64,000 nucleotides of DNA, taken from positions 1-64,000 of the forward strand of contig SCUO01000049.1 of NCBI GenBank assembly GCA_004297395.1. Direction: 5' to 3'. Below are positions 1 through 64,000 of the stretch, piece by piece. Positions within the stretch are counted from its first letter, which is position 1, and every line of letters starts with the position of its first letter. The position numbers and the translations under genes are program-made. The stretch comes from Chloroflexota bacterium. GTDB lineage: Bacteria > Chloroflexota > Limnocylindria > Limnocylindrales > CSP1-4. The notes below the pieces were generated by a model, which saw only the letters and a list, made by a program, of their open reading frames with translations, searched no databases and was not told the origin of the DNA.

Positions 1-900
1 CGGAGCCGGGTTCTCGAAGTTGGCGATGGCGATGTCGGCGCCGGTGAGGAGCTCGCGCATCGCTCCCTCGCCGCCGGTCCGCTCCGTCCGCGGCAGGTCC
101 CAGCCGAAGACCGAGCAGTCCCGGCAGCGCGAGGTGATCTTCACCGTCCCGCCGTCCCACGGGAAGTCGAATCCCCGCGCCGAGCCCTGGATGGCGAGCG
201 AGACGCCGCGGTCGAGGAGGATGTCCCCACCGGCGACGAGCGTCCAGGCGGTCGCCGGGTCGTAACGGGGGGCGGGCAGCGCGGTGGCCTGGCCGGGCCG
301 GAAGGTGAACGTCGCCTGGAGCGGCCAGGCGTCGGCGGTCGCGACCCGGTCGCCGCCGAACAGGAACGAGCCCTCGAATCCGAGCGCCTTGACGCTCGGG
401 TCGATGTCGTCGGCGAAGACGAGGCCGAGCCGCTTGCGGCTGGAAATGAGGTCGGCCCGGAGCGTCGCGAGGTCGGGCGCGACGATGAAGTGCGCGGTCT
501 CGTCCGGGTAGCCGATCCCGAGCGCCGCCAGGACCCGGAACTGCTCGGCGGCAACGACCTCGACGGCGTCGTAGCGATCAGACGACCCGGCGAGAACCGC
601 CGCGACCTCCTCGGCCGAGGTCTCCGTCCAGGGTGACCGGAAATCGGTGACGGGGACGACCGGCCGGCGCTCCACGATCGAGGTCGGCGCGGGTGTCGGG
701 GTGGGGGTCGGGCGAGGGGTGACCGCGACCGTCGGCGACGGCGTGGGCTCCATCGACGGGGACGCCGTCGACTCGGCGATCGGCGAGCAGCCGGCGATGA
801 CGAGGACGACGGACAGGACGGCCGCGGCCGCCGGACCGATGGCCACGGAGCGCAGGCGCCGGCCGAGGGACGGGCTGCTGGAGCGCCGATGAGATGCCAC
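1..900 (-). CDS. CapA-like (poly-gamma-glutamate capsule synthesis family) lipoprotein, 3' end outside window
   Basis: Three hundred codons are visible, starting at GTG (898-900); the C-terminus runs off the left edge. The N-terminus is a short basic stretch, a hydrophobic segment (AAAAVLSVVLVIAGC) and a lipobox Cys, then a Pro/Thr linker with PTPTPTP, so this is an exported lipoprotein. About 150 residues with no recognised domain follow. The last 75 residues carry VAGGDILLDRGV and LLTGADIAIANFENPAP, the beta-strand metal-site motifs that open the CapA metallophosphatase-like domain (D in GGD, N and E in NFENP). In this family the domain is associated with cell-surface polyglutamate or capsule anchoring; the substrate here is unknown. 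Confidence 0.8.
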   Translation of the reverse strand, partial: MASHRRSSSPSLGRRLRSVAIGPAAAAVLSVVLVIAGCSPIAESTASPSMEPTPSPTVAVTPRPTPTPTPAPTSIVERRPVVPVTDFRSPWTETSAEEVAAVLAGSSDRYDAVEVVAAEQFRVLAALGIGYPDETAHFIVAPDLATLRADLISSRKRLGLVFADDIDPSVKALGFEGSFLFGGDRVATADAWPLQATFTFRPGQATALPAPRYDPATAWTLVAGGDILLDRGVSLAIQGSARGFDFPWDGGTVKITSRCRDCSVFGWDLPRTERTGGEGAMRELLTGADIAIANFENPAP

Positions 901-1037
901 GGCGGCAGGGTACCCCGGACGAGGGGACGCCCCGCTCGGGCGGGCGAACGGGGCGTCAGGTGAATTCGATATCGGCGACGGCAGGCCGGCAACGCTGCCG
1001 GATGCCCATCGGTATGGCCGCGTGCCATCGGCGTGGA

Positions 1038-1114
1038 TGGCGGACCCGACCGGATTCGAACCGGCGATCTCCAGCGTGACAGGCTGGCATGTTGGGCCGC
1101 TACACCACGGGTCC
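1038..1114 (-). tRNA. tRNA-Asp (anticodon GTC)
   Basis: On the minus strand the acceptor arm GGACCCG pairs with CGGGTCC, followed by discriminator G and an encoded CCA. The anticodon stem CCAGC/GCTGG encloses the loop CTGTCAC, giving anticodon GTC. The T-arm loop is TTCGAAT. All four arms can be drawn. It lies alone between the CapA-like gene and the threonine aldolase gene. Confidence 0.95.
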
Positions 1115-1257
1115 GTGCGGCGACTGCGAAGGGTAGCAGGCCTCCGGTCCGTTGTCGCCGGCAGGTCGCTCCACCGGGACCGTGGCACGGCGGGCCGCCT
1201 CGCCGATGCTGCCTGCCGGCCTCGATTCGAGGGCGACGCGGTATCCTCCGCGGGCCG

Positions 1258-2382
1258 ATGGACACGATCGACCTGCGGTCCGACACCGTCACCAAGCCGA
1301 CGCCCGAGATGCGTCGGGCGATGGCGGCCGCCGAGGTCGGTGACGACGTCCTGGGCGACGACCCGACGGTCATCGCTCTCGAGGAGCGAGCGGCTGAGCT
1401 GCTCGGCAAGGAGGCCGGCCTGTTCGTCGCCTCGGGCACGATGGGCAACCTCGTCGCCCAGCTCGCCCACCTCGCCCGGGGCCAGGAGACGATCGCCGGG
1501 CGGCATCACCACATGGTCCTGCACGAGGCCGCCGGCCACGCGGTCATCGTCGGCGCCTCGATCCGGACACTCCCCGAGCAGCCGGACGGGACGATCGACC
1601 TGGACGAGATCCGGGAGGCCTTCCGCGACCCGACCGACCCCCACGAGCCGATCACCGGGCTCGTGACCATCGAGAACACCCACGCCTTCTCGATGGCCCA
1701 GCCGGTCACCCCGGCCTACACCGCGGCGGTCGCCGCGATCGCCCACGAGCGGGGCACGCCCCTCCACATCGACGGGGCCCGGTTCTGGAATGCCGTCGTG
1801 GCCCTGGGCGTCGCCCCGACCGAGCTGGCCGGCCCGGCCGATACGGTCACGTTCTGCCTCTCGAAGGGCCTCGGCTGTCCGATCGGGAGCGTCCTCGTCG
1901 GCTCCCGCGAGGTCATCGCCCGGGCCCATCGAGCCCGCAAGCTCCTCGGCGGCGGGATGCGCCAGGCCGGGATCATCGCCGCGGCCGGCCTGGTGGCCTT
2001 GCGCGACGGCGACGCCGGCATGATCGACCGCCTGGCCGAGGATCACGCCAATGCCCGGCGCCTCGCCGAGGCGCTCGCCTCGATGCCCGGGATCCTCTCT
2101 CCCGGCGACATCGCCCAGCCCGGCGATGGACCCCTCGACCCGTCGCGCGTCCGCACCAACTTCGTCCTGTTCCGGGTCGACCGCGACCGGGAGGCGTTTC
2201 TTGAGGCAGTCCGGGCCCAGGGCGTCCTCCTCGAGCGGTTCTCCCCACGGCAGCTGCGAGCCGCGACCCACGTCGGGATTGGCAGCCCGGAGATCGACCG
2301 GGCGATCGACGTCATCCGTTCGGCCCTGGACTCGACCGGCCGGGCCGCCGTGACCGTCGCGACCGCCGCCAGCCCCGCGTGA
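1258..2382 (+). CDS. ltaE: Low-specificity L-threonine aldolase (PLP enzyme)
   Basis: The 374-residue protein opens with MDTIDLRSDTVTKPTPEM, the diagnostic N-terminus of the beta-eliminating lyase/threonine aldolase family, and has VGDDVLGDDPTV a few residues later. The PLP lysine is K203 in FCLSKGLGCPIGS, and HIDGARFWNA supplies the Asp that pairs with the pyridine nitrogen. The family cleaves L-threonine or L-allo-threonine to glycine and acetaldehyde. An in-frame open frame continues upstream, but it runs through the tRNA locus; ATG 1258 matches the family start exactly. The stop overlaps the next gene by four bases (GTGA), so the two are probably co-translated. Confidence 0.93.
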   Translation: MDTIDLRSDTVTKPTPEMRRAMAAAEVGDDVLGDDPTVIALEERAAELLGKEAGLFVASGTMGNLVAQLAHLARGQETIAGRHHHMVLHEAAGHAVIVGASIRTLPEQPDGTIDLDEIREAFRDPTDPHEPITGLVTIENTHAFSMAQPVTPAYTAAVAAIAHERGTPLHIDGARFWNAVVALGVAPTELAGPADTVTFCLSKGLGCPIGSVLVGSREVIARAHRARKLLGGGMRQAGIIAAAGLVALRDGDAGMIDRLAEDHANARRLAEALASMPGILSPGDIAQPGDGPLDPSRVRTNFVLFRVDRDREAFLEAVRAQGVLLERFSPRQLRAATHVGIGSPEIDRAIDVIRSALDSTGRAAVTVATAASPA

Positions 2383-4148
2383 ACGCGCCGCGAACGCTTG
2401 GCGGGGTGACGCTCCCGCGACCGCCCCGGGCGCCGGACCAGGGCCCCCTCGACGACTCCCTCTACGACCTCGTCGAGGCGCGCTTCGGACGGGTCGTTTC
2501 GGAGGACCCCGTCCTCGCCACATACCTCGGGATCCACGCCTGGGACGACCGGCTGCCCGACGCCTCCCGCGAGCAGGTCCTCGCCGAGATCGCCGCCGAC
2601 CGCCGCCACCTCGCCGAGATCGAGGCCATCGATCCGGCCGGCCTCTCGGCCGCGGCTGGCTTCGAGCGCGAGATCGAGATCCACAACGTCCGCCGGGCGA
2701 TCTTCGATGCCGACGTGGTTCGGCGCTGGGAGCGCCACTCGGCCGGGATCGATGCCGTCGGCAACGCCGTCTTCCCGCTCTTCACCCGCGATTTCGGCAC
2801 CCCGGCCGAGCGCTTTGCCGCGATCGCCGCGCGCCTCGAGGCCGTACCCGACCACATCCGGGCCCATCGATCCCGGGCAACCGTGCCCCAGGTCAGGTCG
2901 TGGCAGGAGCTGGAGATCGCCTCGGCCCGGGACCTGCCATCGTTCTTCGAGGAGATCGTCGCGGCGGCCGGGACGATGGCCCTCCAACCGTCGCTCGTGC
3001 GCCGCCTGGAGCGGGCCGTCGAGCGAGCGGAGGTGGCCGTGGCAGAGCACGCCGCCTGGGTCCGCTCCACCCTCGCCGGCGGCACGGATGCGTGGGCCCT
3101 CGGGCGCGAGCGCTACGACGAGCTGGTCCGGCTCCGGGCATTCGACGGCCTGGATGCCGACGCGATCCTGGAGATCGGCCACGAGCAGCTCGCGGCGAAC
3201 CACGCCGCGCGGGCGGCGGCGGCGCGCGAGATCGACCCTTCGGCCCCCGAGCTCGAGGTCGTCGAACGCGTCAAGTCCGACCACGCCGAGACCTTCGAAG
3301 CGGCCCTCGACGAGTACCGGGCGGCGATGGCCCGGGCCCGCCACCACCTCGCCGAGCGCGGCCTTGTGACCCTGCCCGACGACGAGCGGGTGGAGGTCGT
3401 CGCCACACCGTCCTACCTCCGCCGGGTCATGCCCTTCGCCGCCTACTTCGCGCCGGCGCCGTTCGATGCCTCGCCGGTTGGAACGTACGTCGTCACCCCT
3501 TCCGTCGACGACGACCCCGACGCGATGCGCGAGCACTACCGCGCCTCGATCAGCAACACCAGCATCCACGAGGCCTACCCGGGCCATCACCTCCAGCTCG
3601 CGATCGCCACCCGGAACCCCTCGTTGAGCCGCCTCTTCTGTGACGCGCCCGAGTTCGTCGAGGGCTGGGGCATGTACAGCGAGCAGCTGATGCGCGAGGA
3701 GGGCTTCGACGATGGGCCGGCCTTCCGGCTGACCCTCGCCACCGACGCCATCTGGCGGGCCTGCCGGATCGTCCTCGACATCCGGATGCACCGGGGCGAG
3801 CTGTCCATCGAGGAGGCCACCGGCTTCCTGGTCGAGCACACCCGGTTCGAGCACCCCAACGCCCTGGCCGAGGTCCGTCGATACACCTCCTCGCCGACGT
3901 ACCCGTTGTCGTACATGCTCGGCAAGGTCCTCATCCTCGGCCTCCGCGACGCTGAGCGAACGCGCCGCGGGCCTGCGTTCTCGCTGCGCGACTTCCACGA
4001 CACCCTCCTCCGCAACGGCTCGCTGCCGATCAGCTTCCATCGCCGGCTGCTGGCCGGCGAGGGGCAGCCCCGGTCGCGGGCGGCGGACGGGATCGATGGC
4101 ATCGGTCCGCGGCGTGCCGCCGCCCGGCGCGTCGCCGCGCGGCCCTGA
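2379..4148 (+). CDS. DUF885 family putative metallo-hydrolase
   Basis: This 589-residue protein matches the DUF885 family over its full length. The signature is HEAYPGHH at residues 397-404 (HExxxGHH zinc-site type), followed by EFVEGWGMYSEQLM around residue 425 and the late motif YPLSYMLGK. No signal peptide is seen, so it is probably cytoplasmic. Family members are thought to be zinc-dependent peptidases, though few have been assayed. Translation starts at GTG 2379, overlapping the aldolase stop, and the HisA-like gene starts ten bases after this stop. Confidence 0.85.
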   Translation: MNAPRTLGGVTLPRPPRAPDQGPLDDSLYDLVEARFGRVVSEDPVLATYLGIHAWDDRLPDASREQVLAEIAADRRHLAEIEAIDPAGLSAAAGFEREIEIHNVRRAIFDADVVRRWERHSAGIDAVGNAVFPLFTRDFGTPAERFAAIAARLEAVPDHIRAHRSRATVPQVRSWQELEIASARDLPSFFEEIVAAAGTMALQPSLVRRLERAVERAEVAVAEHAAWVRSTLAGGTDAWALGRERYDELVRLRAFDGLDADAILEIGHEQLAANHAARAAAAREIDPSAPELEVVERVKSDHAETFEAALDEYRAAMARARHHLAERGLVTLPDDERVEVVATPSYLRRVMPFAAYFAPAPFDASPVGTYVVTPSVDDDPDAMREHYRASISNTSIHEAYPGHHLQLAIATRNPSLSRLFCDAPEFVEGWGMYSEQLMREEGFDDGPAFRLTLATDAIWRACRIVLDIRMHRGELSIEEATGFLVEHTRFEHPNALAEVRRYTSSPTYPLSYMLGKVLILGLRDAERTRRGPAFSLRDFHDTLLRNGSLPISFHRRLLAGEGQPRSRAADGIDGIGPRRAAARRVAARP

Positions 4149-4158
4149 CGGCCGACGG

Positions 4159-4860
4159 GTGCAGGTCATCCCGGCGATCGACCTCGAGGGCGGCCGCTCG
4201 CGGGTCGTCTTCTGGCCCGGGGTGACATCCGGGGTCGGCGCCCCCACCGACCGGCCCGACCGGATCGCCGAGCACTTCGTGAGCCTGGGGGCGCCGCTCA
4301 TCCACCTCGTCGACTTCGACGGGGCGCGGGTCGGCTCGCCGGCCAACCTCGAGGCCGTCGGGGCGGTGGCGGCCCGCGTGGCAACGCCCCTCCAGCTCGC
4401 CGGCGGCGTGGATTCCCCCGACGGGATCCGCCTCGCCTTCGCGGCCGGGGCGACCCGGGTCCTCGTCGGCCTTGCTGTCGCCGACGACCGGGACGGCCTT
4501 CAGGCGTGCCTTGCCGTCGCCGGCGACTGGCTTGCCGTGGGGCTTGATGCGCGACCAGAGCGGCTTGCTGCGTTCCCCTGGCGTCGACCGCGGCCGCCCG
4601 GCTTGCGCGAGCTCGCCGACGAGCTCGTCGGGGCCGGCGTGGCCCGGCTCGTCCTGTCCCACGGGGGCGGAGCGCCGGAGGTGTCGGCCTTGACGGACCT
4701 GGCCCGGGCAGTCGAGGTCGAAATCCTGGTGGCCGGGGGGGTCCGCGACCTCGAAGGCATCCGTCGCCTGCGCGATGCGGGCGTGGGAGGCATCATCCTC
4801 GGCGAGGCGCTCCTGTCCGGGGCGATCGACTTCACCGCCGCCCGGGAGGCTGCCGCATGA
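4159..4860 (+). CDS. hisA: HisA-like phosphoribosyl isomerase (TIM barrel)
   Basis: From GTG 4159 the protein begins VQVIPAIDLEGG, the usual HisA N-terminus with the first catalytic Asp (D8). The second Asp is in VGLDARPER, and phosphate-binding loops are visible at LQLAGGV and LVAGGVRDLEG. At 233 residues it has normal family length. HisA converts ProFAR to PRFAR in histidine synthesis. An ATG at 4096 would add 21 non-conserved residues and a long overlap, so GTG is preferred. No other his gene is nearby. The first loop (GGRSRVVFWPG) is unusual for HisA, so a HisA/HisF-related enzyme with another substrate is possible. Confidence 0.75.
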   Translation: MQVIPAIDLEGGRSRVVFWPGVTSGVGAPTDRPDRIAEHFVSLGAPLIHLVDFDGARVGSPANLEAVGAVAARVATPLQLAGGVDSPDGIRLAFAAGATRVLVGLAVADDRDGLQACLAVAGDWLAVGLDARPERLAAFPWRRPRPPGLRELADELVGAGVARLVLSHGGGAPEVSALTDLARAVEVEILVAGGVRDLEGIRRLRDAGVGGIILGEALLSGAIDFTAAREAAA

Positions 4861-5507
4861 CCCACCGCCTCGCCCACCGTGCCGCATGGCTCGCCGTGGC
4901 GATCCTCGCCACCCTGACGCTGACAGCCTGCTCAAGCGGTAGCGTGCCGACGGTCCCGCCCGCGACGCCGACGCCGACCCCGGTCGTCACGACCGACACG
5001 AGCGGCTGCCCGACGTCGGCCCCCGATCCGCTGCCGGCCGGCGAGACCCGGACGGTGACGATCACCACGGCGAAGGGCACGATCGAGATCAAGGTGGAGG
5101 CCGACCTCGGACCCCTCGCGGCCGGCAACTTCGTGGCCCTCGCGGGCTGCGGCTTCTACGAAGGCGTGGTCTTCCATCGGCTCGTTCCCGGGTTCGTCAT
5201 CCAGGGCGGCGATCCGACCGGGACCGGTGGCGGCGGCCCGGGCTACGAGTTCCCGAACGACCCGGTCAACGTGCCCTACGCCCGGGGCGTCGTGGCGATG
5301 GCCAACGCCGGCGTCGACACGAACGGGTCCCAGTTCTTCATCGTCCTGGCCGACTCCGGCCTGGCCCCCAACTATTCCGTGTTCGGCCGGGTGACCGCCG
5401 GCATGGACGTCGTCGACGTCATCGCCGCGATGCCCAACAGTGGCGGCCAGGCCAACGCCGCGCTCGAGCCGGTCGCGATGGATTCGGTGACCGTCAGCAA
5501 CCCCTGA
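4857..5507 (+). CDS. Exported cyclophilin-type peptidyl-prolyl isomerase (lipoprotein)
   Basis: The 216-residue product has a lipoprotein signal ending LTLTACSSG, a short PTPTP linker, then a complete cyclophilin domain: VVFHRLVPGFVIQGGDP supplies the catalytic Arg and the proline-binding strand, and NGSQFFI is the second signature. It should assist proline isomerisation in secreted proteins at the outer face of the membrane. The start overlaps the HisA-like stop by four bases. The next gene, 16 bases on, is a cytosolic paralogue, suggesting a local duplication in which one copy gained an export signal. Confidence 0.9.
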   Translation: MTHRLAHRAAWLAVAILATLTLTACSSGSVPTVPPATPTPTPVVTTDTSGCPTSAPDPLPAGETRTVTITTAKGTIEIKVEADLGPLAAGNFVALAGCGFYEGVVFHRLVPGFVIQGGDPTGTGGGGPGYEFPNDPVNVPYARGVVAMANAGVDTNGSQFFIVLADSGLAPNYSVFGRVTAGMDVVDVIAAMPNSGGQANAALEPVAMDSVTVSNP

Positions 5508-5523
5508 CCCCAATGGAGGAGCC

Positions 5524-6015
5524 ATGACCCGCGCCACGATCGCCACCGACCTCGGCGACATCGAGGTCCAGCTCTACACCACCGACGTGCCAAAGGCCGC
5601 CGGCAACTTCGTCGAGCTGGCGAACAAGGGCTTCTATGACGACGTCATCTTCCACCGGGTCATCCCGGGCTTCGTCGCCCAGGCCGGGGACGGCCAGTAC
5701 GGCAAGAAGGCGACGCTCGACAAGAATCGCGTAGGGACCGGCGGACCGGGCTACAAGTTCGAGGACGAGCCGTTCAAGGGCGACTACGCCCGGGGCGCGT
5801 TGGCCATGGCCAACGCCGGCCCCAACACCAACGGCAGCCAGTTCTTCATCTGCCACCAGGACCTGACCGGCAAGCTGCCGAAGAACTACACCCTGTTCGG
5901 GATGGTGACGAAGGGGATGGACGTGGTCGACAAGATCGTCGGGGCGCCGCGGAATTCGCGCGACCTGCCCGACGAGCCCGTCGCGATGACCTCAGTCACC
6001 GTCCACGAGGACTGA
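5524..6015 (+). CDS. Cytoplasmic cyclophilin-type peptidyl-prolyl cis-trans isomerase
   Basis: This 163-residue protein is a bare cyclophilin domain. It starts MTRATIATDLGDIEVQLY, has VIFHRVIPGFVAQAGD near residue 45 and NGSQFFICHQDL near residue 105, and lacks a signal peptide. A good ribosome site (GGAGG, 5515-5519) precedes ATG 5524. A short insertion (QYGKKATLDKNRVGTGG) before the GPGYKFEDE segment is typical of small bacterial cyclophilins. It is probably co-transcribed with the exported paralogue just upstream. Confidence 0.93.
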   Translation: MTRATIATDLGDIEVQLYTTDVPKAAGNFVELANKGFYDDVIFHRVIPGFVAQAGDGQYGKKATLDKNRVGTGGPGYKFEDEPFKGDYARGALAMANAGPNTNGSQFFICHQDLTGKLPKNYTLFGMVTKGMDVVDKIVGAPRNSRDLPDEPVAMTSVTVHED

Positions 6016-6096
6016 TTCGCGAGGCGAAGTACGCGCCGCCGCAACGCCGCTGCGAGATTCGTTAAGGAATTTACACATCCCGCGCGTCGAAAAGGG

Positions 6097-6125
6097 TTGG
6101 ATTCGAGCGCCCGTTCGGATAGACT
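6097..6125 (+). promoter_or_regulatory. Predicted sigma-70-type promoter for a non-coding RNA
   Basis: TTGGAT (6097-6102) and TAGACT (6120-6125) are separated by exactly 17 bases, in the most A+T-rich stretch of the area (TTCGTTAAGGAATTTACACA lies just upstream, like an UP element). No plus-strand gene follows within 1.5 kb, so the expected product is the structured RNA starting near 6132. Confidence 0.5.
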
Positions 6126-6131
6126 CACTCG

Positions 6132-6305
6132 TGCACTGCGTTCGCGCAGTCCGCTGCCCCAGCGGCAAGGTCATGGGTAGGTTGGGTCAGGGTAGTCGGT
6201 GCAGCCGACGTGATAGATGCCTTTGACGCGTGGGGAGCATCCGTTTCGGCGGGTGGTCACCGGGACAGCAACGAAGCGGCTCCTTCGGGAGCCGCTTCGA
6301 CGTTT
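6132..6305 (+). ncRNA. Candidate structured non-coding RNA of about 170 nt
   Basis: Downstream of the predicted promoter there are consecutive hairpins: ACTGCG-TTCG-CGCAGT (6135-6150), CCGCTG-CCC-CAGCGG (6151-6165) and GTCGGT-GCA-GCCGAC (6195-6209). Between the second and third is a G-run segment (GGGTAGGTTGGGTCAGGG). The region ends in a 12-bp stem with a TTCG loop (6272-6299). The size would suit a regulatory RNA, but I do not recognise a 6S, SRP, tmRNA or RNase P signature. A 17-codon ORF (ATG 6173 to TGA 6226) could alternatively make this a leader peptide region. Confidence 0.45.
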
Positions 6306-7741
6306 CCGGCCACAGCGTGCGAATCTCGCAGGCCGCCGATGACCTCGGCCAGGCGTCGGACGGCGTCATCGATGGCCCGCTCGGCGATCGCCCCGTAGCC
6401 GAAGACGAGCCCGCCCGGGGTTCCCGGGGTGGCGACGGCGCCGATCGCCGCGCCCGGCGCCAGCGAGCCGATGCCGATGCCGGCCGCCGCGGCGACTGTC
6501 ACGATCGCTTCGGGGTCCAGCCCCGCCGGCAGCCAGGCGAGGATGTGGAGCCCTGCCGCTGCCCCCACCGGCCGAAGCTCCGGGAGGTGACGGGCGAGGG
6601 CGGCGAGGAGCACGTCCCGCCGGCGGCGGTAGATCGGGCGCATCCGCCGGAGGTGGCGGTCGAGCTCGCCCCGGGCGATGAAATCGGCGAACGCCAGCTG
6701 GTCGATGGCCGGCGAGCCCTGGTCGATGGCCTTCTTGGTGGCCGCCAGGCGGGTGGCCAGGTCCTGGGGCGCGACGAGCCAGCCCAGCCGGAGCCCCGGC
6801 GCGAGGACCTTGCTCGCCGAGCCGGCGTAGACGACGCGGTCCGGGCGGAGCCCCTGGAGCGCCCCGATCGGCTCGCGGTCGTAGCGGTACTCGGCGTCGT
6901 AGTCGTCCTCGACGACCAGGGCGTGATGGCGATCGGCCCAGGCCAGGAGGGCGGCCCGCCGATCCGGCGAGAGGACCCGTCCGGTCGGGTACTGGTGGGC
7001 GGGCGTCACCAGCACGCCGGCCACGTCGGCCCGGGACAGGATGTCCACCCGGAGGCCGTGCTCGTCGACCGGGATCGGTACGACCTGGAGACCTGTCGTC
7101 CCGACGATGAAGGCCGAATCGCCGAGGGTCGGGTCCTCCATCGCGAAGCGCCGCGCCCCGTCGGCCCGGAGGACGGTCGCGATCAGCCAGATGCCCTGGG
7201 CGAAGCCCGTGCTCACCACGATGTCGTCGGGATGGGCGACCGTGCCCCGCACCCGGTTGAGATACGCGGCGAGCTCCAGCCGGAGCTCGGGGATGCCACG
7301 GCCGTCGAGGTAGCCGAGGCGGGCGGCGGGCGCCCCCGACAGGGTCCTCCGGAGCGACCGCAACCAGGCTTCCCGGGGGAATGCCTCCACGTCGGGGCGA
7401 CCGGGTCGCAGGTCGATCTCGAACTGGACCGGCTGGGTGGGCCGGGGCGCGGTCGATCGGGTCGACGCGGCCCGGGCCACGCGGGTGGTGCCACCCGGCC
7501 GGCTCTCGAGGTAGCCCTCGGCGACGAGCTGCTCGTAGGCCTCGACCGCGATCCCTCTCGACACGCCCGCCTCGGCCGCCAGTGCACGTGTCGAGGGCAG
7601 GCTCGCCCCGGGTGCCAGTCGCCCGCGCCGGATGCCGTCACGGAGCGCCCGCTCGAGCTGGCGATGGATCGGTTCGGGCGACGCCCGATCGATCTCGACG
7701 AGCAGCTCGGGAGCAGAACTGGTCCTCGTTCTCGACATCAA
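6257..7741 (-). CDS. MocR/PdxR-type GntR regulator with aminotransferase-like domain
   Basis: At 494 residues it has the usual two-domain MocR length. Residues about 15-85 form a winged helix (PIHRQLERALRDGI, LPSTRALAAEAGVSRG). The rest is a fold-type I aminotransferase domain with EDPTLGD, the EDDYDAEYRYD motif and the PLP lysine in GSASKVLAPGLRLGW. Such proteins sense PLP or amino compounds and regulate a neighbouring gene rather than transaminate. The divergent gene set (small membrane protein, PPOX) lies across an operator-like repeat. The last 20 or so residues (after LAEVIGGL) look unconserved and are encoded by the terminator hairpin. Confidence 0.9.
   Translation of the reverse strand: MMSRTRTSSAPELLVEIDRASPEPIHRQLERALRDGIRRGRLAPGASLPSTRALAAEAGVSRGIAVEAYEQLVAEGYLESRPGGTTRVARAASTRSTAPRPTQPVQFEIDLRPGRPDVEAFPREAWLRSLRRTLSGAPAARLGYLDGRGIPELRLELAAYLNRVRGTVAHPDDIVVSTGFAQGIWLIATVLRADGARRFAMEDPTLGDSAFIVGTTGLQVVPIPVDEHGLRVDILSRADVAGVLVTPAHQYPTGRVLSPDRRAALLAWADRHHALVVEDDYDAEYRYDREPIGALQGLRPDRVVYAGSASKVLAPGLRLGWLVAPQDLATRLAATKKAIDQGSPAIDQLAFADFIARGELDRHLRRMRPIYRRRRDVLLAALARHLPELRPVGAAAGLHILAWLPAGLDPEAIVTVAAAAGIGIGSLAPGAAIGAVATPGTPGGLVFGYGAIAERAIDDAVRRLAEVIGGLRDSHAVAGNVEAAPEGAASLLSR
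6272..6299. terminator. Perfect 12-bp hairpin with TTCG loop, likely two-way terminator
   Basis: CGAAGCGGCTCC, loop TTCG, GGAGCCGCTTCG form an uninterrupted stem. On the plus strand it is followed by ACGTTT; on the minus strand there is no T-run. It lies inside the last codons of the convergent MocR gene, so it can end both the candidate RNA and the MocR transcript. Confidence 0.6.
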
Positions 7742-7742
7742 A

Positions 7743-7769
7743 CTGGACCTTACCAGAGGACCGGTCCAG
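7743..7769. promoter_or_regulatory. Putative MocR operator
   Basis: CTGGACC (7743-7749) and GGTCCAG (7763-7769) are inverted copies 20 bp apart, and the second overlaps the perfect palindrome GGACCGGTCC (7758-7767). This gives three GGACC half-sites immediately upstream of the MocR start codon and about 50 bp before the divergent small gene. Position and spacing fit autoregulation, but binding is inferred. Confidence 0.5.
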
Positions 7770-7820
7770 CGTCATGCTGGGCCCGTTGGATGTGATCGAA
7801 CCGCCTGAAAGGAGACGACG

Positions 7821-7958
7821 ATGGAGTTCCTCATCGCCTTCGGAATCGCGGTCGCGTCCCTGGTCACGCTCGACCTCCTCGCGATGCGCTTCGGCGCCGA
7901 TTCGCGCGACGGGATCGGCGACGACCGGCACCGGCCGCTCACCCCGAAGTGGCTCTGA
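7821..7958 (+). CDS. Small single-span membrane protein
   Basis: The ORF encodes 45 residues beginning MEFLIAFGIAVASLVTLDLL, one membrane helix, then a charged tail (FGADSRDGIGDDRHRPL). A strong ribosome site (AAAGGAG) lies at the right distance before ATG 7821. The stop overlaps the PPOX start (TGATG). No function can be assigned; the good translation signal and tight coupling support a real gene. Confidence 0.65.
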   Translation: MEFLIAFGIAVASLVTLDLLAMRFGADSRDGIGDDRHRPLTPKWL

Positions 7959-8440
7959 TGCGCGATCCACGCACCGCGCAGCCGTGGGCGGCCTTCGCGG
8001 CCGCCGCTCCCGACCTCGCCGCCGACGCCAGGCTCCTCCTCCGGCGCGGCGGCGGGGACGAGGGGCTCCTGGCGACCGTCCGGGGCGATGGCCTGCCCCG
8101 CGTCCACCCGGTCTCGGTGGGAATCGTCGACGGTCGCCTGTACGTCTTCGTCCTGCCCTCGGCCAAGCTGACCGACCTCGAGGAGGACGGCCGATTCGCC
8201 CTCCACGCGCACCAGGATCCCGAGGCGCCCTCCGAGCTCCTGTTCCGCGGGCGCGCGGTCCTCGTGGAGGATGGCTTCATCCGGGCGGCGGTGGCCACGA
8301 CCTGGCCGTTCGAGGTCGACGGCACGTACCGCCTGTTCGAGCTCCGCCTCGGCCACGTGGTCATCGGGCGGCGGCCGACGGCCGACGACTGGCCGCCGGT
8401 CCACGAGTCCTGGTCCGCCCCCACCACCGCCGGGGCCTGA
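7958..8440 (+). CDS. PPOX (pyridoxamine 5'-phosphate oxidase-like) FMN/F420-binding protein
   Basis: This 160-residue protein has the split-barrel pattern of the PPOX superfamily: GLLATVRGDGLPRVHPVSVG, then LYVFVLPSAKLTDLEEDGRFALH and FRGRAVLVED. Such proteins bind FMN, F420 or haem and mostly act as small reductases or flavin carriers. ATG 7958 overlaps the preceding stop; a GTG at 7949 would add only three residues inside the previous gene. A divergent MocR regulator, a family that often controls vitamin B6-linked genes, makes a PLP or flavin connection plausible but unproved. Confidence 0.8.
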   Translation: MRDPRTAQPWAAFAAAAPDLAADARLLLRRGGGDEGLLATVRGDGLPRVHPVSVGIVDGRLYVFVLPSAKLTDLEEDGRFALHAHQDPEAPSELLFRGRAVLVEDGFIRAAVATTWPFEVDGTYRLFELRLGHVVIGRRPTADDWPPVHESWSAPTTAGA

Positions 8441-8516
8441 TCCGGCCGGCCGTCCCGGGAGTCACGCCGAACAGGGCACCCAGGGCCGATGGCGGCGGTG
8501 ACGCGATAGCCCTGAT

Positions 8517-8535
8517 CGAACATTTGTGCTATGCT
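8517..8535 (+). promoter_or_regulatory. Extended -10 promoter of the cold-shock gene, with LexA-like sequence
   Basis: TGCTATGCT (8527-8535) is an extended -10 element. CGAAC-ATTT-GTGCT (8517-8530) overlaps it and resembles the CGAAC-N4-GTTCG SOS box with two mismatches. Transcription from here would give a leader of about 100 nt before the cold-shock start codon. Regulation by LexA is only a suggestion. Confidence 0.35.
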
Positions 8536-8641
8536 TCTGGTCTCGCCGCGCTCCGCGACGATGCTCCGCGTGGTCAATCTCCCTTCTCGAACAGACCGTG
8601 CGACCTGCCGTTCCCTGTTCGGGAAGCGTTTGGAGGTCCCC

Positions 8642-8845
8642 GTGACCACCGGTACCATCAAGAAGGTCGTCGCCGATCGCGGCTTCGGCTTCATCGCCGC
8701 CGAGGACGCCAAGGAATACTTCTTCCACCGCGGCGGCCTCGACTCCTCGCTCGACTTCGACCGCCTCACCGGCGGCGAGCGGGTCGAGTTCGAGATCGAG
8801 GCAAGCGCCAAGGGCCCGCGCGCGAACCGGGTTCGCTCCGCCTGA
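8642..8845 (+). CDS. Cold-shock domain protein
   Basis: The 67-residue protein is a single cold-shock domain: TTGTIKKVVADRGFGFIA contains RNP1 and KEYFFHRGG contains RNP2. It should bind single-stranded RNA or DNA and melt secondary structure. GTG 8642 follows GGAGG (8631-8635) at proper spacing; an in-frame ATG at 8531 lacks a ribosome site and would add non-conserved residues. The long leader is typical of cold-shock genes. Confidence 0.93.
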   Translation: MTTGTIKKVVADRGFGFIAAEDAKEYFFHRGGLDSSLDFDRLTGGERVEFEIEASAKGPRANRVRSA

Positions 8846-8848
8846 TCG

Positions 8849-8885
8849 CAGCGGTGGCTCGCCCGTCGCGGGCGGGCCACCGCTG
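8849..8885 (+). terminator. Terminator of the cold-shock gene
   Basis: CAGCGGTGGC-T-CGCCC pairs with GGGCG-G-GCCACCGCTG around a GTCGC loop, beginning three bases after the stop codon. No T-run follows, as is usual in this G+C-rich window. Confidence 0.7.
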
Positions 8886-8977
8886 AAGCCTTCGGCGCAG
8901 CCGTCCAGCGACCCCGAACGAGGTCGTCGGCGCTGCCCGCCACCGGCCCCACGCGGTCCGGCGAGAGGAGCTCCGCC

Positions 8978-10141
8978 ATCGCCCGAACCGCCTTCGTTGC
9001 CACCTACCCGCCACGTCGGTGCGGGATTGCGACGTTCACCCATGACCTGGCCGCCTCGACCGGCAACCGCGAGATCGTGGCCCTCCATCCGCCTGACCAG
9101 ACCGGTCCGTATCCGATTGAGGTCCACCACCGGATCCGCCGCGACGAGGCGGCCGACTATCGGTCCACCGCACGCTCGGTGAGCGACTGCGTCGACATCG
9201 TCTCGATCCAGCACGAGTACGGGATCTGGGGCGGCACCGACGGCGAGCACGTCCTCGACTTCGTGAACGCCCTCCGGGTCCCGGCGATCGCCACCCTCCA
9301 CACCGTGCTCCGGACCCCGACCCCCGGGCAGCGCGCCGTCCTGGCCGAGCTCGTGGCCAGCGTCGAGGCGACCGTCGTCATGTCGCGATCCGCGGCAACC
9401 CTGCTGGCAACGGCCTACGGCGTGGACCCGCGGCGTCTCGAGATCATCCCCCACGGTGTCCCGGACCTGCCGCTGGTCGACCCGGAGGCGATCAAGCCGG
9501 CGCTCGACCTCGTTGGTCGAAGGGTCATCCTGAGCTTCGGCCTGCTCGGTCCGAGGAAGGGCTACGAGCTCGCCATCGATGCCCTCCCGGACGTGGTCGC
9601 GGCCCATCCCGAGGCGCTCTACGTGATCGTCGGGGCCACCCATCCGGACCTCGTCCGCCGGGAGGGCGAGGCCTATCGCAACGGCCTGGTCGCGCGGGCC
9701 CGGGCCCACGGCCTGGGCGACCACGTTCGCTTCGTCGACCGCTTCGTCGGCCGGGTCGAGCTGAGTCGCTGGCTCGAGGCAGCCGACGTCTTCGTGACGC
9801 CCTACCTCAACCTCGACCAGATCGTGTCGGGGACCCTGTCGTACGCGATGGGCGCCGGGCGCGCGATCGTCTCGACGCCATATGCCTACGCCTCGGAGCT
9901 GCTGGCCGACGGTCGCGGTCTCCTCGTGCAGCCGGGATCGCCGGCCCTCCTCGGTCGGGCCCTCAACAACGTGCTCGAGGATGGCGATCTTCGGGCTGCC
10001 ATGGGCCGTCGCGCCTACGAGCACAGTCGCCAGATGGTCTGGTCGTCGGTCGGTTTGGACTACGGGCGCCTCATCGCCCGCGTCTCCGGCGACCGTCGCG
10101 GGGCGGTCCTGGCCTCGACCATGGCCGCCGTCGGTGCCTGA
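8978..10141 (+). CDS. Family-4 glycosyltransferase, apparently starting at an ATC codon
   Basis: The conserved N-terminus (RTAFVATYPPRRCGIATFTHDL) begins immediately after codon 8978-8980, which is ATC. GAGAGGAG ends eight bases upstream, an ideal ribosome site, and there is no ATG, GTG or TTG in frame between here and the preceding terminator. GTG 9077 would delete the first 33 residues, including the first Rossmann loop. The domain continues with SFGLLGPRKGYELAIDALP, the nucleotide-sugar region, and PYLNLDQIVSGTLSYAMGAGRAIVSTPYAYA with the donor-site motif. It is 388 codons long. Downstream are remnants of a fused helical domain and a GH130 gene, so mannoside metabolism is the likely original context. 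Confidence 0.82.
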   Translation: MARTAFVATYPPRRCGIATFTHDLAASTGNREIVALHPPDQTGPYPIEVHHRIRRDEAADYRSTARSVSDCVDIVSIQHEYGIWGGTDGEHVLDFVNALRVPAIATLHTVLRTPTPGQRAVLAELVASVEATVVMSRSAATLLATAYGVDPRRLEIIPHGVPDLPLVDPEAIKPALDLVGRRVILSFGLLGPRKGYELAIDALPDVVAAHPEALYVIVGATHPDLVRREGEAYRNGLVARARAHGLGDHVRFVDRFVGRVELSRWLEAADVFVTPYLNLDQIVSGTLSYAMGAGRAIVSTPYAYASELLADGRGLLVQPGSPALLGRALNNVLEDGDLRAAMGRRAYEHSRQMVWSSVGLDYGRLIARVSGDRRGAVLASTMAAVGA

Positions 10142-10500
10142 GCTCGCCCCGGTCTTCGCCGTCAGTCGTTCCCACCTGGCCGCGCTGAGCGGTTCATTCG
10201 GGCCCGTCGCAACGTCACGTTCCTGGCCAGCGCGCTCGACGCGGCGACCGCCCGGTTCAGGAACTTCCGGGCCGACGACGGGACGTGGACCGCGGGGCGG
10301 GAACCCGGGCATCGTCCTCCACCGGACGGGCGAGTGGACCTTCGGACCGGCCGCCCCGTACGAGATCACGGGCGATGTCGGCCGGGTGGTCTTCCCGTGC
10401 GACTGGACGCTGGACGCAGAGGCGGATCGCCTCAACATCTACCACGGGCAGCGGACACCGTCGTCGGCCTCGCCACGGCCCGCTTCGGCGAGGTGATGGC
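10142..10500 (+). pseudogene. Decayed remains of the GT partner domain and a GH130 mannoside phosphorylase
   Basis: Three pieces can be read. First, VPELAPVFAVSRSHLAALS continues the glycosyltransferase in a shifted frame. Second, NVTFLASALDAATARFRNFR (from about 10210) resembles the helical domain usually fused to such transferases. Third, EWTFGPAAPYEITGD and VGRVVFPCDWTLD (from about 10330) match the C-terminus of GH130 beta-mannoside phosphorylases. The third piece needs one inserted base near 10450 to continue as AADTVVGLATARFGEVM. Large internal deletions separate the pieces, so the locus is a pseudogene. Confidence 0.65.
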
Positions 10501-10605
10501 GGTCATCCGCGCCTCGCCCATGCCGCAGCGTCGACGGGCGACGGATACTGCTACTCGTTGACCGCCATCGAGACACGCGGTGCAGACCGACCAGGAGTGA
10601 CTGAA

Positions 10606-10887
10606 GTGCCGACGACATGGGACGCGCGCTCGTGGCTGGCGGGCCTCATCGGCTGCTCACGCGACGAGCTCGCGGTCCGCAGCATCGACCGGTACGGCGA
10701 CGCCGAGACACAGGTCCGCTACGAGCGGGACGGCGAGGCGGTAGCTCGCCTGGTCGTGCGGGGCCCCATTCGGCCGATGAGCGTGATGGCCGGCGCGGGT
10801 ACCTGGGCGGTGTCGGTCCGGATCGGGACGGGCTCGGAGGACGTCCACGAGATCGACATTCCCGAGGTCGATGAGGTCGCGTACTGA
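10606..10887 (+). CDS. Small hypothetical protein
   Basis: This 93-residue protein is soluble and acidic. It starts VPTTWDARSWLAGLIGC, with later alternating hydrophobic/charged strands (DAETQVRYERDGEAVARLVV, GAGTWAVSVRIGTG). GTG 10606 is chosen because AGGAG (10593-10597) is correctly spaced; GTG 10597 lies inside that site. I do not recognise a family. It converges on the VIT-type transporter gene. Confidence 0.5.
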   Translation: MPTTWDARSWLAGLIGCSRDELAVRSIDRYGDAETQVRYERDGEAVARLVVRGPIRPMSVMAGAGTWAVSVRIGTGSEDVHEIDIPEVDEVAY

Positions 10888-10914
10888 CGTCGTCGACCGG
10901 CGCCCCGCGGGTGC

Positions 10915-11646
10915 CTACCGGACTCCAACGCCGATGGCGAGGCCGACCGCATAGGTGAACGCCGCCGCGATCCCGCCGAGCAGCACCTGGCGGACCGCTC
11001 CGAAGGCGGCCGGCCGGCGGGTCAGGGCGGCGATGCCCGTTCCGAGGAGCGCCAGCGCCGCGAGGCTGATTCCAAGACTGGCGATGAACGCGGCTGATCC
11101 GGTCGCGATGAGATAGGGCAGCAGCGGGATGAACGCCCCGGCGGTGAACGCCACGAAGGAGCCGGCCGCCGCGGCCAGTGGCGACCCGATCGACCGCTCG
11201 TCGAGGCCCACCTCCTCGAAGATGAGGAGCCTGACCGCGTGGTCGGGCTCGTCGAAGACCGCGTCGACGAAGCGCGCCGCCTCCTCGTCGGTGAAACCGC
11301 GCTCGGTGTAGATCCGGGCGAGGATCCGGCGTTCCTGGTCCGGCGCGTCGCGGAGCTGCTTCCGCTGGAATGCGACCTGGTAGTCGAGCAGCTCGCGCTG
11401 GCTCTGGACGGAGATGTACTCGCCCACGCCCATGCTGAAGGCGCCGGCGATGAGCCCGGCCACCCCGGCGAGGACGATGATCCCGGGCTCGGGGTTCGCC
11501 CCAGCGACACCCATGACCAGGGCCAGGTTCGAGACGAGCCCGTCGTTCGCGCCGAAGACGATCGGCCGGAGGACGGAGTTCGCCCGGGTCTCGTGTGGCG
11601 CGGACGCGGCCGGAAGCGACCGGTCATCGACCGCTGCGCTGCGCAT
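10915..11646 (-). CDS. VIT1/CCC1 family membrane transporter (iron/manganese)
   Basis: The 243-residue protein carries the family signature IVFGANDGLVSNLALVMGVAGA near residue 33 and GAFSMGVGEYISVQSQREL near residue 70. A cytoplasmic acidic helical section and three C-terminal membrane helices follow. Homologues move Fe2+ or Mn2+ out of the cytosol; the acidic section binds metal. The C-terminal helices are intact and the length is normal. It is alone in its transcription unit, convergent with the small hypothetical gene. Confidence 0.9.
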   Translation of the reverse strand: MRSAAVDDRSLPAASAPHETRANSVLRPIVFGANDGLVSNLALVMGVAGANPEPGIIVLAGVAGLIAGAFSMGVGEYISVQSQRELLDYQVAFQRKQLRDAPDQERRILARIYTERGFTDEEAARFVDAVFDEPDHAVRLLIFEEVGLDERSIGSPLAAAAGSFVAFTAGAFIPLLPYLIATGSAAFIASLGISLAALALLGTGIAALTRRPAAFGAVRQVLLGGIAAAFTYAVGLAIGVGVR

Positions 11647-11816
11647 CTGCCTCCGCGGGAGCTGGACCTGTCCGCGGGCGCGGTCGTGGCCGGTCCGACG
11701 TACAGGTTCATGCGGCCGACCCGGCTCTACCCAGTGCCAGACCGCCCGAAGATCGACCGGATCTGGTCCCTACCGGGGCCAAGCCGATTTGCCCGCCCGT
11801 GGCGCCCGCCGATGCT

Positions 11817-12200
11817 TCAGTCGTCGGGCATGACCCGCCGATCGCCGATCGTGCCGGCCGCCGTGGGAAAGGCCAGCGTCCCCGCCGCCACCCACCACTC
11901 CATCAGGTCGTAGGCCAGCCGTCCGGCCTGCACGGAGGGATCGGCGTCACTGAACCGCGCGGCCTCGTCCGGGCCGCAGGCGAAGATCGAGAGCCCGCGC
12001 ATGGTGGCGTCGGACTGCTCGCGGAACGGACCGTTGGCAACGAGGATGCCCTGCCGGCGGAGCTCGGCGCGGTGCGCGAGGTGCCGGGCCTGGAGGGCAT
12101 CGAGCTCGTCGTCCGGCATCTCCGGCGCGTTCGCCGGGCGGCGCAGCAGGACGAGCGTGTAGACATCGAAGGCGTCGGGGATGTTCGGGTCGCGCGGCAT
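11817..12200 (-). CDS. YCII-related domain protein
   Basis: At 127 residues it matches the YciI-like fold: FDVYTLVLLRRPANAP, a helix ending LQARHLAHRAELRRQG, and ILVANGPFREQSDATMRGLSIFAC. SVQAGRLAYDLMEWWVAAG follows at the C-terminal side. The family is linked to enzyme-like or dimerisation roles with a conserved His. ATG 12200 is chosen, since the upstream open frame has no family residues. It is divergent from the cyclase gene. Confidence 0.8.
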   Translation of the reverse strand: MPRDPNIPDAFDVYTLVLLRRPANAPEMPDDELDALQARHLAHRAELRRQGILVANGPFREQSDATMRGLSIFACGPDEAARFSDADPSVQAGRLAYDLMEWWVAAGTLAFPTAAGTIGDRRVMPDD

Positions 12201-12286
12201 GACGACAGCGTATCGCGCAGCTGCCGAGACCTCACGGCCCGGGCAGGCACTCCGCCACGATCGGCGGCCGGTACCATCTGCCACAC

Positions 12287-13564
12287 GTGATCGACGACGC
12301 GCACACCGATGCCGGGGCCGCTGCATATCGGGGCTTCCTGTTCTCCGACATGCGGGGCTTCACGGCGTTCGCGGAGCGGTATGGCAACAGCGCCGCGGCG
12401 TCCATGGTCAATCGCTTCCTGGAGATCGCTCGCACCGCGATCGCGCACCACCAGGGAGCGGAGATCAAGACGGAGGGCGACGCCATCCACGCCGTCTTTC
12501 CTTCGGCATCGGGCGCCGTGCTGTGCGGGCTGGAGATCGTCGACGCCGCTGCCGAGCTGAACGCCCGGGAACCCGAGGACCGCCAGCTTGGCCTGGGCGT
12601 CGGGGTCCATGCCGGCGAGGCGGTCGAGACTGCGGAGGGCTACATCGGCAGGGCCGTGAACATCGCGGCCCGACTCTGCGCGGTCGCCCGGCCCGGCGAG
12701 GTCCTCGTGAGCTCGACGGTGAAGGGCATCACCCAGTCCAGCATCCCGGTCGGGTTCATCCCTCGAGGCCGACGCCGGCTCAAGGGCATCCACGACCCCA
12801 TCCTCGTGTACGCCGTCTCCCATGACACCGCCGCGAAGGCGCCGCGGCAGGTGCCGCGCTTCCTCGTCCTTGGCGCCGGCGGCGCGGCGCTCGTCATCGT
12901 GGTCGCGATTGGCTTGGTGGCGGGGTGGCAATACCTCACGAACCCGGCCGCCAGCCCGCCGCCGACCGATGCGCCTGCTGCGCAACCCGTCACGATCGGA
13001 CCGCTGCCGATCGGGACGTACACGTCGCAGGGGTTCCAGCCGGGGTTGGCATTCGACATCGTAGACCAGGGCTGGACCGCCAACCGCGACCAGGCGGAGA
13101 TCTTCGGCCTGATCCGCGAGGGCGGATCGCACGGCAGCCTCCTCTTCATGCGGGTGGCCGAAGTCATCGAGAATCCGTGTGTTGAGGGCGGCGAGGGCGC
13201 ACAGACGGGCCTGGGAGCGGCCGACCTTGTCACGGAGCTCGAGAGGCTCGAGCATCTCGTGCTGGCCAATCACGAGCCCGTCCAGGTTGGCGGATTCACC
13301 GGCCAACAGGTGGACGTGACGGTCTCGGACGGGGTGCTAGCGGCGTGTGGCGGGCTGGCCGGCTCCGACGCCGCGCTCTTCCGGGCGGGTGAGGAGGTCT
13401 GGAGCGCGTCGCCAAGTGAGCGCTTCAGGCTCATCTCGGTCGACGTCGACGGCCAGGCCCTGACGATCGTGGTGAGCACGGACTGGACGCAGGTTCGGTC
13501 CGTCCGGGAGCTGGAGGACCTGCTCGCCCTCAGTGAGCGCGTCCTCGACAGCGTGGAGTTCTGA
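12287..13564 (+). CDS. Class III nucleotidyl cyclase with membrane-anchored C-terminal domain
   Basis: Residues 10-175 form a class III cyclase domain with both metal aspartates: D21 in FLFSDMRGFT and D65 in KTEGDAIHAVF. K61 and the later GYIGRAVNIAARL segment carry substrate and transition-state residues, so it may be active. A membrane helix follows at about 185-210, then a Pro-rich linker and an extracytoplasmic domain of about 200 residues with no recognised family. The enzyme half is therefore cytosolic and N-terminal, and the outside part may sense a signal. Start codon GTG 12287. Confidence 0.85.
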   Translation: MIDDAHTDAGAAAYRGFLFSDMRGFTAFAERYGNSAAASMVNRFLEIARTAIAHHQGAEIKTEGDAIHAVFPSASGAVLCGLEIVDAAAELNAREPEDRQLGLGVGVHAGEAVETAEGYIGRAVNIAARLCAVARPGEVLVSSTVKGITQSSIPVGFIPRGRRRLKGIHDPILVYAVSHDTAAKAPRQVPRFLVLGAGGAALVIVVAIGLVAGWQYLTNPAASPPPTDAPAAQPVTIGPLPIGTYTSQGFQPGLAFDIVDQGWTANRDQAEIFGLIREGGSHGSLLFMRVAEVIENPCVEGGEGAQTGLGAADLVTELERLEHLVLANHEPVQVGGFTGQQVDVTVSDGVLAACGGLAGSDAALFRAGEEVWSASPSERFRLISVDVDGQALTIVVSTDWTQVRSVRELEDLLALSERVLDSVEF

Positions 13565-13716
13565 TTCGGGCCGGACCGACGCCGGTCGTGGAGCTCACCC
13601 AGACAAGCGATGTGCGTCGCGAGGACCTTGTTAGAGCCTCGGCCTCCCGAGCCCGACCGGCTGAGCGGAGTGGCCACCTGAGTGGGACCTCGAGCGAAAG
13701 AGGCGGAGTTCTTGCT

Positions 13717-14781
13717 CTAGTTCAGCGTCTCGAGCAAGGTGTCCTCGACGGCGGATCGATCGGCTGAGCTGAGGTACTCGACGTTGGGCGTCCCCTCGAC
13801 CGGACGGGTGAAACCGACCTCGGGACCCTCCGCCGCTTCGACATCCACTCGGACGGCGCTGAACGAACCGAGCGGGTAGTCGGCCGCCATGGCGGCGGCA
13901 AGCGGATCCCACAGGAAATAGCTGCCATCGGTCATGAACGGATGCCCGGCGAACAGCTCCGCGAGCATGAGCGCGCCCGCACCGGTCGCCTCCCGCCGGA
14001 CGCGTTCCGCGTACTCCGAGGTGACCGGCACCTGATTTGTGCCGTCGAGGCTGACGAGGCGCACCATGAGCCCCGAGTCGATGACCGCCTGAGCGGCCGT
14101 CGGGTCGACGTAGACGTTCCACTCGGCGACACGATTGTCGGCTGGGCCGCCGACGGCGACGTTGCCGGACACGAACAGCGCTCCGCCCATCGCGTACACC
14201 GTCTCGAGCCGCCGGGCGAGCTCCGGGCGGCGCCTGAGCGCATCGGCCAGGTTCGTCATCGGGCCGAGGGTCAGGACGCGCAGCCCGTCCACGGCGTCGG
14301 CGGTCTCGCCGATGAGCCGCACCGCATCGCCGGCGAACGGCTCCCGTGAGGTCGCGGGCAACGCGAGCCCCGAACCGGCATCGGCGCCAGTTCGCCAGGC
14401 GTCCGGGAAGGCATGGTCGCCGGCGATCGGTGTCTCGCGGCCGCAGGCGACGGCGATCGGGGGTGCTTCCAGGCGCTCGAGGAGGCGCAGGACGACGTCC
14501 ACGCCCGGGCCGCAGTGCGCTTCGCCAGTCCCGGACACGGTGATTGCCCTGACCTCGACCCTCGGCGAGCCAACGAGGAAGGCGAGTGCGACGAGGTCGT
14601 CGGGCGCGACATCGGTGTCGATGAGCAGCGGCAGTGGCATCCCGGCGCGGAGGCTGGCGGTGGGCCCAACGGCCCCCTCGGTGGCGGGCGGAGTGTCGGA
14701 CGGGACGGCGCCTGGAGCGCAACCGCCGACCACCACAAGGACGCCGAGGGCCAGGATCCACACCCAGCGAGTGAAGCTCAT
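13717..14781 (-). CDS. Exported inosine/uridine-preferring nucleoside hydrolase (lipoprotein)
   Basis: The 354-residue protein has a lipobox (LGVLVVVGGC, C21) and the catalytic calcium site LLIDTDVAPDD (residues 52-62). TLGPMTNLADAL and the late AEWNVYVDP motif also place it in the nucleoside hydrolase family. It should split ribonucleosides into base and ribose outside the membrane. The start overlaps the amidohydrolase stop by four bases (ATGA), so both are one operon of extracytoplasmic hydrolases. No nucleoside transporter is adjacent. Confidence 0.88.
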   Translation of the reverse strand: MSFTRWVWILALGVLVVVGGCAPGAVPSDTPPATEGAVGPTASLRAGMPLPLLIDTDVAPDDLVALAFLVGSPRVEVRAITVSGTGEAHCGPGVDVVLRLLERLEAPPIAVACGRETPIAGDHAFPDAWRTGADAGSGLALPATSREPFAGDAVRLIGETADAVDGLRVLTLGPMTNLADALRRRPELARRLETVYAMGGALFVSGNVAVGGPADNRVAEWNVYVDPTAAQAVIDSGLMVRLVSLDGTNQVPVTSEYAERVRREATGAGALMLAELFAGHPFMTDGSYFLWDPLAAAMAADYPLGSFSAVRVDVEAAEGPEVGFTRPVEGTPNVEYLSSADRSAVEDTLLETLN

Positions 14782-16166
14782 CGAGGTCCTCCGCAGATGG
14801 CCGTGTCCGAACAGTAGGCGACGATGCCGCCGACGATGGTGGCGACGACCTCGTACGCGCGGATCTCGTCGGGCGTGGACGTGGCGATATCGCCACTCAG
14901 GATCGTCACGTCGCCCATCGTGCCGGGCGCCAGGTGACCGCGCCGGGCCTCGTCCCCGATTGCCCATGCCGCATCGACGGTCACGGCGCGTAAACCCTGT
15001 TCGGCGGTCAGGAGCTGGTCAACGCTCCACACCGGCGGATCCTGACTCGTGCGGACGCGGCCGTCCATCCCGGCCGCGATCTGGTCGAATGGCCGGCCCA
15101 CGGAGTCGAGGAGCTCCTGGTCCGCGAAGGTCCACGGTGCGTCGGTCGCCGAGGCGACGTGCAGGCCAGCGTCCACGAAGTCGCGCCAGCGGTCCAGCAA
15201 CGGCGACTGCTCGCCTGGGTCGCCGCGGTCGAACTCGGCCACCACCCGGTCGTCGAGCAGCCAGTCGTTGGCGCCGTCGAAGTGGGTCACGATCGCGATG
15301 TCCATGGCGACGAGGCGCGCCAGCTGCTCGTCCGTCACCTGCATCGCGTGCTCGATCCGGTGGTGCAGGGGATTGGGCCCGGTGGGGCCGAGCGACGCCT
15401 CGAAGGCGTCGAGCACGAGCTCCATCGCGGCGGAGCTCATCGCGTGGACCGAGACCTGCCAGCCGGCCTCGTCTGCCCGGCCGATCGTGGCGGTGAGCTC
15501 CGTCGGATCCCAGTTGATGGCGTGGCCCCAGCCGTCGTCGAGGTGGATCTTCAAGCCCTCGACGCGAAGCCGCTCATCGACGATGCCCGGCTCACCACCC
15601 GAGTACCAGTCACCGAAGAACTCCCTGTCGAAGTTGAGCGCGAGGTAGGCATCGACCCGCAGCGGGAGGGCATCGTCCGCGGCGAGGCGCTCGAGCTCCT
15701 CGAGGCGCTCGGGGTTGACCCACTGCTCGGAGATCGAGGCCCAACCGCGGGTCAGGGCTGCGTCCATGGCCGCCGCCGCGGAGTCGAGCCCGTAGTACTC
15801 GCGGTCGCCGATCCAGTGCGCGTGGGCGTCGATGAAGCCCGGGTAGGCGACGTTGGTGCCAAGCTCGACGATCTGTGCCTGATCGCCGGCTCGGGCGAGG
15901 ACGTCCTCCCGGGTGCCGACCGCGGCCACCTTCCCGTTGTCAATGAGGAGGGCCTCCGCGAGGGGTGGATCATCCACCGTCACGATCCGTCCGACGAGGA
16001 CCACCGCCTCCGCGTCGGCGGGGCTCGACGGTGTCCGCTCCCTGCTCGGCGGGGCGACAGGATTGGTGAGTGGAGAAGCCATGGCTGCGGGGCCGCAGCC
16101 CGCGATCGCCACGACAACCAGCGGCGATGCCAACCAGAGACGCACGCGACTCACGACGCCGACCAT
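14778..16166 (-). CDS. Exported amidohydrolase family 3 (YtcJ-like) lipoprotein
   Basis: This 462-residue protein has a lipoprotein signal (LVVVAIAGCG), a beta-sandwich half with VLVGRIVTVDDPPLAEALL, and the metal motif GFIDAHAHWIGD. Later ligands sit in SVHAMSS, HHRIEHAMQVTDEQ and ASATDAPWTF. Amidohydrolase-3 enzymes cleave amide or cyclic amide bonds; substrates vary, including N-acyl amino acids. AGGAGGAG precedes ATG 16166 at good spacing. It is coupled to the nucleoside hydrolase gene. Confidence 0.85.
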   Translation of the reverse strand: MVGVVSRVRLWLASPLVVVAIAGCGPAAMASPLTNPVAPPSRERTPSSPADAEAVVLVGRIVTVDDPPLAEALLIDNGKVAAVGTREDVLARAGDQAQIVELGTNVAYPGFIDAHAHWIGDREYYGLDSAAAAMDAALTRGWASISEQWVNPERLEELERLAADDALPLRVDAYLALNFDREFFGDWYSGGEPGIVDERLRVEGLKIHLDDGWGHAINWDPTELTATIGRADEAGWQVSVHAMSSAAMELVLDAFEASLGPTGPNPLHHRIEHAMQVTDEQLARLVAMDIAIVTHFDGANDWLLDDRVVAEFDRGDPGEQSPLLDRWRDFVDAGLHVASATDAPWTFADQELLDSVGRPFDQIAAGMDGRVRTSQDPPVWSVDQLLTAEQGLRAVTVDAAWAIGDEARRGHLAPGTMGDVTILSGDIATSTPDEIRAYEVVATIVGGIVAYCSDTAICGGPR

Positions 16167-16266
16167 GCGAGTCTCCTCCTTCCGCCCGGCAGCAACCAGC
16201 GGCGACGAGAGCGCCGGCGGGGCAATGCCTCGCCGGCGCCTCTCAGATCTGGGGACCAGGCAAAGA

Positions 16267-17148
16267 TCAGGGCGTGATTACGAGCGACTCGACGATCGCC
16301 TGCTCCTCCGCCAACGTTTCGGCGGATGTTCCGGGGTAGTCGTTCGTCTCGACCAGGACGCGAGTGCCGTCGACGTCGAGGATCCACATGTGCCACCGCT
16401 GACCCGGGCCCTGGGCGTAGATGTGGCGGTCCGTCGGCACATATCGGACGCACTCGCTGATGTCGTCCGGGATGGTGAGGTCAAGGTACGTCCCCGAGTA
16501 GCCGGCGAGGGTGACGTCGACGGGGTCCGTGACATCGAGCGTGGGATGGTCGACGAGGGCCGTCACAAAGTCGTCGACGGTCGGGCCAACAGGGACGTCG
16601 GCGCCTGCGTCCTCATCGGTCAGGCACGGTTCGCTGAACAAATTGCCCCCGCCGTAGAGCCCAAAGTAGGCCCCGGCGGGTGGATCGTTGTCGAACAAGA
16701 CGCCTGACTCTTCGAAAACCCCCCAGCTCGGTGGGGCCATGATGGCGAACGTCATCGAATCGAAACGCGGGTCATCTTCGTAGCAGCACGGCCTGAGCGA
16801 GTGCGCCACGAGCGACGCGGTCGGTTCCGGGGTCGGATTCATCGAGGGCGAGGGTGGGACCGTCGGACTCATCGAGGGCGTGGGTGGGACACTGCCTGTC
16901 CCACTCCCACGTCCCGGAAGCAGGTTGATGGCCACCACCGCGACGGCCACCACCGCGGCCGCCGCGACGAGGATCTTGGCGACGTTGTTCATGTCAAGGA
17001 ACCTCCACGCCGGCCACCAGGAACGGCGCTGTCGGGTGTGGTCGACTTCATCGAGCGCGGCGAGCAGGACGCGCTCGGCGTTCTCGTGCGCGTCCCCGCG
17101 AAGCCAGGACACGACGATGCGGGTCTGCGTGTCGTGGTCGTTCGTCAT
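16267..17148 (-). CDS. Membrane-anchored partner of the ECF sigma factor (putative anti-sigma)
   Basis: The 293-residue protein has a cytoplasmic N-terminus of about 55 residues, one membrane helix (AKILVAAAAVVAVAVVAINL), a PTPSMSPT-type linker and an extracytoplasmic domain. Its four-base overlap with the sigma gene and its topology are typical of anti-sigma factors. The classical zinc HxxxCxxC motif is absent from the short N-terminus, so anti-sigma function is inferred from context. The outside domain has a conserved-looking CC pair (LRPCCYEDD) but no recognised family. Confidence 0.6.
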   Translation of the reverse strand: MTNDHDTQTRIVVSWLRGDAHENAERVLLAALDEVDHTRQRRSWWPAWRFLDMNNVAKILVAAAAVVAVAVVAINLLPGRGSGTGSVPPTPSMSPTVPPSPSMNPTPEPTASLVAHSLRPCCYEDDPRFDSMTFAIMAPPSWGVFEESGVLFDNDPPAGAYFGLYGGGNLFSEPCLTDEDAGADVPVGPTVDDFVTALVDHPTLDVTDPVDVTLAGYSGTYLDLTIPDDISECVRYVPTDRHIYAQGPGQRWHMWILDVDGTRVLVETNDYPGTSAETLAEEQAIVESLVITP

Positions 17149-17693
17149 CGGACTGCCTCCGAGAGTGCCGGCCGATCGTCGGCCTCGAGGGCGGCGCGCA
17201 TCGCACGCATCGCGTAATGCAGACGGGAATTGACGGTCCCGATCGGGATCTCCAGGGTCTGGGCGACCCGATCGAGCGGAAGGTCCGCGTAGTAGTGGAG
17301 CACCAGGACGGTTCGATGGTCGACCGACAGGCGCCGGATGGCCGTCTCGAGCCGATCCCGGTCGATCACCTCATCCAGCGCGTTCGACGCGTCCGGAGCG
17401 TCCTCCGGCAGCAGGCGCAGGTTGGGTGACCAGCGACGGACGGTCCGGCCCTCCGCGTAGCAGGCACGCACGAGGAGCCGGTACGACCAGGCGTCAAAGC
17501 GCGCCGAGTCGCGGAGTTGCGGAAGGTCACGCCAGACCGCGACCAGCGCCTGCTGGGTCGCATCCTCGGCGAGATCGAGGTCGCGCAGGATCCTGCGCGA
17601 GATGGCGAGGAACCGGGTCGCGATGTCGGCGGCAATCAGCCCGAAGGCTTCCCTGTCGCCATGCTGGGCCCGCTTCACGAGCTCGGTATCCAC
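17145..17693 (-). CDS. ECF (sigma-70 family) RNA polymerase sigma factor
   Basis: Its 182 residues contain region 2 (LVKRAQHGDREAFGLIAADI through RRILRDLDLAEDATQQALV) and region 4 (RRLSVDHRTVLVLHYYADLP, then the helix-turn-helix RVAQTLEIPIGTVNSRLHYA). It should direct polymerase to a stress or envelope regulon and be held by the membrane protein encoded next. Upstream, TGACCC and CGTCGG (minus strand, 17752-17727) are 14 bases apart and might be an autoregulated ECF promoter, though the spacing is shorter than usual. Confidence 0.93.
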   Translation of the reverse strand: MDTELVKRAQHGDREAFGLIAADIATRFLAISRRILRDLDLAEDATQQALVAVWRDLPQLRDSARFDAWSYRLLVRACYAEGRTVRRWSPNLRLLPEDAPDASNALDEVIDRDRLETAIRRLSVDHRTVLVLHYYADLPLDRVAQTLEIPIGTVNSRLHYAMRAMRAALEADDRPALSEAVR

Positions 17694-17993
17694 GCCCTCA
17701 TCCGCAAACGGTGGCGACGGCTACGTCCGACGCCCTCGTACGGTATGGGTCAGCGACACGTGGCGGGACTTCAAAGTTGATGGGCCGGGTGCCGAAATGC
17801 CGTTGACGGGCGTCGGACTGTCATCACCGAGGGCGGCCCCCACCGAGGTCGAGGACGCGATGAGACTTTGTCGGGGTTTTGCGCTCCATGCCTGTTGTGG
17901 CGGTCGACGCGTGCGCGAGCGGGCCACCACATAAAGCGCAAGACCTGACGCTGAAGCTCCATCCGAACGTGAACCGGTATGATCGCGGCCCAC
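17694..17993. other. Intergenic region between ECF sigma gene and tRNA-Arg
   Basis: About 300 bases without a convincing gene. TATGAT (17978-17983), 10 bases before the mature tRNA, is a likely tRNA -10 element. Apparent minus-strand reading frames across the tRNA are antisense translations of it. Nothing else is recognised apart from the possible sigma promoter. Confidence 0.5.
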
Positions 17994-18069
17994 GCGCCTG
18001 TAGCTCAGTGGATAGAGCGTCGGCCTCCGGAGCCGAAGGTCGCAGGTTCGAATCCTGTCGGGCGCGCCA
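17994..18069 (+). tRNA. tRNA-Arg (anticodon CCG)
   Basis: The acceptor stem GCGCCTG pairs with CGGGCGC (one G-T pair), followed by G and CCA. The anticodon stem TCGGC/GCCGA holds the loop CTCCGGA, so the anticodon is CCG. The D-arm begins TAGCTCAGTGGATAGAGC and the T-loop is TTCGAAT. The final 18 bases, including CCA, recur exactly at 31282-31299. Confidence 0.96.
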
Positions 18070-18148
18070 TTGTCCTCTCTCGGGACATCGTGGACACCCG
18101 TCTCGAGACGGACGTCGGCCCGGCGGCGGTCGCCGTATCGTCCTGTCC

Positions 18149-18715
18149 TCAGGTGCCTCGGCAACGGTCCCCCGAATCGGAGATCGTGCCACCGGCGTCA
18201 ACGAGCTTGGATCCGCCGGCCATCAGCTTCTCCGACCCGGTGGTCGCATCGTCGACGAGGTAGGCGCCTGCGCCGGCTGCCACGAGCTCCGCACCGTCGC
18301 GGAGTGGCTCCCAGGACGCCAGATAGCAGTCGTCGGGCGGGTTGGCATCAAGCCATGCCACCAGCTCCTCGCTCGCTGGCTTGAGCACCGATGCGATTTG
18401 CTTCGCCGCCGACGTATCGCCGCTGGCCGACTTGCTGAGAAGATCGCTGATCTGCGGTGACATCGCGGTGTAGGCCATCACACGATCCTTGAATGCGGCC
18501 CACTTCGTGGATACGTCTGTCCCTGCAGCCGTCTGGCCCGCCGACTCCACGGGCGCAACCGTGGGGCTCGCTGTCATTGGCGCCGCCTCGGTTGCAGCCG
18601 GCGTCGTCGGCACCGGGCTAGCTGGCGCCGTGGACTGCGCCGCTCCTGTGCAGGCTGCCGCGACAACCACCAGGACGCCGCCGGCGAAGGTCACCCCGAG
18701 TCGTGTTAGCAACAT
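18149..18715 (-). CDS. Hypothetical lipoprotein
   Basis: The 188-residue protein starts MLLTRLGVTFAGG, with a lipobox at VVVAAACTG, then a Pro/Thr/Ala-rich linker and a helical domain of about 125 residues. The domain has KWAAFKDRVMAYTAMSPQI near residue 75. ATG 18715 is used because AAAGGTG lies upstream and earlier starts would put the signal internally. The family is not recognised. It lies 80 bases after tRNA-Arg on the opposite strand, inside the possible island. Confidence 0.65.
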   Translation of the reverse strand: MLLTRLGVTFAGGVLVVVAAACTGAAQSTAPASPVPTTPAATEAAPMTASPTVAPVESAGQTAAGTDVSTKWAAFKDRVMAYTAMSPQISDLLSKSASGDTSAAKQIASVLKPASEELVAWLDANPPDDCYLASWEPLRDGAELVAAGAGAYLVDDATTGSEKLMAGGSKLVDAGGTISDSGDRCRGT

Positions 18716-18924
18716 CACGCCGCACCTTTCGCGCTTCTTACCCCCGGCGACGTTGCTCCAGCGCATGACCGGGCACAAGGGTCGCGCGTCAGTGCCGGCA
18801 AGGCTCATTGGCCCGGCCCGTGTTCGTTGGCGAAGAGTCCAGCCCGGTCTGCCGTGCGGCGCCTCGGTTCGAGCCTGGTCACGGTTGACCCACGACCCCG
18901 GTTGGCGCGGAGGTTCGGGCGCTC

Positions 18925-19239
18925 TCAGATGCCTGAACGGGACGCGCCAACCATGATCCCCAGCGACCGATCAGCATCGAGCACCTGGGAGATGGCGAGA
19001 GCGCAGTGGTTGCAGATGCGCCAGTCCCGGGTCATGTGACGAGTGCCAACCTCGAGGTTGGCGAACCACGGAGTCCCCTCGTTCCGGTAACGGCCCCGGG
19101 TGACCTGCACCTGGAGGGCTGACACGGCCAGCCCCGGTTCGCGACCCAGTGCCTCCACCAGCGTGATCATCTGGGTCGGCGAGTAGCGGATGGCCATGCC
19201 AGGAAACGGGATCGCGCCGGAGCAGATATCGCAGTCCAC
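18925..19239 (-). CDS. Small protein with two CxxC motifs (possible zinc ribbon)
   Basis: At 104 residues it has CDIC at residues 3-6 and CNHC near residue 75, a spacing that could hold one zinc. The region between contains PFPGMAIRYSPTQMITLVEAL. The family is unknown. Base composition matches the neighbours, and the paired cysteines make chance translation unlikely. Confidence 0.55.
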   Translation of the reverse strand: MDCDICSGAIPFPGMAIRYSPTQMITLVEALGREPGLAVSALQVQVTRGRYRNEGTPWFANLEVGTRHMTRDWRICNHCALAISQVLDADRSLGIMVGASRSGI

Positions 19240-19584
19240 GGCTACATCAACCTCCTCGACGTCATGGGACGCGACTGTGCAAGCGTAGCCGCCGCGGATC
19301 CAGACGCCATGTGCCAGATGCCACGAATGATCGGCGGCGTCCGGTGATCCGAGCCAAGACGCGATGGGTCGGGAAGGCGCGCATCGAGGATCGACTCGAG
19401 CTGCGCCGTGGTCGCCGCGCGACGTTCATCCGCACGCCTGTAGCTCTGCGGAACGAGCGTCGCTCTCCGGAGCCGAAGGTTGCAGGTTCGAATCCTGTCG
19501 GCGCGCGATTTTGGGATTGGTCGCCAGGTCGCGGCCGCGCGTCAAACTCCTCCAGGGGTCGGCCGAGTGCCCAGAATCCGTGAC
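19240..19584. other. Non-coding stretch with degenerate tRNA copy
   Basis: No gene is supported here. The only recognisable object is the tRNA-Arg-like remnant at 19434-19508. The stretch separates the CxxC protein gene from a broken cupin-cyclase gene. Confidence 0.5.
19434..19508 (+). pseudogene. Degenerate tRNA-Arg(CCG) copy
   Basis: Compared with the tRNA at 17994, the anticodon loop CTCCGGA, the variable region and the entire T-arm (GCAGGTTCGAATCC) are kept. The D-arm is rewritten (TGCGGAAC in place of AGTGGATA), GC is replaced by CT in the anticodon stem, one G is lost near the 3' end, and CCA is replaced by CGA. It cannot fold as a normal tRNA and is read as a pseudogene or a trace of integration. 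Confidence 0.75.
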
Positions 19585-20290
19585 ATGACCGGAGAACGCC
19601 CGCGGCTCACCGATCGGAGCCTGGACCATCCCGACGCCGATCGACCGCTCGGGCGTGGCAGCGGCGGCTACGTCGACCTCGGCACTGGCTTGGTGATCGG
19701 GCGGGCCGTCCTCGAGCCCGGCTGGCGGTGCTCCGAGGATGTGAAGTCGGTCGTCGGCACGCCGTCGTGCCAGACCCACCATCTCCAGCTGATCCTGAGC
19801 GGCCGCCTGGGCGTTCGGATGGACGACGGCGAGGAAGCCGAGGTCGGTACCGGCGGCGCATGCCAGGGCGGTCGTGACGATGCTGATGACCGACATCGTC
19901 GACTCGACCATGCTCGCCGGTCAACTCGGCGATGCCGCGCGGAAGCAGCGACTGGCCGAGCACAACCGAATCGTCCGCCGCCACCTCGCCCAGCATGGCG
20001 GCCGCGAGGTTGACACCACTGGCGACGGCTTCCTGGCCGCGTTCAACAGCGCCGCGGCGGCACTTCGAGCCGCGCTCGCGATCCGCGACGCCGTCAGGAG
20101 CGCTGGCGTGGAATCCGCGCAGGCGTTCACACCGGCGAGGTCGACATGGTCGAGAGGCGATCTGCGAAGCTTCGCGGTCCACGAGGCCGGCCGGATCATG
20201 GCCACGGTGGGCGCAGGGACCGTTTGCACGTCCGGCCTGACGCGCGACTCTGGATCCACGCGATCTCGTCGGGAGTCAATGCACCGGCTC
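19585..20290 (+). pseudogene. Broken cupin / class III cyclase fusion gene
   Basis: From ATG 19585 an open frame gives a cupin-like part (GYVDLGTGLVIGRAVLEPGW, then HHLQLILSGRLGVRMDDGEE). It fails near 19850, where part of the cupin seems deleted. A cyclase domain then reads in another frame: MLMTDIVDSTMLAGQLGD, with the first metal Asp, and EVDTTGDGFLAAF, with the second. Around 20110-20160 a further shift is needed to join AGVHTGEVDMVE to GDLRSFAVHEAGRIMATVGA. At least three lesions make it non-functional. Confidence 0.7.
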
Positions 20291-20291
20291 C

Positions 20292-20356
20292 TTCGATCGG
20301 GATCCGGATACTTATGGCCTCCGCGCGCTCAACTCCTGTCGGGGGCGTGAGAACGC
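20292..20356. repeat. Dispersed repeat, copy 1
   Basis: This 65-base segment aligns without gaps to 31241-31305, with about 52 identical positions by hand count. The core CCGCGCGCTCAA-CTCCTGTCGGG recurs with one change at 41949 and more loosely at 60502. It sits just after the broken cupin-cyclase gene. TCCTGTCGGG is also the 3' part of tRNA-Arg. Confidence 0.7.
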
Positions 20357-20430
20357 ATGTTCGATTACTTGTCGCGTTCCACCAAGGCGGCCGCGAGTGC
20401 GAGCGGGAGGGCGCCGACGGCGACTGGCGA

Positions 20431-21378
20431 TCAGGATCCGTCGATCATGGGTCGGACCTCCTTGATCCAGCGCTCGAAGGTCTCGTCGTCGTACGGCGCG
20501 GGGCACTCGGCGATCCAGGTGTGGAAGCCGAGGGCCTTCCGCGAGGCCATCTCCTCGGCCACGAACTCGGGCGTCCCGACCCAGAAGGTGTCGTCGTCCG
20601 CGACGTCGGACAGCGGCGTCCGGTTCACGGCCATCTGGGCCTCCCAGACGCGACGCGCCTCTTCCATGGTCGAGCGGATGACCGGCTTGCAGCCGCCGGT
20701 GAACTCGATCTCGGCGATGTCGCGACCGGCCTCGTCGCAGTGGCGCTCGAGGACGTCGATCTTGTGCCGCAGGAACTCCACTGTGCCCATCGCGTTCCAC
20801 AGGTCCGCATGGCGGGCGACGGTCCGCAGGGTTTTCTTCTCACCGGAGCCACCGATCATGATCGGGAGGCGCTCCTGGATGGGCGACGGGAGGAGCACGA
20901 GGTCCTTGAACGCATAGTGGCTGCCGGGCTCGGACGTCACCGTCTCACCGGCGAACAGCCGCCGCAGTGCGTCGACGGCCTCATCCAGCCAGTCGAGCCG
21001 CTCGCCGAAGCCCGACCCGAAGTCGATGCCATTGGCGGTGTGCTCCAGATCGAACCACGCACCGCCCATGCCGGCGATCGCCCGGCCGTTCGATACGTGG
21101 TCGATCGTCGTCAGCATCTTCGCGACGAGCCCCGGGTTCCGGAACGGATTCGCGCCCACGAGCAGGCCGAGGCGGACACGAGAGGTGGCCTTCGCCCAGG
21201 CGGCGAGGGTCGTGTAGCCCTCGAAGATCGGCTGGTACGGGTCGCCGAAGATGGCGTAGAGGTGATCCCAAGTCCAGACGTGGTCGTAGCCGAGATCCTC
21301 GATCCGGCGGGCGGCCGCCTCGAACGACGGCCAGTCGCTCGCCTGTGGCCACGGCAGGATTCCAAGCTTCGTCTTCAT
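20431..21378 (-). CDS. LLM-class flavin (F420)-dependent oxidoreductase
   Basis: The 315-residue protein is a luciferase-like monooxygenase-fold enzyme: YDHVWTWDHLYAIFGDPYQP near residue 31, LGLLVGANPFRNPGLVAKML, GRAIAGMGGAWFDLEH and LPIMIGGSGEKKTLRTVARH. The last is the cofactor-phosphate loop. Related enzymes use F420 or FMN to oxidise or reduce small substrates. It overlaps the MFS gene by four bases and belongs to a three-gene unit with GH4, so it may act on a sugar derivative. Confidence 0.88.
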   Translation of the reverse strand: MKTKLGILPWPQASDWPSFEAAARRIEDLGYDHVWTWDHLYAIFGDPYQPIFEGYTTLAAWAKATSRVRLGLLVGANPFRNPGLVAKMLTTIDHVSNGRAIAGMGGAWFDLEHTANGIDFGSGFGERLDWLDEAVDALRRLFAGETVTSEPGSHYAFKDLVLLPSPIQERLPIMIGGSGEKKTLRTVARHADLWNAMGTVEFLRHKIDVLERHCDEAGRDIAEIEFTGGCKPVIRSTMEEARRVWEAQMAVNRTPLSDVADDDTFWVGTPEFVAEEMASRKALGFHTWIAECPAPYDDETFERWIKEVRPMIDGS

Positions 21379-22619
21379 CGTGCCTCCGATTCGTCGCTGG
21401 TCCGGAAGTGTGGCGCGGGTCCGCGTTCGCAGCGGACGGCGAGAGCGATGATCCCGGCCGCGATCGCGCCGAGGCCGGCGGCCAGGAGATAGAGGCCCGC
21501 GAGCCCGAACAGGGTTGCGATCGCGCCGCCCGTCGCGGCCGCCACGACTGCGCTTAGGCTGATCGTTACGCCCTGGAAGATCCCCTGGGCGGTCGCCGCA
21601 AGCTCGGGCGGCGCGTGGCGCGAAACCCACGTCACACCGCCGACGAGGAACAGGGCGAAGCCGACGCCGCCCATACCGGCGCCGAAGACGAGCACCGCGG
21701 GGTCGGTCGTGAGCCCCGCGAGGACGGCCCGAACCGCGAAGATCGCCGCGCCCGCTACAAGGATCCGCTCCGCGCCGAACCTCGCCGCGAGGCTCGGGAA
21801 CCGCAGCATGATCGGCACCTCGACGGCCGCGCCCACGGCCGAGGAGAGGCCGACGATCACGGCCGACGCGCCGAGCTCAATGTAGCGGAGCGAGTAGAAG
21901 CCCACGACCGCCGATACCGAGGCCCAGGTGAGGAACGCCCCGACGAGGAACAGCCCGAGGCCGCGCGGACCGAAGAGGCGCGATGCCTCCCGCAGGGGCC
22001 GCGCCGCCGCTCGAGCGAGCGCCGGGCGAAGCGTCACGCCGACAACCGCCGTCGCGACGAGGCACGCGGCGAGGATCGGGAACAGGGCCCAGATGCCCCA
22101 GCGCTCGATCGCGGCGCCAGTCGCGAAGGCCACCACGATGTACGACGCGGATCCCCAGGCGCGGAGCGGGCCGTAGCCGGATCGGTCGCCGCCGGCCGTC
22201 TCGAGCGCCCGTGCGTCGATGATCGGCGAGAGCCCGGACATCCCCGCGCCGAGGACGGCCGCCGACGCGACGACGAGGAGCGGCGCCCGGGCCAGCGACA
22301 GCAGTCCGACCCCGGCCACGCCGACCGCCGTCGCCGCGGCGAGGACGACGGGCGAGCCGCACAGGTGGTCCGATAGGGCTCCCCACGCCGGGGCTGCGAG
22401 CAGACCGACCACGGACGCGAGGCTGACGATCAGCCCGATCGTCGCCAGGTCGAAGCCCAGCGACTGGTAGTACAGGACGATGTACGGCGCGTAGGCGCCG
22501 ATCGCCCCGAACAGCACGACGTACGCGATGGCCGCGCGAACCCGGCCGGACGCGGGCACCACGGGCCCGGTCGACAGGGGCACGAACGGTGCACTCGGAA
22601 GCCCTGGTTCGCGCGTCAC
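21375..22619 (-). CDS. MFS transporter (LacY/nucleoside-symporter-like)
   Basis: The 414-residue protein has about twelve membrane helices. The first is VVLFGAIGAYAPYIVLYYQSL, and the loop after helix 2 (APAWGALSDHL) is the MFS signature region. The fold resembles the MFS_1-like group that imports disaccharides or nucleosides with protons. It lies between the GH4 and LLM genes with ATGA overlaps on both sides, so it may import or export the compound they handle. Confidence 0.85.
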   Translation of the reverse strand: MTREPGLPSAPFVPLSTGPVVPASGRVRAAIAYVVLFGAIGAYAPYIVLYYQSLGFDLATIGLIVSLASVVGLLAAPAWGALSDHLCGSPVVLAAATAVGVAGVGLLSLARAPLLVVASAAVLGAGMSGLSPIIDARALETAGGDRSGYGPLRAWGSASYIVVAFATGAAIERWGIWALFPILAACLVATAVVGVTLRPALARAAARPLREASRLFGPRGLGLFLVGAFLTWASVSAVVGFYSLRYIELGASAVIVGLSSAVGAAVEVPIMLRFPSLAARFGAERILVAGAAIFAVRAVLAGLTTDPAVLVFGAGMGGVGFALFLVGGVTWVSRHAPPELAATAQGIFQGVTISLSAVVAAATGGAIATLFGLAGLYLLAAGLGAIAAGIIALAVRCERGPAPHFRTSDESEAR

Positions 22620-23920
22620 TCGAGAGCGGCGGCCGGGAAGAACCTTGGCAGGTGCTGGCGGTTTGCCTCGAGCAGCGCCGGGAGCAGCGGCTCCGCAATC
22701 GACCAGCGGGCGACGATCGGGTTCGCGAGAAGCGCCTTGAGGGCCCGACCGGGATCGCCGGTCCGCGCGGCCGAGACGGCGAGCTCCTCGTAGGCCTTGA
22801 CTGCCTGGACGAGGCCGCGCATCTCGGGCGCCAGCGGCGCCTGGGGGCTGGGAACGGCGCCCTCCCGCGTGATGCGCGCCGGGACCTCGACGACGGCCGT
22901 GTCCGGCAGGTCCGGCAGGGCCCGGGCACCCCGCCCGTTGCCGTTGCGGATATCGACGACCTGAACGTCGCCGCGACCGTCGTGGAGCGAGGCGATGAGC
23001 TGGGCCGCGGCCTCGCTGTAGTAGGCGCCGCCGCGGCGTTCGAGGAGCGCGGGCTTCTCGGCGAGGTTCGGGTTGCGGTACATCGTGAGCAGCTCGAACT
23101 CGATGTCCATGACCTCGGCCGCGCGGGTGTGCCCGCCCGCGACCTGGTCACGGAGGATCTCGTCGGTCCGGTAGTAGTACTTGAGGTAGTAGCTCGGGAT
23201 CGAGTGGGTCAGCCGCACCACCTCCGCGGGCGAGCCCACCCATGCGGCCACCTCATCGGCCCCGTCACCGGCGAGGATCTCCGGCAGCCGATCGACACCG
23301 TCGACGCGGACCGCACGCTCCCATGACAGGTGGTTCAGCCCGACGTGCTCGAGCTCGACCCGCTCCGGCTCGACCCCGAAGCGAGCCGCGAAGGAGCGCT
23401 GGAAGCCGATCGCCACGTTGCACAGCCCAATCGCCCGGTGGCCATCGTCCAGGAGGGCCTGCGTCACGATCCCGACCGGGTTCGTGAAGTCGACGATCCA
23501 AGCGCCGGGGTTCGCGAGTCGTTCGGTGCGCTCCGCCAGGTCGAGGACGATCGGCACGGTGCGGAGGGCCTTGGCCAGGCCGCCGGCGCCCGTCGTCTCC
23601 TGGCCGATCGTGCCGAATCGCGGCGGCAGCGTCTCGTCCACCAGCCGTGCCGCCTGCCCACCCACGCGCAGCTGGATGAGGACGAAGTCCGCTCCCTCCA
23701 ACGCCGCATCGGTCTCGCCTGTGAGCGTGAGGTGGCCTGGCCAGCCGACGCCATCGAGCATCCGACGGGCCAGGCCACCGACGATCTCGAGTCGCTCCGA
23801 GTCGATGTCGAGGAGGACGAGCTCGTCGACCGGGAGACGCGCTGAGCGCCGCGCGATGCCCTCGATGAGCTCGGGGGTATAGGTGCTGCCCCCGCCGACG
23901 ACCGCGAGCTTCAGGCCCAT
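22616..23920 (-). CDS. GH4 family 6-phospho-glycosidase (NAD+/metal-dependent)
   Basis: At 434 residues it has the GH4 dinucleotide fold start LKLAVVGGGSTYTPELIEG, TNPVGIVTQALL, the metal-binding pair C167-N168 in LCNVAIG and H197 in GLNHLSW. The CN-type metal site and NHL motif are typical of 6-phospho-beta-glucosidases. GH4 enzymes need NAD+ and Mn2+ and hydrolyse by oxidation-elimination. ATG 23920 has GGAGG upstream; earlier in-frame starts add non-conserved residues. It is divergent from the GntR-ABC operon and shares its operator, which points to intracellular processing of the imported sugar. No phosphotransferase system is present, so the kinase downstream may make the phospho-substrate. 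Confidence 0.9.
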   Translation of the reverse strand: MGLKLAVVGGGSTYTPELIEGIARRSARLPVDELVLLDIDSERLEIVGGLARRMLDGVGWPGHLTLTGETDAALEGADFVLIQLRVGGQAARLVDETLPPRFGTIGQETTGAGGLAKALRTVPIVLDLAERTERLANPGAWIVDFTNPVGIVTQALLDDGHRAIGLCNVAIGFQRSFAARFGVEPERVELEHVGLNHLSWERAVRVDGVDRLPEILAGDGADEVAAWVGSPAEVVRLTHSIPSYYLKYYYRTDEILRDQVAGGHTRAAEVMDIEFELLTMYRNPNLAEKPALLERRGGAYYSEAAAQLIASLHDGRGDVQVVDIRNGNGRGARALPDLPDTAVVEVPARITREGAVPSPQAPLAPEMRGLVQAVKAYEELAVSAARTGDPGRALKALLANPIVARWSIAEPLLPALLEANRQHLPRFFPAAALE

Positions 23921-23949
23921 GCCAGTCCTCCCAGCCTCGGCGCTCCGTC

Positions 23950-23977
23950 TTGACATCGGGGTGATTGGACATAACGT
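23950..23977 (+). promoter_or_regulatory. Predicted promoter of the gntR-sugar ABC operon
   Basis: TTGACA (23950-23955) is a perfect -35 box. TAACGT (23972-23977), 16 bases on, is the best -10 candidate and lies within the palindromic operator, so a bound repressor would block polymerase. Confidence 0.5.
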
Positions 23978-23987
23978 TATCACCAAT
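23964..23987. promoter_or_regulatory. 24-bp palindromic operator, probably for the GntR regulator
   Basis: The centre is the perfect palindrome ATAACGTTAT (23971-23980), flanked symmetrically by ATTGG (23964-23968) and CCAAT (23983-23987); only two of the twelve base pairs mismatch. It lies between the GH4 start and the GntR start and is far more A+T-rich than its surroundings. Binding by the adjacent GntR/UTRA protein is inferred. Confidence 0.7.
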
Positions 23988-24019
23988 CTTCGGGCGTTCG
24001 GCACCAAGAGGAGGCCTCG

Positions 24020-24814
24020 ATGCCGCGGTTCCGCCTGCAGGCCGGTCCGGTCCCGCTGCACCACCAGGTGTACGTGGACCTCAGGGCCGCGCTGGACGTG
24101 GGCGAGTACGGCGTGGGAGACCGCCTCCCGACCGAGCGGGCGCTTGCCGCTGCGTACGGCTGCAGCCTCATCACCGTCCGCCGAGCGCTGGACGAGCTGT
24201 CGCGCGAGGGCCGCCTACAGCGAACGCAGGGCAGCGGGACGTACGTCCTGCCGCCACGGCTGGATCGCGACTTCGCGGGGCAGATGAGCTTCACCGAGGA
24301 GATGCAGCGGCGCGGCCTCGATCCCGAGACGCGCCTCATCGCGGCTCGCCCGGAGGCGGCCGCCGAGATCGTCGCCGAGGCCCTCGGCCTCGAGCCGGGC
24401 TCCCCCACCCTCTACCTGGAGCGCCTCCGCCTCGCCGGCGGCGAACCGCTCCTCCTCGAGATGGTCCACCTCCCCGCGGAGCGCTTCCCGGGGCTGCTGG
24501 CCTCCGATCTCGAGCACAACTCCCTCTACGACCTCCTGACCGAGCGCTATGGGACGCCGGTGGTCCGTGCCCGGGAGGCCCTCGAGCCGGTGCTCCTGCC
24601 GGCTCGTGAGGCCGGCCTCCTGGGCATGCGGCCCCGGAGCCTCGCGCTGCTGGTGGAGGGCACGGCGTTCACCCGGAACGACGTCCCCGTCGAATTCGGG
24701 CGGACATACGTCCGCGGCGACCGCACTCGCTACTACGTCGAGCGCGTCGTCGTCCGCTCCGGCGCCCGCCGGAGCGTGGAGCCGGAGCTGCCGGCGATTC
24801 CCGTCGGCGCGTGA
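24020..24814 (+). CDS. GntR family regulator, HutC/UTRA subfamily
   Basis: Residues about 9-75 of this 264-residue protein form the winged helix (VPLHHQVYVDLRAAL, GDRLPTERALAAAYGCSLIT, VRRALDELSREGRL). Residues 90-235 form a UTRA ligand domain with SPTLYLERLRLAGGEPLLLE and FGRTYVRGDRTRYY. The DasR/NagR group of this subfamily senses phosphorylated amino sugars, which suits the kinase and SIS genes downstream. It probably represses both arms of the locus from the palindrome at 23964 until an inducer binds. Confidence 0.92.
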   Translation: MPRFRLQAGPVPLHHQVYVDLRAALDVGEYGVGDRLPTERALAAAYGCSLITVRRALDELSREGRLQRTQGSGTYVLPPRLDRDFAGQMSFTEEMQRRGLDPETRLIAARPEAAAEIVAEALGLEPGSPTLYLERLRLAGGEPLLLEMVHLPAERFPGLLASDLEHNSLYDLLTERYGTPVVRAREALEPVLLPAREAGLLGMRPRSLALLVEGTAFTRNDVPVEFGRTYVRGDRTRYYVERVVVRSGARRSVEPELPAIPVGA

Positions 24815-24833
24815 CAGCGAGAAGGAGGAACTC

Positions 24834-26258
24834 GTGAACCAACGCCTCGCACGGGCCATCGCACCGCTCGCGGTGCTGGCGCTCGTCGTGACGGCCTGCG
24901 GGCCGTCGGCGAGCTCGAGTCCGTCCACCACCGCCACCGGCGGGCCCGAGACCCAGGCGCCTCCGGCCACCTTCGCTCCCGCCTCGCTTCGCTGGTACTG
25001 CTGCCTCGGCACAGGCGAGGATCCGAGCCAGGTTCCGACCGAGGAGGAGGTTGCGGCGGGCTTCGGCGAGCTGCATCCGGGCAGCGAGCTCAAGATCGAG
25101 ATCGTCACCTACGATGCCGCCCGCAACACCCTCTCGACCCAGATCGCCGGAGGCAACGCGCCCGACATCGTCGGTCCCGCGGGCGTCGGCGGCCTTGCCG
25201 CCTTCGAGGGCCAGTGGCTGGACCTCGCGCCGTACATCCAATCGACCAGCTACGACCTGAGCGAGTTCGATCCCGGTGCGGTCGACTTCTACAAGACCGA
25301 CGAGGGCCAGATCGGGATCCCGTTTGCGGTCTACCCGTCGATGGTCTGGTACAAGAAGGACCTCTTCGCGGAGGCGGGCCTCAACGAGCCGCCCCATGGG
25401 TACGACGCCAAGTACACGATGGCCGACGGGACCGAGGTCGAGTGGGACTACGACACCGTCCGCGAGATCGCGATGAAGCTGACGGTCGACGAGGCCGGCA
25501 AGGATGCCACCGAGGCCGGCTTCGACCCCGAGAAGATCGTCCAGTACGGATTCGAGCCACAGCGCGATGACCTTCGGGGCCTCGGCGCGTACTGGGGTGC
25601 CGGAAGCCTCGTCTCGAGCGACGGCAGCGCGAAGATCCCCGAGCCCTGGAAGGCGGCCTGGAGGTTCTTCTACGACGGCATGTGGAAGGACCACTTCATC
25701 ATGACCGGGCCGGTCTTCGAAAGCGAGGAGTTCAGCGGCGGTGGCTACGCGTTCTTCTCGGGCCGAGTCGCGATGAGCGAGAACTTCCTGTGGACCACGT
25801 ACGGCGTCGCCGACGCCGGCACGGACTGGGATCTCGCCGCCATCCCGGCGTACAACGGCACGATCACCTCGCCGCTCAACGCCGACACCTTCGCGATCCT
25901 CAAGGACAGCAAGAGTCCCGACGCGGCCTTCGCCGCGCTCACCTACCTGATGGATGACGCGTCCGAGACCCTGCTGAACCTGTATGGCGGCATGCCTGCC
26001 CGGCCGGCGAAGCAGGATGCGTTCTTCGAGCAGCTCGGCCAGAGCGACGGCTTTCCCGCGGAGGTCGATTGGCAGGTCGCCAAGGACAGCGTCGCCTACG
26101 CGGACAACCCGAACTTCGAGGCCCCGATGCCGAAGTACAACGAGACGCTCGACATCCTGGGCACGTACCTGAGCAAGTGGACGACGACCCCCGGCCTCGA
26201 CCTCGATGCCGAGTTCGACGCCCTCGAAGCGGAGATCCAGGCGGCCTGGAACAGCTAG
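24834..26258 (+). CDS. Sugar ABC transporter substrate-binding lipoprotein
   Basis: The 474-residue protein has the signal LAVLALVVTACGPS, with lipobox Cys, and the family-1 solute-binding fold (TQIAGGNAPDIVGPAGV, GIPFAVYPSMVWYKKDLFAE, FFSGRVAMSEN). GTG 24834 follows AAGGAGGA. The length suits an oligosaccharide-binding protein of the MalE/UgpB type. It is the first transport gene of the operon and is 19 bases from the GntR stop. Confidence 0.92.
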   Translation: MNQRLARAIAPLAVLALVVTACGPSASSSPSTTATGGPETQAPPATFAPASLRWYCCLGTGEDPSQVPTEEEVAAGFGELHPGSELKIEIVTYDAARNTLSTQIAGGNAPDIVGPAGVGGLAAFEGQWLDLAPYIQSTSYDLSEFDPGAVDFYKTDEGQIGIPFAVYPSMVWYKKDLFAEAGLNEPPHGYDAKYTMADGTEVEWDYDTVREIAMKLTVDEAGKDATEAGFDPEKIVQYGFEPQRDDLRGLGAYWGAGSLVSSDGSAKIPEPWKAAWRFFYDGMWKDHFIMTGPVFESEEFSGGGYAFFSGRVAMSENFLWTTYGVADAGTDWDLAAIPAYNGTITSPLNADTFAILKDSKSPDAAFAALTYLMDDASETLLNLYGGMPARPAKQDAFFEQLGQSDGFPAEVDWQVAKDSVAYADNPNFEAPMPKYNETLDILGTYLSKWTTTPGLDLDAEFDALEAEIQAAWNS

Positions 26259-26269
26259 GCCGTCGCCAG

Positions 26270-27247
26270 ATGGACCAGTTGCCGAGCGTCGCCGTCACCC
26301 GCCCCGCGGGAGCCGCCGGTCGGCTGAACCTCCGGGCCTGGTCGAAGCTGACGCCCCTGGCGCGCCGCGAGGCGCGCCAGGGGCTGCTCTACATCGCCCC
26401 GTGGCTCCTGGGTTTCTTCGCCTTCACCGCGATCCCGATGGTCGCCACCCTGGCCCTCACCTTCGTGAACCTGACCCTGGCCCAGCGTGAGCCGCTGGCC
26501 TTCGTCGGGCTCGACAACTACGTCCGCCTCGCGGCCGACGACCGCGTCTGGCACTCCCTGTCGGTCACGCTGCGGTTCTCAGCGCTTTGGTTGCCCATCT
26601 CGATCATCGTCCCGTTCGCGATCGCGGTCGGCCTCAACAGCCGCCACGTCCGCGGCGCGCCGCTGTTCCGGTCGCTGTTCTTCCTGCCGTACGTCGTGCC
26701 CTTCGTGGCCGGGGTTCTCGTCTGGGAGCAGACGCTCGGTGACAACGGCTGGATCAACGACGTCCTGCGCCTGGTCGGCGTCGAAAAGCCGCCATCGTGG
26801 CTGTTCGACAGCACGTGGATCTATCCGGCCCTCGTGATGATGGGCGTCTGGGGCATCGGGGCCGGCATCGTCATCAACCTCGCAGGACTGCGGGCGATAC
26901 CGACGGAGCTGTACGAGGCGTCGCGCATCGACGGCGCGGGGGCATGGGCCCAGCTGCGCCACATCACCATCCCGATGATGTCGCCGATCCTGTTCTTCAC
27001 CCTCATCCTCGGCGTGGTCGAGGTGCTCCAGTACTTCCTGGTGCCGCTCGTCCTGAAGAACGGCACCGGTGAGCCGGCCGGCGCGACGCTCTTCTACAAC
27101 CTCAACCTGTACCGAACCTTCTTCACCTACCAGGAGCTGTCGTACGGCGCCACGATGGCATGGCTGCTGTTCGCCCTCACGCTTGCCATCACCCTCGTCC
27201 TGTTCGCCCTGTCGCGCCGCTACGTCTACTACGCGGGGGCTCGATGA
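26270..27247 (+). CDS. Sugar ABC transporter permease (MalF/UgpA type)
   Basis: Its 325 residues hold six membrane helices, starting LLYIAPWLLGFFAFTAIPMV. The cytoplasmic EAA loop is ELYEASRIDGAGAWAQLRHI, with the conserved G, which contacts the ATPase. ATG 26270 lies 11 bases after the binding-protein stop. The domain is complete and no ATPase gene follows, so it must share a housekeeping MsiK-like ATPase encoded elsewhere. Confidence 0.92.
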   Translation: MDQLPSVAVTRPAGAAGRLNLRAWSKLTPLARREARQGLLYIAPWLLGFFAFTAIPMVATLALTFVNLTLAQREPLAFVGLDNYVRLAADDRVWHSLSVTLRFSALWLPISIIVPFAIAVGLNSRHVRGAPLFRSLFFLPYVVPFVAGVLVWEQTLGDNGWINDVLRLVGVEKPPSWLFDSTWIYPALVMMGVWGIGAGIVINLAGLRAIPTELYEASRIDGAGAWAQLRHITIPMMSPILFFTLILGVVEVLQYFLVPLVLKNGTGEPAGATLFYNLNLYRTFFTYQELSYGATMAWLLFALTLAITLVLFALSRRYVYYAGAR

Positions 27248-28329
27248 CAGCCCGCTCCGAGACGATTGCGGTCGCGCGGGTCGGGCGGACCGGCTCCCCG
27301 CGGAACCCTGCTGAGCTGACCCGCACTGCGCTCCTGACGACGGCCTTCGTGGCGATCCTCCTCGCCTTCCTGATGCCGCTCTTCTACAGCGCGATCACCT
27401 CCCTGAAGTCGCCGACCCAGATCAGCCAGCCGAACTCGCCGATCCTGCCGTCCGACCCGGCGACCTTCACGTGGAACGGCGTGAGCTACGACGTCTACTA
27501 CGTCCCGCTGCCCGACGGCACGACCCGCGAGCTGGCGCTCGTCACGCCCGGGCGCAAGCAGAGCGAGTTCATCGATCCTTCGAATCCCGAGCAGGGGCTC
27601 ATCAGCTGGCAGGGCTCGTGGCGGGTGCTCGACCAGCCCTGGCAGCTCGCGCCGAACTGGGACAACTACGCCGAGGTCTGGGGGCTCATCGACTTCCCGC
27701 TCCTGCTCAGGAACACGATCCTCCTGGCCCTGATCAGCACGATCGGGACGGTCCTGTCGTGCACCCTCGTCGCCTACGGCTTCGCCCGCTTCCGGTTCCC
27801 GGGCCGTGGCTTCCTGTTCACGCTGCTGCTGGCAACGATCTTCCTGCCGGGCGCAGTCACCCTCATCCCGACGTACACGATCTTCAACAAGATCGGCTGG
27901 GTCGGGACGTGGCTCCCGCTGCTCGTTCCGGCGTTCTTCGCCAACGCCTACGACGTGTTCCTGCTCCGGCAATACCTGCTGACCATCCCGCGCGACCTCG
28001 ACGAGGCTGCCATGATCGACGGGGCGAGTTCGCTGCGGATCCTCCGCTCGGTGGTCCTGCCGCAGGCCTGGCCGGTCATCGTGGCGGTGTCGATCTTCAC
28101 GTTCGTCTACTCGTGGAACGACTACTTCGCGCCGCTCATCTATCTCGCCGGCCACGACGACCTCCTGCCGCTGCAGGTCGGGCTTGCGAGGTTCAACGGG
28201 ATCTACTACCAGAACCCGGCGTTCATCCAGGCTGGCAACATCATGACCCTCGTCATCCCGGTTGCCCTGTTCGTCCTCTTCCAGCGGGTCTTCATCCGGG
28301 GCATCGTCATCTCGGGCGTGGAGAAGTAG
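27244..28329 (+). CDS. Sugar ABC transporter permease (MalG/UgpE type) with long first outside loop
   Basis: The 361-residue protein has six helices and the EAA motif DLDEAAMIDGASSLRILRSV. Between helix 1 and the core there is an insert of about 90 residues (from SPTQISQPNSPILPS to QLAPNWDNYAEVW), containing beta-strands rich in aromatic residues. The insert makes it longer than most MalG proteins and may touch the binding protein. Start ATG 27244 overlaps the first permease stop. Confidence 0.92.
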   Translation: MTARSETIAVARVGRTGSPRNPAELTRTALLTTAFVAILLAFLMPLFYSAITSLKSPTQISQPNSPILPSDPATFTWNGVSYDVYYVPLPDGTTRELALVTPGRKQSEFIDPSNPEQGLISWQGSWRVLDQPWQLAPNWDNYAEVWGLIDFPLLLRNTILLALISTIGTVLSCTLVAYGFARFRFPGRGFLFTLLLATIFLPGAVTLIPTYTIFNKIGWVGTWLPLLVPAFFANAYDVFLLRQYLLTIPRDLDEAAMIDGASSLRILRSVVLPQAWPVIVAVSIFTFVYSWNDYFAPLIYLAGHDDLLPLQVGLARFNGIYYQNPAFIQAGNIMTLVIPVALFVLFQRVFIRGIVISGVEK

Positions 28330-28946
28330 TGGTGACCGCCGACAACACGTTCCGCGTTGCACTGACGTTCGATGCCGAGCATCCCGACCGCCCGACGGTC
28401 GAGGACGTCCACGACAGGATCATCTCGATCCTCGAGCGCCAGGACGTCCGGGCGACGTTCTTCGTCCAGGGCCGCTGGGCCCAGGCCTACCCGGCACGCG
28501 CCCGCGCGCTGCCGGGCCTGGGCCACCTCGTCGGGAGCCACAGCTTCTACCACGTTCGGATGCCGCTCCTGTCCCGCGCCGGCCTGCGAAACGACGTCGA
28601 GCAGGCCGAGCGCGCGATCCGCGACATCGTGAAGGTCGATCCGCGGCCGTGGTTCCGCCTGCCTTTCGGGAGTGGCGCGACGCATACGGACATCCATTCC
28701 GGCCTCGGGGCGCTCGGCTACCGACACGTCCACTGGGATGTCGAGGCCAAGGAATGGCGGACGCGGGTGACCGCCGGCCGGGTCGCCGACGAGTCCGTCG
28801 CTGGCGCGTCCGCGATCGGCGACGGAGCGATCCTGCTCATGCACTCCTGGCCACGGACGATTCCTGGCGCCCTCGACCAGGTGATCCGCCGGCTTCGCGA
28901 CGCCGGCGCGACGTTCGTCCGCGTCGACGAGCTGCCGGGGCGGTGA
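28329..28946 (+). CDS. Polysaccharide deacetylase (NodB-like)
   Basis: The 205-residue protein is a carbohydrate-esterase-4 domain: VALTFDAEHPD carries the first metal/base Asp (TFDDG-like), and SHSFYH gives the two His metal ligands. FRLPFGSGATH is motif 3, and AILLMHSW is near the end. It has no signal peptide, so it acts in the cytosol and would deacetylate imported N-acetylated sugar. The operon has no NagA gene; this enzyme may replace it. GTG 28329 overlaps the permease stop; GTG 28332 is equally possible. Confidence 0.85.
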   Translation: MVTADNTFRVALTFDAEHPDRPTVEDVHDRIISILERQDVRATFFVQGRWAQAYPARARALPGLGHLVGSHSFYHVRMPLLSRAGLRNDVEQAERAIRDIVKVDPRPWFRLPFGSGATHTDIHSGLGALGYRHVHWDVEAKEWRTRVTAGRVADESVAGASAIGDGAILLMHSWPRTIPGALDQVIRRLRDAGATFVRVDELPGR

Positions 28947-29953
28947 GCACCGGGACCACGGGCAGGGCTCACGCGGCGGTCCTCGCCGTCGACGGCGGCA
29001 ACTCCAAGGCCGACGTCGCGCTCGTTGCGGGCGACGGAACGCTCCTCGCCTTCGCCCGGGGACCGTCGATCTCCCATCAGGCGGTCGGGCTGGAGCGCGG
29101 CATGGCCAACCTCGCAGCGCTCACGCGGGAGGCGGCCGGGACGGCCGCGACGCCGATCGCCGACGTGGCGGTCTACTGCCTGGCCGGTGCGGACCTGCCG
29201 TCGGACGTCCGCCTCCTCCGCCGCGGGATCGGCCGCCTCGGGCTGACGCCGGAGCTCGAGGTCCTGAATGACACCTTCGCTGTGCTGCGAGCGGGCTCCC
29301 ACCGGCCGTGGGGCATCGGGCTCGTCTGCGGCCAGGGCATCAACGGCGCCGGCGTCGCGCCGGACGGCCGGACGGCCCGGTTCGACGGCCTCGGGCCGAT
29401 CTCGGGCGACTGGGGCGGCGGCGGCGGGCTCGGTGGCGACGCCATCGCCGCGGCAGTGCGAGGGCAGGACCGCCGCGGGCCGCGGACGATCCTCGAGCGC
29501 CTCGTCCCGGAGCACTTCGGCCATCGGACTCCGCTGGCGCTGAGCCGGGCACTGTACCTCGGCCGACTCGACGACGTCCGCCTGTCCTCGCTCGCGCCGG
29601 TCGTCTTCGGGGCTGCCGTCGGCGGGGACGCGGTCGCCCGACGGATCGTCGACCGGCTTGCCGACGAGCTCGTGGCGATGGCCTCGGCGTTGCTGCGGCG
29701 GCTGCGGCTCACTCGGTTGGATCCCGACGTCGTCCTCGGTGGCGGCATCTTCGGCACGGATGACCCGGCCTTCTACGCCCGGATCGAGACGGGCGTCCGC
29801 GAGGTCGCCCCCGCGGCGATGATCGTCCGGCTGGCGGCCGTGCCGGTACTGGGGGCAGCGCTCATCGGCCTCGACCGCCGCTCGCCGACCGGTGCGGCGG
29901 AACCGGCGACCGCCGAGCGCCTCCGGGCGGCGCTAGCCGAGTACGCCGGATGA
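28943..29953 (+). CDS. BadF/BadG-type ATPase, N-acetylglucosamine kinase-like
   Basis: This 336-residue actin-fold kinase has the phosphate-1 loop VLAVDGGNSKADVALV, the adenosine region GIGLVCGQGINGAGV and the late VVLGGGIFG motif. The family includes mammalian-type GlcNAc kinase, which phosphorylates GlcNAc or glucosamine at C6. It would make the 6-phosphate needed by the SIS protein downstream and perhaps by GH4. GTG 28943 overlaps the deacetylase stop (GTGA). Confidence 0.85.
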   Translation: MSTGTTGRAHAAVLAVDGGNSKADVALVAGDGTLLAFARGPSISHQAVGLERGMANLAALTREAAGTAATPIADVAVYCLAGADLPSDVRLLRRGIGRLGLTPELEVLNDTFAVLRAGSHRPWGIGLVCGQGINGAGVAPDGRTARFDGLGPISGDWGGGGGLGGDAIAAAVRGQDRRGPRTILERLVPEHFGHRTPLALSRALYLGRLDDVRLSSLAPVVFGAAVGGDAVARRIVDRLADELVAMASALLRRLRLTRLDPDVVLGGGIFGTDDPAFYARIETGVREVAPAAMIVRLAAVPVLGAALIGLDRRSPTGAAEPATAERLRAALAEYAG

Positions 29954-30990
29954 GCCTGCTCGGCGAGATTCACGAGCAGCCGGAGGCCGCGGCGCGCTTC
30001 CTCGACCGGCGGCTCGCCGACGTTCGCGCGGCCGCGCGCCGGATCGCGGCGCACGACCCGGCGGTCGTCCTGGTCGCGGCTCGAGGCTCCTCCGACCACG
30101 CCGCGATCTACGCCCAGTACGCGTTCGGGCTCCGGAACCGGCTGCCGGTGGCCCTCGCCGCGCCCTCGATGTTCTCGGTCTACGGCGCCCCGCCGCGCCT
30201 GGAGCGCTCCGTCGTGCTCGGCGTCTCGCAGTCGGGCGAATCGCCGGACATCGTGGCCGTCCTCGTGGAGGCCCGACGCCAGGGAGCGCCTGCGGTGGCG
30301 ATCACCAACGAGCCGGGCTCGCCGCTGGCCAGCGCCGCCGACGCGGTCATCGCGCTCGAGGCCGGACCGGAGCGGTCGGTCGCGGCCACGAAGACCTACA
30401 CCATCCAGTTGCTCGCGATCGCGGCTCTGTCAGCCGCCCTCGCCGAGCCTTCGCTGCGCGACGCGGAGCGGCGTCTCCGTACCATCCCTGCCGCGATCGG
30501 CGCGATGCTGGACGCCGACGCGACCGCCCGCGACCTCGCCGCTCGCCACGCGCCGATGACCCGGGCGGTCGTCCTCGGCCGCGGCTGCGAGTACCCGACC
30601 GCCCGGGAGTGGGCCCTCAAGATCCAGGAGCTGACGCAGGTCATGGCCCATGCCTGGTCGTCGGCTGACTTCGCGCATGGCCCGCTGGCCCTCGTCGAGC
30701 CCGGCCTCCCGGTGCTCGCCGTCGTGCCGGACGATGCGGCGGGCGACGGCCTCGTGGCCCAGCTCCTGGCGCTCCGCGACGACCACCGCGCCGACGTCGT
30801 CACCATCTCGCGCCGGCAGGACGCGAGGGCCGCCGGGTTCGCCGGACTGCCGTTCCCGGACCTACCGCCGGACCTCGCGCCGATTGCCTCGATCGTGCCG
30901 GGCCAGCTATTCGCTCTCCACCTCGCCGTCGCCCGAGGGCTCAACCCCGACCGGCCGCGCACCATCTCCAAGGTCACGCGGACCCGCTAG
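29950..30990 (+). CDS. Double-SIS-domain sugar isomerase/deaminase (GlmS C-half / NagB-II type)
   Basis: The protein has 346 residues and two SIS domains: VLVAARGSSDHAAIYAQYAF with LGVSQSGESPDIVAVL, then VVLGRGCEYPTAREWALKIQ and SADFAHGPLALV. The C-terminus is RGLNPDRPRTISKVTRTR. It has the GlmS isomerase half without the glutaminase domain, as in NagB-II/AgaS deaminases that convert glucosamine-6-phosphate to fructose-6-phosphate and ammonia. It closes the operon and feeds the sugar into glycolysis. Confidence 0.88.
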   Translation: MSLLGEIHEQPEAAARFLDRRLADVRAAARRIAAHDPAVVLVAARGSSDHAAIYAQYAFGLRNRLPVALAAPSMFSVYGAPPRLERSVVLGVSQSGESPDIVAVLVEARRQGAPAVAITNEPGSPLASAADAVIALEAGPERSVAATKTYTIQLLAIAALSAALAEPSLRDAERRLRTIPAAIGAMLDADATARDLAARHAPMTRAVVLGRGCEYPTAREWALKIQELTQVMAHAWSSADFAHGPLALVEPGLPVLAVVPDDAAGDGLVAQLLALRDDHRADVVTISRRQDARAAGFAGLPFPDLPPDLAPIASIVPGQLFALHLAVARGLNPDRPRTISKVTRTR

Positions 30991-31030
30991 GGCGAGCGAC
31001 GCTCCGGCCCTCAGGCGCTCCCGCTCGCCC
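30990..31030 (+). terminator. Possible terminator of the amino-sugar operon
   Basis: GGGCGAGCG (30990-30998) and CGCTCGCCC (31022-31030) are perfect inverted copies separated by 23 bases, starting at the stop codon of the SIS gene. No T-run follows. Confidence 0.45.
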
Positions 31031-31473
31031 GGTGCCCGGTCCCCGAGCGCATCGCTCGACGCGGCGAGGGCGACCGTGCGGGCGATCTCAGGCGCGGGGC
31101 GCAGCCCGGCACTGTTACTCGGCCTGGAACCGGGCAACGACCGCGCCGAAGTCCGGATCGCCCCGGCCCAACCGGCGATCTTACGGGCCACGTCGCGCGG
31201 TTCGGCGACGGCCCCGCTGAAGTCGCCGGACACCTTGGGCTTCGATCGGGATTCGGGCGTCTATAGCATCCGCGCGCTCATATCCTGTCGGGCGCGCCAG
31301 AACGCCTGTCCTGGCTTGACCCGCCGTGCTTGAGGGGACTTCGAGTCCGGCGGGCGCCGGGCCGCTCTTGGCGAGCGCGTGGGACGAGCGCGTGCGGGCG
31401 CATGCCGACCGAGATCGCCAACCGAGAATCCCGCCGCGAACCTGCTGGGGAGCCGTCTTGTGGCCGGCGGCGA
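30991..31473. other. Intergenic stretch with dispersed repeat
   Basis: Nearly 500 bases with no supported gene. A minus-strand open frame (30907-31233) overlaps the SIS gene and shows no family features. The region contains the possible terminator and the second repeat copy. Confidence 0.5.
31241..31305. repeat. Dispersed repeat, copy 2, containing an exact tRNA-Arg 3' end
   Basis: It aligns to the copy at 20292-20356 over 65 bases. Positions 31282-31299 (ATCCTGTCGGGCGCGCCA) are identical to the last 18 bases of tRNA-Arg(CCG) at 18052-18069, in the same orientation. GCGCGC (31272-31277) and the later GGCGCGCC can pair to form a hairpin. Confidence 0.75.
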
Positions 31474-32229
31474 TCATGGACCTGAACCTCCCGAGCCGAG
31501 AAGGATGGCCAGCAGGAGCAGCATTCCGCCGATGTTCCACAGGACGTGGACCGCGATGCCCAGGTAGATGTTCCGCGACCACCACGTGGCGGACACCATC
31601 GGCAGCAGCGCAACGATGCGGCCGACGGTGGCCCAGGGCGTAAAGAAGTGGTAGAGCGAGAACAGCACCATGTTGAGCGCCGGTGCCCAGCCCCCGAGCC
31701 ACGAGATCCTCGGCAGGAGGTAGCCGCGGAAGTACAGCTCCTCGACCACCGGACCGGCGATCCCGTTGGCCAGCAACCCGACGACCCAGGTGATGAGCAG
31801 GGCCGCCGCGGAGTAACGGGCGAAGTCCTCCGCCATGAAGAACCAGTCGGGCAACCAGAAGAAGAACGTGTCGGTGAAGAACTCGTCGAGTGGCGGGAAG
31901 AGAACCATCGCGATGAGGGATGCCCAGGTGAAGGTGACCAGTACCAGCCCAACGAGTTGGCCGCGGGGAACTGGTTCGCGATAGAGCACCACCCTGCCCA
32001 GCGAGGCAGCCTCCTTTCGGGCTCGGTAGAAGAGCAAGCCAAGCTCGAACGGGATCAGCACCACGACGATGGCGAGATAGAGGGCCATGAGCGAGGGGAA
32101 CCCGAGCTCCCTGACCATCGGCGCGACACCGATGTAGAAGGCAGTGATCAACGCCCCCGGCAGCAGATGGAGCACCACCGAGCGAGCGATGGAGTGCTGC
32201 TGGTTCGTCGGGATCGAGAGCGGTTCCAT
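31474..32229 (-). CDS. CPBP (CAAX-like) intramembrane metalloprotease
   Basis: At 251 residues with about seven helices, it has the EExxxR motif in VVEELYFRGYLLPRI, FSLYHFFTP and the last motif IAVHVLWNIGG. These are the glutamate and histidine residues of the CPBP/Rce1-type active site. ATG 32229 has GGAG eight bases upstream and begins MEPLSIPTNQQ; an earlier ATG at 32259 would overlap the M23 gene. The substrate is unknown; some members process peptides or act in bacteriocin immunity. Confidence 0.85.
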   Translation of the reverse strand: MEPLSIPTNQQHSIARSVVLHLLPGALITAFYIGVAPMVRELGFPSLMALYLAIVVVLIPFELGLLFYRARKEAASLGRVVLYREPVPRGQLVGLVLVTFTWASLIAMVLFPPLDEFFTDTFFFWLPDWFFMAEDFARYSAAALLITWVVGLLANGIAGPVVEELYFRGYLLPRISWLGGWAPALNMVLFSLYHFFTPWATVGRIVALLPMVSATWWSRNIYLGIAVHVLWNIGGMLLLLAILLGSGGSGP

Positions 32230-32243
32230 TGGGATGGCTCCGT

Positions 32244-32918
32244 TCAGCCAGTTGGCCATCTGACGCCTGCGTCGACAATCTCCCCGTTGCGGGGCAGCGA
32301 TCCCCTGAACAGCAAGCGCACGGCATTCGCCCGCTCGATGTCTCGGCTGTCGATCGCTTGCACATGGACGTGCGGCTCGGTGCTGTTGCCGGAGTTCCCA
32401 CACCGACCAATGGCATCGCCGATCCGGACGCGCTGTCCGGCTCGGACCCGAACGCTTCCCTGCTGGAGATGACAGACGGCGACGACGACACCGTCGCTAT
32501 CGATCAATACGTGATTACCGGCGAGCGCTCTCCACCCCGATTCGGCGCGGCCGCGCTGCGTCAGCGCGTACCCGATCGACGGCAGGCCGCGATACGCCGC
32601 ATGGTCGGCTTCGGCGTCGTGGGCGCCCGCCACGACCCCCTCGATGGGTGCGAGCAGCGGGCGTCCGAAGCCGGGGTATCTCGCAGGGGGTTCCGGGCGC
32701 ACCAGTGAGCCAAACGTGATCGGCGCTGTGTGCCCGGTGTCGTCGACCGGCACGAAGTCGATTGCGTATGACGTACCGAACATCGTCGTGCCGTGGCTGG
32801 GAACTCGATTGGCAGGGCTGTTCTGCGTGAGCCAGCGGCCGGTGAACGGGAATTCCAGGTCGATGGACGCGGCCTGGCTGCGTCCAGGGTCGCCCGGGCC
32901 GATGACGGAGATCCGCAT
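32244..32918 (-). CDS. M23 family (LytM-like) metallopeptidase domain protein
   Basis: The 224-residue protein has TMFGTSYAIDF (first metal H/D motif variant), NHVLIDSDGVVVAVCHLQQG, VRAGQRVRIGDAIGRCGNSG and the HVHVQ metal motif. No signal peptide is evident at MRISVIGPG, so it may act inside or be exported another way. A strong ribosome site (GAGGAG) precedes ATG 32918. The protease gene downstream starts 14 bases after its stop, so they may be co-expressed. Confidence 0.82.
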   Translation of the reverse strand: MRISVIGPGDPGRSQAASIDLEFPFTGRWLTQNSPANRVPSHGTTMFGTSYAIDFVPVDDTGHTAPITFGSLVRPEPPARYPGFGRPLLAPIEGVVAGAHDAEADHAAYRGLPSIGYALTQRGRAESGWRALAGNHVLIDSDGVVVAVCHLQQGSVRVRAGQRVRIGDAIGRCGNSGNSTEPHVHVQAIDSRDIERANAVRLLFRGSLPRNGEIVDAGVRWPTG

Positions 32919-32976
32919 GTCGAGCTCCTCTCGTTCGGGGATCGCCCTCGGGCCCACGGGCAGGCCATCCCCTGGA

Positions 32977-34467
32977 CTAGCGCCGGCGCGGCTCGAGCTC
33001 CATGAGCGCGCCATCGGCGATCCCGGTCAGCTCTCCGGCCGGCGTCTCCAGGGCCCAGCGGTACGGGGCGGGCGCCCGATACGTCGGGCACGGGTCGGCA
33101 GCGCAGAGCGTCATCGTTTGGACCTTCATACACCGTCCATCTGGGCCAAGAAAGGCGACATCGAGCGGGATCGTCGCGCCCCTCATGAAGAACGCTGCCT
33201 CGACGGGCTCGGGAAACGCGAACAGGAGCCCGTCGATCGTGCCGAGGTCATCGACGCCGGCGAGCCCGCGAGCCCACTCGTCGGGGGCATCGGCCACGGC
33301 CACCAGGTACGTCTCGTCGCCGAGCCTCAGGTCGGCGAGCCCGAGCGATCGGAGCGCCACTGGCACCCCCTGTGCCCCGGCCCCCAGGGCCGCGGCGAGC
33401 AGCCCCTCCAGGGATTCGCCGCCCGGGAAGGCGCGAGGCTGCCATCCGGGCATGAGCCGGTCGAGGAGATACGCCTGGGCCGCACCGAGCTCGTAGTAGC
33501 GGTCTCGGACGGTGCCCGGGACGCTCGAGAGGTCGTCGAGCCAGGCGAGCGCCGCCTGCCAGGTCTGCTCCGGCTCCGCGTACTCGGCGCCGAGGGCGAT
33601 GAAGGCGGCCGATGGCTGGTAGTCCGAGCCGGCGGCCTCGAGGAGCTGGACGTCGGTGTAGCGAGCCAGGCCTTCCGACCATTCGACGGCCTGCTCGAAC
33701 CCGGCGACGTCGCCTGGGCCGTTCGCGCGGCGCGATTCGCGGGCAGCGAGGAAGGCGGAAACCGCCTCGCGAAGCTCAGCGTCGTCGCTCGTGGCGAGTG
33801 CCGCCCGCAGCAGCCGGGCCTCGTCGGCCAGTTGTGACGTGAAGCCGCCAAGGTGCCCGAGCTCGACCGCAAGCTCCATCTCGTCGCCCTCGAAGCCGAA
33901 CCTCGGCAGGTCCATGGCCATCTGCTCGAGCTGATGGACGTGGAACGCCTCGTGCGCCGCCCAGCGGACGTACTGGACATCATCGAGCGTGACCATGCCG
34001 ACGCCGAGCATGCCGTCGAGGAAGGCCTGCAGTTCGACGCGCGGCAGGAGCGCGACGCCGAGGTGATCGCCGAGGAGCTGGACGCCGATGCCAGGTGCCA
34101 GATGACCCGCGCGACGGAGCAGCGGCACGCCGACAACCTCGAACCCGGCCACCGGATCGAACCCCTCGGGCGGCGACGGGTGACCGATGAGGTAGTCGGC
34201 GTCGCCGACCTGGAGGAGGAACGGCGGCCGCTCCTCGCCCCAGCCGTCCCAGACGTTCGGACCAAGGGTCTCGACGACGCGCCAGATCTCCTCGAGCCGG
34301 GCCCAATCCGCGGCGAGGACAGTCTCAGGAGCGGCGCCGGTCGGCGATGCCGAGGCCGTGATGGCGGGCGTCACGGTGGGAGTCGGCGACGCTGTGGTAC
34401 CGCAGCCAGCCAGGGTGAACACCAACGCGACCGCGAGAAGCAGCCTGCCGGATCGGGCGATGACCAT
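32977..34467 (-). CDS. Lipoprotein fusing an HExxH metalloprotease-like domain to DUF192
   Basis: The 496-residue protein has a lipobox (LVFTLAGCG). Its central domain contains HEAFHVHQLEQMA near residue 165, a zinc-binding HExxH, followed by helices with ELGHLGGFTSQLADEARLL. From residue 385 the C-terminus is a DUF192 domain: YLVAVADAPDEWARGLAG, GLLFAFPEPVEAAFFM and IPLDVAFLG. The DUF192 half usually stands alone as a small exported protein. The join suggests the two act on the same target at the cell surface. ATG 34467 overlaps no neighbour. Confidence 0.8.
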   Translation of the reverse strand: MVIARSGRLLLAVALVFTLAGCGTTASPTPTVTPAITASASPTGAAPETVLAADWARLEEIWRVVETLGPNVWDGWGEERPPFLLQVGDADYLIGHPSPPEGFDPVAGFEVVGVPLLRRAGHLAPGIGVQLLGDHLGVALLPRVELQAFLDGMLGVGMVTLDDVQYVRWAAHEAFHVHQLEQMAMDLPRFGFEGDEMELAVELGHLGGFTSQLADEARLLRAALATSDDAELREAVSAFLAARESRRANGPGDVAGFEQAVEWSEGLARYTDVQLLEAAGSDYQPSAAFIALGAEYAEPEQTWQAALAWLDDLSSVPGTVRDRYYELGAAQAYLLDRLMPGWQPRAFPGGESLEGLLAAALGAGAQGVPVALRSLGLADLRLGDETYLVAVADAPDEWARGLAGVDDLGTIDGLLFAFPEPVEAAFFMRGATIPLDVAFLGPDGRCMKVQTMTLCAADPCPTYRAPAPYRWALETPAGELTGIADGALMELEPRRR

Positions 34468-34470
34468 CGT

Positions 34471-35352
34471 TCATGCTCCCGATTCGTCTGCGCGATGGCC
34501 TGACGCGGCTCGCAGGTACACGCTGAGCGCGACGAGACCGATGGCGGTCAGGACGAGCATGACCGGGACGATCTCGGCGGAAGCTGCGGGCGAGGCCGGA
34601 TCGGCGGCGTGGCCGAGCCATTGATCGACGGCGATGCTCAGGGTCTCGATGGCGAGCATGACGAGGAGGCTCCCGGTCAGCAGGAATCCCCAGGCCTTCC
34701 GCTGCCAGAGCAGGACGGCCGTCAGCGCCATGAGCGGCAGGGTGAAGCCGAGATCGAGAATCTGTACGGGTCCGGTCGTCATCCCGGTTCCTGCCAGGAA
34801 GGCCGGTGCCTCGGAGCTGAGGACGGATGGCACGGTTGCCCGCAGCCACAGCATCAGGAACAGCGCGGCATTGATGAGAAGGTAGGCGGCCAATGCCCGG
34901 TTCGGGGTCCGTGGTCCGAACCGGCTCGCGAGTTGTCCGACCTGGATCTGCGGCACGAGGGCCACCAGCGACCAGATCGCGAGCGAGGCGAGCGCCACAT
35001 ACAGGAAGAAGAACGCGTTGAATGGAGTCGCGAACAGGAAAAGGACGGCCTGGTAGGCGATCGAGCCCAAGGCTCCGACCCATGCGACGAGGGCAACAGG
35101 ACCTCTTGCCGTGGACAGCATCGATGCGATCAGCACCGGCACCGTCACAACCCCCATCACGAGGGCTGTCCCTTGGAGATTGCCGACGCTGACCGCAGGG
35201 CCACGGATCAGGTCTCGGGCGAGCAGCGATGTCAGCGTCACGGCCAACGCATCGAGTGCGCATGCTGCCGAAAGCACGTACGACGCGCGTCCGACCCTGT
35301 CCGCACCTGTCGTCATCTCGACCGCCCCGTTCGTACTCGCCGGGGACGCCAT
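34471..35352 (-). CDS. Multi-span membrane protein under a divergent TetR
   Basis: At 293 residues there are about eight hydrophobic helices, e.g. VLSAACALDALAVTLTSLL and LVMGVVTVPVLIASML. I do not recognise the family. ATG 35352 follows a short leader from a TACAAT -10 (minus strand, 35374-35369); ATG 35316 is an alternative with 281 residues. Its promoter overlaps the TACCATAC operator shared with the TetR gene, so it is the likely target of that repressor. Confidence 0.65.
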   Translation of the reverse strand: MASPASTNGAVEMTTGADRVGRASYVLSAACALDALAVTLTSLLARDLIRGPAVSVGNLQGTALVMGVVTVPVLIASMLSTARGPVALVAWVGALGSIAYQAVLFLFATPFNAFFFLYVALASLAIWSLVALVPQIQVGQLASRFGPRTPNRALAAYLLINAALFLMLWLRATVPSVLSSEAPAFLAGTGMTTGPVQILDLGFTLPLMALTAVLLWQRKAWGFLLTGSLLVMLAIETLSIAVDQWLGHAADPASPAASAEIVPVMLVLTAIGLVALSVYLRAASGHRADESGA

Positions 35353-35372
35353 CTTCGCTATCGCCGCGATTG

Positions 35373-35394
35373 TACCATACTGACTCGTATGGTA
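35373..35394. promoter_or_regulatory. TetR operator overlapping the regulator's start codon
   Basis: TACCATAC (35373-35380), TGACTC, GTATGGTA (35387-35394) form an 8-bp perfect inverted repeat. It overlaps the minus-strand -10 (TACAAT) by two bases and includes the ATG (35389-35391) of the TetR gene. Repression of both genes from one site is the natural reading. Confidence 0.7.
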
Positions 35395-36045
35395 TCTCGC
35401 CGATCCCCACGCAGGGTGGCGTCCGAGGCCTCCGGGAGGCGCGGCCGACCACGCAGCACCAGGGCGGACGAGGTGATCCTGGCAGCGACGATTGAGATCC
35501 TCGCTGAACGCGGCGTGCGCGGCCTGAACGTCGACCTGGTCGCGGCTCGTGCCCACGCAGGGAAGGACACGATCTATCGGCGCTGGCCCACGCGTGCCCG
35601 GCTCGTCCACGACGCGCTGGCCCGCGCCGCGGCAGTGGCAGTCCCCGTCCCCGATACCGGCAAGGTCGAGGACGACCTTGTTGCCTATCTCGATGACGTG
35701 GCGCGGTTTCTGTCGGAAAGCCCGTTCGGGCGGATCGCGGCCTCGGTCATTGGGGCGGCGATCGATGACGAGGCCCTCGACGTAGCCGCCCGCGCTTTCT
35801 GGGTCGAGCGTCGAGCCGTGGCGGGATCGATCATCGAGCGCGCGGTCGCGCGTCGGGAAGTGCTCGCCGAGGGCCCGGTCGACCTGCTCGTGGAACTTCT
35901 CGTCGGGCCCATCTACTACCGGTGGCTCGTGATGCGCGCACCGACCGATGTCGTCCGGATCCGCGAGATCGTCCGGCGCGTCCTGGGCCGGAACAGCGAC
36001 GTGCCGTTTGACCGTGCTCGGCCGAATGCCGTCGATCCGGACTGA
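35389..36045 (+). CDS. TetR/AcrR family regulator
   Basis: The 218-residue protein has a basic N-tail (SGRRGRPRSTRADEVILAAT) and the HTH GVRGLNVDLVAARAHAGKDT followed by IYRRWPTRARL, then a helical ligand domain. ATG 35389 lies within its own operator and leaves no room for a ribosome site, which suggests a leaderless mRNA. A downstream GTG (35416) is an alternative. It probably represses itself and the divergent membrane protein gene. Confidence 0.85.
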   Translation: MVSRRSPRRVASEASGRRGRPRSTRADEVILAATIEILAERGVRGLNVDLVAARAHAGKDTIYRRWPTRARLVHDALARAAAVAVPVPDTGKVEDDLVAYLDDVARFLSESPFGRIAASVIGAAIDDEALDVAARAFWVERRAVAGSIIERAVARREVLAEGPVDLLVELLVGPIYYRWLVMRAPTDVVRIREIVRRVLGRNSDVPFDRARPNAVDPD

Positions 36046-36248
36046 CCTCGATCAGTCGTGGGTCGCCCGCGTCGATAACGACGTAGGTCGGGCGCCAAGG
36101 ACAGATGCTCCATTTGCTCGAGCGCAGGCGTGCAAACGCGACGGCGCGACTCCACGGGCGTTGCCCACGGAGCGTCGGTACCCGAGCCCAACGGTCGCGC
36201 GTCGGGTGACGCACACAGGCCACCCAAGTGCTTGGTATTCTTCGTGCC

Positions 36249-36491
36249 ATGAGAACTACCATCGACAAGGCCGGACGCTTGGTCATCCCTCGCGCGTTGA
36301 GGGATCGGATCGGCCTCGTCGGTGGCGGCGAGGTCGAGCTCGAGCTCGACGGCTCCGCGGTTCGCATCGAGCCGGTTTCCGGCAGCGATCTCAAGGATGT
36401 GGCCGGCCTGCTGGTCATTCCGGCGACCGGCATCCCGCTCACCGGCAATCTCGTGCGCGAGCTCATCGATGCCGACCGACACGGACGCTGA
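36249..36491 (+). CDS. AbrB/MazE-type antitoxin
   Basis: The 80-residue protein begins MRTTIDKAGRLVIPRALRDR, the swapped-hairpin DNA-binding domain of SpoVT-AbrB antitoxins, then ELELDGSAVRIEPV and an acidic tail likely to contact the toxin. TATTCT (36236-36241) lies seven bases before ATG 36249, so transcription may start at or near the start codon (leaderless). The toxin gene overlaps its last 23 bases. Confidence 0.88.
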   Translation: MRTTIDKAGRLVIPRALRDRIGLVGGGEVELELDGSAVRIEPVSGSDLKDVAGLLVIPATGIPLTGNLVRELIDADRHGR

Positions 36492-36906
36492 CAGCGAGGT
36501 CGTGCTGCTCGATACGAGCGTCGCGATCGCCGTGATCGTCGAGGACCACGAGTTCCATGCCTCGGCGCTGGAGCTCGTCCAGGGCCGCCGCCTTGGGCTT
36601 GCAGGCCACGCGTGGTTCGAGACGTATTCGGTCCTGACCCGGCTCCCCGGCGCGAACCGTCGGTCGCCGGCAGATGCACTTCGGCTGCTCGCCCACAACT
36701 TCGCCTCGTCCGAGTTCCTCGGTGAAGACGAGTCGCTTGCGCTTGGGCGGGAAATCGCCCGCCTCGGCGTCTCGGGCGGCGCCGTCTACGACGCCCTTGT
36801 CGGAGCGGCCGCGCGTCAGCATGGTCGGCGCCTCGTCTCGGCCGATGTGCGCGCGCAACCCGTGTACGAGGCGCTCGGCGTCGGGCTCGAGGTGATTCGC
36901 GCGTAG
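36469..36906 (+). CDS. PIN-domain toxin (VapC-like ribonuclease)
   Basis: This 145-residue protein has the four acidic residues of the PIN active site: D15 in VVLLDTSVAIA, E51 in HAWFETYSVLTRL, D108 in AVYDALVG and D126 in LVSADVRA. PIN toxins cleave tRNA or rRNA at specific sites and are held by the partner antitoxin. ATG 36469 overlaps the antitoxin by 23 bases; a GTG at 36502 is possible. This is a complete toxin-antitoxin pair. Confidence 0.88.
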   Translation: MPTDTDADSEVVLLDTSVAIAVIVEDHEFHASALELVQGRRLGLAGHAWFETYSVLTRLPGANRRSPADALRLLAHNFASSEFLGEDESLALGREIARLGVSGGAVYDALVGAAARQHGRRLVSADVRAQPVYEALGVGLEVIRA

Positions 36907-36994
36907 CGCCGTAGATCCCCGGCCCCCGGTCCGCGACATGGCTGCCCGGCGCACCGAACCCCGCGGCCCAATCGGCGAAGCCACTAGCACAGGG

Positions 36995-37027
36995 CAGCAG
37001 TGCCGCCCCGTCGGAGCGGCACTGCTG
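36995..37027. terminator. Strong hairpin between convergent genes
   Basis: CAGCAGTGCCGC pairs perfectly with GCGGCACTGCTG (12 bp) around a nine-base loop. It lies between the toxin gene and the minus-strand secreted protein gene and can serve both. Confidence 0.7.
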
Positions 37028-37092
37028 GGTGGGTTGCGGCGATGCCAGGCGGCTATCGCGGCCAGTTGTCCGGATGCAGTTCCCGGCGCGCG

Positions 37093-38592
37093 CTACGGGG
37101 CGACTGCCACCCCCGCCGGCAGGTTCTGCTCGGTGACGAGGGCCGTCACGCTGCTGCCGTCCATGTTCGCGCGCACGATGGTGCCGTTGTTGGCGTTGGC
37201 CCAGTACAGGTGACTTCCGTCGACCGCCAGGCCGTCCGGATGCGGCTGGCTGGAGGCGAGGGTCGTCACGCCGGAGCCGTCCAGGTTCGCCCGCATGATC
37301 GCCCCGGTGGCGCCTTCGTTGGCGCCGGTGTTCGCCCAGTAGAGGTGGTCACCATAGACGGCGATCGCAAAGGGGTATGTCTGCCCGGAGACGAGCGTCG
37401 TCATGCCGGTGCCGTCCAGGTTCGCCCGCATGATCCGGCCGTCGCCGACGATGTCGCCCCAGTAGATGTGGCTGCCGTCCACCGCGATCGTGGCCGGCTG
37501 GAGCTGGCCGGTCCCGTCAACGAGCGTCGTGACGTTGCTGCCGTCCAGGTTCGCCCGCATGATCGTCTGGCCCTGGAGGTTCGTCCAGTACAGGTGGGTG
37601 GCATCCACCGCCACCCCGTACGGATGGGACTGCCCTGAGACGAGCGCCGTGACGTTGCTGCCGTCCAGGTTGGCCCGCATGATCGTGTCGGCGCCGATGT
37701 TCGCCCAGTAGAGATGGCTTCCGTCAACCGCGACCCCGAACGGGCTGTCCTGGCCGGTCACCAGGGTGTGCGCGCCGGTGCCGTCCGGGTTGGCTGCCAT
37801 GATCTTGCCGTCCGAGAAGCTGGCCCAGTACAGCCCACTACCCGGGATGAAGCCCTCCGCGAACGCCTGGTTCGAGTCCGACGACGCGCCCTCCGGATTG
37901 ATGGCCTCTACCAGGTAGTACGTGCCCACGGTGGGCGCGGGCGTGACGTCGAAGGCCATGGCCGTCGTGGTCCCGAGCTCTGTGTGGGGGCCGCTCGGCG
38001 ACGTCGAGCTCAGGACGACGTAGTGGTCGACCGTTCCGACAGACGGGGCCGCCCATGTCAGGTACACATACGCGACGTCGACCGTCCCGGATACAAGGTC
38101 AGCAGTCAGGTCGGTCGGCGCGCTCGGCGGGACCATTTCGTGAATGGTCAGTGTGGCCGTGCTCTGCGCCCCGGCCGTCCAGCCGCGGCTCGTCGTGCTC
38201 AGCGTCACGTTGACGGTCTCATCCGGCTCGTCGAGCACGCGGTCGACGAGGATCGGCACGCAGGCGCTGCCTTGGCTCGCCCCTCTCCCGAATGCGACCG
38301 TCGTGCTGACCGGGGTGTAGTCGACGCCCGCCGAGGCAGTGCCGTCACTGGTCGTGACCGTGACGACAGGCGCCTTGCCCTTGGTCACGGAACGCACGAC
38401 CCAGACGCACGCGCTGTCCACACCCTCGACGACCTCGTAGGTCGCGCCGGTGAAGTTGACCGTCTGCTCGGGCTTGGGTGTCGGCGCGGCCCCCGCAACG
38501 CCGGCGGTGGCGAGCACGAGCGCCATGGCGGTGGCGGTCACCGCGAAGGCGGTGAACCACGACCGATGCCTGCCGGTACCGATGAACGTCAT
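37093..38592 (-). CDS. Secreted Calx-beta / FN3 / YWTD-propeller protein
   Basis: The 499-residue protein has a signal peptide (ALVLATAGVAGAAP). A Calx-beta-like domain follows (GTASAGVDYTPVSTTVAFGRG, then DEPDETVNVTLS), then a fibronectin-III-like domain (PSAPTDLTADLV ... VDHYVVLSS). Last come at least six YWTD/LDL-receptor-B-type repeats of about 43 residues, such as HLYWANIGADTIMRANLDGS and its variants. The repeats form a six-bladed propeller, normally a protein-binding surface. No anchor is seen at the C-terminus, so it should be released or held non-covalently. Confidence 0.85.
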   Translation of the reverse strand: MTFIGTGRHRSWFTAFAVTATAMALVLATAGVAGAAPTPKPEQTVNFTGATYEVVEGVDSACVWVVRSVTKGKAPVVTVTTSDGTASAGVDYTPVSTTVAFGRGASQGSACVPILVDRVLDEPDETVNVTLSTTSRGWTAGAQSTATLTIHEMVPPSAPTDLTADLVSGTVDVAYVYLTWAAPSVGTVDHYVVLSSTSPSGPHTELGTTTAMAFDVTPAPTVGTYYLVEAINPEGASSDSNQAFAEGFIPGSGLYWASFSDGKIMAANPDGTGAHTLVTGQDSPFGVAVDGSHLYWANIGADTIMRANLDGSNVTALVSGQSHPYGVAVDATHLYWTNLQGQTIMRANLDGSNVTTLVDGTGQLQPATIAVDGSHIYWGDIVGDGRIMRANLDGTGMTTLVSGQTYPFAIAVYGDHLYWANTGANEGATGAIMRANLDGSGVTTLASSQPHPDGLAVDGSHLYWANANNGTIVRANMDGSSVTALVTEQNLPAGVAVAP

Positions 38593-38846
38593 GGTGAACC
38601 ACGCTCCTCTTGGGGCGGCTCCCCGAGTCGAGCGACAGCGTCGGCTGGGAGAGTCCCGGTGTTCCAATCGCGCGACCACGGTCGGGCGCGCACTGGAGCA
38701 CTGTCGGTCTGAACACGACGCGCAACATCCGTAGCAGTACGGGGTTCGCTACGGCATCCGACCCCCGCATACGGGCTCGCACCCCAGAACCCGACCCCGT
38801 ACGGATACGGATGCGAGCGAGCCAAGCCTTCCCATACCGTGCCCCT

Positions 38847-39392
38847 ATGGACCCCAACGACCGCCCCCGCTCAGGGTTGGCGACCGACCAGCCGGCAACG
38901 AGCGACACGGCTTCGGCACTGGCCAATGCCACGGAGATCCTGGCGCGGGCCGCTGCTGACGAGGCGGCGGCGGTCGAGGCGCATGCGCGATTCCGTCGTG
39001 AGGGAGCGCCAACACTCCCGCCGGACGAACGAATCTCGCCGCTGCTGGAACCAGGCGAGCGCGTGATCGCAGTCCGGCACGCCGTGCTGCTCGACCGCCG
39101 CGAACCCGCTCCCGGCGCTCGGTTCACCCCCGGCGTGGCCGGGACCCTGTACGTCACGTCACAACGCCTGGTGCTCGTCGGTCGGCTGACACTGCCGTTC
39201 GCCATCGACGAGATCGAGGACGCCATCGTGACGGGCGAACGCCTCCTGCTCGTCCTGCGCGACGGCCACGGGGTGGCCCTCCAGGTCGCGCAGCCGCGCC
39301 TCCTGTGGGTCGAGATCGCGGCGGCGCGCGGACCCGCGAGGGCCGGTCAGGGCTCGGGGTCGAAGGACGGTCCCCGGCCGGCTGTCCGGTAG
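38847..39392 (+). CDS. Hypothetical protein with PH/GRAM-like domain
   Basis: This 181-residue protein has an Ala-rich helical N-terminus (ASALANATEILARAAADEAA). A beta-rich part follows (GERVIAVRHAVLLDRR, GTLYVTSQRLVLVGRL, AIDEIEDAIVTGERLLLVLR), whose TLYVTSQRLVLVG motif is typical of PH-like/GRAM domains. Function is unknown. Its 3' end overlaps the convergent LuxR regulator by 46 bases, so the last residues may be untranslated tail-like sequence. Confidence 0.65.
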   Translation: MDPNDRPRSGLATDQPATSDTASALANATEILARAAADEAAAVEAHARFRREGAPTLPPDERISPLLEPGERVIAVRHAVLLDRREPAPGARFTPGVAGTLYVTSQRLVLVGRLTLPFAIDEIEDAIVTGERLLLVLRDGHGVALQVAQPRLLWVEIAAARGPARAGQGSGSKDGPRPAVR

Positions 39393-40045
39393 CGACGCGC
39401 CGCCTCGGCCCGGTTTCTCGCTCGGAGCTTGTGAAGGATGCTGCTGACGTGCATCTCGACGGTGCGCGGCGAGAGGGTCAGGATGCCGGCGATCTCGTGA
39501 TCGGTGAGGCCCTCGGCGAGCCGCTGGAGGACCTCCGCTTCCCGTGGCGTGAGCGTACCGAGCGCCGGGTCGGCGGCGCTCGCCGCGGAGAAGCCCGGGC
39601 GCGAAGTCTCGACCAGGTGTTGGACGAGGCGGGCGGCGGTCCGTCGTGACATTGCCAGCTCGCCCTCGATGGCGGCCCGCACCGCGCGCGCGAGCCCGCC
39701 GACCGAGAGGTCTTTGGTGAGATAGCCTGCGGCGCCGAAGCGCATGGCGTCGAGCAGATGGCGGTCCTCGCGCGAGGCGGTCAGCATCAGGATGCGGGTC
39801 CCGGACAGCCGAGGCGCAAGCTCGCGCACCAGCGCGAGCCCGTCCATGCCGGGCAGCTCGATATCGACGAGCAGCACGTCGGGCCGGACCATTGGCGCGA
39901 GCTCGAGCGCTTCCTCGGCGCTCGCCACCTCGCCGACCACGGCGAGGTCGGCCGCCTCGAGCGCCTGGCGGACCGCGCTGCGCACCAGCGGGTGATCGTC
40001 GACGACCATGACCCGAATGCGGGCGCGTGCTGGCGTCGTCGTCAT
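39347..40045 (-). CDS. NarL/LuxR-type response regulator
   Basis: The 232-residue protein has a receiver domain (VMVVDDHPLVRSAV, phospho-Asp in VLLVDIELPGMDG, Lys in GYLTKDLS) and a C-terminal LuxR helix-turn-helix (LTPREAEVLQRLAEGLTDHE, then LSPRTVEMHVSSILHKL). The start overlaps the kinase stop by four bases, so it is the kinase's partner. Its target genes are unknown. Confidence 0.93.
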   Translation of the reverse strand: MTTTPARARIRVMVVDDHPLVRSAVRQALEAADLAVVGEVASAEEALELAPMVRPDVLLVDIELPGMDGLALVRELAPRLSGTRILMLTASREDRHLLDAMRFGAAGYLTKDLSVGGLARAVRAAIEGELAMSRRTAARLVQHLVETSRPGFSAASAADPALGTLTPREAEVLQRLAEGLTDHEIAGILTLSPRTVEMHVSSILHKLRARNRAEAARRYRTAGRGPSFDPEP

Positions 40046-41727
40046 GCCACGTGTGCCTCGACCGCCGCCGCGGCAACGGGCACGCGGAGGCCTATGCGCG
40101 TCCCCTTCTGCGGCGCCGACTCGATCTCGAGCTCCGCGCCGATCTGGGCCGCTCGCTCGCGCATCCCGGCCAGGCCGAAGGCACTGTCGCCGACCATGTC
40201 TGGATCGAAGCCACGGCCGTTGTCGCGGATTTCCAGCACCACGCAGCCGTCATCCACCCCGCCGCGGACGCGCACCACCGTCGCATCAGCATGGCGCCGC
40301 ACGTTGGTCAGGGCCTCCTGCATGATGCGCAGCGCCTCGGCTTCGGCACGGGATTGCAGCGCCGGCAGCGTGGTGTCGCAGTCGAGCTCGACGCAGAGCC
40401 CGAAGCGATCCTCGAAATCCTCGAGCGCTCGCGACAGGAGCTCTCGCAGCGACACGTTGGTCGCGCTCGGTGCGCGCATCGTGGCCACCGCCTGGCGCGC
40501 CTCTGCGATTCCTGCGTCGACTGCCGCCGTCACCTCGTCGGTGAGCGCCTGTGCCTCCGGGCCGAGCTCCGGTTGGGCGGCGAGGCGCGTCGCCTTGAGC
40601 TTGGCCAGCCAGAGGTCCTGGGCCAAGCCATCATGCAGCTCGCGGGCCAGCCGCTCGCGCTCGGCCGCCACGGCGAGCGCCCGTTCCTGCTGCACGAGTT
40701 GACCTTCGAGCCGGCGCAACTCGGTGATGTCGTGGATGGTGACGAGCCGTCCGATGGGCCTGTCCTGCCAGTCAGTGAGCACGATTGCGCTGACTTCGCA
40801 GGTTCGCTGCCCGTCGTCGTTGTAGAGGACGATCTCGGACGGCGTCGACAAATCCGCGATGAAGGCAGCCAGTTCCACTCGCTCCCCGGCTGACTCGCGA
40901 ATCGGATGCCACACGACCGCCTGGGTGGGCGCCACCAGCAACCGGCGCGCGGCGGCATTGGCGTCAACGGTGCGGCCCCTGTCGTCGAGCACCAGCATCG
41001 CATCGGGCATGCGCTCGAGCATCGTCTGGCGGGACACGGGGACGAGGTCGAACAGGCGGAAGCGGACGAGCGCGATCGCATACATGCCCGCCACGATGTC
41101 GAAGCTGACGACACCCGCCACGATGTTCGGCACATAGACGATGTTGAAGACGCCCAGCGGATAGAGCACGCGAATCGCCACCTGGCCGAGGAGGATCAAG
41201 GCGACCGGGGCGCGGTGGGCCGCCGAGCGCACGAAGAGCAGCACGAAGATCGCTGTGGAGAGGACGAACACGGCAGTCGCGAAGCCGCCAAACGCCATGC
41301 CGAGCGTGGTTCGGTCCCCCTGGATCTCGCCGTTCGCGACGATGCCGCGCCACAGCAGGCTGCCGCCAGCCACGAATTCGAGCACGACGTGGACGACCAC
41401 CACGGCTGCGAGGATCCCGGCGACCGGGCGGGTCAGCCATCGCTCGAGCCCGGCGTACTGCACGGCGAACCAGAACGCGAGGACCACGCCCGGGAGCGTC
41501 AGTGCATCCCGGAAGACGAACCAGAAGCGTTGCTGCGCCACGTCGCTTGCTGCCACTTCGGCGGCGGCACCGAGGCACCAGCCCACCAGGAGGAACGCCA
41601 CCGCCGCAAGCGTCAGCGCCCCCTTGGTCTCGGAGCGGCGGTGCCACAGGTAGAGGCCGATCGCGGCGATGAACGCCGCGGATCCGAGGATCGGCCAGAG
41701 CAACGGGTCGTAGTGGTAGGCACTCAC
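40042..41727 (-). CDS. 7TM sensor histidine kinase with PAS domain (HisKA_3)
   Basis: At 561 residues from GTG 41727 it has seven N-terminal helices (7TMR-HisK type), a PAS domain (MLERMPDAMLVLDDRGRTVD), the H-box RERLARELHDGLAQDLW and the ATPase N/G boxes (MQEALTNVRRHADA, DNGRGFDPD, GLAGMRERA). A TTG at 41787 in the same frame would add 20 residues without hydrophobic character. It phosphorylates the LuxR regulator encoded next. Confidence 0.9.
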   Translation of the reverse strand: MSAYHYDPLLWPILGSAAFIAAIGLYLWHRRSETKGALTLAAVAFLLVGWCLGAAAEVAASDVAQQRFWFVFRDALTLPGVVLAFWFAVQYAGLERWLTRPVAGILAAVVVVHVVLEFVAGGSLLWRGIVANGEIQGDRTTLGMAFGGFATAVFVLSTAIFVLLFVRSAAHRAPVALILLGQVAIRVLYPLGVFNIVYVPNIVAGVVSFDIVAGMYAIALVRFRLFDLVPVSRQTMLERMPDAMLVLDDRGRTVDANAAARRLLVAPTQAVVWHPIRESAGERVELAAFIADLSTPSEIVLYNDDGQRTCEVSAIVLTDWQDRPIGRLVTIHDITELRRLEGQLVQQERALAVAAERERLARELHDGLAQDLWLAKLKATRLAAQPELGPEAQALTDEVTAAVDAGIAEARQAVATMRAPSATNVSLRELLSRALEDFEDRFGLCVELDCDTTLPALQSRAEAEALRIMQEALTNVRRHADATVVRVRGGVDDGCVVLEIRDNGRGFDPDMVGDSAFGLAGMRERAAQIGAELEIESAPQKGTRIGLRVPVAAAAVEAHVA

Positions 41728-42070
41728 GGACGCGCTGTCCGAGCGAGGCGGTCTCCGGGCCCGCTCCAGCCGCGGAACGAGCGCCAACTACGGCGATCGA
41801 CGCTTTCCCGGCACATGGAATCCCGAACGCGCCTCAATCGTCGCCCCTCCTGAGCCACCCCCGCTACGTTCTCGATACCCTGCGATGGGACGAACGCGCC
41901 AGAGCCATTGCGCCCCAACGCTGGCGACGGTCCGGGTGGAGTGGCCAGCCGCGCGCTCAACTCCGGTCGGGCGCACGACTCGAGGGCCTGATCGGACACG
42001 GGCGCACTCGAGTGCCGCGACGGCTGAACGGGCATTCGTGCCCAAAGGGGACGGTCGGGGTCCGGCCGGG
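41728..42070. other. Intergenic region containing the third dispersed repeat
   Basis: About 340 bases between the kinase gene and an SRPBCC gene on the same strand. No gene is supported. The repeat core at 41949 is the only structure recognised. Confidence 0.5.
41949..41978. repeat. Dispersed repeat, copy 3 (core only)
   Basis: CCGCGCGCTCAACTCC-GGTCGGGCGCA differs from the first copy by one base over the first 23. The upstream arm found in copies 1 and 2 is not recognisable here. Confidence 0.6.
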
Positions 42071-42520
42071 CTAGTGGACCGACGCCACCGTCCCCTCGAG
42101 GAGGCGCTTCAGGCCGGTCCAGATTCTCAGCTCCTGCCGCCGACCCATCCACGCGACCAGCGGGCCCATCAGCCTGAGCATGCCGTGCGGCTGGATCTCC
42201 CCCGCCCACCGCATCCGGGTCGCCTCTCGAATGGGCTCGAAGGTCAGGGTGTAGGCGATGTCCATGGACGTCATCGTGGTCGTGGAGGCGAGCCGCCGGG
42301 GCCGCTCGTACTCGGTGACCCTGATGACCATCGAGACGGGCCGTCCCCCGCTCACGACCTCCGCCCGGTACTGCGTACCCACGCCGATGGGTCCGTCCGA
42401 GATCTTCTCGGCGAGGCGCATCTGCGTGTTGTATGTCGGCTCGTTGCGTTCGTCGGCGACGTAGTCGAACACGTCCTCGACCGGACGGTCGATGACGATG
42501 TCTCCCTTGATGCGGATCAC
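42071..42520 (-). CDS. SRPBCC (START-like) family protein
   Basis: The 149-residue protein begins MIRIKGDIVIDRPVEDVFDY, the typical opening strand and helix of polyketide-cyclase/START-like proteins. ADERNEPTYNTQM and VTEYERPRRLAS follow. The family has a hydrophobic pocket for lipid or polyketide-like ligands. The start overlaps the upstream membrane protein stop by four bases, so both may serve one lipid-linked role. Confidence 0.85.
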   Translation of the reverse strand: MIRIKGDIVIDRPVEDVFDYVADERNEPTYNTQMRLAEKISDGPIGVGTQYRAEVVSGGRPVSMVIRVTEYERPRRLASTTTMTSMDIAYTLTFEPIREATRMRWAGEIQPHGMLRLMGPLVAWMGRRQELRIWTGLKRLLEGTVASVH

Positions 42521-43242
42521 TTCGCTCTCACCTCCGGCTGGCGGATTGGCCCCGCCGCCGCTCCCCCCAGCGCACGGCGGAAGACGAGGCTCAGGAGCAC
42601 TCCCGCGGCGATCAGCACGATCCAGTTGATCGACAGGACCGACACCTCGAAGGCGATGAGGTCACCGCCGACGATCCAGAACCACACGAGAGCCGCGACG
42701 GCCAGGACGAAGCCGCCCACGAACAGCCAGCGGATCGCGCGCTCGACCCGACCGCCGGCGAACACCGGTGCGGCGAACAGGAGCGCGAGACTCATCGCCA
42801 GGTAGCCGAGCGCCTCGCCGGCAATGAACAATCCGTGCGGGTTGTACTGCGTCAACAGCGACAGGCCGTCGGTCTCACCGGCCTGCAGGCTCGGGATCAC
42901 GACGGTCAGCTGGACGAAGTAGTCGGCCCCGATGACAACGGCGAAAGCCGTCGCGAACGCCAGACCGATGCTGCTGAAGATTCTCCGCGACTCCGGGGCG
43001 TAGGCGTGGATCGCGGCCGCGAGCACGACGAAGACCGGGACGAGCAGGAGACCCGGGATCAGCCACAGGTAGTCGCCCGGAATGAACTGGGCGACGTCGG
43101 TGTACGGGACGGGGATGCAGGCCCAGGTCGTCGGACCGCAGAAGGGGCCACTCCTCGCCGGCGTCGAGATCCCCGCGACCGCGAAGGTCGCGGTGACGAT
43201 CACTGTCAGGATCGCTGCCCAGAACCCGGTTCGGTAGTGCAC
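42517..43242 (-). CDS. Multi-span membrane protein coupled to SRPBCC
   Basis: From GTG 43242 it has 241 residues and about seven helices, e.g. TGFWAAILTVIVTATFAVAG and YLWLIPGLLLVPVFVVLAAA. The sequence between helices includes FCGPTTWACIPVPY, with two Cys possibly joined outside. The upstream open frame reads through poor-quality sequence and is not used. The family is not recognised. Confidence 0.6.
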   Translation of the reverse strand: MHYRTGFWAAILTVIVTATFAVAGISTPARSGPFCGPTTWACIPVPYTDVAQFIPGDYLWLIPGLLLVPVFVVLAAAIHAYAPESRRIFSSIGLAFATAFAVVIGADYFVQLTVVIPSLQAGETDGLSLLTQYNPHGLFIAGEALGYLAMSLALLFAAPVFAGGRVERAIRWLFVGGFVLAVAALVWFWIVGGDLIAFEVSVLSINWIVLIAAGVLLSLVFRRALGGAAAGPIRQPEVRAK

Positions 43243-43635
43243 GGAAAAGCAAGGCCTCGAGTGCGGACGCGCATGGAGCAGGGACTGCACCTGGAGGGCC
43301 GCGCGTCGACGTGCCCCGAGGCCTGTGGGCAGCATGTCCCGAGGCGCTGCAGGGAACGAGTGCCGTTCATCCCGATCCCGAGCCCCGCGGCCCCGTCGAA
43401 ACGGCCCGGGAGCCGGTGCGATCGGGCCAGCGTGAGCGGCGTCGTGTCCCAAGGGACGCGGCGGCGGGCCGCGGTTCCTCGTTGGCCGGTTGGCCACGCC
43501 TTCGGTTATCTCGCCGCTCGGGCACCCCAGGTGCACTGGCGCCTTGGGCGCCATGGGCCGCGGGGGCTTCGAGGAGGGCTGGGGCCGCGGGCGCCTGTGC
43601 AGTCGGCGAGCTGCCCGCGACCGGGATGCGCAGAC
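43243..43635. other. Intergenic region with one hairpin
   Basis: Nearly 400 bases without a supported gene. TGGCGCC (43537-43543) and GGCGCCA (43547-43553) form a 7-bp hairpin with a three-base loop, possibly the terminator of the minus-strand gene ending at 43636. Confidence 0.4.
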
Positions 43636-44064
43636 CTACATGTCCGTTGCGAGCCTCGCCGAGGGGGCGCGCCACTCCGCGGGCCGCCAGGTCCAGGACC
43701 ACCACGCGATCGCCAGGCATCCGAGGGTCTCGAGGGCCGCGATGAACACGTAGTGGGGCGTGGCCGAACCCATGCCCAGCACGAATGCGACCGTCACGAC
43801 GGCGGCGCCGATGTTGGCCCACCGCGCCGTCCGCTGCGGCAGCAGGAGCGAGAGCAGGACCATGGAGATCGGGACCTCCGCCACGACCGCCGCGACGAGC
43901 AGGAACGCGGGCGTGATCTGGATCCCCTCGGCGGTCCCGGCGAGGACCTGCTGGAGCGCGCCCGGGCTCATGAACGAGAGGATGTCCGCGAACACCATGT
44001 TGAGCATGACGAAGACCCATGCCGCAGACAGGCGTGCGCGCATCCCAACGACTTCCGTGTGCAC
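43636..44064 (-). CDS. DUF6326-like four-helix membrane protein
   Basis: The 142-residue protein has about four helices, beginning AAWVFVMLNMVFADILSFMS, with ITPAFLLVAAVVAEVPISMVL in the middle, and resembles DUF6326 members. Function is unknown. It is divergent from a TetR gene across two clear operators and is the likely target of that regulator. Confidence 0.72.
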   Translation of the reverse strand: MHTEVVGMRARLSAAWVFVMLNMVFADILSFMSPGALQQVLAGTAEGIQITPAFLLVAAVVAEVPISMVLLSLLLPQRTARWANIGAAVVTVAFVLGMGSATPHYVFIAALETLGCLAIAWWSWTWRPAEWRAPSARLATDM

Positions 44065-44112
44065 GATGACTCCTTTGGCCGGCGCGCGTGGGGCGGCGGC
44101 GCTCTTCGAGAT

Positions 44113-44137
44113 GTCGTACTAACGTTGTTAGTACGAC
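44113..44137. promoter_or_regulatory. TetR operator 1 (25-bp palindrome)
   Basis: GTCGTACTAAC (44113-44123), GTT, GTTAGTACGAC (44127-44137) is an 11-bp perfect inverted repeat. It lies nearer the minus-strand membrane protein gene and is paired with a second site 34 bp away. Confidence 0.8.
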
Positions 44138-44151
44138 TGCGCGGATCATGC

Positions 44152-44166
44152 ACTAACGCTGTTAGT
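44152..44166. promoter_or_regulatory. TetR operator 2 (15-bp palindrome)
   Basis: ACTAAC, GCT, GTTAGT repeats the core of operator 1. Centre-to-centre distance is 34 bp, about three helical turns, so two repressor dimers could sit on one face of the DNA and control both divergent genes. Confidence 0.75.
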
Positions 44167-44210
44167 ATGTCAACGGGTTCTCCCGCGGGGGAAGGACGGC
44201 TGGAGGCGCA

Positions 44211-44879
44211 ATGCCACGCAGGGCGCACAACGATGAGCGGCGCGAGACACTGAATCGAGATCGCGTGCTGCGGACGGCGATGGCCGTGGCGGACGAGCGC
44301 GGGATCGAGACGCTCACGATGCGCGAGCTTGCCGGCCGGCTCGGCATCGAGGCGGCGTCGCTCTACAACCACGTCTCGGGCAAGGACGACCTCCTCGCAG
44401 GGATGGCGGACCTCGTGATCGCGGAGATCGACCTGCCGTCCGAGGACTCAGGCTGGCGCGAGGCGATGCGCCGGCGTGCGATGTCGGCCCGCGAGCTCTT
44501 CGAACGTCACGGGTGGGCGGCCGCGCTCATCGACACACGCATGCAGGCCCAGCCCAGCGGGCTCGCGTATGCGGACCGGGTCCTGGGCACGCTCCTCCGG
44601 GTGGGCCTCTCCCCGGCGGTCGCGGGCAACGCGTTCCTCGTCCTCGACAGCTACATCTACGGCTACGAGCGGCAGCGGACGATCCTGTCCAGGGATGACG
44701 GCGGCGACTCCACCGACACGGCGCAGGAGGTCGGCGACGCGATCCCGCCCGGCGCCTTCCCGGCGCTTGCCGCGGTGGCGGCGGCCTACGCGAAGCAGCC
44801 GTTTGACGAGGACGCCGGGTTCGCGTTCGGCCTCGAGCTGCTGCTCGACGGGATCGAGCGGCTGCTGCCGACAGGCTGA
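44211..44879 (+). CDS. TetR family regulator (TetR_C type)
   Basis: The 222-residue protein has RVLRTAMAVADERGIETLTM, the HTH RELAGRLGIEAASLYNHVSG and a C-terminal domain like that of tetracycline repressors (SARELFERHGWAAALIDTRM, LVLDSYIYGYERQ). Paralogue of the TetR at 45619. It probably binds ACTAAC-N3-GTTAGT in front of itself and the DUF6326-like gene. Confidence 0.9.
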   Translation: MPRRAHNDERRETLNRDRVLRTAMAVADERGIETLTMRELAGRLGIEAASLYNHVSGKDDLLAGMADLVIAEIDLPSEDSGWREAMRRRAMSARELFERHGWAAALIDTRMQAQPSGLAYADRVLGTLLRVGLSPAVAGNAFLVLDSYIYGYERQRTILSRDDGGDSTDTAQEVGDAIPPGAFPALAAVAAAYAKQPFDEDAGFAFGLELLLDGIERLLPTG

Positions 44880-44928
44880 AGTCGCGGCCGCTGTGGCCGT
44901 CCGGACGCGCCGCCTGGAAGTACCGACC

Positions 44929-45549
44929 TCAAGGCGCACCGCATGCGACACCCCGAGCCCCTATCGACCCGGTTGTCTGGACGGACGGACCCATCGCAGC
45001 TTCGCCCCGGGCCGCGTCGGTGACCCGTTCTCCGGCCCCTTGCGGCGCGACCCGCCGGACCCGGAGCGCCTGGTTGACCGCGAGCAGACGGAAGCCCTGC
45101 TGATCGCCGCCCGCGAACCGGGCCGAAACCGCCTGCATCGGGATGATCTCCGGCTGGTCCACCTCGTACGTCTGCCCCTCGTGCACGATCGTGGCGGACC
45201 CGCTCGCCAGCACGTTCTGGAGCCAGTTCGTGCGTGACCCGTACACGAGCGCGATCAGGAACCCGTCGTCGGCGGCCACCACCCCGACGGGCGTTTCGTA
45301 CGGTCGGCCCGAGGTCCGGCCGCGATGCCGGATCACGGACGCATACGCTCCGGGCGTGCCTGCCGATCGCATCTGCTTCGGGTTGATGATCGCGCGCTGG
45401 AGTCGAATGAGGGGGCCGAGCACGAGCGGGGTCTTCGCTCGCATCCCCAGCACGTACACGAGCGCGATCGCCACGACTCCCAGGAACAGGGCGCCCACGA
45501 GGGTCGCCACCTGCAGCAACATCGGTGCCTCCTTGGCTGGTGCGTTCAT
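44929..45549 (-). CDS. Membrane-anchored deazaflavin (F420)-dependent nitroreductase family protein
   Basis: The 206-residue protein has one N-terminal helix (LQVATLVGALFLGVVAIALV), then a DDN-type split barrel (ASVIRHRGRTSGRPYETPV, FLIALVYGSRTNWLQNVLASG, ATIVHEGQTYEV). The membrane helix is unusual in this family, which mostly reduces quinones or nitro compounds with F420H2. The C-terminal 40 residues after LRVRRV look unconserved. It is divergent from a TetR across CTACACTGTAAGC repeats. Confidence 0.85.
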   Translation of the reverse strand: MNAPAKEAPMLLQVATLVGALFLGVVAIALVYVLGMRAKTPLVLGPLIRLQRAIINPKQMRSAGTPGAYASVIRHRGRTSGRPYETPVGVVAADDGFLIALVYGSRTNWLQNVLASGSATIVHEGQTYEVDQPEIIPMQAVSARFAGGDQQGFRLLAVNQALRVRRVAPQGAGERVTDAARGEAAMGPSVQTTGSIGARGVACGAP

Positions 45550-45552
45550 CAG

Positions 45553-45597
45553 CTACACTGTAAGCTGACGGTGTAAGCCTATGACTACACTGTAAGC
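45553..45597. promoter_or_regulatory. Repeated TetR operator half-sites
   Basis: CTACACTGTAAGC occurs exactly at 45553-45565 and 45585-45597, and a related GGTGTAAGC at 45570-45578. The first copy is part of an imperfect 20-bp palindrome (45555-45574, ACAC...GTGT, eight of ten pairs matched). The sites lie between the reductase start and the TetR start. Confidence 0.7.
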
Positions 45598-45618
45598 CTG
45601 TCAAGGGTGAGGGATCCA

Positions 45619-46299
45619 ATGACGAAACCGCCGACGCAGCCCACTCCGGCCGCGGCCTCCGGACGCATGCCGCTACACCGCGACCGGGTCCTCCAGGCGG
45701 CCGTTGCGCTTGCCGATGAGGACGGCCTGGATGCGGTGTCGATGCGCAGGCTCGGTCAGCAACTGCGGGTCGAGGCGATGTCGCTCTACAAGCACGTGGC
45801 CAACAAGGACGACATCCTCGACGGCATCGCCGACCTCGTCGTGGGCGACTTCGAAGTGCCGTCCGGCGACATCGACTGGAAGACGGCTGTTCGGCGGAGT
45901 GCGATCTCGGCCCACCAGGCCCTGGTACGCCACCCCTGGGCCAGCAGCCTGATCGAGTCCCGCCGCAACGCCGGTCCCGCGAGGCGGCGTTACCTGGACG
46001 CGTTGATCGGGGTCCTTGCCGGCGCGGGGTTCCCGATGCCGATCGTCATCCGCGCGATCATGGCGCTGGACAGCCACACCTACGGCTTCGTGCTCCAGGA
46101 GATGGCGTGGTCGTTCGACAGTGAGAACGCGCCGGAGATGGCGACCGCGTTTGCGCGAAGCCTTCCGGCGGGCGAGTACCCGAACCTCCTCGCGATGGCC
46201 GAGATGACGGCGACGGCCCCTGGCGGCGCCGCGGTCGACTTCGAGTTCGGGCTGGATCTGATCCTCGACGGCCTCGAGCGGCTCCGCCCAACGCCCTGA
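45619..46299 (+). CDS. TetR family regulator (TetR_C type)
   Basis: Its 226 residues include RVLQAAVALADEDGLDAVSM, the HTH RRLGQQLRVEAMSLYKHVAN and a C-terminal domain with SAHQALVRHPWASSLIESRR and MALDSHTYGFVLQE. It is a paralogue of the TetR at 44211 with the same domain architecture. ATG 45619 is preferred over GTG 45607 because the GGG of GAGGGATCC lies upstream. It likely represses the deazaflavin reductase gene. Confidence 0.9.
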   Translation: MTKPPTQPTPAAASGRMPLHRDRVLQAAVALADEDGLDAVSMRRLGQQLRVEAMSLYKHVANKDDILDGIADLVVGDFEVPSGDIDWKTAVRRSAISAHQALVRHPWASSLIESRRNAGPARRRYLDALIGVLAGAGFPMPIVIRAIMALDSHTYGFVLQEMAWSFDSENAPEMATAFARSLPAGEYPNLLAMAEMTATAPGGAAVDFEFGLDLILDGLERLRPTP

Positions 46300-46315
46300 G
46301 CTGCGGAGATCCGCT

Positions 46316-47179
46316 CTACAGGACCGCGACGGCATTCCGCAGGGCATCGGATACCGCGTGAGCGATGCCGGGCGCTGCAAGGTTCCCCGTCCGCCGCCAT
46401 GCGGTCACGAGGACGTAGCCCAGCACGCCATGGATGGCCACGAGATACGGGACCGTCAGAAGCCCGAGGTCCACGGACATCACCGGCAGGTGCCAGAGGC
46501 CCCACAGCGCGGATCCGTAGAGGGCCGATGCACGGTCGGGACCGGGCGTCGAGCCGCGCAGGTACGGGTCGAGGAGCCCCCGGAAGAGGACCTCCTCCAT
46601 GACGAACACGACGGGGATGTAGGTGGCGACCGAGATGACGGCGGTCGCGACCGCGCCGCCGAGGTTTCCATCGAAGCCTCCCGAGACGAGCCGGAGGGCG
46701 ACGATGACGGCCGCGAGGATGGCGCCGTTGATCAGCGACGCCCGGGCGGTCGACCGCGCCGCATCCCGGTTCATGGCTCGAATGCTGTAGACCGCGCCGA
46801 TCGCGCCGAGGATCGCGGCCAGGCCGTAGCCCGCCAGGATCGGGTCGCCGTGCTGGATGCCCCGGAGGAGGACCATGGCCGGTGCGATCGCCACGACGCC
46901 GACCGCCAGCATCGACCGCGGCGTGAACGCCAGGGGTGGCGCAGCGCGCAGCCACAGCGCCCGGAGTGGCCTGCGGACGACCAGCGCCTGGAAGGCGACC
47001 GTGATCGGGATGCCGAGGAGCAGGTAGCCCTCCGCGCTGAGCTCGAACGCGATGCCCAGGGCCGCGTACCCGCCGATCAGGAGGGTTGCTCCGACCACGC
47101 GGGCCACGCGGCCTTCGACCGCGGTGACCTGGGTCGGTCTGCCCATGCGCGCCGGGAGCGCATCGGATCGGGCGCTCAT
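46316..47179 (-). CDS. CPBP intramembrane metalloprotease
   Basis: The 287-residue protein has about eight helices with the motifs FVMEEVLFRGLLDPYL, ALWGLWHLPVMSVDL and GIAHAVSDALRNA, so all three active-site motifs are present. It is more complete than the copy at 31474. Its start overlaps the alpha/beta hydrolase stop by four bases, indicating one operon. Confidence 0.9.
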   Translation of the reverse strand: MSARSDALPARMGRPTQVTAVEGRVARVVGATLLIGGYAALGIAFELSAEGYLLLGIPITVAFQALVVRRPLRALWLRAAPPLAFTPRSMLAVGVVAIAPAMVLLRGIQHGDPILAGYGLAAILGAIGAVYSIRAMNRDAARSTARASLINGAILAAVIVALRLVSGGFDGNLGGAVATAVISVATYIPVVFVMEEVLFRGLLDPYLRGSTPGPDRASALYGSALWGLWHLPVMSVDLGLLTVPYLVAIHGVLGYVLVTAWRRTGNLAAPGIAHAVSDALRNAVAVL

Positions 47180-48534
47180 CGAAGCGCCGTTCCGGACCGG
47201 AGCGAAGCCACGAGGTCGAGGATTGCCTGGGTGGATGCTGCGGCGCCGTCGCCGGTGATGAGCGAGGCGTGCGTAGCCGCCTCGTCAACGCGGTGGGTGC
47301 TGTTCGTCGAGAGGTGCGGCAGCTCGTCCTGGGCGTCGAGCCAGCCGGCCTGTTGGCCCGTTCCGGCGGAGACCACGATGAGCGGTCGGTCGCCGAGACT
47401 CGTGAGCGCCTGCGCCTGCCGGAGGGCGGCGGGGAGGGCCAGGAGCTCGTCACGCGCCGCGCGGCCGGCTGCCGGCGTCGACTGGTCGGCGGTCACCCCG
47501 AACGTCGGGCCGAGGAGCCCGATCCGGGCAAGCGAGGGTGACAGCGTGGCTGCGCGCAGGAGGTATTGATACGTCGTGGGGTAGTCGGGCAGGGCGATGA
47601 ATGCATCCGCCGGCTGAGCATCCAGCAGGACCATCCCGGCGACCTCATCGGGATAGCGCTCGGCAAAGACCCGCACGTAGTTGCCGCCCGAAGAGTGGCC
47701 GACCAGGACGTAGGGGCCGGTCAGGCCGGCCTGCACGAGCAGGGTGTGCAGGTCGACGGCCAGGGCGATCCCATCCTGAGGCCCGACCTCATCGCTTCGT
47801 CCGTGGCCCGCGCGGTCGTACGCGCAGACCGTCGTCGACGCGGCCACGCCTGGTGCGATTCGTCCCCAGTAGGCCGACGACTCGCCGAGACCCGCCTGGA
47901 GGACGACGGTCGGGCTCCCGGACCCGCTGCACTCGAGGTAGAGGCGGCGGCCGCCCACATCGACCATCTGGCCGGACGCCGCCGAGGCGCCGGAACCAGT
48001 GGCCGCGCTGACGGTCGCGACGGCGCCGCCGACGGCGAAGACGAGGAGCGTGACGGTCACGGGAACCACGAGCCAGCGTCCGCGGCCGCGCAGATGCCGG
48101 CGGACCTGGACGATCATCCAGACCCCGAGGATGGCCAGGGCCGGCGGCCAGATCCAGCTCAGGACGTCCATTGCGGCCGGGCCCGGCTGGAACACCATCA
48201 GGACGAGCCCGATCGCGCCGAGGAACATGGCCGGAACGGCCATCCAGGCCTGCGGCTGGGCGCTGAAACGGGTCGAGAGCCAGGCCATGAGGCCCCAACC
48301 GAGCCCGAAGGCGGACAGCACCGACCCGCTGATCAGCGGCTCCGAGCCGCCCGAGCTCGCGCCGAGCAACAGGGCGACGGCCACGACGGCACCCGCGGCG
48401 AGCCCGCCGAGGATGGCCGGCACGGGGGAGCGGGTCGTCATGCGGTGCGAAGACGTATGCACAGAAAGGGCCTCCGGGGAACCAGGACGCTTGCTGACCG
48501 AGCCGCCATCGGTTCGATTGGACCGCCGGCTCAT
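47176..48534 (-). CDS. Membrane-anchored alpha/beta hydrolase
   Basis: At 452 residues it has four or five N-terminal helices, then an exported or membrane-side alpha/beta-hydrolase domain from about residue 215. The domain has MVDVGGRRLYLECSGSG, AYDRAGHGRSD, the nucleophile elbow GHSSGGNY (Ser) and the late His in ATHASLITGD. The substrate is unknown. ATG 48534 begins MSRRSNRTDGG; the frame further upstream has no ribosome site. A CPBP protease follows in the operon. Confidence 0.85.
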   Translation of the reverse strand: MSRRSNRTDGGSVSKRPGSPEALSVHTSSHRMTTRSPVPAILGGLAAGAVVAVALLLGASSGGSEPLISGSVLSAFGLGWGLMAWLSTRFSAQPQAWMAVPAMFLGAIGLVLMVFQPGPAAMDVLSWIWPPALAILGVWMIVQVRRHLRGRGRWLVVPVTVTLLVFAVGGAVATVSAATGSGASAASGQMVDVGGRRLYLECSGSGSPTVVLQAGLGESSAYWGRIAPGVAASTTVCAYDRAGHGRSDEVGPQDGIALAVDLHTLLVQAGLTGPYVLVGHSSGGNYVRVFAERYPDEVAGMVLLDAQPADAFIALPDYPTTYQYLLRAATLSPSLARIGLLGPTFGVTADQSTPAAGRAARDELLALPAALRQAQALTSLGDRPLIVVSAGTGQQAGWLDAQDELPHLSTNSTHRVDEAATHASLITGDGAAASTQAILDLVASLRSGTALR

Positions 48535-48730
48535 GTCTCGACCGTAGGGCTGCGCGGGGCCCCGGGCCACGGAGCCAGCACAGCGCCTTCGCGCGGTGTT
48601 TGCTCGGGTGGGAACCAAGGGTCTGCCCGGATGCCGGGTGGCGTACGATCGCGCTCGCTCGCTTTTCGCGGGCTGGCACCCGGAAACGATGTGGATCGGT
48701 CGCGAAGATCGTCGTCAGGGAGGGGAGCGC

Positions 48731-50020
48731 GTGATCGACCTGCCACTCCAGGTCCTCGTCCAGAACGCCGCCCTGCTGCTCGCGGTGGCGGTCGTCTTCG
48801 ACGCGGTCACGCTTCGCGTGACCTTCGACCGGACCCGGATCCAGCAGGCGATCGCAGGGCTGCTGCTCGGCGTGATCGGGATCAGCATCATGCTGACGCC
48901 GTGGCAGTTCGCCCCTGGCATCTTCTTCGACACGCGGACGGTCCTGCTCAACATCGTGGGGCTGTTCTTCGGGGCCATCCCGACGGTCGCCGCCCTGGCC
49001 GTGATGATCGCCTGGCGCATCGCCCAGGGCGGCCCGGCGGCGTTCACCGGCATCGTCGGCATGCTCGTCGCGGCTGGGCTCGGCCTGTATTGGCGGAGCC
49101 GCCAGCACAGGCTCGAGGATCTGTCCTTCCGCGACCTCTATCTCTTCGGCGTCGGTACCCACTTGATCACGCTCGTGCAGGTGACGTCGCTGATGTTCCT
49201 GACCGTGCCCGATTCGGCCGCCGCAGCCCTAGGGCGATACTGGATCCCGCTGCTCACGATCTATCCGGTGGCTACGGCGCTGCTGGGCGTCCTGCTGGTC
49301 GCCCGCCTCCGCGCTCGCCGGCTCGCCGACGCGAACGCCCGGCTCCAGGGTCAGGTCGAGGCCCAGCTCGAGGAGGTCCGCGCCTCTCGCGCGCGAATCG
49401 TCGAGGCCGGTGACCGCGAGCGCCGGCGGGTGGAGCGAGACCTCCACGACGGGGCCCAGCAGCGGCTCGTCTCGCTGAGCCTCGAGCTGCAGGTCGCGCG
49501 GCGCGCGCTCGGCGATGGCGGCGACCCTGCGGTTCGGCGGAGCCTGGACCGGGCGGCGGAAGAGGCCATGACGGCCCTCGCCGAGCTGCGCGACCTGGCC
49601 CTCGGGATCCATCCCCTCATCCTGACCGAGGCCGGGATCGGGCCGGCCGTCGAGTCACTGGCCGACCGGACACCGGTGGAGGTCACCGTCGACGTCGGCG
49701 CGGAGCGGTATCCGCCCGCGGTCGAGGGAGCGGCGTACTTCCTCATCTCCGAGGCCCTTACGAACGTCACGAAGTACGCAAACGCGACCCGGGCGATCGT
49801 GCGGGTCAGGGGGTCGGCAGATCAGCTCAACGTCGAGATCGAGGATGACGGGGTTGGAGGCGCGGACTCCCGCTCCGGCAGCGGCCTCCGCGGCCTTGCC
49901 GACCGACTCGCTGCGCTTGATGGCACGCTGACGATCGTGAGCCCGGTCGGTGGCGGAACGCGCATCTCGGCGCGGATCCCGACCATTCACCCGATGTCAG
50001 ACCCCGTGCCAGCCCTGTAG
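48731..50020 (+). CDS. Sensor histidine kinase, 5TM-LYT-like N-terminus (HisKA_3)
   Basis: Its 429 residues contain five or six helices in the LytS-like input region (LLNIVGLFFGAIPTVAALAV, GIVGMLVAAGLGLYWRSR), a coiled linker, the H-box RRRVERDLHDGAQQRLVSLS and ATPase boxes (LISEALTNVTKYANAT, DDGVGGADSRSGSGLRGLAD). GTG 48731 follows GGGGAG. It is followed by a receiver-only protein and a LuxR regulator. Confidence 0.9.
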   Translation: MIDLPLQVLVQNAALLLAVAVVFDAVTLRVTFDRTRIQQAIAGLLLGVIGISIMLTPWQFAPGIFFDTRTVLLNIVGLFFGAIPTVAALAVMIAWRIAQGGPAAFTGIVGMLVAAGLGLYWRSRQHRLEDLSFRDLYLFGVGTHLITLVQVTSLMFLTVPDSAAAALGRYWIPLLTIYPVATALLGVLLVARLRARRLADANARLQGQVEAQLEEVRASRARIVEAGDRERRRVERDLHDGAQQRLVSLSLELQVARRALGDGGDPAVRRSLDRAAEEAMTALAELRDLALGIHPLILTEAGIGPAVESLADRTPVEVTVDVGAERYPPAVEGAAYFLISEALTNVTKYANATRAIVRVRGSADQLNVEIEDDGVGGADSRSGSGLRGLADRLAALDGTLTIVSPVGGGTRISARIPTIHPMSDPVPAL

Positions 50021-50044
50021 GACGGGCACCGCACGCGTGGCACG

Positions 50045-50410
50045 ATGGAGCCCATGAGCACGATCCTGATCATCGACGACGACCCGCGGTTCCGGGCTCA
50101 GGCCTCCGGTCTCCTGGCGGCTGACGGCTTCACCGTGATCGGCGAGGCCGTCGATGGGACGTCGGGCCTCGAAGCGGCCCGATCCCTCCGGCCGGACTTC
50201 GTCCTGATCGACATCGGACTGCCCGACATCGAAGGTTTCGAGGTGGCGCGCGGCCTGGCGAGCGAGGAGCCGCCGCCGCTCGTGGTCCTGACGTCGAGTC
50301 GCGACGCACGGGCCTATGGGCGGCGTCTGACCACCGTCAAGTGCCTGGGCTTCATCCCCAAGGAGCGGGTCTCCGGGGCCGCCATCCGAGCGCTGGTCGA
50401 CGCGGGATGA
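50045..50410 (+). CDS. Single-domain response regulator (receiver only)
   Basis: The 121-residue protein is a bare receiver: ILIIDDDPRFRAQA, phospho-Asp in FVLIDIGLPDIEGFE and the Thr in VVLTSSRDA, with Lys in FIPKERVSG. It has no output domain. It overlaps the next response regulator by four bases and may act as a phosphate sink or a switch between kinase and regulator. ATG 50054 is an alternative start. Confidence 0.88.
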   Translation: MEPMSTILIIDDDPRFRAQASGLLAADGFTVIGEAVDGTSGLEAARSLRPDFVLIDIGLPDIEGFEVARGLASEEPPPLVVLTSSRDARAYGRRLTTVKCLGFIPKERVSGAAIRALVDAG

Positions 50411-51063
50411 CGCTCCGGCTTGTCCTGGCCGACGACTCGGTCCTCGTTCGCCAGGGTGTCGCGCGCCTGCTCATCGACGCCGGGTTCGACGTGGTCGCGC
50501 AGGTCGGTGACGCCGATGCGCTGTTGCAGTCAGCCCGGGAGCTGCTCCCGGACGTCGTGATCGTCGACATCCGGATGCCGCCGACCCACACCGATGAAGG
50601 GCTGCGCGCCGCGCAGGCGATCCGCCAGGAACATGGGACCACCGTGGGCATCCTGGTCCTGTCCCAGCACGTCGAACCATCGTTCGCCCTTCGCCTGATG
50701 AGTGACGGCGCTGGTGGCGTCGGCTACCTGCTCAAGGACCGCGTCTCCGACCTCGATGATCTCGCCGACGCCATCAGGCGAATCGCGAAGGGAGGGTCGG
50801 TCATCGATCCGGCCGTGGTGGCGGTGCTGGTTGGTCGGCGGTCGCGCGTCCCGCTCGACGACCTCACCGAACGGGAACGCGCCGTCCTGGCGCTGATGGC
50901 GGAGGGTCGATCGAACCAGGCCATCGGCGATCGGCTCGGCATGGCGCGGAAGACGGTCGAGGCCCACATCGCCAACATCTTCTCCAAGCTCGAGCTCGAG
51001 CCCGCCGCCGACGACCACCGACGCGTGCTGGCGGTCCTCGCGCACCTCCGCGGACCAGGCTGA
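50407..51063 (+). CDS. NarL/LuxR-type response regulator
   Basis: The 218-residue protein has a receiver (LVLADDSVLVRQGVARLL, phospho-Asp in VVIVDIRMPP, YLLKDRVSD) and a LuxR HTH (LTERERAVLALMAEGRSNQA, then LGMARKTVEAHIANIFSKL). Partner of the kinase at 48731. The convergent MDR-ABC operon ends 33 bases after it. Confidence 0.92.
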   Translation: MTLRLVLADDSVLVRQGVARLLIDAGFDVVAQVGDADALLQSARELLPDVVIVDIRMPPTHTDEGLRAAQAIRQEHGTTVGILVLSQHVEPSFALRLMSDGAGGVGYLLKDRVSDLDDLADAIRRIAKGGSVIDPAVVAVLVGRRSRVPLDDLTERERAVLALMAEGRSNQAIGDRLGMARKTVEAHIANIFSKLELEPAADDHRRVLAVLAHLRGPG

Positions 51064-51095
51064 CGTCGCGAGCGTCGTCGGGCCGACCTTCGAGC

Positions 51096-52022
51096 TCACG
51101 GCAGGGCCCAAGACCCGCCCGCCAGGGTGATGACGACGTTGCCGACCTTGTGACCAGCCTCCACGTAGCGGTGCGCCTCCTGGATCCGCTCCAGGGGGTA
51201 GGAGCGGTCGATGACCGGCCTGATCGCTCCCTGCTCCAGCAGGCTTGCGATAAGCGCAAGATCGGCGGCGCGTTCGCCGGCTGCGGACCGGACGGAGACG
51301 AACCGACCGCCATCGGCCAGCAGCGCCCTGGCACCCTGCCGTGACATCTTGCCGGCGGCATCGATGACCACGTCGTAGACGGCATCGCCGGCCGCGTAGT
51401 CCCTCCTGGTGTAATCGATGACCGTGGCCGCTCCCAGCGACGCCACAAGCTCGACGTTGGCCGTGCTGCACACCCCCGTGACGACGGCACCGTGATGTCG
51501 CCCGAGCTGTACCGCGAACGTCCCCACGCTGCCGGAGGCACCGTGGACAAGGACGCTGGTGCCGGCGGTGACGCCCGCTTCTCGGAGGAGCCGGAGCGCC
51601 GTCATCGCGCCGACCGGGACCGCTGCCGCGTCCTCGAAGGTGACATTGGGCGGCGTTGCGGTGAGCACGCCGTCCTCCGGTACGCACACGTACTCGGCGT
51701 GTGATCCGCCAGCCAGCCCGGTCGTCGTGCCGAACACGGGATCTCCCGGATGGAAGCGGGTCACCGCTCGGCCCACGGCCTCGACCTCACCCGCGAACTC
51801 GTGCCCCAGGATCCGCTTGCGCTGGAGTCCCATCCCGATCCGCAGCAGGGGCCACATCAGGGCGGGGATGCGCCGGAGCGCAACATCGCCACGCGTGACG
51901 GTCGCCGCCCGAATCCGGACCAGGACCTCGCGGTCCGCCGGGGTCGGTTTGTCCAGCTCCCGAAACTCGAGGACGTCGGCGGATCCCGGCCGTGGCAGGA
52001 CCACCGCCAGCATTCGCGTCAC
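51096..52022 (-). CDS. Zinc-free MDR oxidoreductase (quinone-reductase-like), copy 2 of the operon
   Basis: The 308-residue protein is a medium-chain reductase of the quinone oxidoreductase group: LGHEFAGEVEAVGRAVTRFH, the NADPH loop VLVHGASGSVGTFAVQLGR, and DAAGKMSRQGARALL. The zinc-binding Cys/His set is absent, so it should reduce rather than oxidise substrates. Start ATG 52022 overlaps the ABC ATPase stop. Confidence 0.88.
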   Translation of the reverse strand: MTRMLAVVLPRPGSADVLEFRELDKPTPADREVLVRIRAATVTRGDVALRRIPALMWPLLRIGMGLQRKRILGHEFAGEVEAVGRAVTRFHPGDPVFGTTTGLAGGSHAEYVCVPEDGVLTATPPNVTFEDAAAVPVGAMTALRLLREAGVTAGTSVLVHGASGSVGTFAVQLGRHHGAVVTGVCSTANVELVASLGAATVIDYTRRDYAAGDAVYDVVIDAAGKMSRQGARALLADGGRFVSVRSAAGERAADLALIASLLEQGAIRPVIDRSYPLERIQEAHRYVEAGHKVGNVVITLAGGSWALP

Positions 52023-52735
52023 GCCACGTGGGCCAGGGGCGGGGTGTCCGCGACGAGGCCGTCCTGCATTCGGATGACGCGGTCGGTGGCGTGAGCGACG
52101 CCCGGATCGTGGGTGACGATGACCATCGTCTGCCCGCGCTCCCGGTTGAAGCGTCGGAGGAGGGCCATGACCTCCGCGGATCGGGCCGAGTCGAGGCTGC
52201 CGGTCGGCTCGTCGGCAAGCAGCAGCGTCGGCTCGTTCACGAGGGCCCGAGCGAGGGCGACTCGTTGCTGCTCCCCGCCGGAGAGCTCCATGGGCCGGTG
52301 GGCGGCCCTGGTCTCGAGTCCCACCCAGGAGAGCGCCTCGCTGGCCGAACGTCGCGCGGCGGCGCGGTCCCTGCCGGCGTAGTCCGCGGCCAGCATCACG
52401 TTCTCCAGCGCGGTGAGTGTTGGGACGAGATTGAAGGACTGGAACACGAAGCCCATCCGGCGGGCGCGGATCCGCGTGCGCTCCCCGTCCGACAGGGCCG
52501 TGACGTCCGCGCCGTCGAAGTGGAGCTGCGGCGCCGGACCTCCGTCCGCGTCGGGGGCATGGAGGAGGCCCAGGATGTGCATGAGGGTGCTCTTGCCGGA
52601 GCCGGAGGGACCCATGATGGCGACCATCTCGCCGGCATCTATGGCCACGTCCACGCCGCGCAGGGCGTCGAGGCTGTTGCGCCGGCTCAGGCGGTAGGTC
52701 TTGCGCAGGTTGCGACCTGCCAGCAGTGCGGTCAT
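52019..52735 (-). CDS. ABC transporter ATP-binding protein (MacB/LolD type)
   Basis: The 238-residue protein has Walker [10 protein letters not shown], the Q-loop region, the signature LSGGEQQR and Walker [14 protein letters not shown], followed by the switch His in [11 protein letters not shown]. The MacB/LolD group powers FtsX-type permeases that pull lipids, peptides or lipoproteins out of the membrane. It follows the permease gene by seven bases. Confidence 0.93.
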
Positions 52736-52742
52736 CTCGTCC

Positions 52743-53915
52743 TCACTCGTAGCGCAGCGCGGCGACCGGGTCGAGCCGGGCGGCGTTCCAGGCGGGCACG
52801 ACGCCGGCGGCCATGCCGAGGATCGTGCTGAAGGCGACGGCGAAGAGGGCCGTGCCGGGGGTCAGGTCGAACAGGATCGTTCCCGCGGGGCGGCCTGCCT
52901 CGTTCGCCAGGAGCACGACGATGGCACCCAGGCCGAGGCCGATGACGCCGCCGATGAGCCCGATGAGGGCCGCCTCTGCGACGAGCTCGTGGATGATCCG
53001 GCGACGCGAGCCACCGATGGCCCGCTTGATGCCGATCTCCCGGGTGCGCTCCGTAACGCTCATGGCCATCGTGTTGATGACCGACAGGCCGCCGACCACC
53101 AGGCTGATGACCGCGACCCCGATGATGATGGCGTTGAAGATCAGGGTGGTGGAACCCACCTGCTGGTCGAAGTCGGCGCTCGTCATCGTGGTCACGTGCT
53201 CAACCGTGGCCTCGATGCGGTCCGCGAGCGCGGCGGCGTCCGTACCGTCGTCGGCGTGCACGACGATCTGTGAGGCCACGCCGGACGGCTGCAGCGCCGA
53301 TGCCAGCTGGGGCGGGAGGGTCTCGAGAAACAGCTCCTGGGCGGCGGACAGCGGCACCATCGCGGTCGTGTCCGGCGCGCTCAGGGTCGGTTGCAGGATG
53401 CCCACGACCTCGAACGGCACGCCGCGGAGCAGGGTGTCCTCGCCGATGGCGGCACCCAGCTCCCTTGCCAGGTCGCTGCCCAGGACGGCGACTCGCGATC
53501 CCTCGTCATCGGCAGTCAGGGCGCGCCCAAGCGCGGGCTGCAGCTCGAGGCTCGCCCGACCGTTGTCCGCGCCCGCCACGGCGCCCACGATGATCCTGGG
53601 CATGCTGAAGCCACCGAAGCCGACGTCTTCGTATGGGACCTGCACCTGGGGATCGACGGCGGCCACGCCGCTCAACGCGGAGATCTGGTCTGCGATCGCC
53701 AGATCGATGGGCACGAGGCCGAGGCCGATGCCCGTGCTCGAGCCATCGCTCACGATGACCTTGCCCACGTAGTAGTCGCTGCCGCTGGCGACGAACGAGT
53801 TGATCTTGTTGGCCATGGAGCTGAACACCACCAGCGCCCAGATGCCGATGGTGATACCCAGCACCGTGAGCGAGGTCCGCAGCTTCCGGCGACCCAGCTC
53901 GCGCAGGAGCGTCAC
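52743..53915 (-). CDS. MacB/FtsX-type ABC permease
   Basis: At 390 residues it has one N-terminal helix, a large periplasmic-type domain (MacB_PCD) and three C-terminal helices of the FtsX domain, e.g. IIIGVAVISLVVGGLSVINT. The conserved TERTREIGIKRAIGGSRRRI motif between helices 2 and 3 confirms the family. Mechanotransmission of substrate at the membrane surface is the family's role. It overlaps the MDR upstream by four bases. Confidence 0.92.
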   Translation of the reverse strand: MTLLRELGRRKLRTSLTVLGITIGIWALVVFSSMANKINSFVASGSDYYVGKVIVSDGSSTGIGLGLVPIDLAIADQISALSGVAAVDPQVQVPYEDVGFGGFSMPRIIVGAVAGADNGRASLELQPALGRALTADDEGSRVAVLGSDLARELGAAIGEDTLLRGVPFEVVGILQPTLSAPDTTAMVPLSAAQELFLETLPPQLASALQPSGVASQIVVHADDGTDAAALADRIEATVEHVTTMTSADFDQQVGSTTLIFNAIIIGVAVISLVVGGLSVINTMAMSVTERTREIGIKRAIGGSRRRIIHELVAEAALIGLIGGVIGLGLGAIVVLLANEAGRPAGTILFDLTPGTALFAVAFSTILGMAAGVVPAWNAARLDPVAALRYE

Positions 53916-54949
53916 GCGACACCCCCCGCGGTCAGCGCCGGGACCGCACCGCCGGCGCCAGCCTGGGAGGCGGTGCCAGGCGCCGGCGCCGCAACGGTGA
54001 TCACCACGGTGCCACGGGCGCGGCCCGTGCCGACGTGTCGGAGTGCCGCCGCCGTATCCGACAGCGGGTAGGTGCGGTCGATGACCGGGGTGATCCTGCC
54101 CGCCTCGGCCAGCTCAGCGAGGACTGCCAGGTCCGCGGCGTTCTCGAACTTCACCGAAGGGCGGCCCTGACCGCGGATGAACATCGAGGCGATCGTGGCG
54201 CGGATCAGGCGGCCCATGCCGCCACCCTGGTGGCCGCCACCGTTCGGCAGCAGCACGCCCGTCGGGGTGAGCGCGCGGCGCATCGCGCCGAGGGAGTGGT
54301 TGGCGACGTTGTCGAGGATGAAGTCGTATCGCTCGGTGCCCTTCGTGAAGTCCTGCCTGGTGTAGTCGATGACATGGTCGGCACCGATGGACCTGACCAG
54401 GTCCGCGTTGCGGGTGCTGGTCACGCCGGTGACCTCGGCACCGAATGCCTTGGCGATCTGGACGGCATACGTGCCGACCCCACCCGATGCGCCGTTGACG
54501 AGCACCTTCTGGCCAGGCTTGACCTGACCCTCGTCGCGCAGGAGCTGGAGGGCGGCGGTGGCGGACACGCCCACGGCAGCTGCCTGCTCGAAGGTCAGGT
54601 GCGCCGGCTTGGTCGCCAGGTGATCCTCAGGGGTCGAGGAATACTCCGCAAAGGCGCCCGAGGTCCAGCCGAAGACCTCGTCACCCACCTTGAAGCGCGT
54701 GACGCCACTGCCCACGGCCGCGACGGTGCCGGCGACGTCCGTACCCAGGATGGGTTGCCTGGGGCGGCGCAGGCCCGTCGCCATCCGCATGAGGATTGGG
54801 CGACCGGCCATGACCAGCAGGTCGCCCACGTGGATCGACGCGGCGTGGACGCGAACCAGCACCTCGCCCTCGCCGACGGTCGGCCGTTCGATCTCGCGAA
54901 GCCGGAGGGCATCCTCCGAGCCGTACTGGTCCTGGACGATGGCCTTCAT
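53912..54949 (-). CDS. Zinc-free MDR oxidoreductase (quinone-reductase-like), copy 1 of the operon
   Basis: The 345-residue protein begins MKAIVQDQYGSEDALRLREI, with LGTDVAGTVAAVGSGVTRFK, VLVNGASGGVGTYAVQIAKA and DNVANHSLGAMRRAL. It resembles the downstream copy and lacks zinc-site residues. AGGAG precedes ATG 54949. The last 30 residues after VVITVA are a low-complexity Ala/Gly/Pro tail, unusual for the family. It is the first gene of the operon and is divergent from the LAL regulator. Confidence 0.88.
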   Translation of the reverse strand: MKAIVQDQYGSEDALRLREIERPTVGEGEVLVRVHAASIHVGDLLVMAGRPILMRMATGLRRPRQPILGTDVAGTVAAVGSGVTRFKVGDEVFGWTSGAFAEYSSTPEDHLATKPAHLTFEQAAAVGVSATAALQLLRDEGQVKPGQKVLVNGASGGVGTYAVQIAKAFGAEVTGVTSTRNADLVRSIGADHVIDYTRQDFTKGTERYDFILDNVANHSLGAMRRALTPTGVLLPNGGGHQGGGMGRLIRATIASMFIRGQGRPSVKFENAADLAVLAELAEAGRITPVIDRTYPLSDTAAALRHVGTGRARGTVVITVAAPAPGTASQAGAGGAVPALTAGGVA

Positions 54950-55209
54950 GGGACGCTCCTCTTCCTGGGGTTCGATGGACCTCTCGCGGGACGGGGGCTC
55001 GTCGCCCTGTCGATGCCGCGCGAGCTGGGTCGACCGTAGGGCCGTGCGAACCGAAGGCCAACGGAGCCCGCCCGGCGGCTTGCGCCGTGTCTGCCCCGGA
55101 GCCTGTGCAGGGTCTGCCCGGATGCGGCCGCGTTCGACGGCGGGCGACCCGGGCCACGCGCACCGGCCGTCCGAGCGGCCCGAACATCCGTCATCCAGAA
55201 TCGTCAGCG
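54950..55209. other. Divergent promoter region of the MDR-ABC operon and the LAL gene
   Basis: Contains both start regions but no palindrome or -10 that stands out to the eye. An in-frame extension of the LAL gene into this region (GTG or ATG near 55087) has no family residues and is not used. Confidence 0.4.
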
Positions 55210-57873
55210 ATGTCGGGCTATCTCCTCGAAACCAAGCTGCACGCACCGAAGCCGCGCCCGCGGGTCGTCCAACGAGCGCGGCTGGGGGAGCGCCTGGCGC
55301 GCGGGGCCAGCTCCAAGGTCACGTTGGTCTCGGCACCGCCCGGCTTCGGCAAGTCGACGCTCGTCGCTGAGTGGCTCGGCCAGCAGACGGCAGCCGTGGC
55401 CTGGTTGTCGCTCGACGCGGACGACAACGATCCTGCGCGGTTCTGGCGCTACGTCGCCGCAGCACTGCAGACGGCGCATCCCGAACTCGGCCTCGACGCG
55501 GCGAGGGCGCTCGAACCCCCGGAGCCGCAGATCGACCAGGCGATCCATTCGGTCCTGAACGACCTCGCCAACCTGGAACGGGACGTCGTGCTCGTGCTCG
55601 ACGACTTCCACATGATCGACCGGCGTGACATCGGCGACGAGCTGGCCTACGTGATCGATCGCCTTCCAGCCCATGCGCACCTCGTCATGACCACACGAGC
55701 GGATCCGACGCTGCCGCTCGCCCGGCTCCGTGCCAGGGGCGAGCTCGTCGAGATCCGAGCAGCCGACCTGCGCTTCACGGAGGCGGAAGCCTGGGCCTAC
55801 CTCAACGGCACCATGGGCCTCGACCTGGGCGGCGCCGACGTCGGCACGCTCGAGGCACTGACCGAGGGTTGGATCGCCGCTCTCCAGCTTGCGGCCCTGT
55901 CGATGCAGGGCCGTGCAGATCCGGCCTCGTTCATCGCCTCCTTCGCCGGTGATGACCGATACGTCGTCGACTACCTCGCAGACGAGGTGCTCGCGCGCCA
56001 ACCACCCGACGTTCGGCGCTTCCTGCTCCAGACCTCGATCCTCGATCGGCTCACCGCATCCTTGTGCGACGCCGTCACGGGCGGCGGCGGCAGTCGGGCG
56101 ATGCTCGAGCGGCTCGATCGCGGCAACCTGTTCCTGCTTCCGCTCGACGATCAGCGCCGCTGGTATCGCTACCACAACCTGTTCGCCGACGTGCTCCGGA
56201 CGCACCTGCTCGCGGAGGACCCGGATTCATTGCCCGCCCTCCACCGTCGGGCGAGCGACTGGTTCGAACGCGATGGTGATCGATCGGAGGCGATTCGCCA
56301 CGCCCTGGCCGGGAGCGACTTCATCCGCGCCGCGGACCTCATCGAGCCCGCGATCGCCGACTTCGGCCGGACTCGTGACGAGGTGACCCTCCGGCGATGG
56401 CTGGAGGCCCTTCCGGACGCCGTCGTGAGAGCCCGGCCGCAGCTCGCGACGGCCCTCGCCGGCGCACTGATGCAGACCGGCATGCTCGCCGGGGTAGCCG
56501 ACCTCATTGCGACGGCTGAGGCTGCGCTCGAAGGCCCAGCGGCGGCCACGCACGCGGGGCCGAGCGAGTCCGAGCGCGTCCGCCTGCCCGGGCATCTAGC
56601 GATGCTGCGGGCCGGATATTCGCGGATCACCGGCGACCTGCCCAACACGATCGCCCACGCCCAGCGCGCGCTCAGCGTCGCCGCGCGAGACGACCACCTG
56701 TCCCGGGGCGGGGCAGCCAGCCTTCTCGGACTCGCTCGGTGGGAAACGGGAGACCTCGATCAAGCCCACCGCTCGTTCGCCGCGGGGATGGCCAGCCTCG
56801 AGGCCGGCGGCTACCGATCGGACGTCGTCGGCGGACAGGTGACCCTGGCGGACATCCGAATCGCCCAGGGCCGGCTCGGCGACGCGGTGGACGCGTACCG
56901 GCGCGGCCTCGACCTCGCCGTCGAGGGGGCGGGTCCACCGCTGCGCGGCGCAGCCGACATGCACGTTGGCATGAGCGGCGTCCTCCGAGAACGGAACGAT
57001 CTCGTCGGTGCCCGCGAGCACCTGGCCGCAGGCCGCGCCCTTGGCGAGGCGAACGGGCTGCCGAAGAACCCGTACCGCTCCCGCCTGGCTGAGGCGCGGT
57101 TGTGCCAGGCGGAAGGCGACCTGCGCCTGGCGTTCGATCTGCTCGACGATGCCGAGCGCGTCTTCTTCGCGGACTTCTCGCCGATGGTCGAACCGATCCC
57201 GGCCGTCAGGGCAAGGCTCCTGATCGCCCACGGTCGGCTCGCACCAGCCCGGGAGTGGGCGGATCGTGCTCGTGTCGGGGCGACAGACGACATCTCCTAT
57301 GTCCGCCAGTTCGAGCACGTCACGCTCGCGCGACTGCTGCTGGCGGAGGGCCGCGTCGACGAGGCGGTCCCGTTGATCGACCGACTCGTCGCGGCAGCAC
57401 AGGATCGCGGCTGGGTCGGCGCGGCGATCGACGCCCTGATCGTGCAGGCACTTGCCCGCCAAGCAGGCGGCGATCTGACTGGCGCCGTGGGATCGATGGA
57501 CGCCGCCTTCGAGTTCGCGGCGCCAGAAGGCTACGCCCGGGTCTTCCTCGACGAAGGACCCGCGATGGCACAGCTGCTGACGCTCGCCTCGAAGCGAGGA
57601 ACGCTGCCGTCCTATGCCGGGGAGCTCCTCCGGGCGACCGGACCCCGCGCGGCACGCACCCCAGCCCGACGGGGTCTCATGGAGTCGCTCAGTGAGCGCG
57701 AGCTCGAGGTCCTGCGCCTGCTCCGCAGCGACCTGGACGGGCCCGCGATCGCCAACGAGCTCGTCGTCTCGCTGAACACGCTCCGCACCCACACGAAGAA
57801 CATCTACGGGAAGCTGGGCGTGAGCAGCCGCCGAGCGGCTGTCAGGCGTGCGGAGGAGCTCGACCTCCTCTGA
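55210..57873 (+). CDS. LAL (MalT-like) ATP-binding LuxR family activator
   Basis: The 887-residue protein has Walker A SAPPGFGKST near residues 41-50, Walker B VLVLDDFHMID near 130, and a long helical-repeat sensor region. A LuxR HTH at the C-terminus reads LSERELEVLRLLRSDLDGPA, then LVVSLNTLRTHTKNIYGKL. LAL proteins are ATP-dependent activators triggered by small ligands. ATG 55210 gives the usual start with LLETKLHAPKPRPRVVQR. It may control the divergent MDR-ABC operon or the operon downstream. Confidence 0.93.
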   Translation: MSGYLLETKLHAPKPRPRVVQRARLGERLARGASSKVTLVSAPPGFGKSTLVAEWLGQQTAAVAWLSLDADDNDPARFWRYVAAALQTAHPELGLDAARALEPPEPQIDQAIHSVLNDLANLERDVVLVLDDFHMIDRRDIGDELAYVIDRLPAHAHLVMTTRADPTLPLARLRARGELVEIRAADLRFTEAEAWAYLNGTMGLDLGGADVGTLEALTEGWIAALQLAALSMQGRADPASFIASFAGDDRYVVDYLADEVLARQPPDVRRFLLQTSILDRLTASLCDAVTGGGGSRAMLERLDRGNLFLLPLDDQRRWYRYHNLFADVLRTHLLAEDPDSLPALHRRASDWFERDGDRSEAIRHALAGSDFIRAADLIEPAIADFGRTRDEVTLRRWLEALPDAVVRARPQLATALAGALMQTGMLAGVADLIATAEAALEGPAAATHAGPSESERVRLPGHLAMLRAGYSRITGDLPNTIAHAQRALSVAARDDHLSRGGAASLLGLARWETGDLDQAHRSFAAGMASLEAGGYRSDVVGGQVTLADIRIAQGRLGDAVDAYRRGLDLAVEGAGPPLRGAADMHVGMSGVLRERNDLVGAREHLAAGRALGEANGLPKNPYRSRLAEARLCQAEGDLRLAFDLLDDAERVFFADFSPMVEPIPAVRARLLIAHGRLAPAREWADRARVGATDDISYVRQFEHVTLARLLLAEGRVDEAVPLIDRLVAAAQDRGWVGAAIDALIVQALARQAGGDLTGAVGSMDAAFEFAAPEGYARVFLDEGPAMAQLLTLASKRGTLPSYAGELLRATGPRAARTPARRGLMESLSERELEVLRLLRSDLDGPAIANELVVSLNTLRTHTKNIYGKLGVSSRRAAVRRAEELDLL

Positions 57874-57901
57874 CCCGACACGGCGCGGCGGCGCGCTGAT
57901 G

Positions 57902-57950
57902 AAATCACCACCCGAAATCACCACGTGTGGTGATGCTCGCTCACCACGTC
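57902..57950. promoter_or_regulatory. Cluster of ATCACCAC sites before the small-membrane-protein operon
   Basis: AAATCACCAC is repeated exactly at 57902-57911 and 57915-57924. The second copy is half of a perfect inverted repeat ATCACCAC-GT-GTGGTGAT (57917-57934). A third TCACCACGTC follows at 57941-57950. The cluster lies between the LAL stop and the operon start at 58017, where an activator or repressor of that operon would bind. Confidence 0.7.
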
Positions 57951-58016
57951 GGCACCGAGTCTCCACTCCGTCGAACAGCGCCCGCCCACCCGGCCGGGCA
58001 CCTCGAAAGGAGTGCG

Positions 58017-58289
58017 ATGAACGATCCGAAACCTCGCCTCGGCGGCACGAGCGGATACGAGATCCGGACACAGGGCCGAATCAGCGATCGCTGGTCGCAC
58101 TGGTTCGAGGGCATGACCCTCGTCCATGAAGACGACGGCACGACCCTGATCCGGTGTCCGGATCTCGACCAGGCGGCCCTCCACGGCTTCCTCGCAAGGG
58201 TCCGTGACCTCGGGCTCCCGCTCATCTCCGTCACTCCCATGTCCAGTTCCGAACCCACCCCAGGGAGTTCGCAAGGGAGTCCTCGATGA
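58017..58289 (+). CDS. Small hypothetical protein, first gene of operon
   Basis: The 90-residue protein contains GYEIRTQGRISDRWSHWFEG and LIRCPDLDQAALHGFLARVR, a pattern seen in many small uncharacterised proteins of soil bacteria, often beside transporters or regulators. AAAGGAG gives a good ribosome site before ATG 58017. The stop overlaps the DUF4386 start. Function is unknown. Confidence 0.72.
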   Translation: MNDPKPRLGGTSGYEIRTQGRISDRWSHWFEGMTLVHEDDGTTLIRCPDLDQAALHGFLARVRDLGLPLISVTPMSSSEPTPGSSQGSPR

Positions 58290-59014
58290 CCTCGTTCCGG
58301 AAGACCGCCCTCGTCGGCGGCATCCTCTACCTCATCACCTTCATCGGTTCGATCCCGGCGGCGATCCTCGTCGGCCCGGCAATCAACGACCCGAGCTACG
58401 TAACAGGTGCCGGGGCCGACCAGCAGGTGACCCTCGGGGCCTTGCTCGAGCTCGTCAATGTCTTCGGGCTCATCGGCTGCGGGATCGCCTTCTTCTCGGT
58501 CGTGCGACGCGAGCACGAGGGTCTGGCGATCGGCTACCTCGCGACCCGGCTGTTCGAGGGCGCGATCATCACCGTGGGTGTCGTCAGCCTCCTCGCCATC
58601 GTCACGCTCCGCCAGCACGGGGCGGTCGACGGAAACGCGGAGACCCTCGTCCCCGTCAGCGGCGCGCTCGTCGCGATCCGTTCGTGGGCGATGGTCCTCG
58701 GGCCCAACATGGCGGCCTTCAACGCGCTGATGCTTGCCACGGCGCTCTACCGGGCCAGGCTCGTACCGCGGGCCCTCCCGGCGCTCGGGCTCGTCGGTGC
58801 GCCGATCCTCATCTCCCACGTCGTCCTGTCGATCCTCGGCTTCACACCCGGGACCGTGTTCACGGTGATCGCCGTGATGCCGTTCTTCATCTGGGAGCTC
58901 GTCCTCGGGCTCTGGCTGACGTTCAAGGGCTTCAACGAGTCGGCGCCGATCGCGGTCGCCGAGCGAGCGCGCTTGGCCCCGGCCGGCGCTGTCGCGAAGG
59001 CAGGTGCGGCATGA
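58286..59014 (+). CDS. DUF4386 family membrane protein
   Basis: The 242-residue protein has six or seven helices, starting TALVGGILYLITFIGSIPAA, with LLELVNVFGLIGCGIAFFSV and the family's YLATRLFEGAIITVGVVSLL. DUF4386 members have no assigned function. It overlaps its neighbours on both sides by four bases. A second member is at 61213. Confidence 0.85.
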   Translation: MTSFRKTALVGGILYLITFIGSIPAAILVGPAINDPSYVTGAGADQQVTLGALLELVNVFGLIGCGIAFFSVVRREHEGLAIGYLATRLFEGAIITVGVVSLLAIVTLRQHGAVDGNAETLVPVSGALVAIRSWAMVLGPNMAAFNALMLATALYRARLVPRALPALGLVGAPILISHVVLSILGFTPGTVFTVIAVMPFFIWELVLGLWLTFKGFNESAPIAVAERARLAPAGAVAKAGAA

Positions 59015-59499
59015 CCGCCGCGACCGGCGAGCAGGTCAAGCTGCCTCCCCGACCCCTCATCCGGACCTTCTGGGCGATCCATCGCGGGATCGTCCGGCTG
59101 ACCGGAGGACGCTTCGGCCTCCAGACCCCGAAGCGCGGTGCGAAGTTCGGGATGCTGCGCCTCCACACGGTGGGGCGGCGCTCCGGGCACGAGCGGATCG
59201 CGATGATCGGCTACTACGAGGACGGCCCGAACCTCGTGACCCTGGCGATGAACGGCTGGGGCACGGCCGACCCCGCGTGGTGGCTGAACCTCCAGGCGAA
59301 CCCGATCGCCACGGTCGATCTCCCGGGTGGCAGCCGAGAGGTCCTGGCTCGCGCCGCCTCGGGCGATGAGCGGACACGCCTCTGGCCGACGTTCCGGGAC
59401 TATCCGGGTTGGGGCTCGGACCTCGATGCCGTGGCTGCGCATCGACCGGGCGAGACGGCCATCGTCATCCTCGAGCCGAAGGCTGGGCCGGCCCGGTGA
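59011..59499 (+). CDS. Deazaflavin (F420)-dependent nitroreductase family protein
   Basis: The 162-residue protein is a DDN-type split barrel with LRLHTVGRRSGHERIAMIGY, LVTLAMNGWGTADPAWWLNL and QANPIATVDLPGG. It has no N-terminal membrane helix, unlike the relative at 44929. Homologues use F420H2 to reduce quinones or other electrophiles at the membrane. It lies in the middle of the six-gene operon with overlaps on both sides. Confidence 0.87.
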   Translation: MTAATGEQVKLPPRPLIRTFWAIHRGIVRLTGGRFGLQTPKRGAKFGMLRLHTVGRRSGHERIAMIGYYEDGPNLVTLAMNGWGTADPAWWLNLQANPIATVDLPGGSREVLARAASGDERTRLWPTFRDYPGWGSDLDAVAAHRPGETAIVILEPKAGPAR

Positions 59500-59897
59500 C
59501 GCAGATCACGTCCATCCGGGCGGGCGATGCCAGGATCCCCGCCCCCGTGAAGGTCAAGGAGGGGCGCCGCCTGCGGTGGCGCCACCTCTGGCTCGTGCCC
59601 GGGCTCGCCATCGCGATCTATGCGAACCAGCTCGGCAACGGGAACGGCGTCGGGATCCTGGCCTTGATCGCGTTCGGGATCGCTCCAGACGTGCCGCGGG
59701 TGCTCGGCTCGCGCGGCCAGTCCGTGCACGGGCTGCTGCACCAGCCGGTCGCCCCTGCCATCGCGGTGGCGATCGCGGCGACAGGCGTCGTGCCGATCGC
59801 CTGGCTCGTCGGTGCGCTCGTGTGGTTCAGCCATGTCGTGATCGGCCGGGCGATCGGCGACCTGCCGCGCCAGGTCGCGGGACGAAGCGATGCCTGA
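59496..59897 (+). CDS. DUF4260-like small membrane protein
   Basis: The 133-residue protein has three or four helices, e.g. VGILALIAFGIAPDVPRVLG and PAIAVAIAATGVVPIAWLVG, then WFSHVVIGRAIGDLPRQ. The pattern resembles DUF4260, but the match is by eye. GTG 59496 overlaps the reductase stop, and its own stop overlaps the next gene by eight bases. Confidence 0.65.
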   Translation: MTQITSIRAGDARIPAPVKVKEGRRLRWRHLWLVPGLAIAIYANQLGNGNGVGILALIAFGIAPDVPRVLGSRGQSVHGLLHQPVAPAIAVAIAATGVVPIAWLVGALVWFSHVVIGRAIGDLPRQVAGRSDA

Positions 59898-60387
59898 CGC
59901 ACTCGACCTTGTCGTCCGTGGGATCGTGATGGGCGTCGTGGGCTCAGCGCTGATGGATGTCTGGAGCGCCGCTCTGCGACGCTCCGGCATCACCACGCTT
60001 GACTACCGACTCCTTGGCCGATGGATCGGTCACTTTCCGAAGGGCAAGTTCGTCCACGAGAGCATTGCCTCGTCTACGCCGGTTCCCGCTGAGCGGCCCC
60101 TCGGGTGGTTCGCCCATTACGCGATCGGCGTGACGTTCGCGTTTCTGCTCCTGGCAATCTGGGGCCGTCCGTGGCTCGAGTCGCCTTCGATCGTGCCGGC
60201 GATCGCCGTGGGAGTCGGAACGATCGTCGCCCCGTGGTTCATCATGCAGCCCGCCATGGGCGCCGGGATCGCGGGTGCGAAGACACCGAATCCCGCGGTC
60301 ACGCGGGTACGGAACCTCGGGACCCACCTGGTCTACGGCCTCGGCCTCTATCTGGCGGCCATCCTCATCGCCGTGGTCGCGCGCTAG
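59890..60387 (+). CDS. DUF2938 family membrane protein
   Basis: The 165-residue protein has four helices and the family's GRWIGHFPKGKFVHESI and GWFAHYAIGVTFAFLLLAIW, with PWFIMQPAMGAGIAGAKTPN later. DUF2938 is a membrane protein of unknown function, often beside redox proteins. It is the last clear gene of the operon starting at 58017. Confidence 0.85.
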   Translation: MPDALDLVVRGIVMGVVGSALMDVWSAALRRSGITTLDYRLLGRWIGHFPKGKFVHESIASSTPVPAERPLGWFAHYAIGVTFAFLLLAIWGRPWLESPSIVPAIAVGVGTIVAPWFIMQPAMGAGIAGAKTPNPAVTRVRNLGTHLVYGLGLYLAAILIAVVAR

Positions 60388-60793
60388 TCCCCGGCGCGAT
60401 CGGTGACCGCGTTCGGAGCGCCACGGCGCCAGTCACGTGGTTTCCCAGCGATCAGGGCTCGCCCAATCCCTCGATCGCCATATCCGAACACGGATGGCAA
60501 TGCGCGCGCTCACCTGCCGTCGGGCGCGCTCGGCCGGCTCGCCCGGCAGCCGACAGGTCCAGCTCTTCAGCTCGTTTTCGCGGCCGGCTGCCATGCGGCG
60601 GTCTCATTGGCGAGACCATCGGCTTCGCGCCGATGCCATCCCGACCGGGCGGCTACCTATCCAGCCGCAAAGGGCGCACACTCGCGGGAGCGAGGCACTG
60701 GGCTCTGTCCCTACCAGCCTGTTCGAGGTCCGCCACGACTTCGCGCGGCCTGAACCTCAGCCGACGGGGCCCTCAGGGCCCGAGGAGCCAGTC
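60388..60793. other. Intergenic region with dispersed repeat
   Basis: About 400 bases without a supported gene; plus-strand open frames here have no family features. It holds the fourth repeat copy and a small hairpin, TCGGC-TTCGC-GCCGA, near 60623. Confidence 0.5.
60471..60530. repeat. Dispersed repeat, copy 4 (diverged)
   Basis: TCGATCG... (60471) through GCGCGCTCA, CCTGCC, GTCGGGCGCGC (to about 60528) follows the order of copies 1 and 2, with a three-base length change and several substitutions. The GCGCGC arms at each end are kept, so the hairpin is conserved more than the loop. Confidence 0.55.
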
Positions 60794-61216
60794 GTGTCGT
60801 CCCCCGCGAGCGCGCTCTCGATGGATTCAGTCAGGCGGCTGTCGACCGCGGCGAAGGTGAACGCGGCGGGGCTCGTCCTCACAGCCGCAGGCATGCTCAT
60901 CCAGATCGCCGCTGGATCGACCCTCTATCCGAGCCTCACCGGGCCGATCTTCCTCGTCGTGGCCGCGATCTTCGTGGCGCGCGGCCCCGGCCGCTGGACG
61001 CCGTAGGTGGGACTCGTCGTCCCGCTCGTGCTCGGCCTGGGCGCGATCGTCGCCGCCGTCATGACCGGCCGCTTCATTGACCAGCTGACCGCCTTCGGCC
61101 GGCCGGTGCTGGTGGTCGGGAGCCTGCTGCACGTGATCGGGCTGGTCGCTGCCGCTGGCGGCGGCGCGGTCATGGTCATGGACCGACGGGCGCCGCGGGC
61201 GGCCAGCCGAGCGTGA
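60794..61216 (+). pseudogene. Small membrane protein gene interrupted by an in-frame TAG
   Basis: GTG 60794 (after GAGGAG) gives 70 residues with two helices (AAGLVLTAAGMLIQIAAGST, PIFLVVAAIFVARGPGRWTP), then TAG at 61004-61006. The same frame continues at once with VGLVVPLVLGLGAIVAAVMT and another helix pair to 61216. A single TGG-to-TAG change (Trp in RWTPW) explains the break. Alternatively both halves are translated separately (the second from GTG 61007) or TAG is read through. Confidence 0.6.
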
Positions 61217-61911
61217 GCGTGGAGGCCGCCACCGCGGTCCTGCTGATCGCGGTCCCGATCGTCTTCAATCTCGCCTTCCTCGAGCTCGGCCGGGCGTTCG
61301 ACTACCCGAACATCCTTCGGAAGGAGCCCGACGAGATCCTGACCCGGTTCCACGCCGGCGGATCGGGGCTGATCCTGCGCTGGGAGGCGCTCCTCGTCAG
61401 CGCCCTGGCGATGCTGCCGCTGGTGGTGTTGCTGGCCGTGTCACTCGACGCGGCGCCGGCGCTGACGGCCGCAGCAATCGTCGTCGGGTCGGCGGCGGCC
61501 CTGGTGCAAGCCCTCGGGCTCGTGCGCTGGCCGTTCGCCGTGCCCGAGCTGGCCCGTCGCCACGCGGCGGCCGACGGGCCCGAAGCGGATGCCGAGCGAC
61601 GTTCGATCGAGCTCGTTTTCGCGATCCTCCATCGACTCCTGGGCGTGGGCATCGGTGAGCACCTCGGCTACCTCCTGACGGGGACGTGGACGCTGCTCGT
61701 CGCGGCCTCGGTCGTGTCGACCTCGGTGGTCCCGGGGTGGCTCGGGATCGTTGGCATCCCCATTGGCGCCGCGCTGCTCATCGGGACGCTCGAGTTTGTC
61801 GGGCCGAACGAGGAGCGTGGCTGGCCGCTCGCCGGCACGATCGTCCCGATCGCCTACGTCGCCTGGTCCCTCTGGCTGGTGACCCTTGGCATCGCCCTGG
61901 TTGTGACGTGA
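61213..61911 (+). CDS. DUF4386-like membrane protein
   Basis: The 232-residue protein has six helices and the family's LELGRAFDYPNILRKEPDEI and LTRFHAGGSGLILRWEALL near the N-terminus. GTG 61213 overlaps the stop of the broken gene by four bases. It is a distant paralogue of the protein encoded at 58286. Function is unknown. Confidence 0.75.
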   Translation: MSVEAATAVLLIAVPIVFNLAFLELGRAFDYPNILRKEPDEILTRFHAGGSGLILRWEALLVSALAMLPLVVLLAVSLDAAPALTAAAIVVGSAAALVQALGLVRWPFAVPELARRHAAADGPEADAERRSIELVFAILHRLLGVGIGEHLGYLLTGTWTLLVAASVVSTSVVPGWLGIVGIPIGAALLIGTLEFVGPNEERGWPLAGTIVPIAYVAWSLWLVTLGIALVVT

Positions 61912-62294
61912 CCGTCCCAGCAGCCGTGCTCGCCGCCGTTCTGTTCCTGGGGATGGCCGCATTTCAGGCCAGCCTCGCCTTTGGCGCACCGATGGGCGCC
62001 CATGTTCTCGGCGGTCGGTACCCGGCGGTGCTCCCGAATCGAATCCGAGCCTTCAGTGGGCTGGCGGCCGCGATCCTCGCGGGTGGCGCGCTCGTCATCC
62101 TCGCCCGGGCCGGTGCGATCGGCTGGCCGGCTGGCCTGAGCAGCCTGCTCACGCCCGCGTCCTGGGCCATCACGGGGTTCCTCGCCCTGAACACGCTCGG
62201 CAACCTGGCGTCGAAGAGCCGCCTCGAGAAGACCGCGTTCGCGGCGACGACCGCGGCCCTGGCTGTGCTCAGCGGCTACGTCGCCCTGTCCTGA
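61908..62294 (+). CDS. Four-helix membrane protein
   Basis: The 128-residue protein has four helices, starting VPAAVLAAVLFLGMAAFQAS, with FGAPMGAHVLGGRYPAVLPN and ITGFLALNTLGNLASKSRLE between them. Small membrane proteins with this LGNLASKS-type motif are common in soil bacteria but uncharacterised. GTG 61908 overlaps the previous stop by four bases. Confidence 0.72.
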   Translation: MTVPAAVLAAVLFLGMAAFQASLAFGAPMGAHVLGGRYPAVLPNRIRAFSGLAAAILAGGALVILARAGAIGWPAGLSSLLTPASWAITGFLALNTLGNLASKSRLEKTAFAATTAALAVLSGYVALS

Positions 62295-62426
62295 CGGCTT
62301 CTCGTCGGCAGTAGAACCGCGAAGCCTGACCTTCCGTCCTCAAGGCGGCATCGCGCGAGGGCTGCGCGGATGGATGGCTTCCGGCGCCTGTTCGCTGGCG
62401 CCGGGTGACGGGTACCATCGGGCTCG

Positions 62427-63005
62427 ATGCCGAGACGCCGCTGGGTCGAGTTCTCGGCGAGTTGGCTGGCCTGGGCCCAGGACAACCTGCTCGCCGCCGT
62501 CCGGTCAACGACGCCCGAGCACGCCCACCAGCGGGTCGGCCCGCACGCTCCGTCGATCGCGTTCCACGCCTGGCACATGGCCCGCTGGGCCGACAAGCAC
62601 CAGGCCGCCCTGCCCGCCTGGCTCGCCGGACGCGCCATCCCGGGGCCGGCGGCGGAGATCTGGGTCAGGGACGGCTTCGCCGTCCGTTGGGGGATGGCCG
62701 ATCTCGACACCGGCGACCATGGCGGGACGGGTGTCGGGCTGGACGACGACGTGTCGGCCGCGCTGCCGCTGCCCGACGTACCCGAGCTGCTCGCCTACCT
62801 GGAGGCGGCGTTCGGGGCCTTCCTCGAGGGCATCCGCGCCATCGACGATGATGAAGCCCTCGATCTCGAGATCGTCGACCACTTCGACGAAGCCTCGACG
62901 ATCGGCGACGCGATCGCCGACGCGACGTCCCACACGGACCGCCACCTGGGCATGATCGAGGCCCTTCGGGGCGTTCTCGGCGAGCGCGGCACCGTCACCG
63001 TCTAA
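62427..63005 (+). CDS. DinB superfamily protein
   Basis: The 192-residue protein is a four-helix bundle with metal-ligand candidates in SIAFHAWHMARWADKHQAAL (first His set) and SHTDRHLGMIEALRG at the end. DinB-like proteins bind Ni, Zn or Fe; some transfer thiols (bacillithiol or mycothiol systems) to small molecules. A detoxification role is plausible but unproved. Confidence 0.82.
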   Translation: MPRRRWVEFSASWLAWAQDNLLAAVRSTTPEHAHQRVGPHAPSIAFHAWHMARWADKHQAALPAWLAGRAIPGPAAEIWVRDGFAVRWGMADLDTGDHGGTGVGLDDDVSAALPLPDVPELLAYLEAAFGAFLEGIRAIDDDEALDLEIVDHFDEASTIGDAIADATSHTDRHLGMIEALRGVLGERGTVTV

Positions 63006-63016
63006 CCGCGGCGGCG

Positions 63017-64000
63017 TCAGCCGATCTCGGCCGGCTCCGGCAGGTCGCGAAGGCGGATGACCGGCGATCGGACCAGCCACAGGACGCCGAAGCACGCCAG
63101 GACCGAGACGACGAAGAGCGTCTCGCGGACGCCGATGAGCGTGCCCAGGAAGCCACCCACGAGCGCCCCGACCGGCCGGATCCCGTAGTTCACGAAGCGG
63201 AACGAGCCCATCGCCCGCGACCGGATCCGGTCCGGCGTCCGGGCCAGGATGACCGCTCCCACGTTGACGTCGAGGATCATCACCCCCATGCCGGCCCCGA
63301 ACTCCGCGGCAAAGAGGCAGCCGAGCACGACGAGCTCGGGGCCGCCGGCCAGCGGCACGAGGACCAGCGGGACGGGGAACAGCACGCAGCCCAGCGCAAA
63401 CGCCGGCCCCAGGCCGATCCGGCGGCCGACCCTCGCGGCGATGATCGCCCCAATGACGCCGCCCACCGCCCCCGACCCCAGGACGAGCCCCAGGAGACCC
63501 GGCGACACGCCCAGGGTCTCGGTTGCGTACAGGATCAGGAGCGCCATGAAGGCGAAATCGAAGAGATTGATCCAGCCGGCGGCGAGGAGGGTCGCCCGCA
63601 TGATCGGGTCGCGGAAGATGAACCGGAGCCCGACCGCAAGTCGCTCACGGAGGCTCGAATCGTCCGGCTCGACGGGCTCCTCGACGGCTCGGACGAAGGT
63701 CAGTGAGACGGCCGAGGCGATGAACGAGACCGCGTCGGCAACGATGGTGAGCGCGGCCCCGAGGAACTGGACTAGCGCGCCGGCGATCGTCGGGCCGGCA
63801 ACGGACGCGATCGAGCGGCTGCCGCCGAGGAGCGTATTCGCCTCGACATAGCGGTCGCGCGGGGCGACCGAGACGAAGATCGTGGCCCACAGGATGTCGA
63901 AGCCGACGGTCAGCGTGCCGACGACGAAGCCGACGATGAAGAGCTGCTCGAGGGTCAGGACGTCGAGCGCCCAGGCAATCGGGATGCTCGCCAGCAGGAG
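63017..64000 (-). CDS. MFS exporter (MFS_3/EntS-like), 5' part outside window
   Basis: The visible 327 residues cover about nine helices, including VGFVVGTLTVGFDILWATIF, then VSVAPRDRYVEANTLLGGSR and FALGCVLFPVPLVLVPLAGG. The loop PDRIRSRAMGSFRFVNYGIR is typical of multidrug or siderophore exporters of this type. The start codon is beyond the right edge. The substrate is unknown. Confidence 0.85.
   Translation of the reverse strand, partial: LLLASIPIAWALDVLTLEQLFIVGFVVGTLTVGFDILWATIFVSVAPRDRYVEANTLLGGSRSIASVAGPTIAGALVQFLGAALTIVADAVSFIASAVSLTFVRAVEEPVEPDDSSLRERLAVGLRFIFRDPIMRATLLAAGWINLFDFAFMALLILYATETLGVSPGLLGLVLGSGAVGGVIGAIIAARVGRRIGLGPAFALGCVLFPVPLVLVPLAGGPELVVLGCLFAAEFGAGMGVMILDVNVGAVILARTPDRIRSRAMGSFRFVNYGIRPVGALVGGFLGTLIGVRETLFVVSVLACFGVLWLVRSPVIRLRDLPEPAEIG

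Follow-up and report, generated by a model that had tools for sequence, protein, structure and literature searches.

The DNA analyzed here (the window, 64,000 nucleotides in length) shows no gene on the plus strand from position 6016 to about 7.8 kb, in agreement with the preliminary description, which had noted no same-strand gene for 1.5 kb. This same region was proposed to encode a new small RNA of about 170 nt, transcribed from its own promoter. The question is whether such an RNA gene really exists (predicted at 6132–6306, plus strand) and, if so, what kind of RNA it might be. The host belongs to Candidatus Limnocylindria (Chloroflexota), a class of little-studied soil and freshwater bacteria. 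Promoter-like hexamers, hairpins, a G-run and a terminator stem prove little without comparison, and the folding energy of the region (z = -2.5 on the plus strand vs. -4.0 on the opposite strand) is modest evidence when taken alone.

Homologous sequences provided a much clearer picture. Of 61 genomes covered by a DNA search, 51 hold the element, almost all of them in one copy, with E-values down to 5e-109 outside its own genome, and conservation of this degree places it far above chance. A covariance model was then built from 25 homologues. A covariance search over relatives had been suggested as a check on the initial proposal. Searching with the model found homologues in 123 of 177 Ca. Limnocylindria genomes, nearly always one per genome, and two helices (P2 and P3, see below) show compensatory changes. 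The matches include family f2, whose genomes are near 1.1 Mb in size, and family f4. Two other families of the class, f3 and f5, gave no match to the model, which indicates that part of the class can do without the RNA. When 301 and 400 genomes were sampled across the phylum, credible matches were confined to Ca. Limnocylindria. A core model gave three weak matches beyond the class, as well as a second match within it; all four were rejected on reading, the conserved loop being missing from them.

Scanning 84,980 species for the exact pattern yielded 118 stretches. Among the 80 of these that were listed, the sources are Chloroflexi MAGs, including CSP1-4, Ca. Aquidulcis, a Ca. Limnocylindrales and QHBO01; CSP1-4 and QHBO01 belong to the class Ca. 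Limnocylindria (PMC10608941). The exception among the listed stretches is a single MAG labeled Steroidobacteraceae, which contributes two (L091 and L150), both located beside a PPIase gene; it is probably a mislabeled or mixed Limnocylindria bin. No homologue was detected in 2.9 million viral contigs.

To examine the fold, we used a set of 46 distinct cores from three families, covering nine pairs of P2, the adjoining CAU/AUG pairing and the outer pairs of P3. The 5' strand of P2 lies at 6162–6170 and continues, after one mismatch, with CAU at 6172–6174. Its 3' strand (6217–6229) consists of AUG, the mismatched C6220 and then 6221–6229; nine pairs of this helix show double changes. P3 is the hairpin GUCGG-UGCAG-CCGAC (6195–6209). 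Its five pairs are canonical in 46/46 cores even though four of them vary; in f4 its loop is replaced by a GAAA or GCAA tetraloop. Overall, the P2 and outer P3 pairs were paired in 95.7% of cases across the 46 distinct cores, and changes on both sides were observed at 10 of 14 tested core pairs. The covariation score was 0.444; shuffling lowered it to 0.202, with 0/500 shuffles reaching the real value, and sliding gave 0.09 or less.

The molecule is closed by helix P1, formed by GCUGCCCC (6153–6160) and GGGACAGC (6262–6269, near invariant in f1) directly before the terminator. This helix was independently proposed by RNAalifold, and every P1 change among 34 distinct f1 variants preserves pairing. 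In f2 and f4, P1 is less certain: candidates could be read from the sequences (AGCUG/CGGCU in f2; GAUUC/GAAUC or GCUG/CAGC in f4), without covariation support. An alternative to P1, CUGCC/GGCAG, was rejected, with two pairs unpaired in 4–5 of 25 sequences and never a double change. Two further hairpins are more variable. P0 (ACUGCG-UUCG-CGCAGU, 6135–6150) occurs at the 5' end in f1 with changing sequence and is represented in f4 by GCUG-UUCGCA-CAGC, and it was not seen in f2. P4 (6241–6252) shows double changes at six pairs in f1 and was not seen in f4.

These data point to an architecture in which P1 and P2 would enclose a conserved internal loop capped by P3, rather than three independent hairpins. 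The three consecutive hairpins originally described therefore stand in part: the first (6135–6150) corresponds to P0 and the third (6195–6209) to the covarying P3, but the second (6151–6166), as extended, cannot form its first pair in 5 of the 34 distinct homologues; it yields to P1 and P2.

The most conserved part of the RNA is the asymmetric, purine-rich loop between P2 and P3, which contains about 27 near-invariant bases across several families of the class. Its 5' side, GGGUAGGUUGGGUCAGGGUA (6175–6194), follows the pattern GGGUAGGU(n)GGGUnAGGGUA, and its 3' side, GUGAUAG (6210–6216), conforms to GnGAnAG in all 46 distinct cores. The G-run segment that had attracted attention in the single sequence (6175–6192) thus turned out to be the near-invariant core. 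Reading inward from the CAU/AUG pairing, the layout is GGG-2-GG-(1 to 3)-GGG-3-GGG-UA opposite GnGAnAG, followed by P3. The G tracts were unchanged in the 46 cores of three families, and tract lengths are constant, while the second spacer has 1 nt in f2, 2 nt in most of f1 and 3 nt in f4. The patterns used to collect cores required the G tracts and are biased toward them, but the same tracts are present in those loci that only the covariance model found and that contig ends or gaps do not interrupt.

The combination of constant tracts and a variable spacer suggests that a three-dimensional element would be recognized. It also bears on a coding function, as the region could in principle specify a short peptide (ATGGGTAGG..., 17 codons in its own genome) whose frame is open from the ATG at 6173. 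A second spacer of 1, 2 or 3 nt throws the frame out of register from one family to the next and so speaks against its conservation. As the stems moreover show RNA covariation, we find the peptide hardly credible at all.

A finer version of our main reading, described below, is that the loop folds as a G-quadruplex of two tetrads, which stacks between P2 and P3 and serves as the feature that a protein or small ligand recognizes. All cores have tracts of GG or longer separated by 1–3 nt spacers, and the four tracts (3, 2, 3 and 3) are constant in length, whereas spacer sequences differ, as does the length of the second spacer (1–3 nt). However, ViennaRNA did not choose the quadruplex when such structures were allowed, although its energy model is poor for two-tetrad forms, and the first spacer is UA in 45/46 cores and the second tract is never GGG, implying sequence recognition beyond a plain quadruplex. 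We consider this refinement rather unlikely. Artificial aptamers of the Spinach type also carry a G-rich asymmetric internal loop between two helices, as the RNA does here, but in this natural case the quadruplex is hypothetical.

Upstream of the RNA, the proposed promoter has the -35 hexamer TTGGAT (6097–6102) and the -10 hexamer TAGACT (6120–6125) separated by 17 bp, exactly as first described, with a predicted transcript start near 6132. Its match to the consensus is weak (3/6 at -35 and 4/6 at -10), and a consensus scan found no sigma-70 site there. Nevertheless, TTG-N17/18-TAnnnT was present upstream of 98 of 110 distinct homologues vs. 1–6% of shuffled upstream regions, which points to a housekeeping-type promoter that would be the RNA's own. 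Farther upstream, an alignment of 30 loci revealed a 16-bp box, GTTAAGGAATTTACAC (6061–6076), conserved in f1 and looser in part of f4, with no clear counterpart in f2. It may be the site of a dedicated regulator or an upstream promoter element. The box occurs once in its own genome, even allowing up to 2 mismatches, and on account of this uniqueness it was rejected as a regulon site.

At the other end, the 12-bp terminator stem reported earlier is present directly after P1 (6272–6299, with a UUCG loop), and homologues preserve it although its sequence changes. Its U tail is weak in the present genome, and the tails of homologues range from T-poor to T-rich.

The terminator directly behind P1 and the aptamer-like conserved internal loop between helices might indicate a ligand-sensing, riboswitch-like aptamer acting in cis. 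However, the terminator is a strong separate stem with no evident antiterminator, and the genes 3' of the RNA vary among loci and are often tRNA genes or convergent genes. This variability argues against a cis-acting leader, and a riboswitch of this type appears very improbable.

Conserved synteny is found on the upstream side. The locus order common to three families is PPIase, RNA and then often tRNA-Arg(CCG), with PPIase directly upstream of the RNA in all three. In many f1 loci a hisA-like gene and a second PPIase precede the upstream PPIase, and tRNA-Arg(CCG) lies downstream at many loci. When the locus was sought through PPIase in f3 and f5, only weaker PPIase matches were found, in 2 of 6 genomes. 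Three genomes without the RNA (G009, G032 and G036) also lack the PPIase, which may reflect an assembly gap or joint loss. Within the window, two tRNA-Arg(CCG) genes are predicted 1.4 kb apart (17994–18069 and 19432–19507). The latter, perhaps an atypical or decayed copy, scores only 30 bits against the Rfam tRNA model.

A convergent MocR gene had also been proposed next to the RNA. Such an ORF (6257–7741, minus strand) does exist in this genome, and the final ~50 nt of the RNA lie within it. Between 6257 and 6305 it reaches the P1 3' strand and the terminator, so that its last ~16 codons run antisense to the RNA. In relatives, this place gave no MocR match. Since genome G008 has a 98% identical RNA followed by a cold-shock gene and no MocR match, MocR does not appear to be part of the system, and the convergence is incidental.

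The proximity of the PPIase operon raises the possibility of a base-pairing regulatory RNA, whose G-rich loop would bind C-rich mRNA leaders such as that of this neighbor. In its own genome, the loop sequence GGGUCAGGG shows complementarity to CCCUGACCC, which lies just ahead of the PPIase start; 2% of shuffles did as well. But this complementarity is not kept: the mean rank over 100 homologues was 0.36, and many of the 19 homologues with ranks at or below 0.05 are related. Moreover, about 20 invariant bases are too long for a seed. A classical pairing RNA dependent on Hfq is also disfavored, since a search of 61 class genomes turned up no Hfq. We regard pairing as improbable. Other possible partners of the loop (tRNA-Arg, a generic 16S 3' end, and the MocR and cold-shock starts) paired with it no better than shuffles did.

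Comparison with known RNA families was then carried out. Scanning Rfam (4,227 families) at gathering and relaxed thresholds, with the own sequence and distant homologues, returned chance matches only, apart from the neighboring tRNAs, and no description of this RNA was found in the literature searched. As the preliminary description had judged by eye, the models of 6S, SRP, tmRNA and RNase P RNA have no match at the RNA locus. Bona fide SRP RNA is separately encoded in the same genome (G000, contigs C26 and C25), and tmRNA and RNase P RNA are encoded elsewhere in it (C6 and C30). The RNA shares with the bacterial small SRP RNA (RF00169) a conserved internal loop between helices and a housekeeping-like distribution, but RF00169 gave no match at the locus. 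The Chloroflexi-1 motif (RF01698) is likewise a structured RNA candidate of this phylum, listed from Chloroflexus aggregans (PMC2864571); this model was in the scanned library and gave no match. Weak sub-threshold matches were obtained to the CsrA-sequestering RsmX/RsmY RNAs (clan CL00106), partly on the terminator stem; they fall far below the gathering score, and the conserved loop lacks a GGA motif.

The case of 6S RNA (RF00013) deserves closer attention. 6S was not detected in the Ca. Limnocylindria genomes examined (within G000–G176) but is present in 43 of 201 sampled phylum genomes, and the RNA described here resembles it in length, usual single copy, own promoter and stand-alone organization. 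It could accordingly be imagined as a replacement for 6S, or a far-diverged 6S, that binds the RNA polymerase holoenzyme. On the other hand, RF00013 showed no match at the locus up to E = 10, and a G-rich asymmetric loop with a 5–6 bp apical hairpin differs from the large, A/U-tolerant central bubble between long helices in 6S. Families f3 and f5 lack both RNAs, and most other genomes of the phylum likewise lack a 6S match. We therefore judge a 6S-like role distinctly improbable.

Taken together, homology, the P2/P3 fold, the positions of promoter and terminator, synteny and near-universal single copy are supported by comparison, and a conserved structured RNA at 6132–6306 is almost certainly genuine. 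With its compensatory changes, conserved promoter and terminator position, conserved synteny and lack of an Rfam match, the proposal of a new small RNA of ~170 nt with its own promoter is borne out at the sequence level. It is very probably a working RNA, and it would constitute a new family absent from the Rfam library.

As to its function, SRP, tmRNA and RNase P RNAs are encoded elsewhere, and 6S and Hfq were not detected in the class genomes examined; for these reasons we favor a stand-alone, trans-acting housekeeping or regulatory RNA specific to Ca. Limnocylindria, whose loop would bind one conserved macromolecule. We consider the arguments for and against this reading to be about evenly balanced. 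The RNA would be transcribed from its own housekeeping-type promoter, and transcription would end at the intrinsic terminator right after the closing helix P1. P1, P2 and P3 may then present the asymmetric loop for specific binding by that single conserved macromolecule, the likeliest candidate being a protein with a part in a core process. By analogy with 6S, SRP and the Ro-associated Y RNAs, the RNA might work as a component of a housekeeping or global regulatory RNP. Its single copy in nearly every matching genome, kept even in genomes of 1.1 Mb, favors this function, but long invariant loops are also known from ligand-binding RNAs. A bolder proposal, which we offer as a long shot, is that a natural two-tier G-quadruplex between two conserved helices, a Spinach-type build, may be the business end of a class-wide housekeeping RNA possibly replacing 6S.

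Our searches found no described regulatory RNA for Ca. Limnocylindria, and the present RNA would be a new family in a class whose examined genomes yielded no 6S and no Hfq. The comparative model tells which bases to mutate, making structure, partner and function directly testable. A mostly single-copy RNA with some 27 near-invariant loop bases, kept in genomes of 1.1 Mb, is likely to have an important partner in these bacteria.
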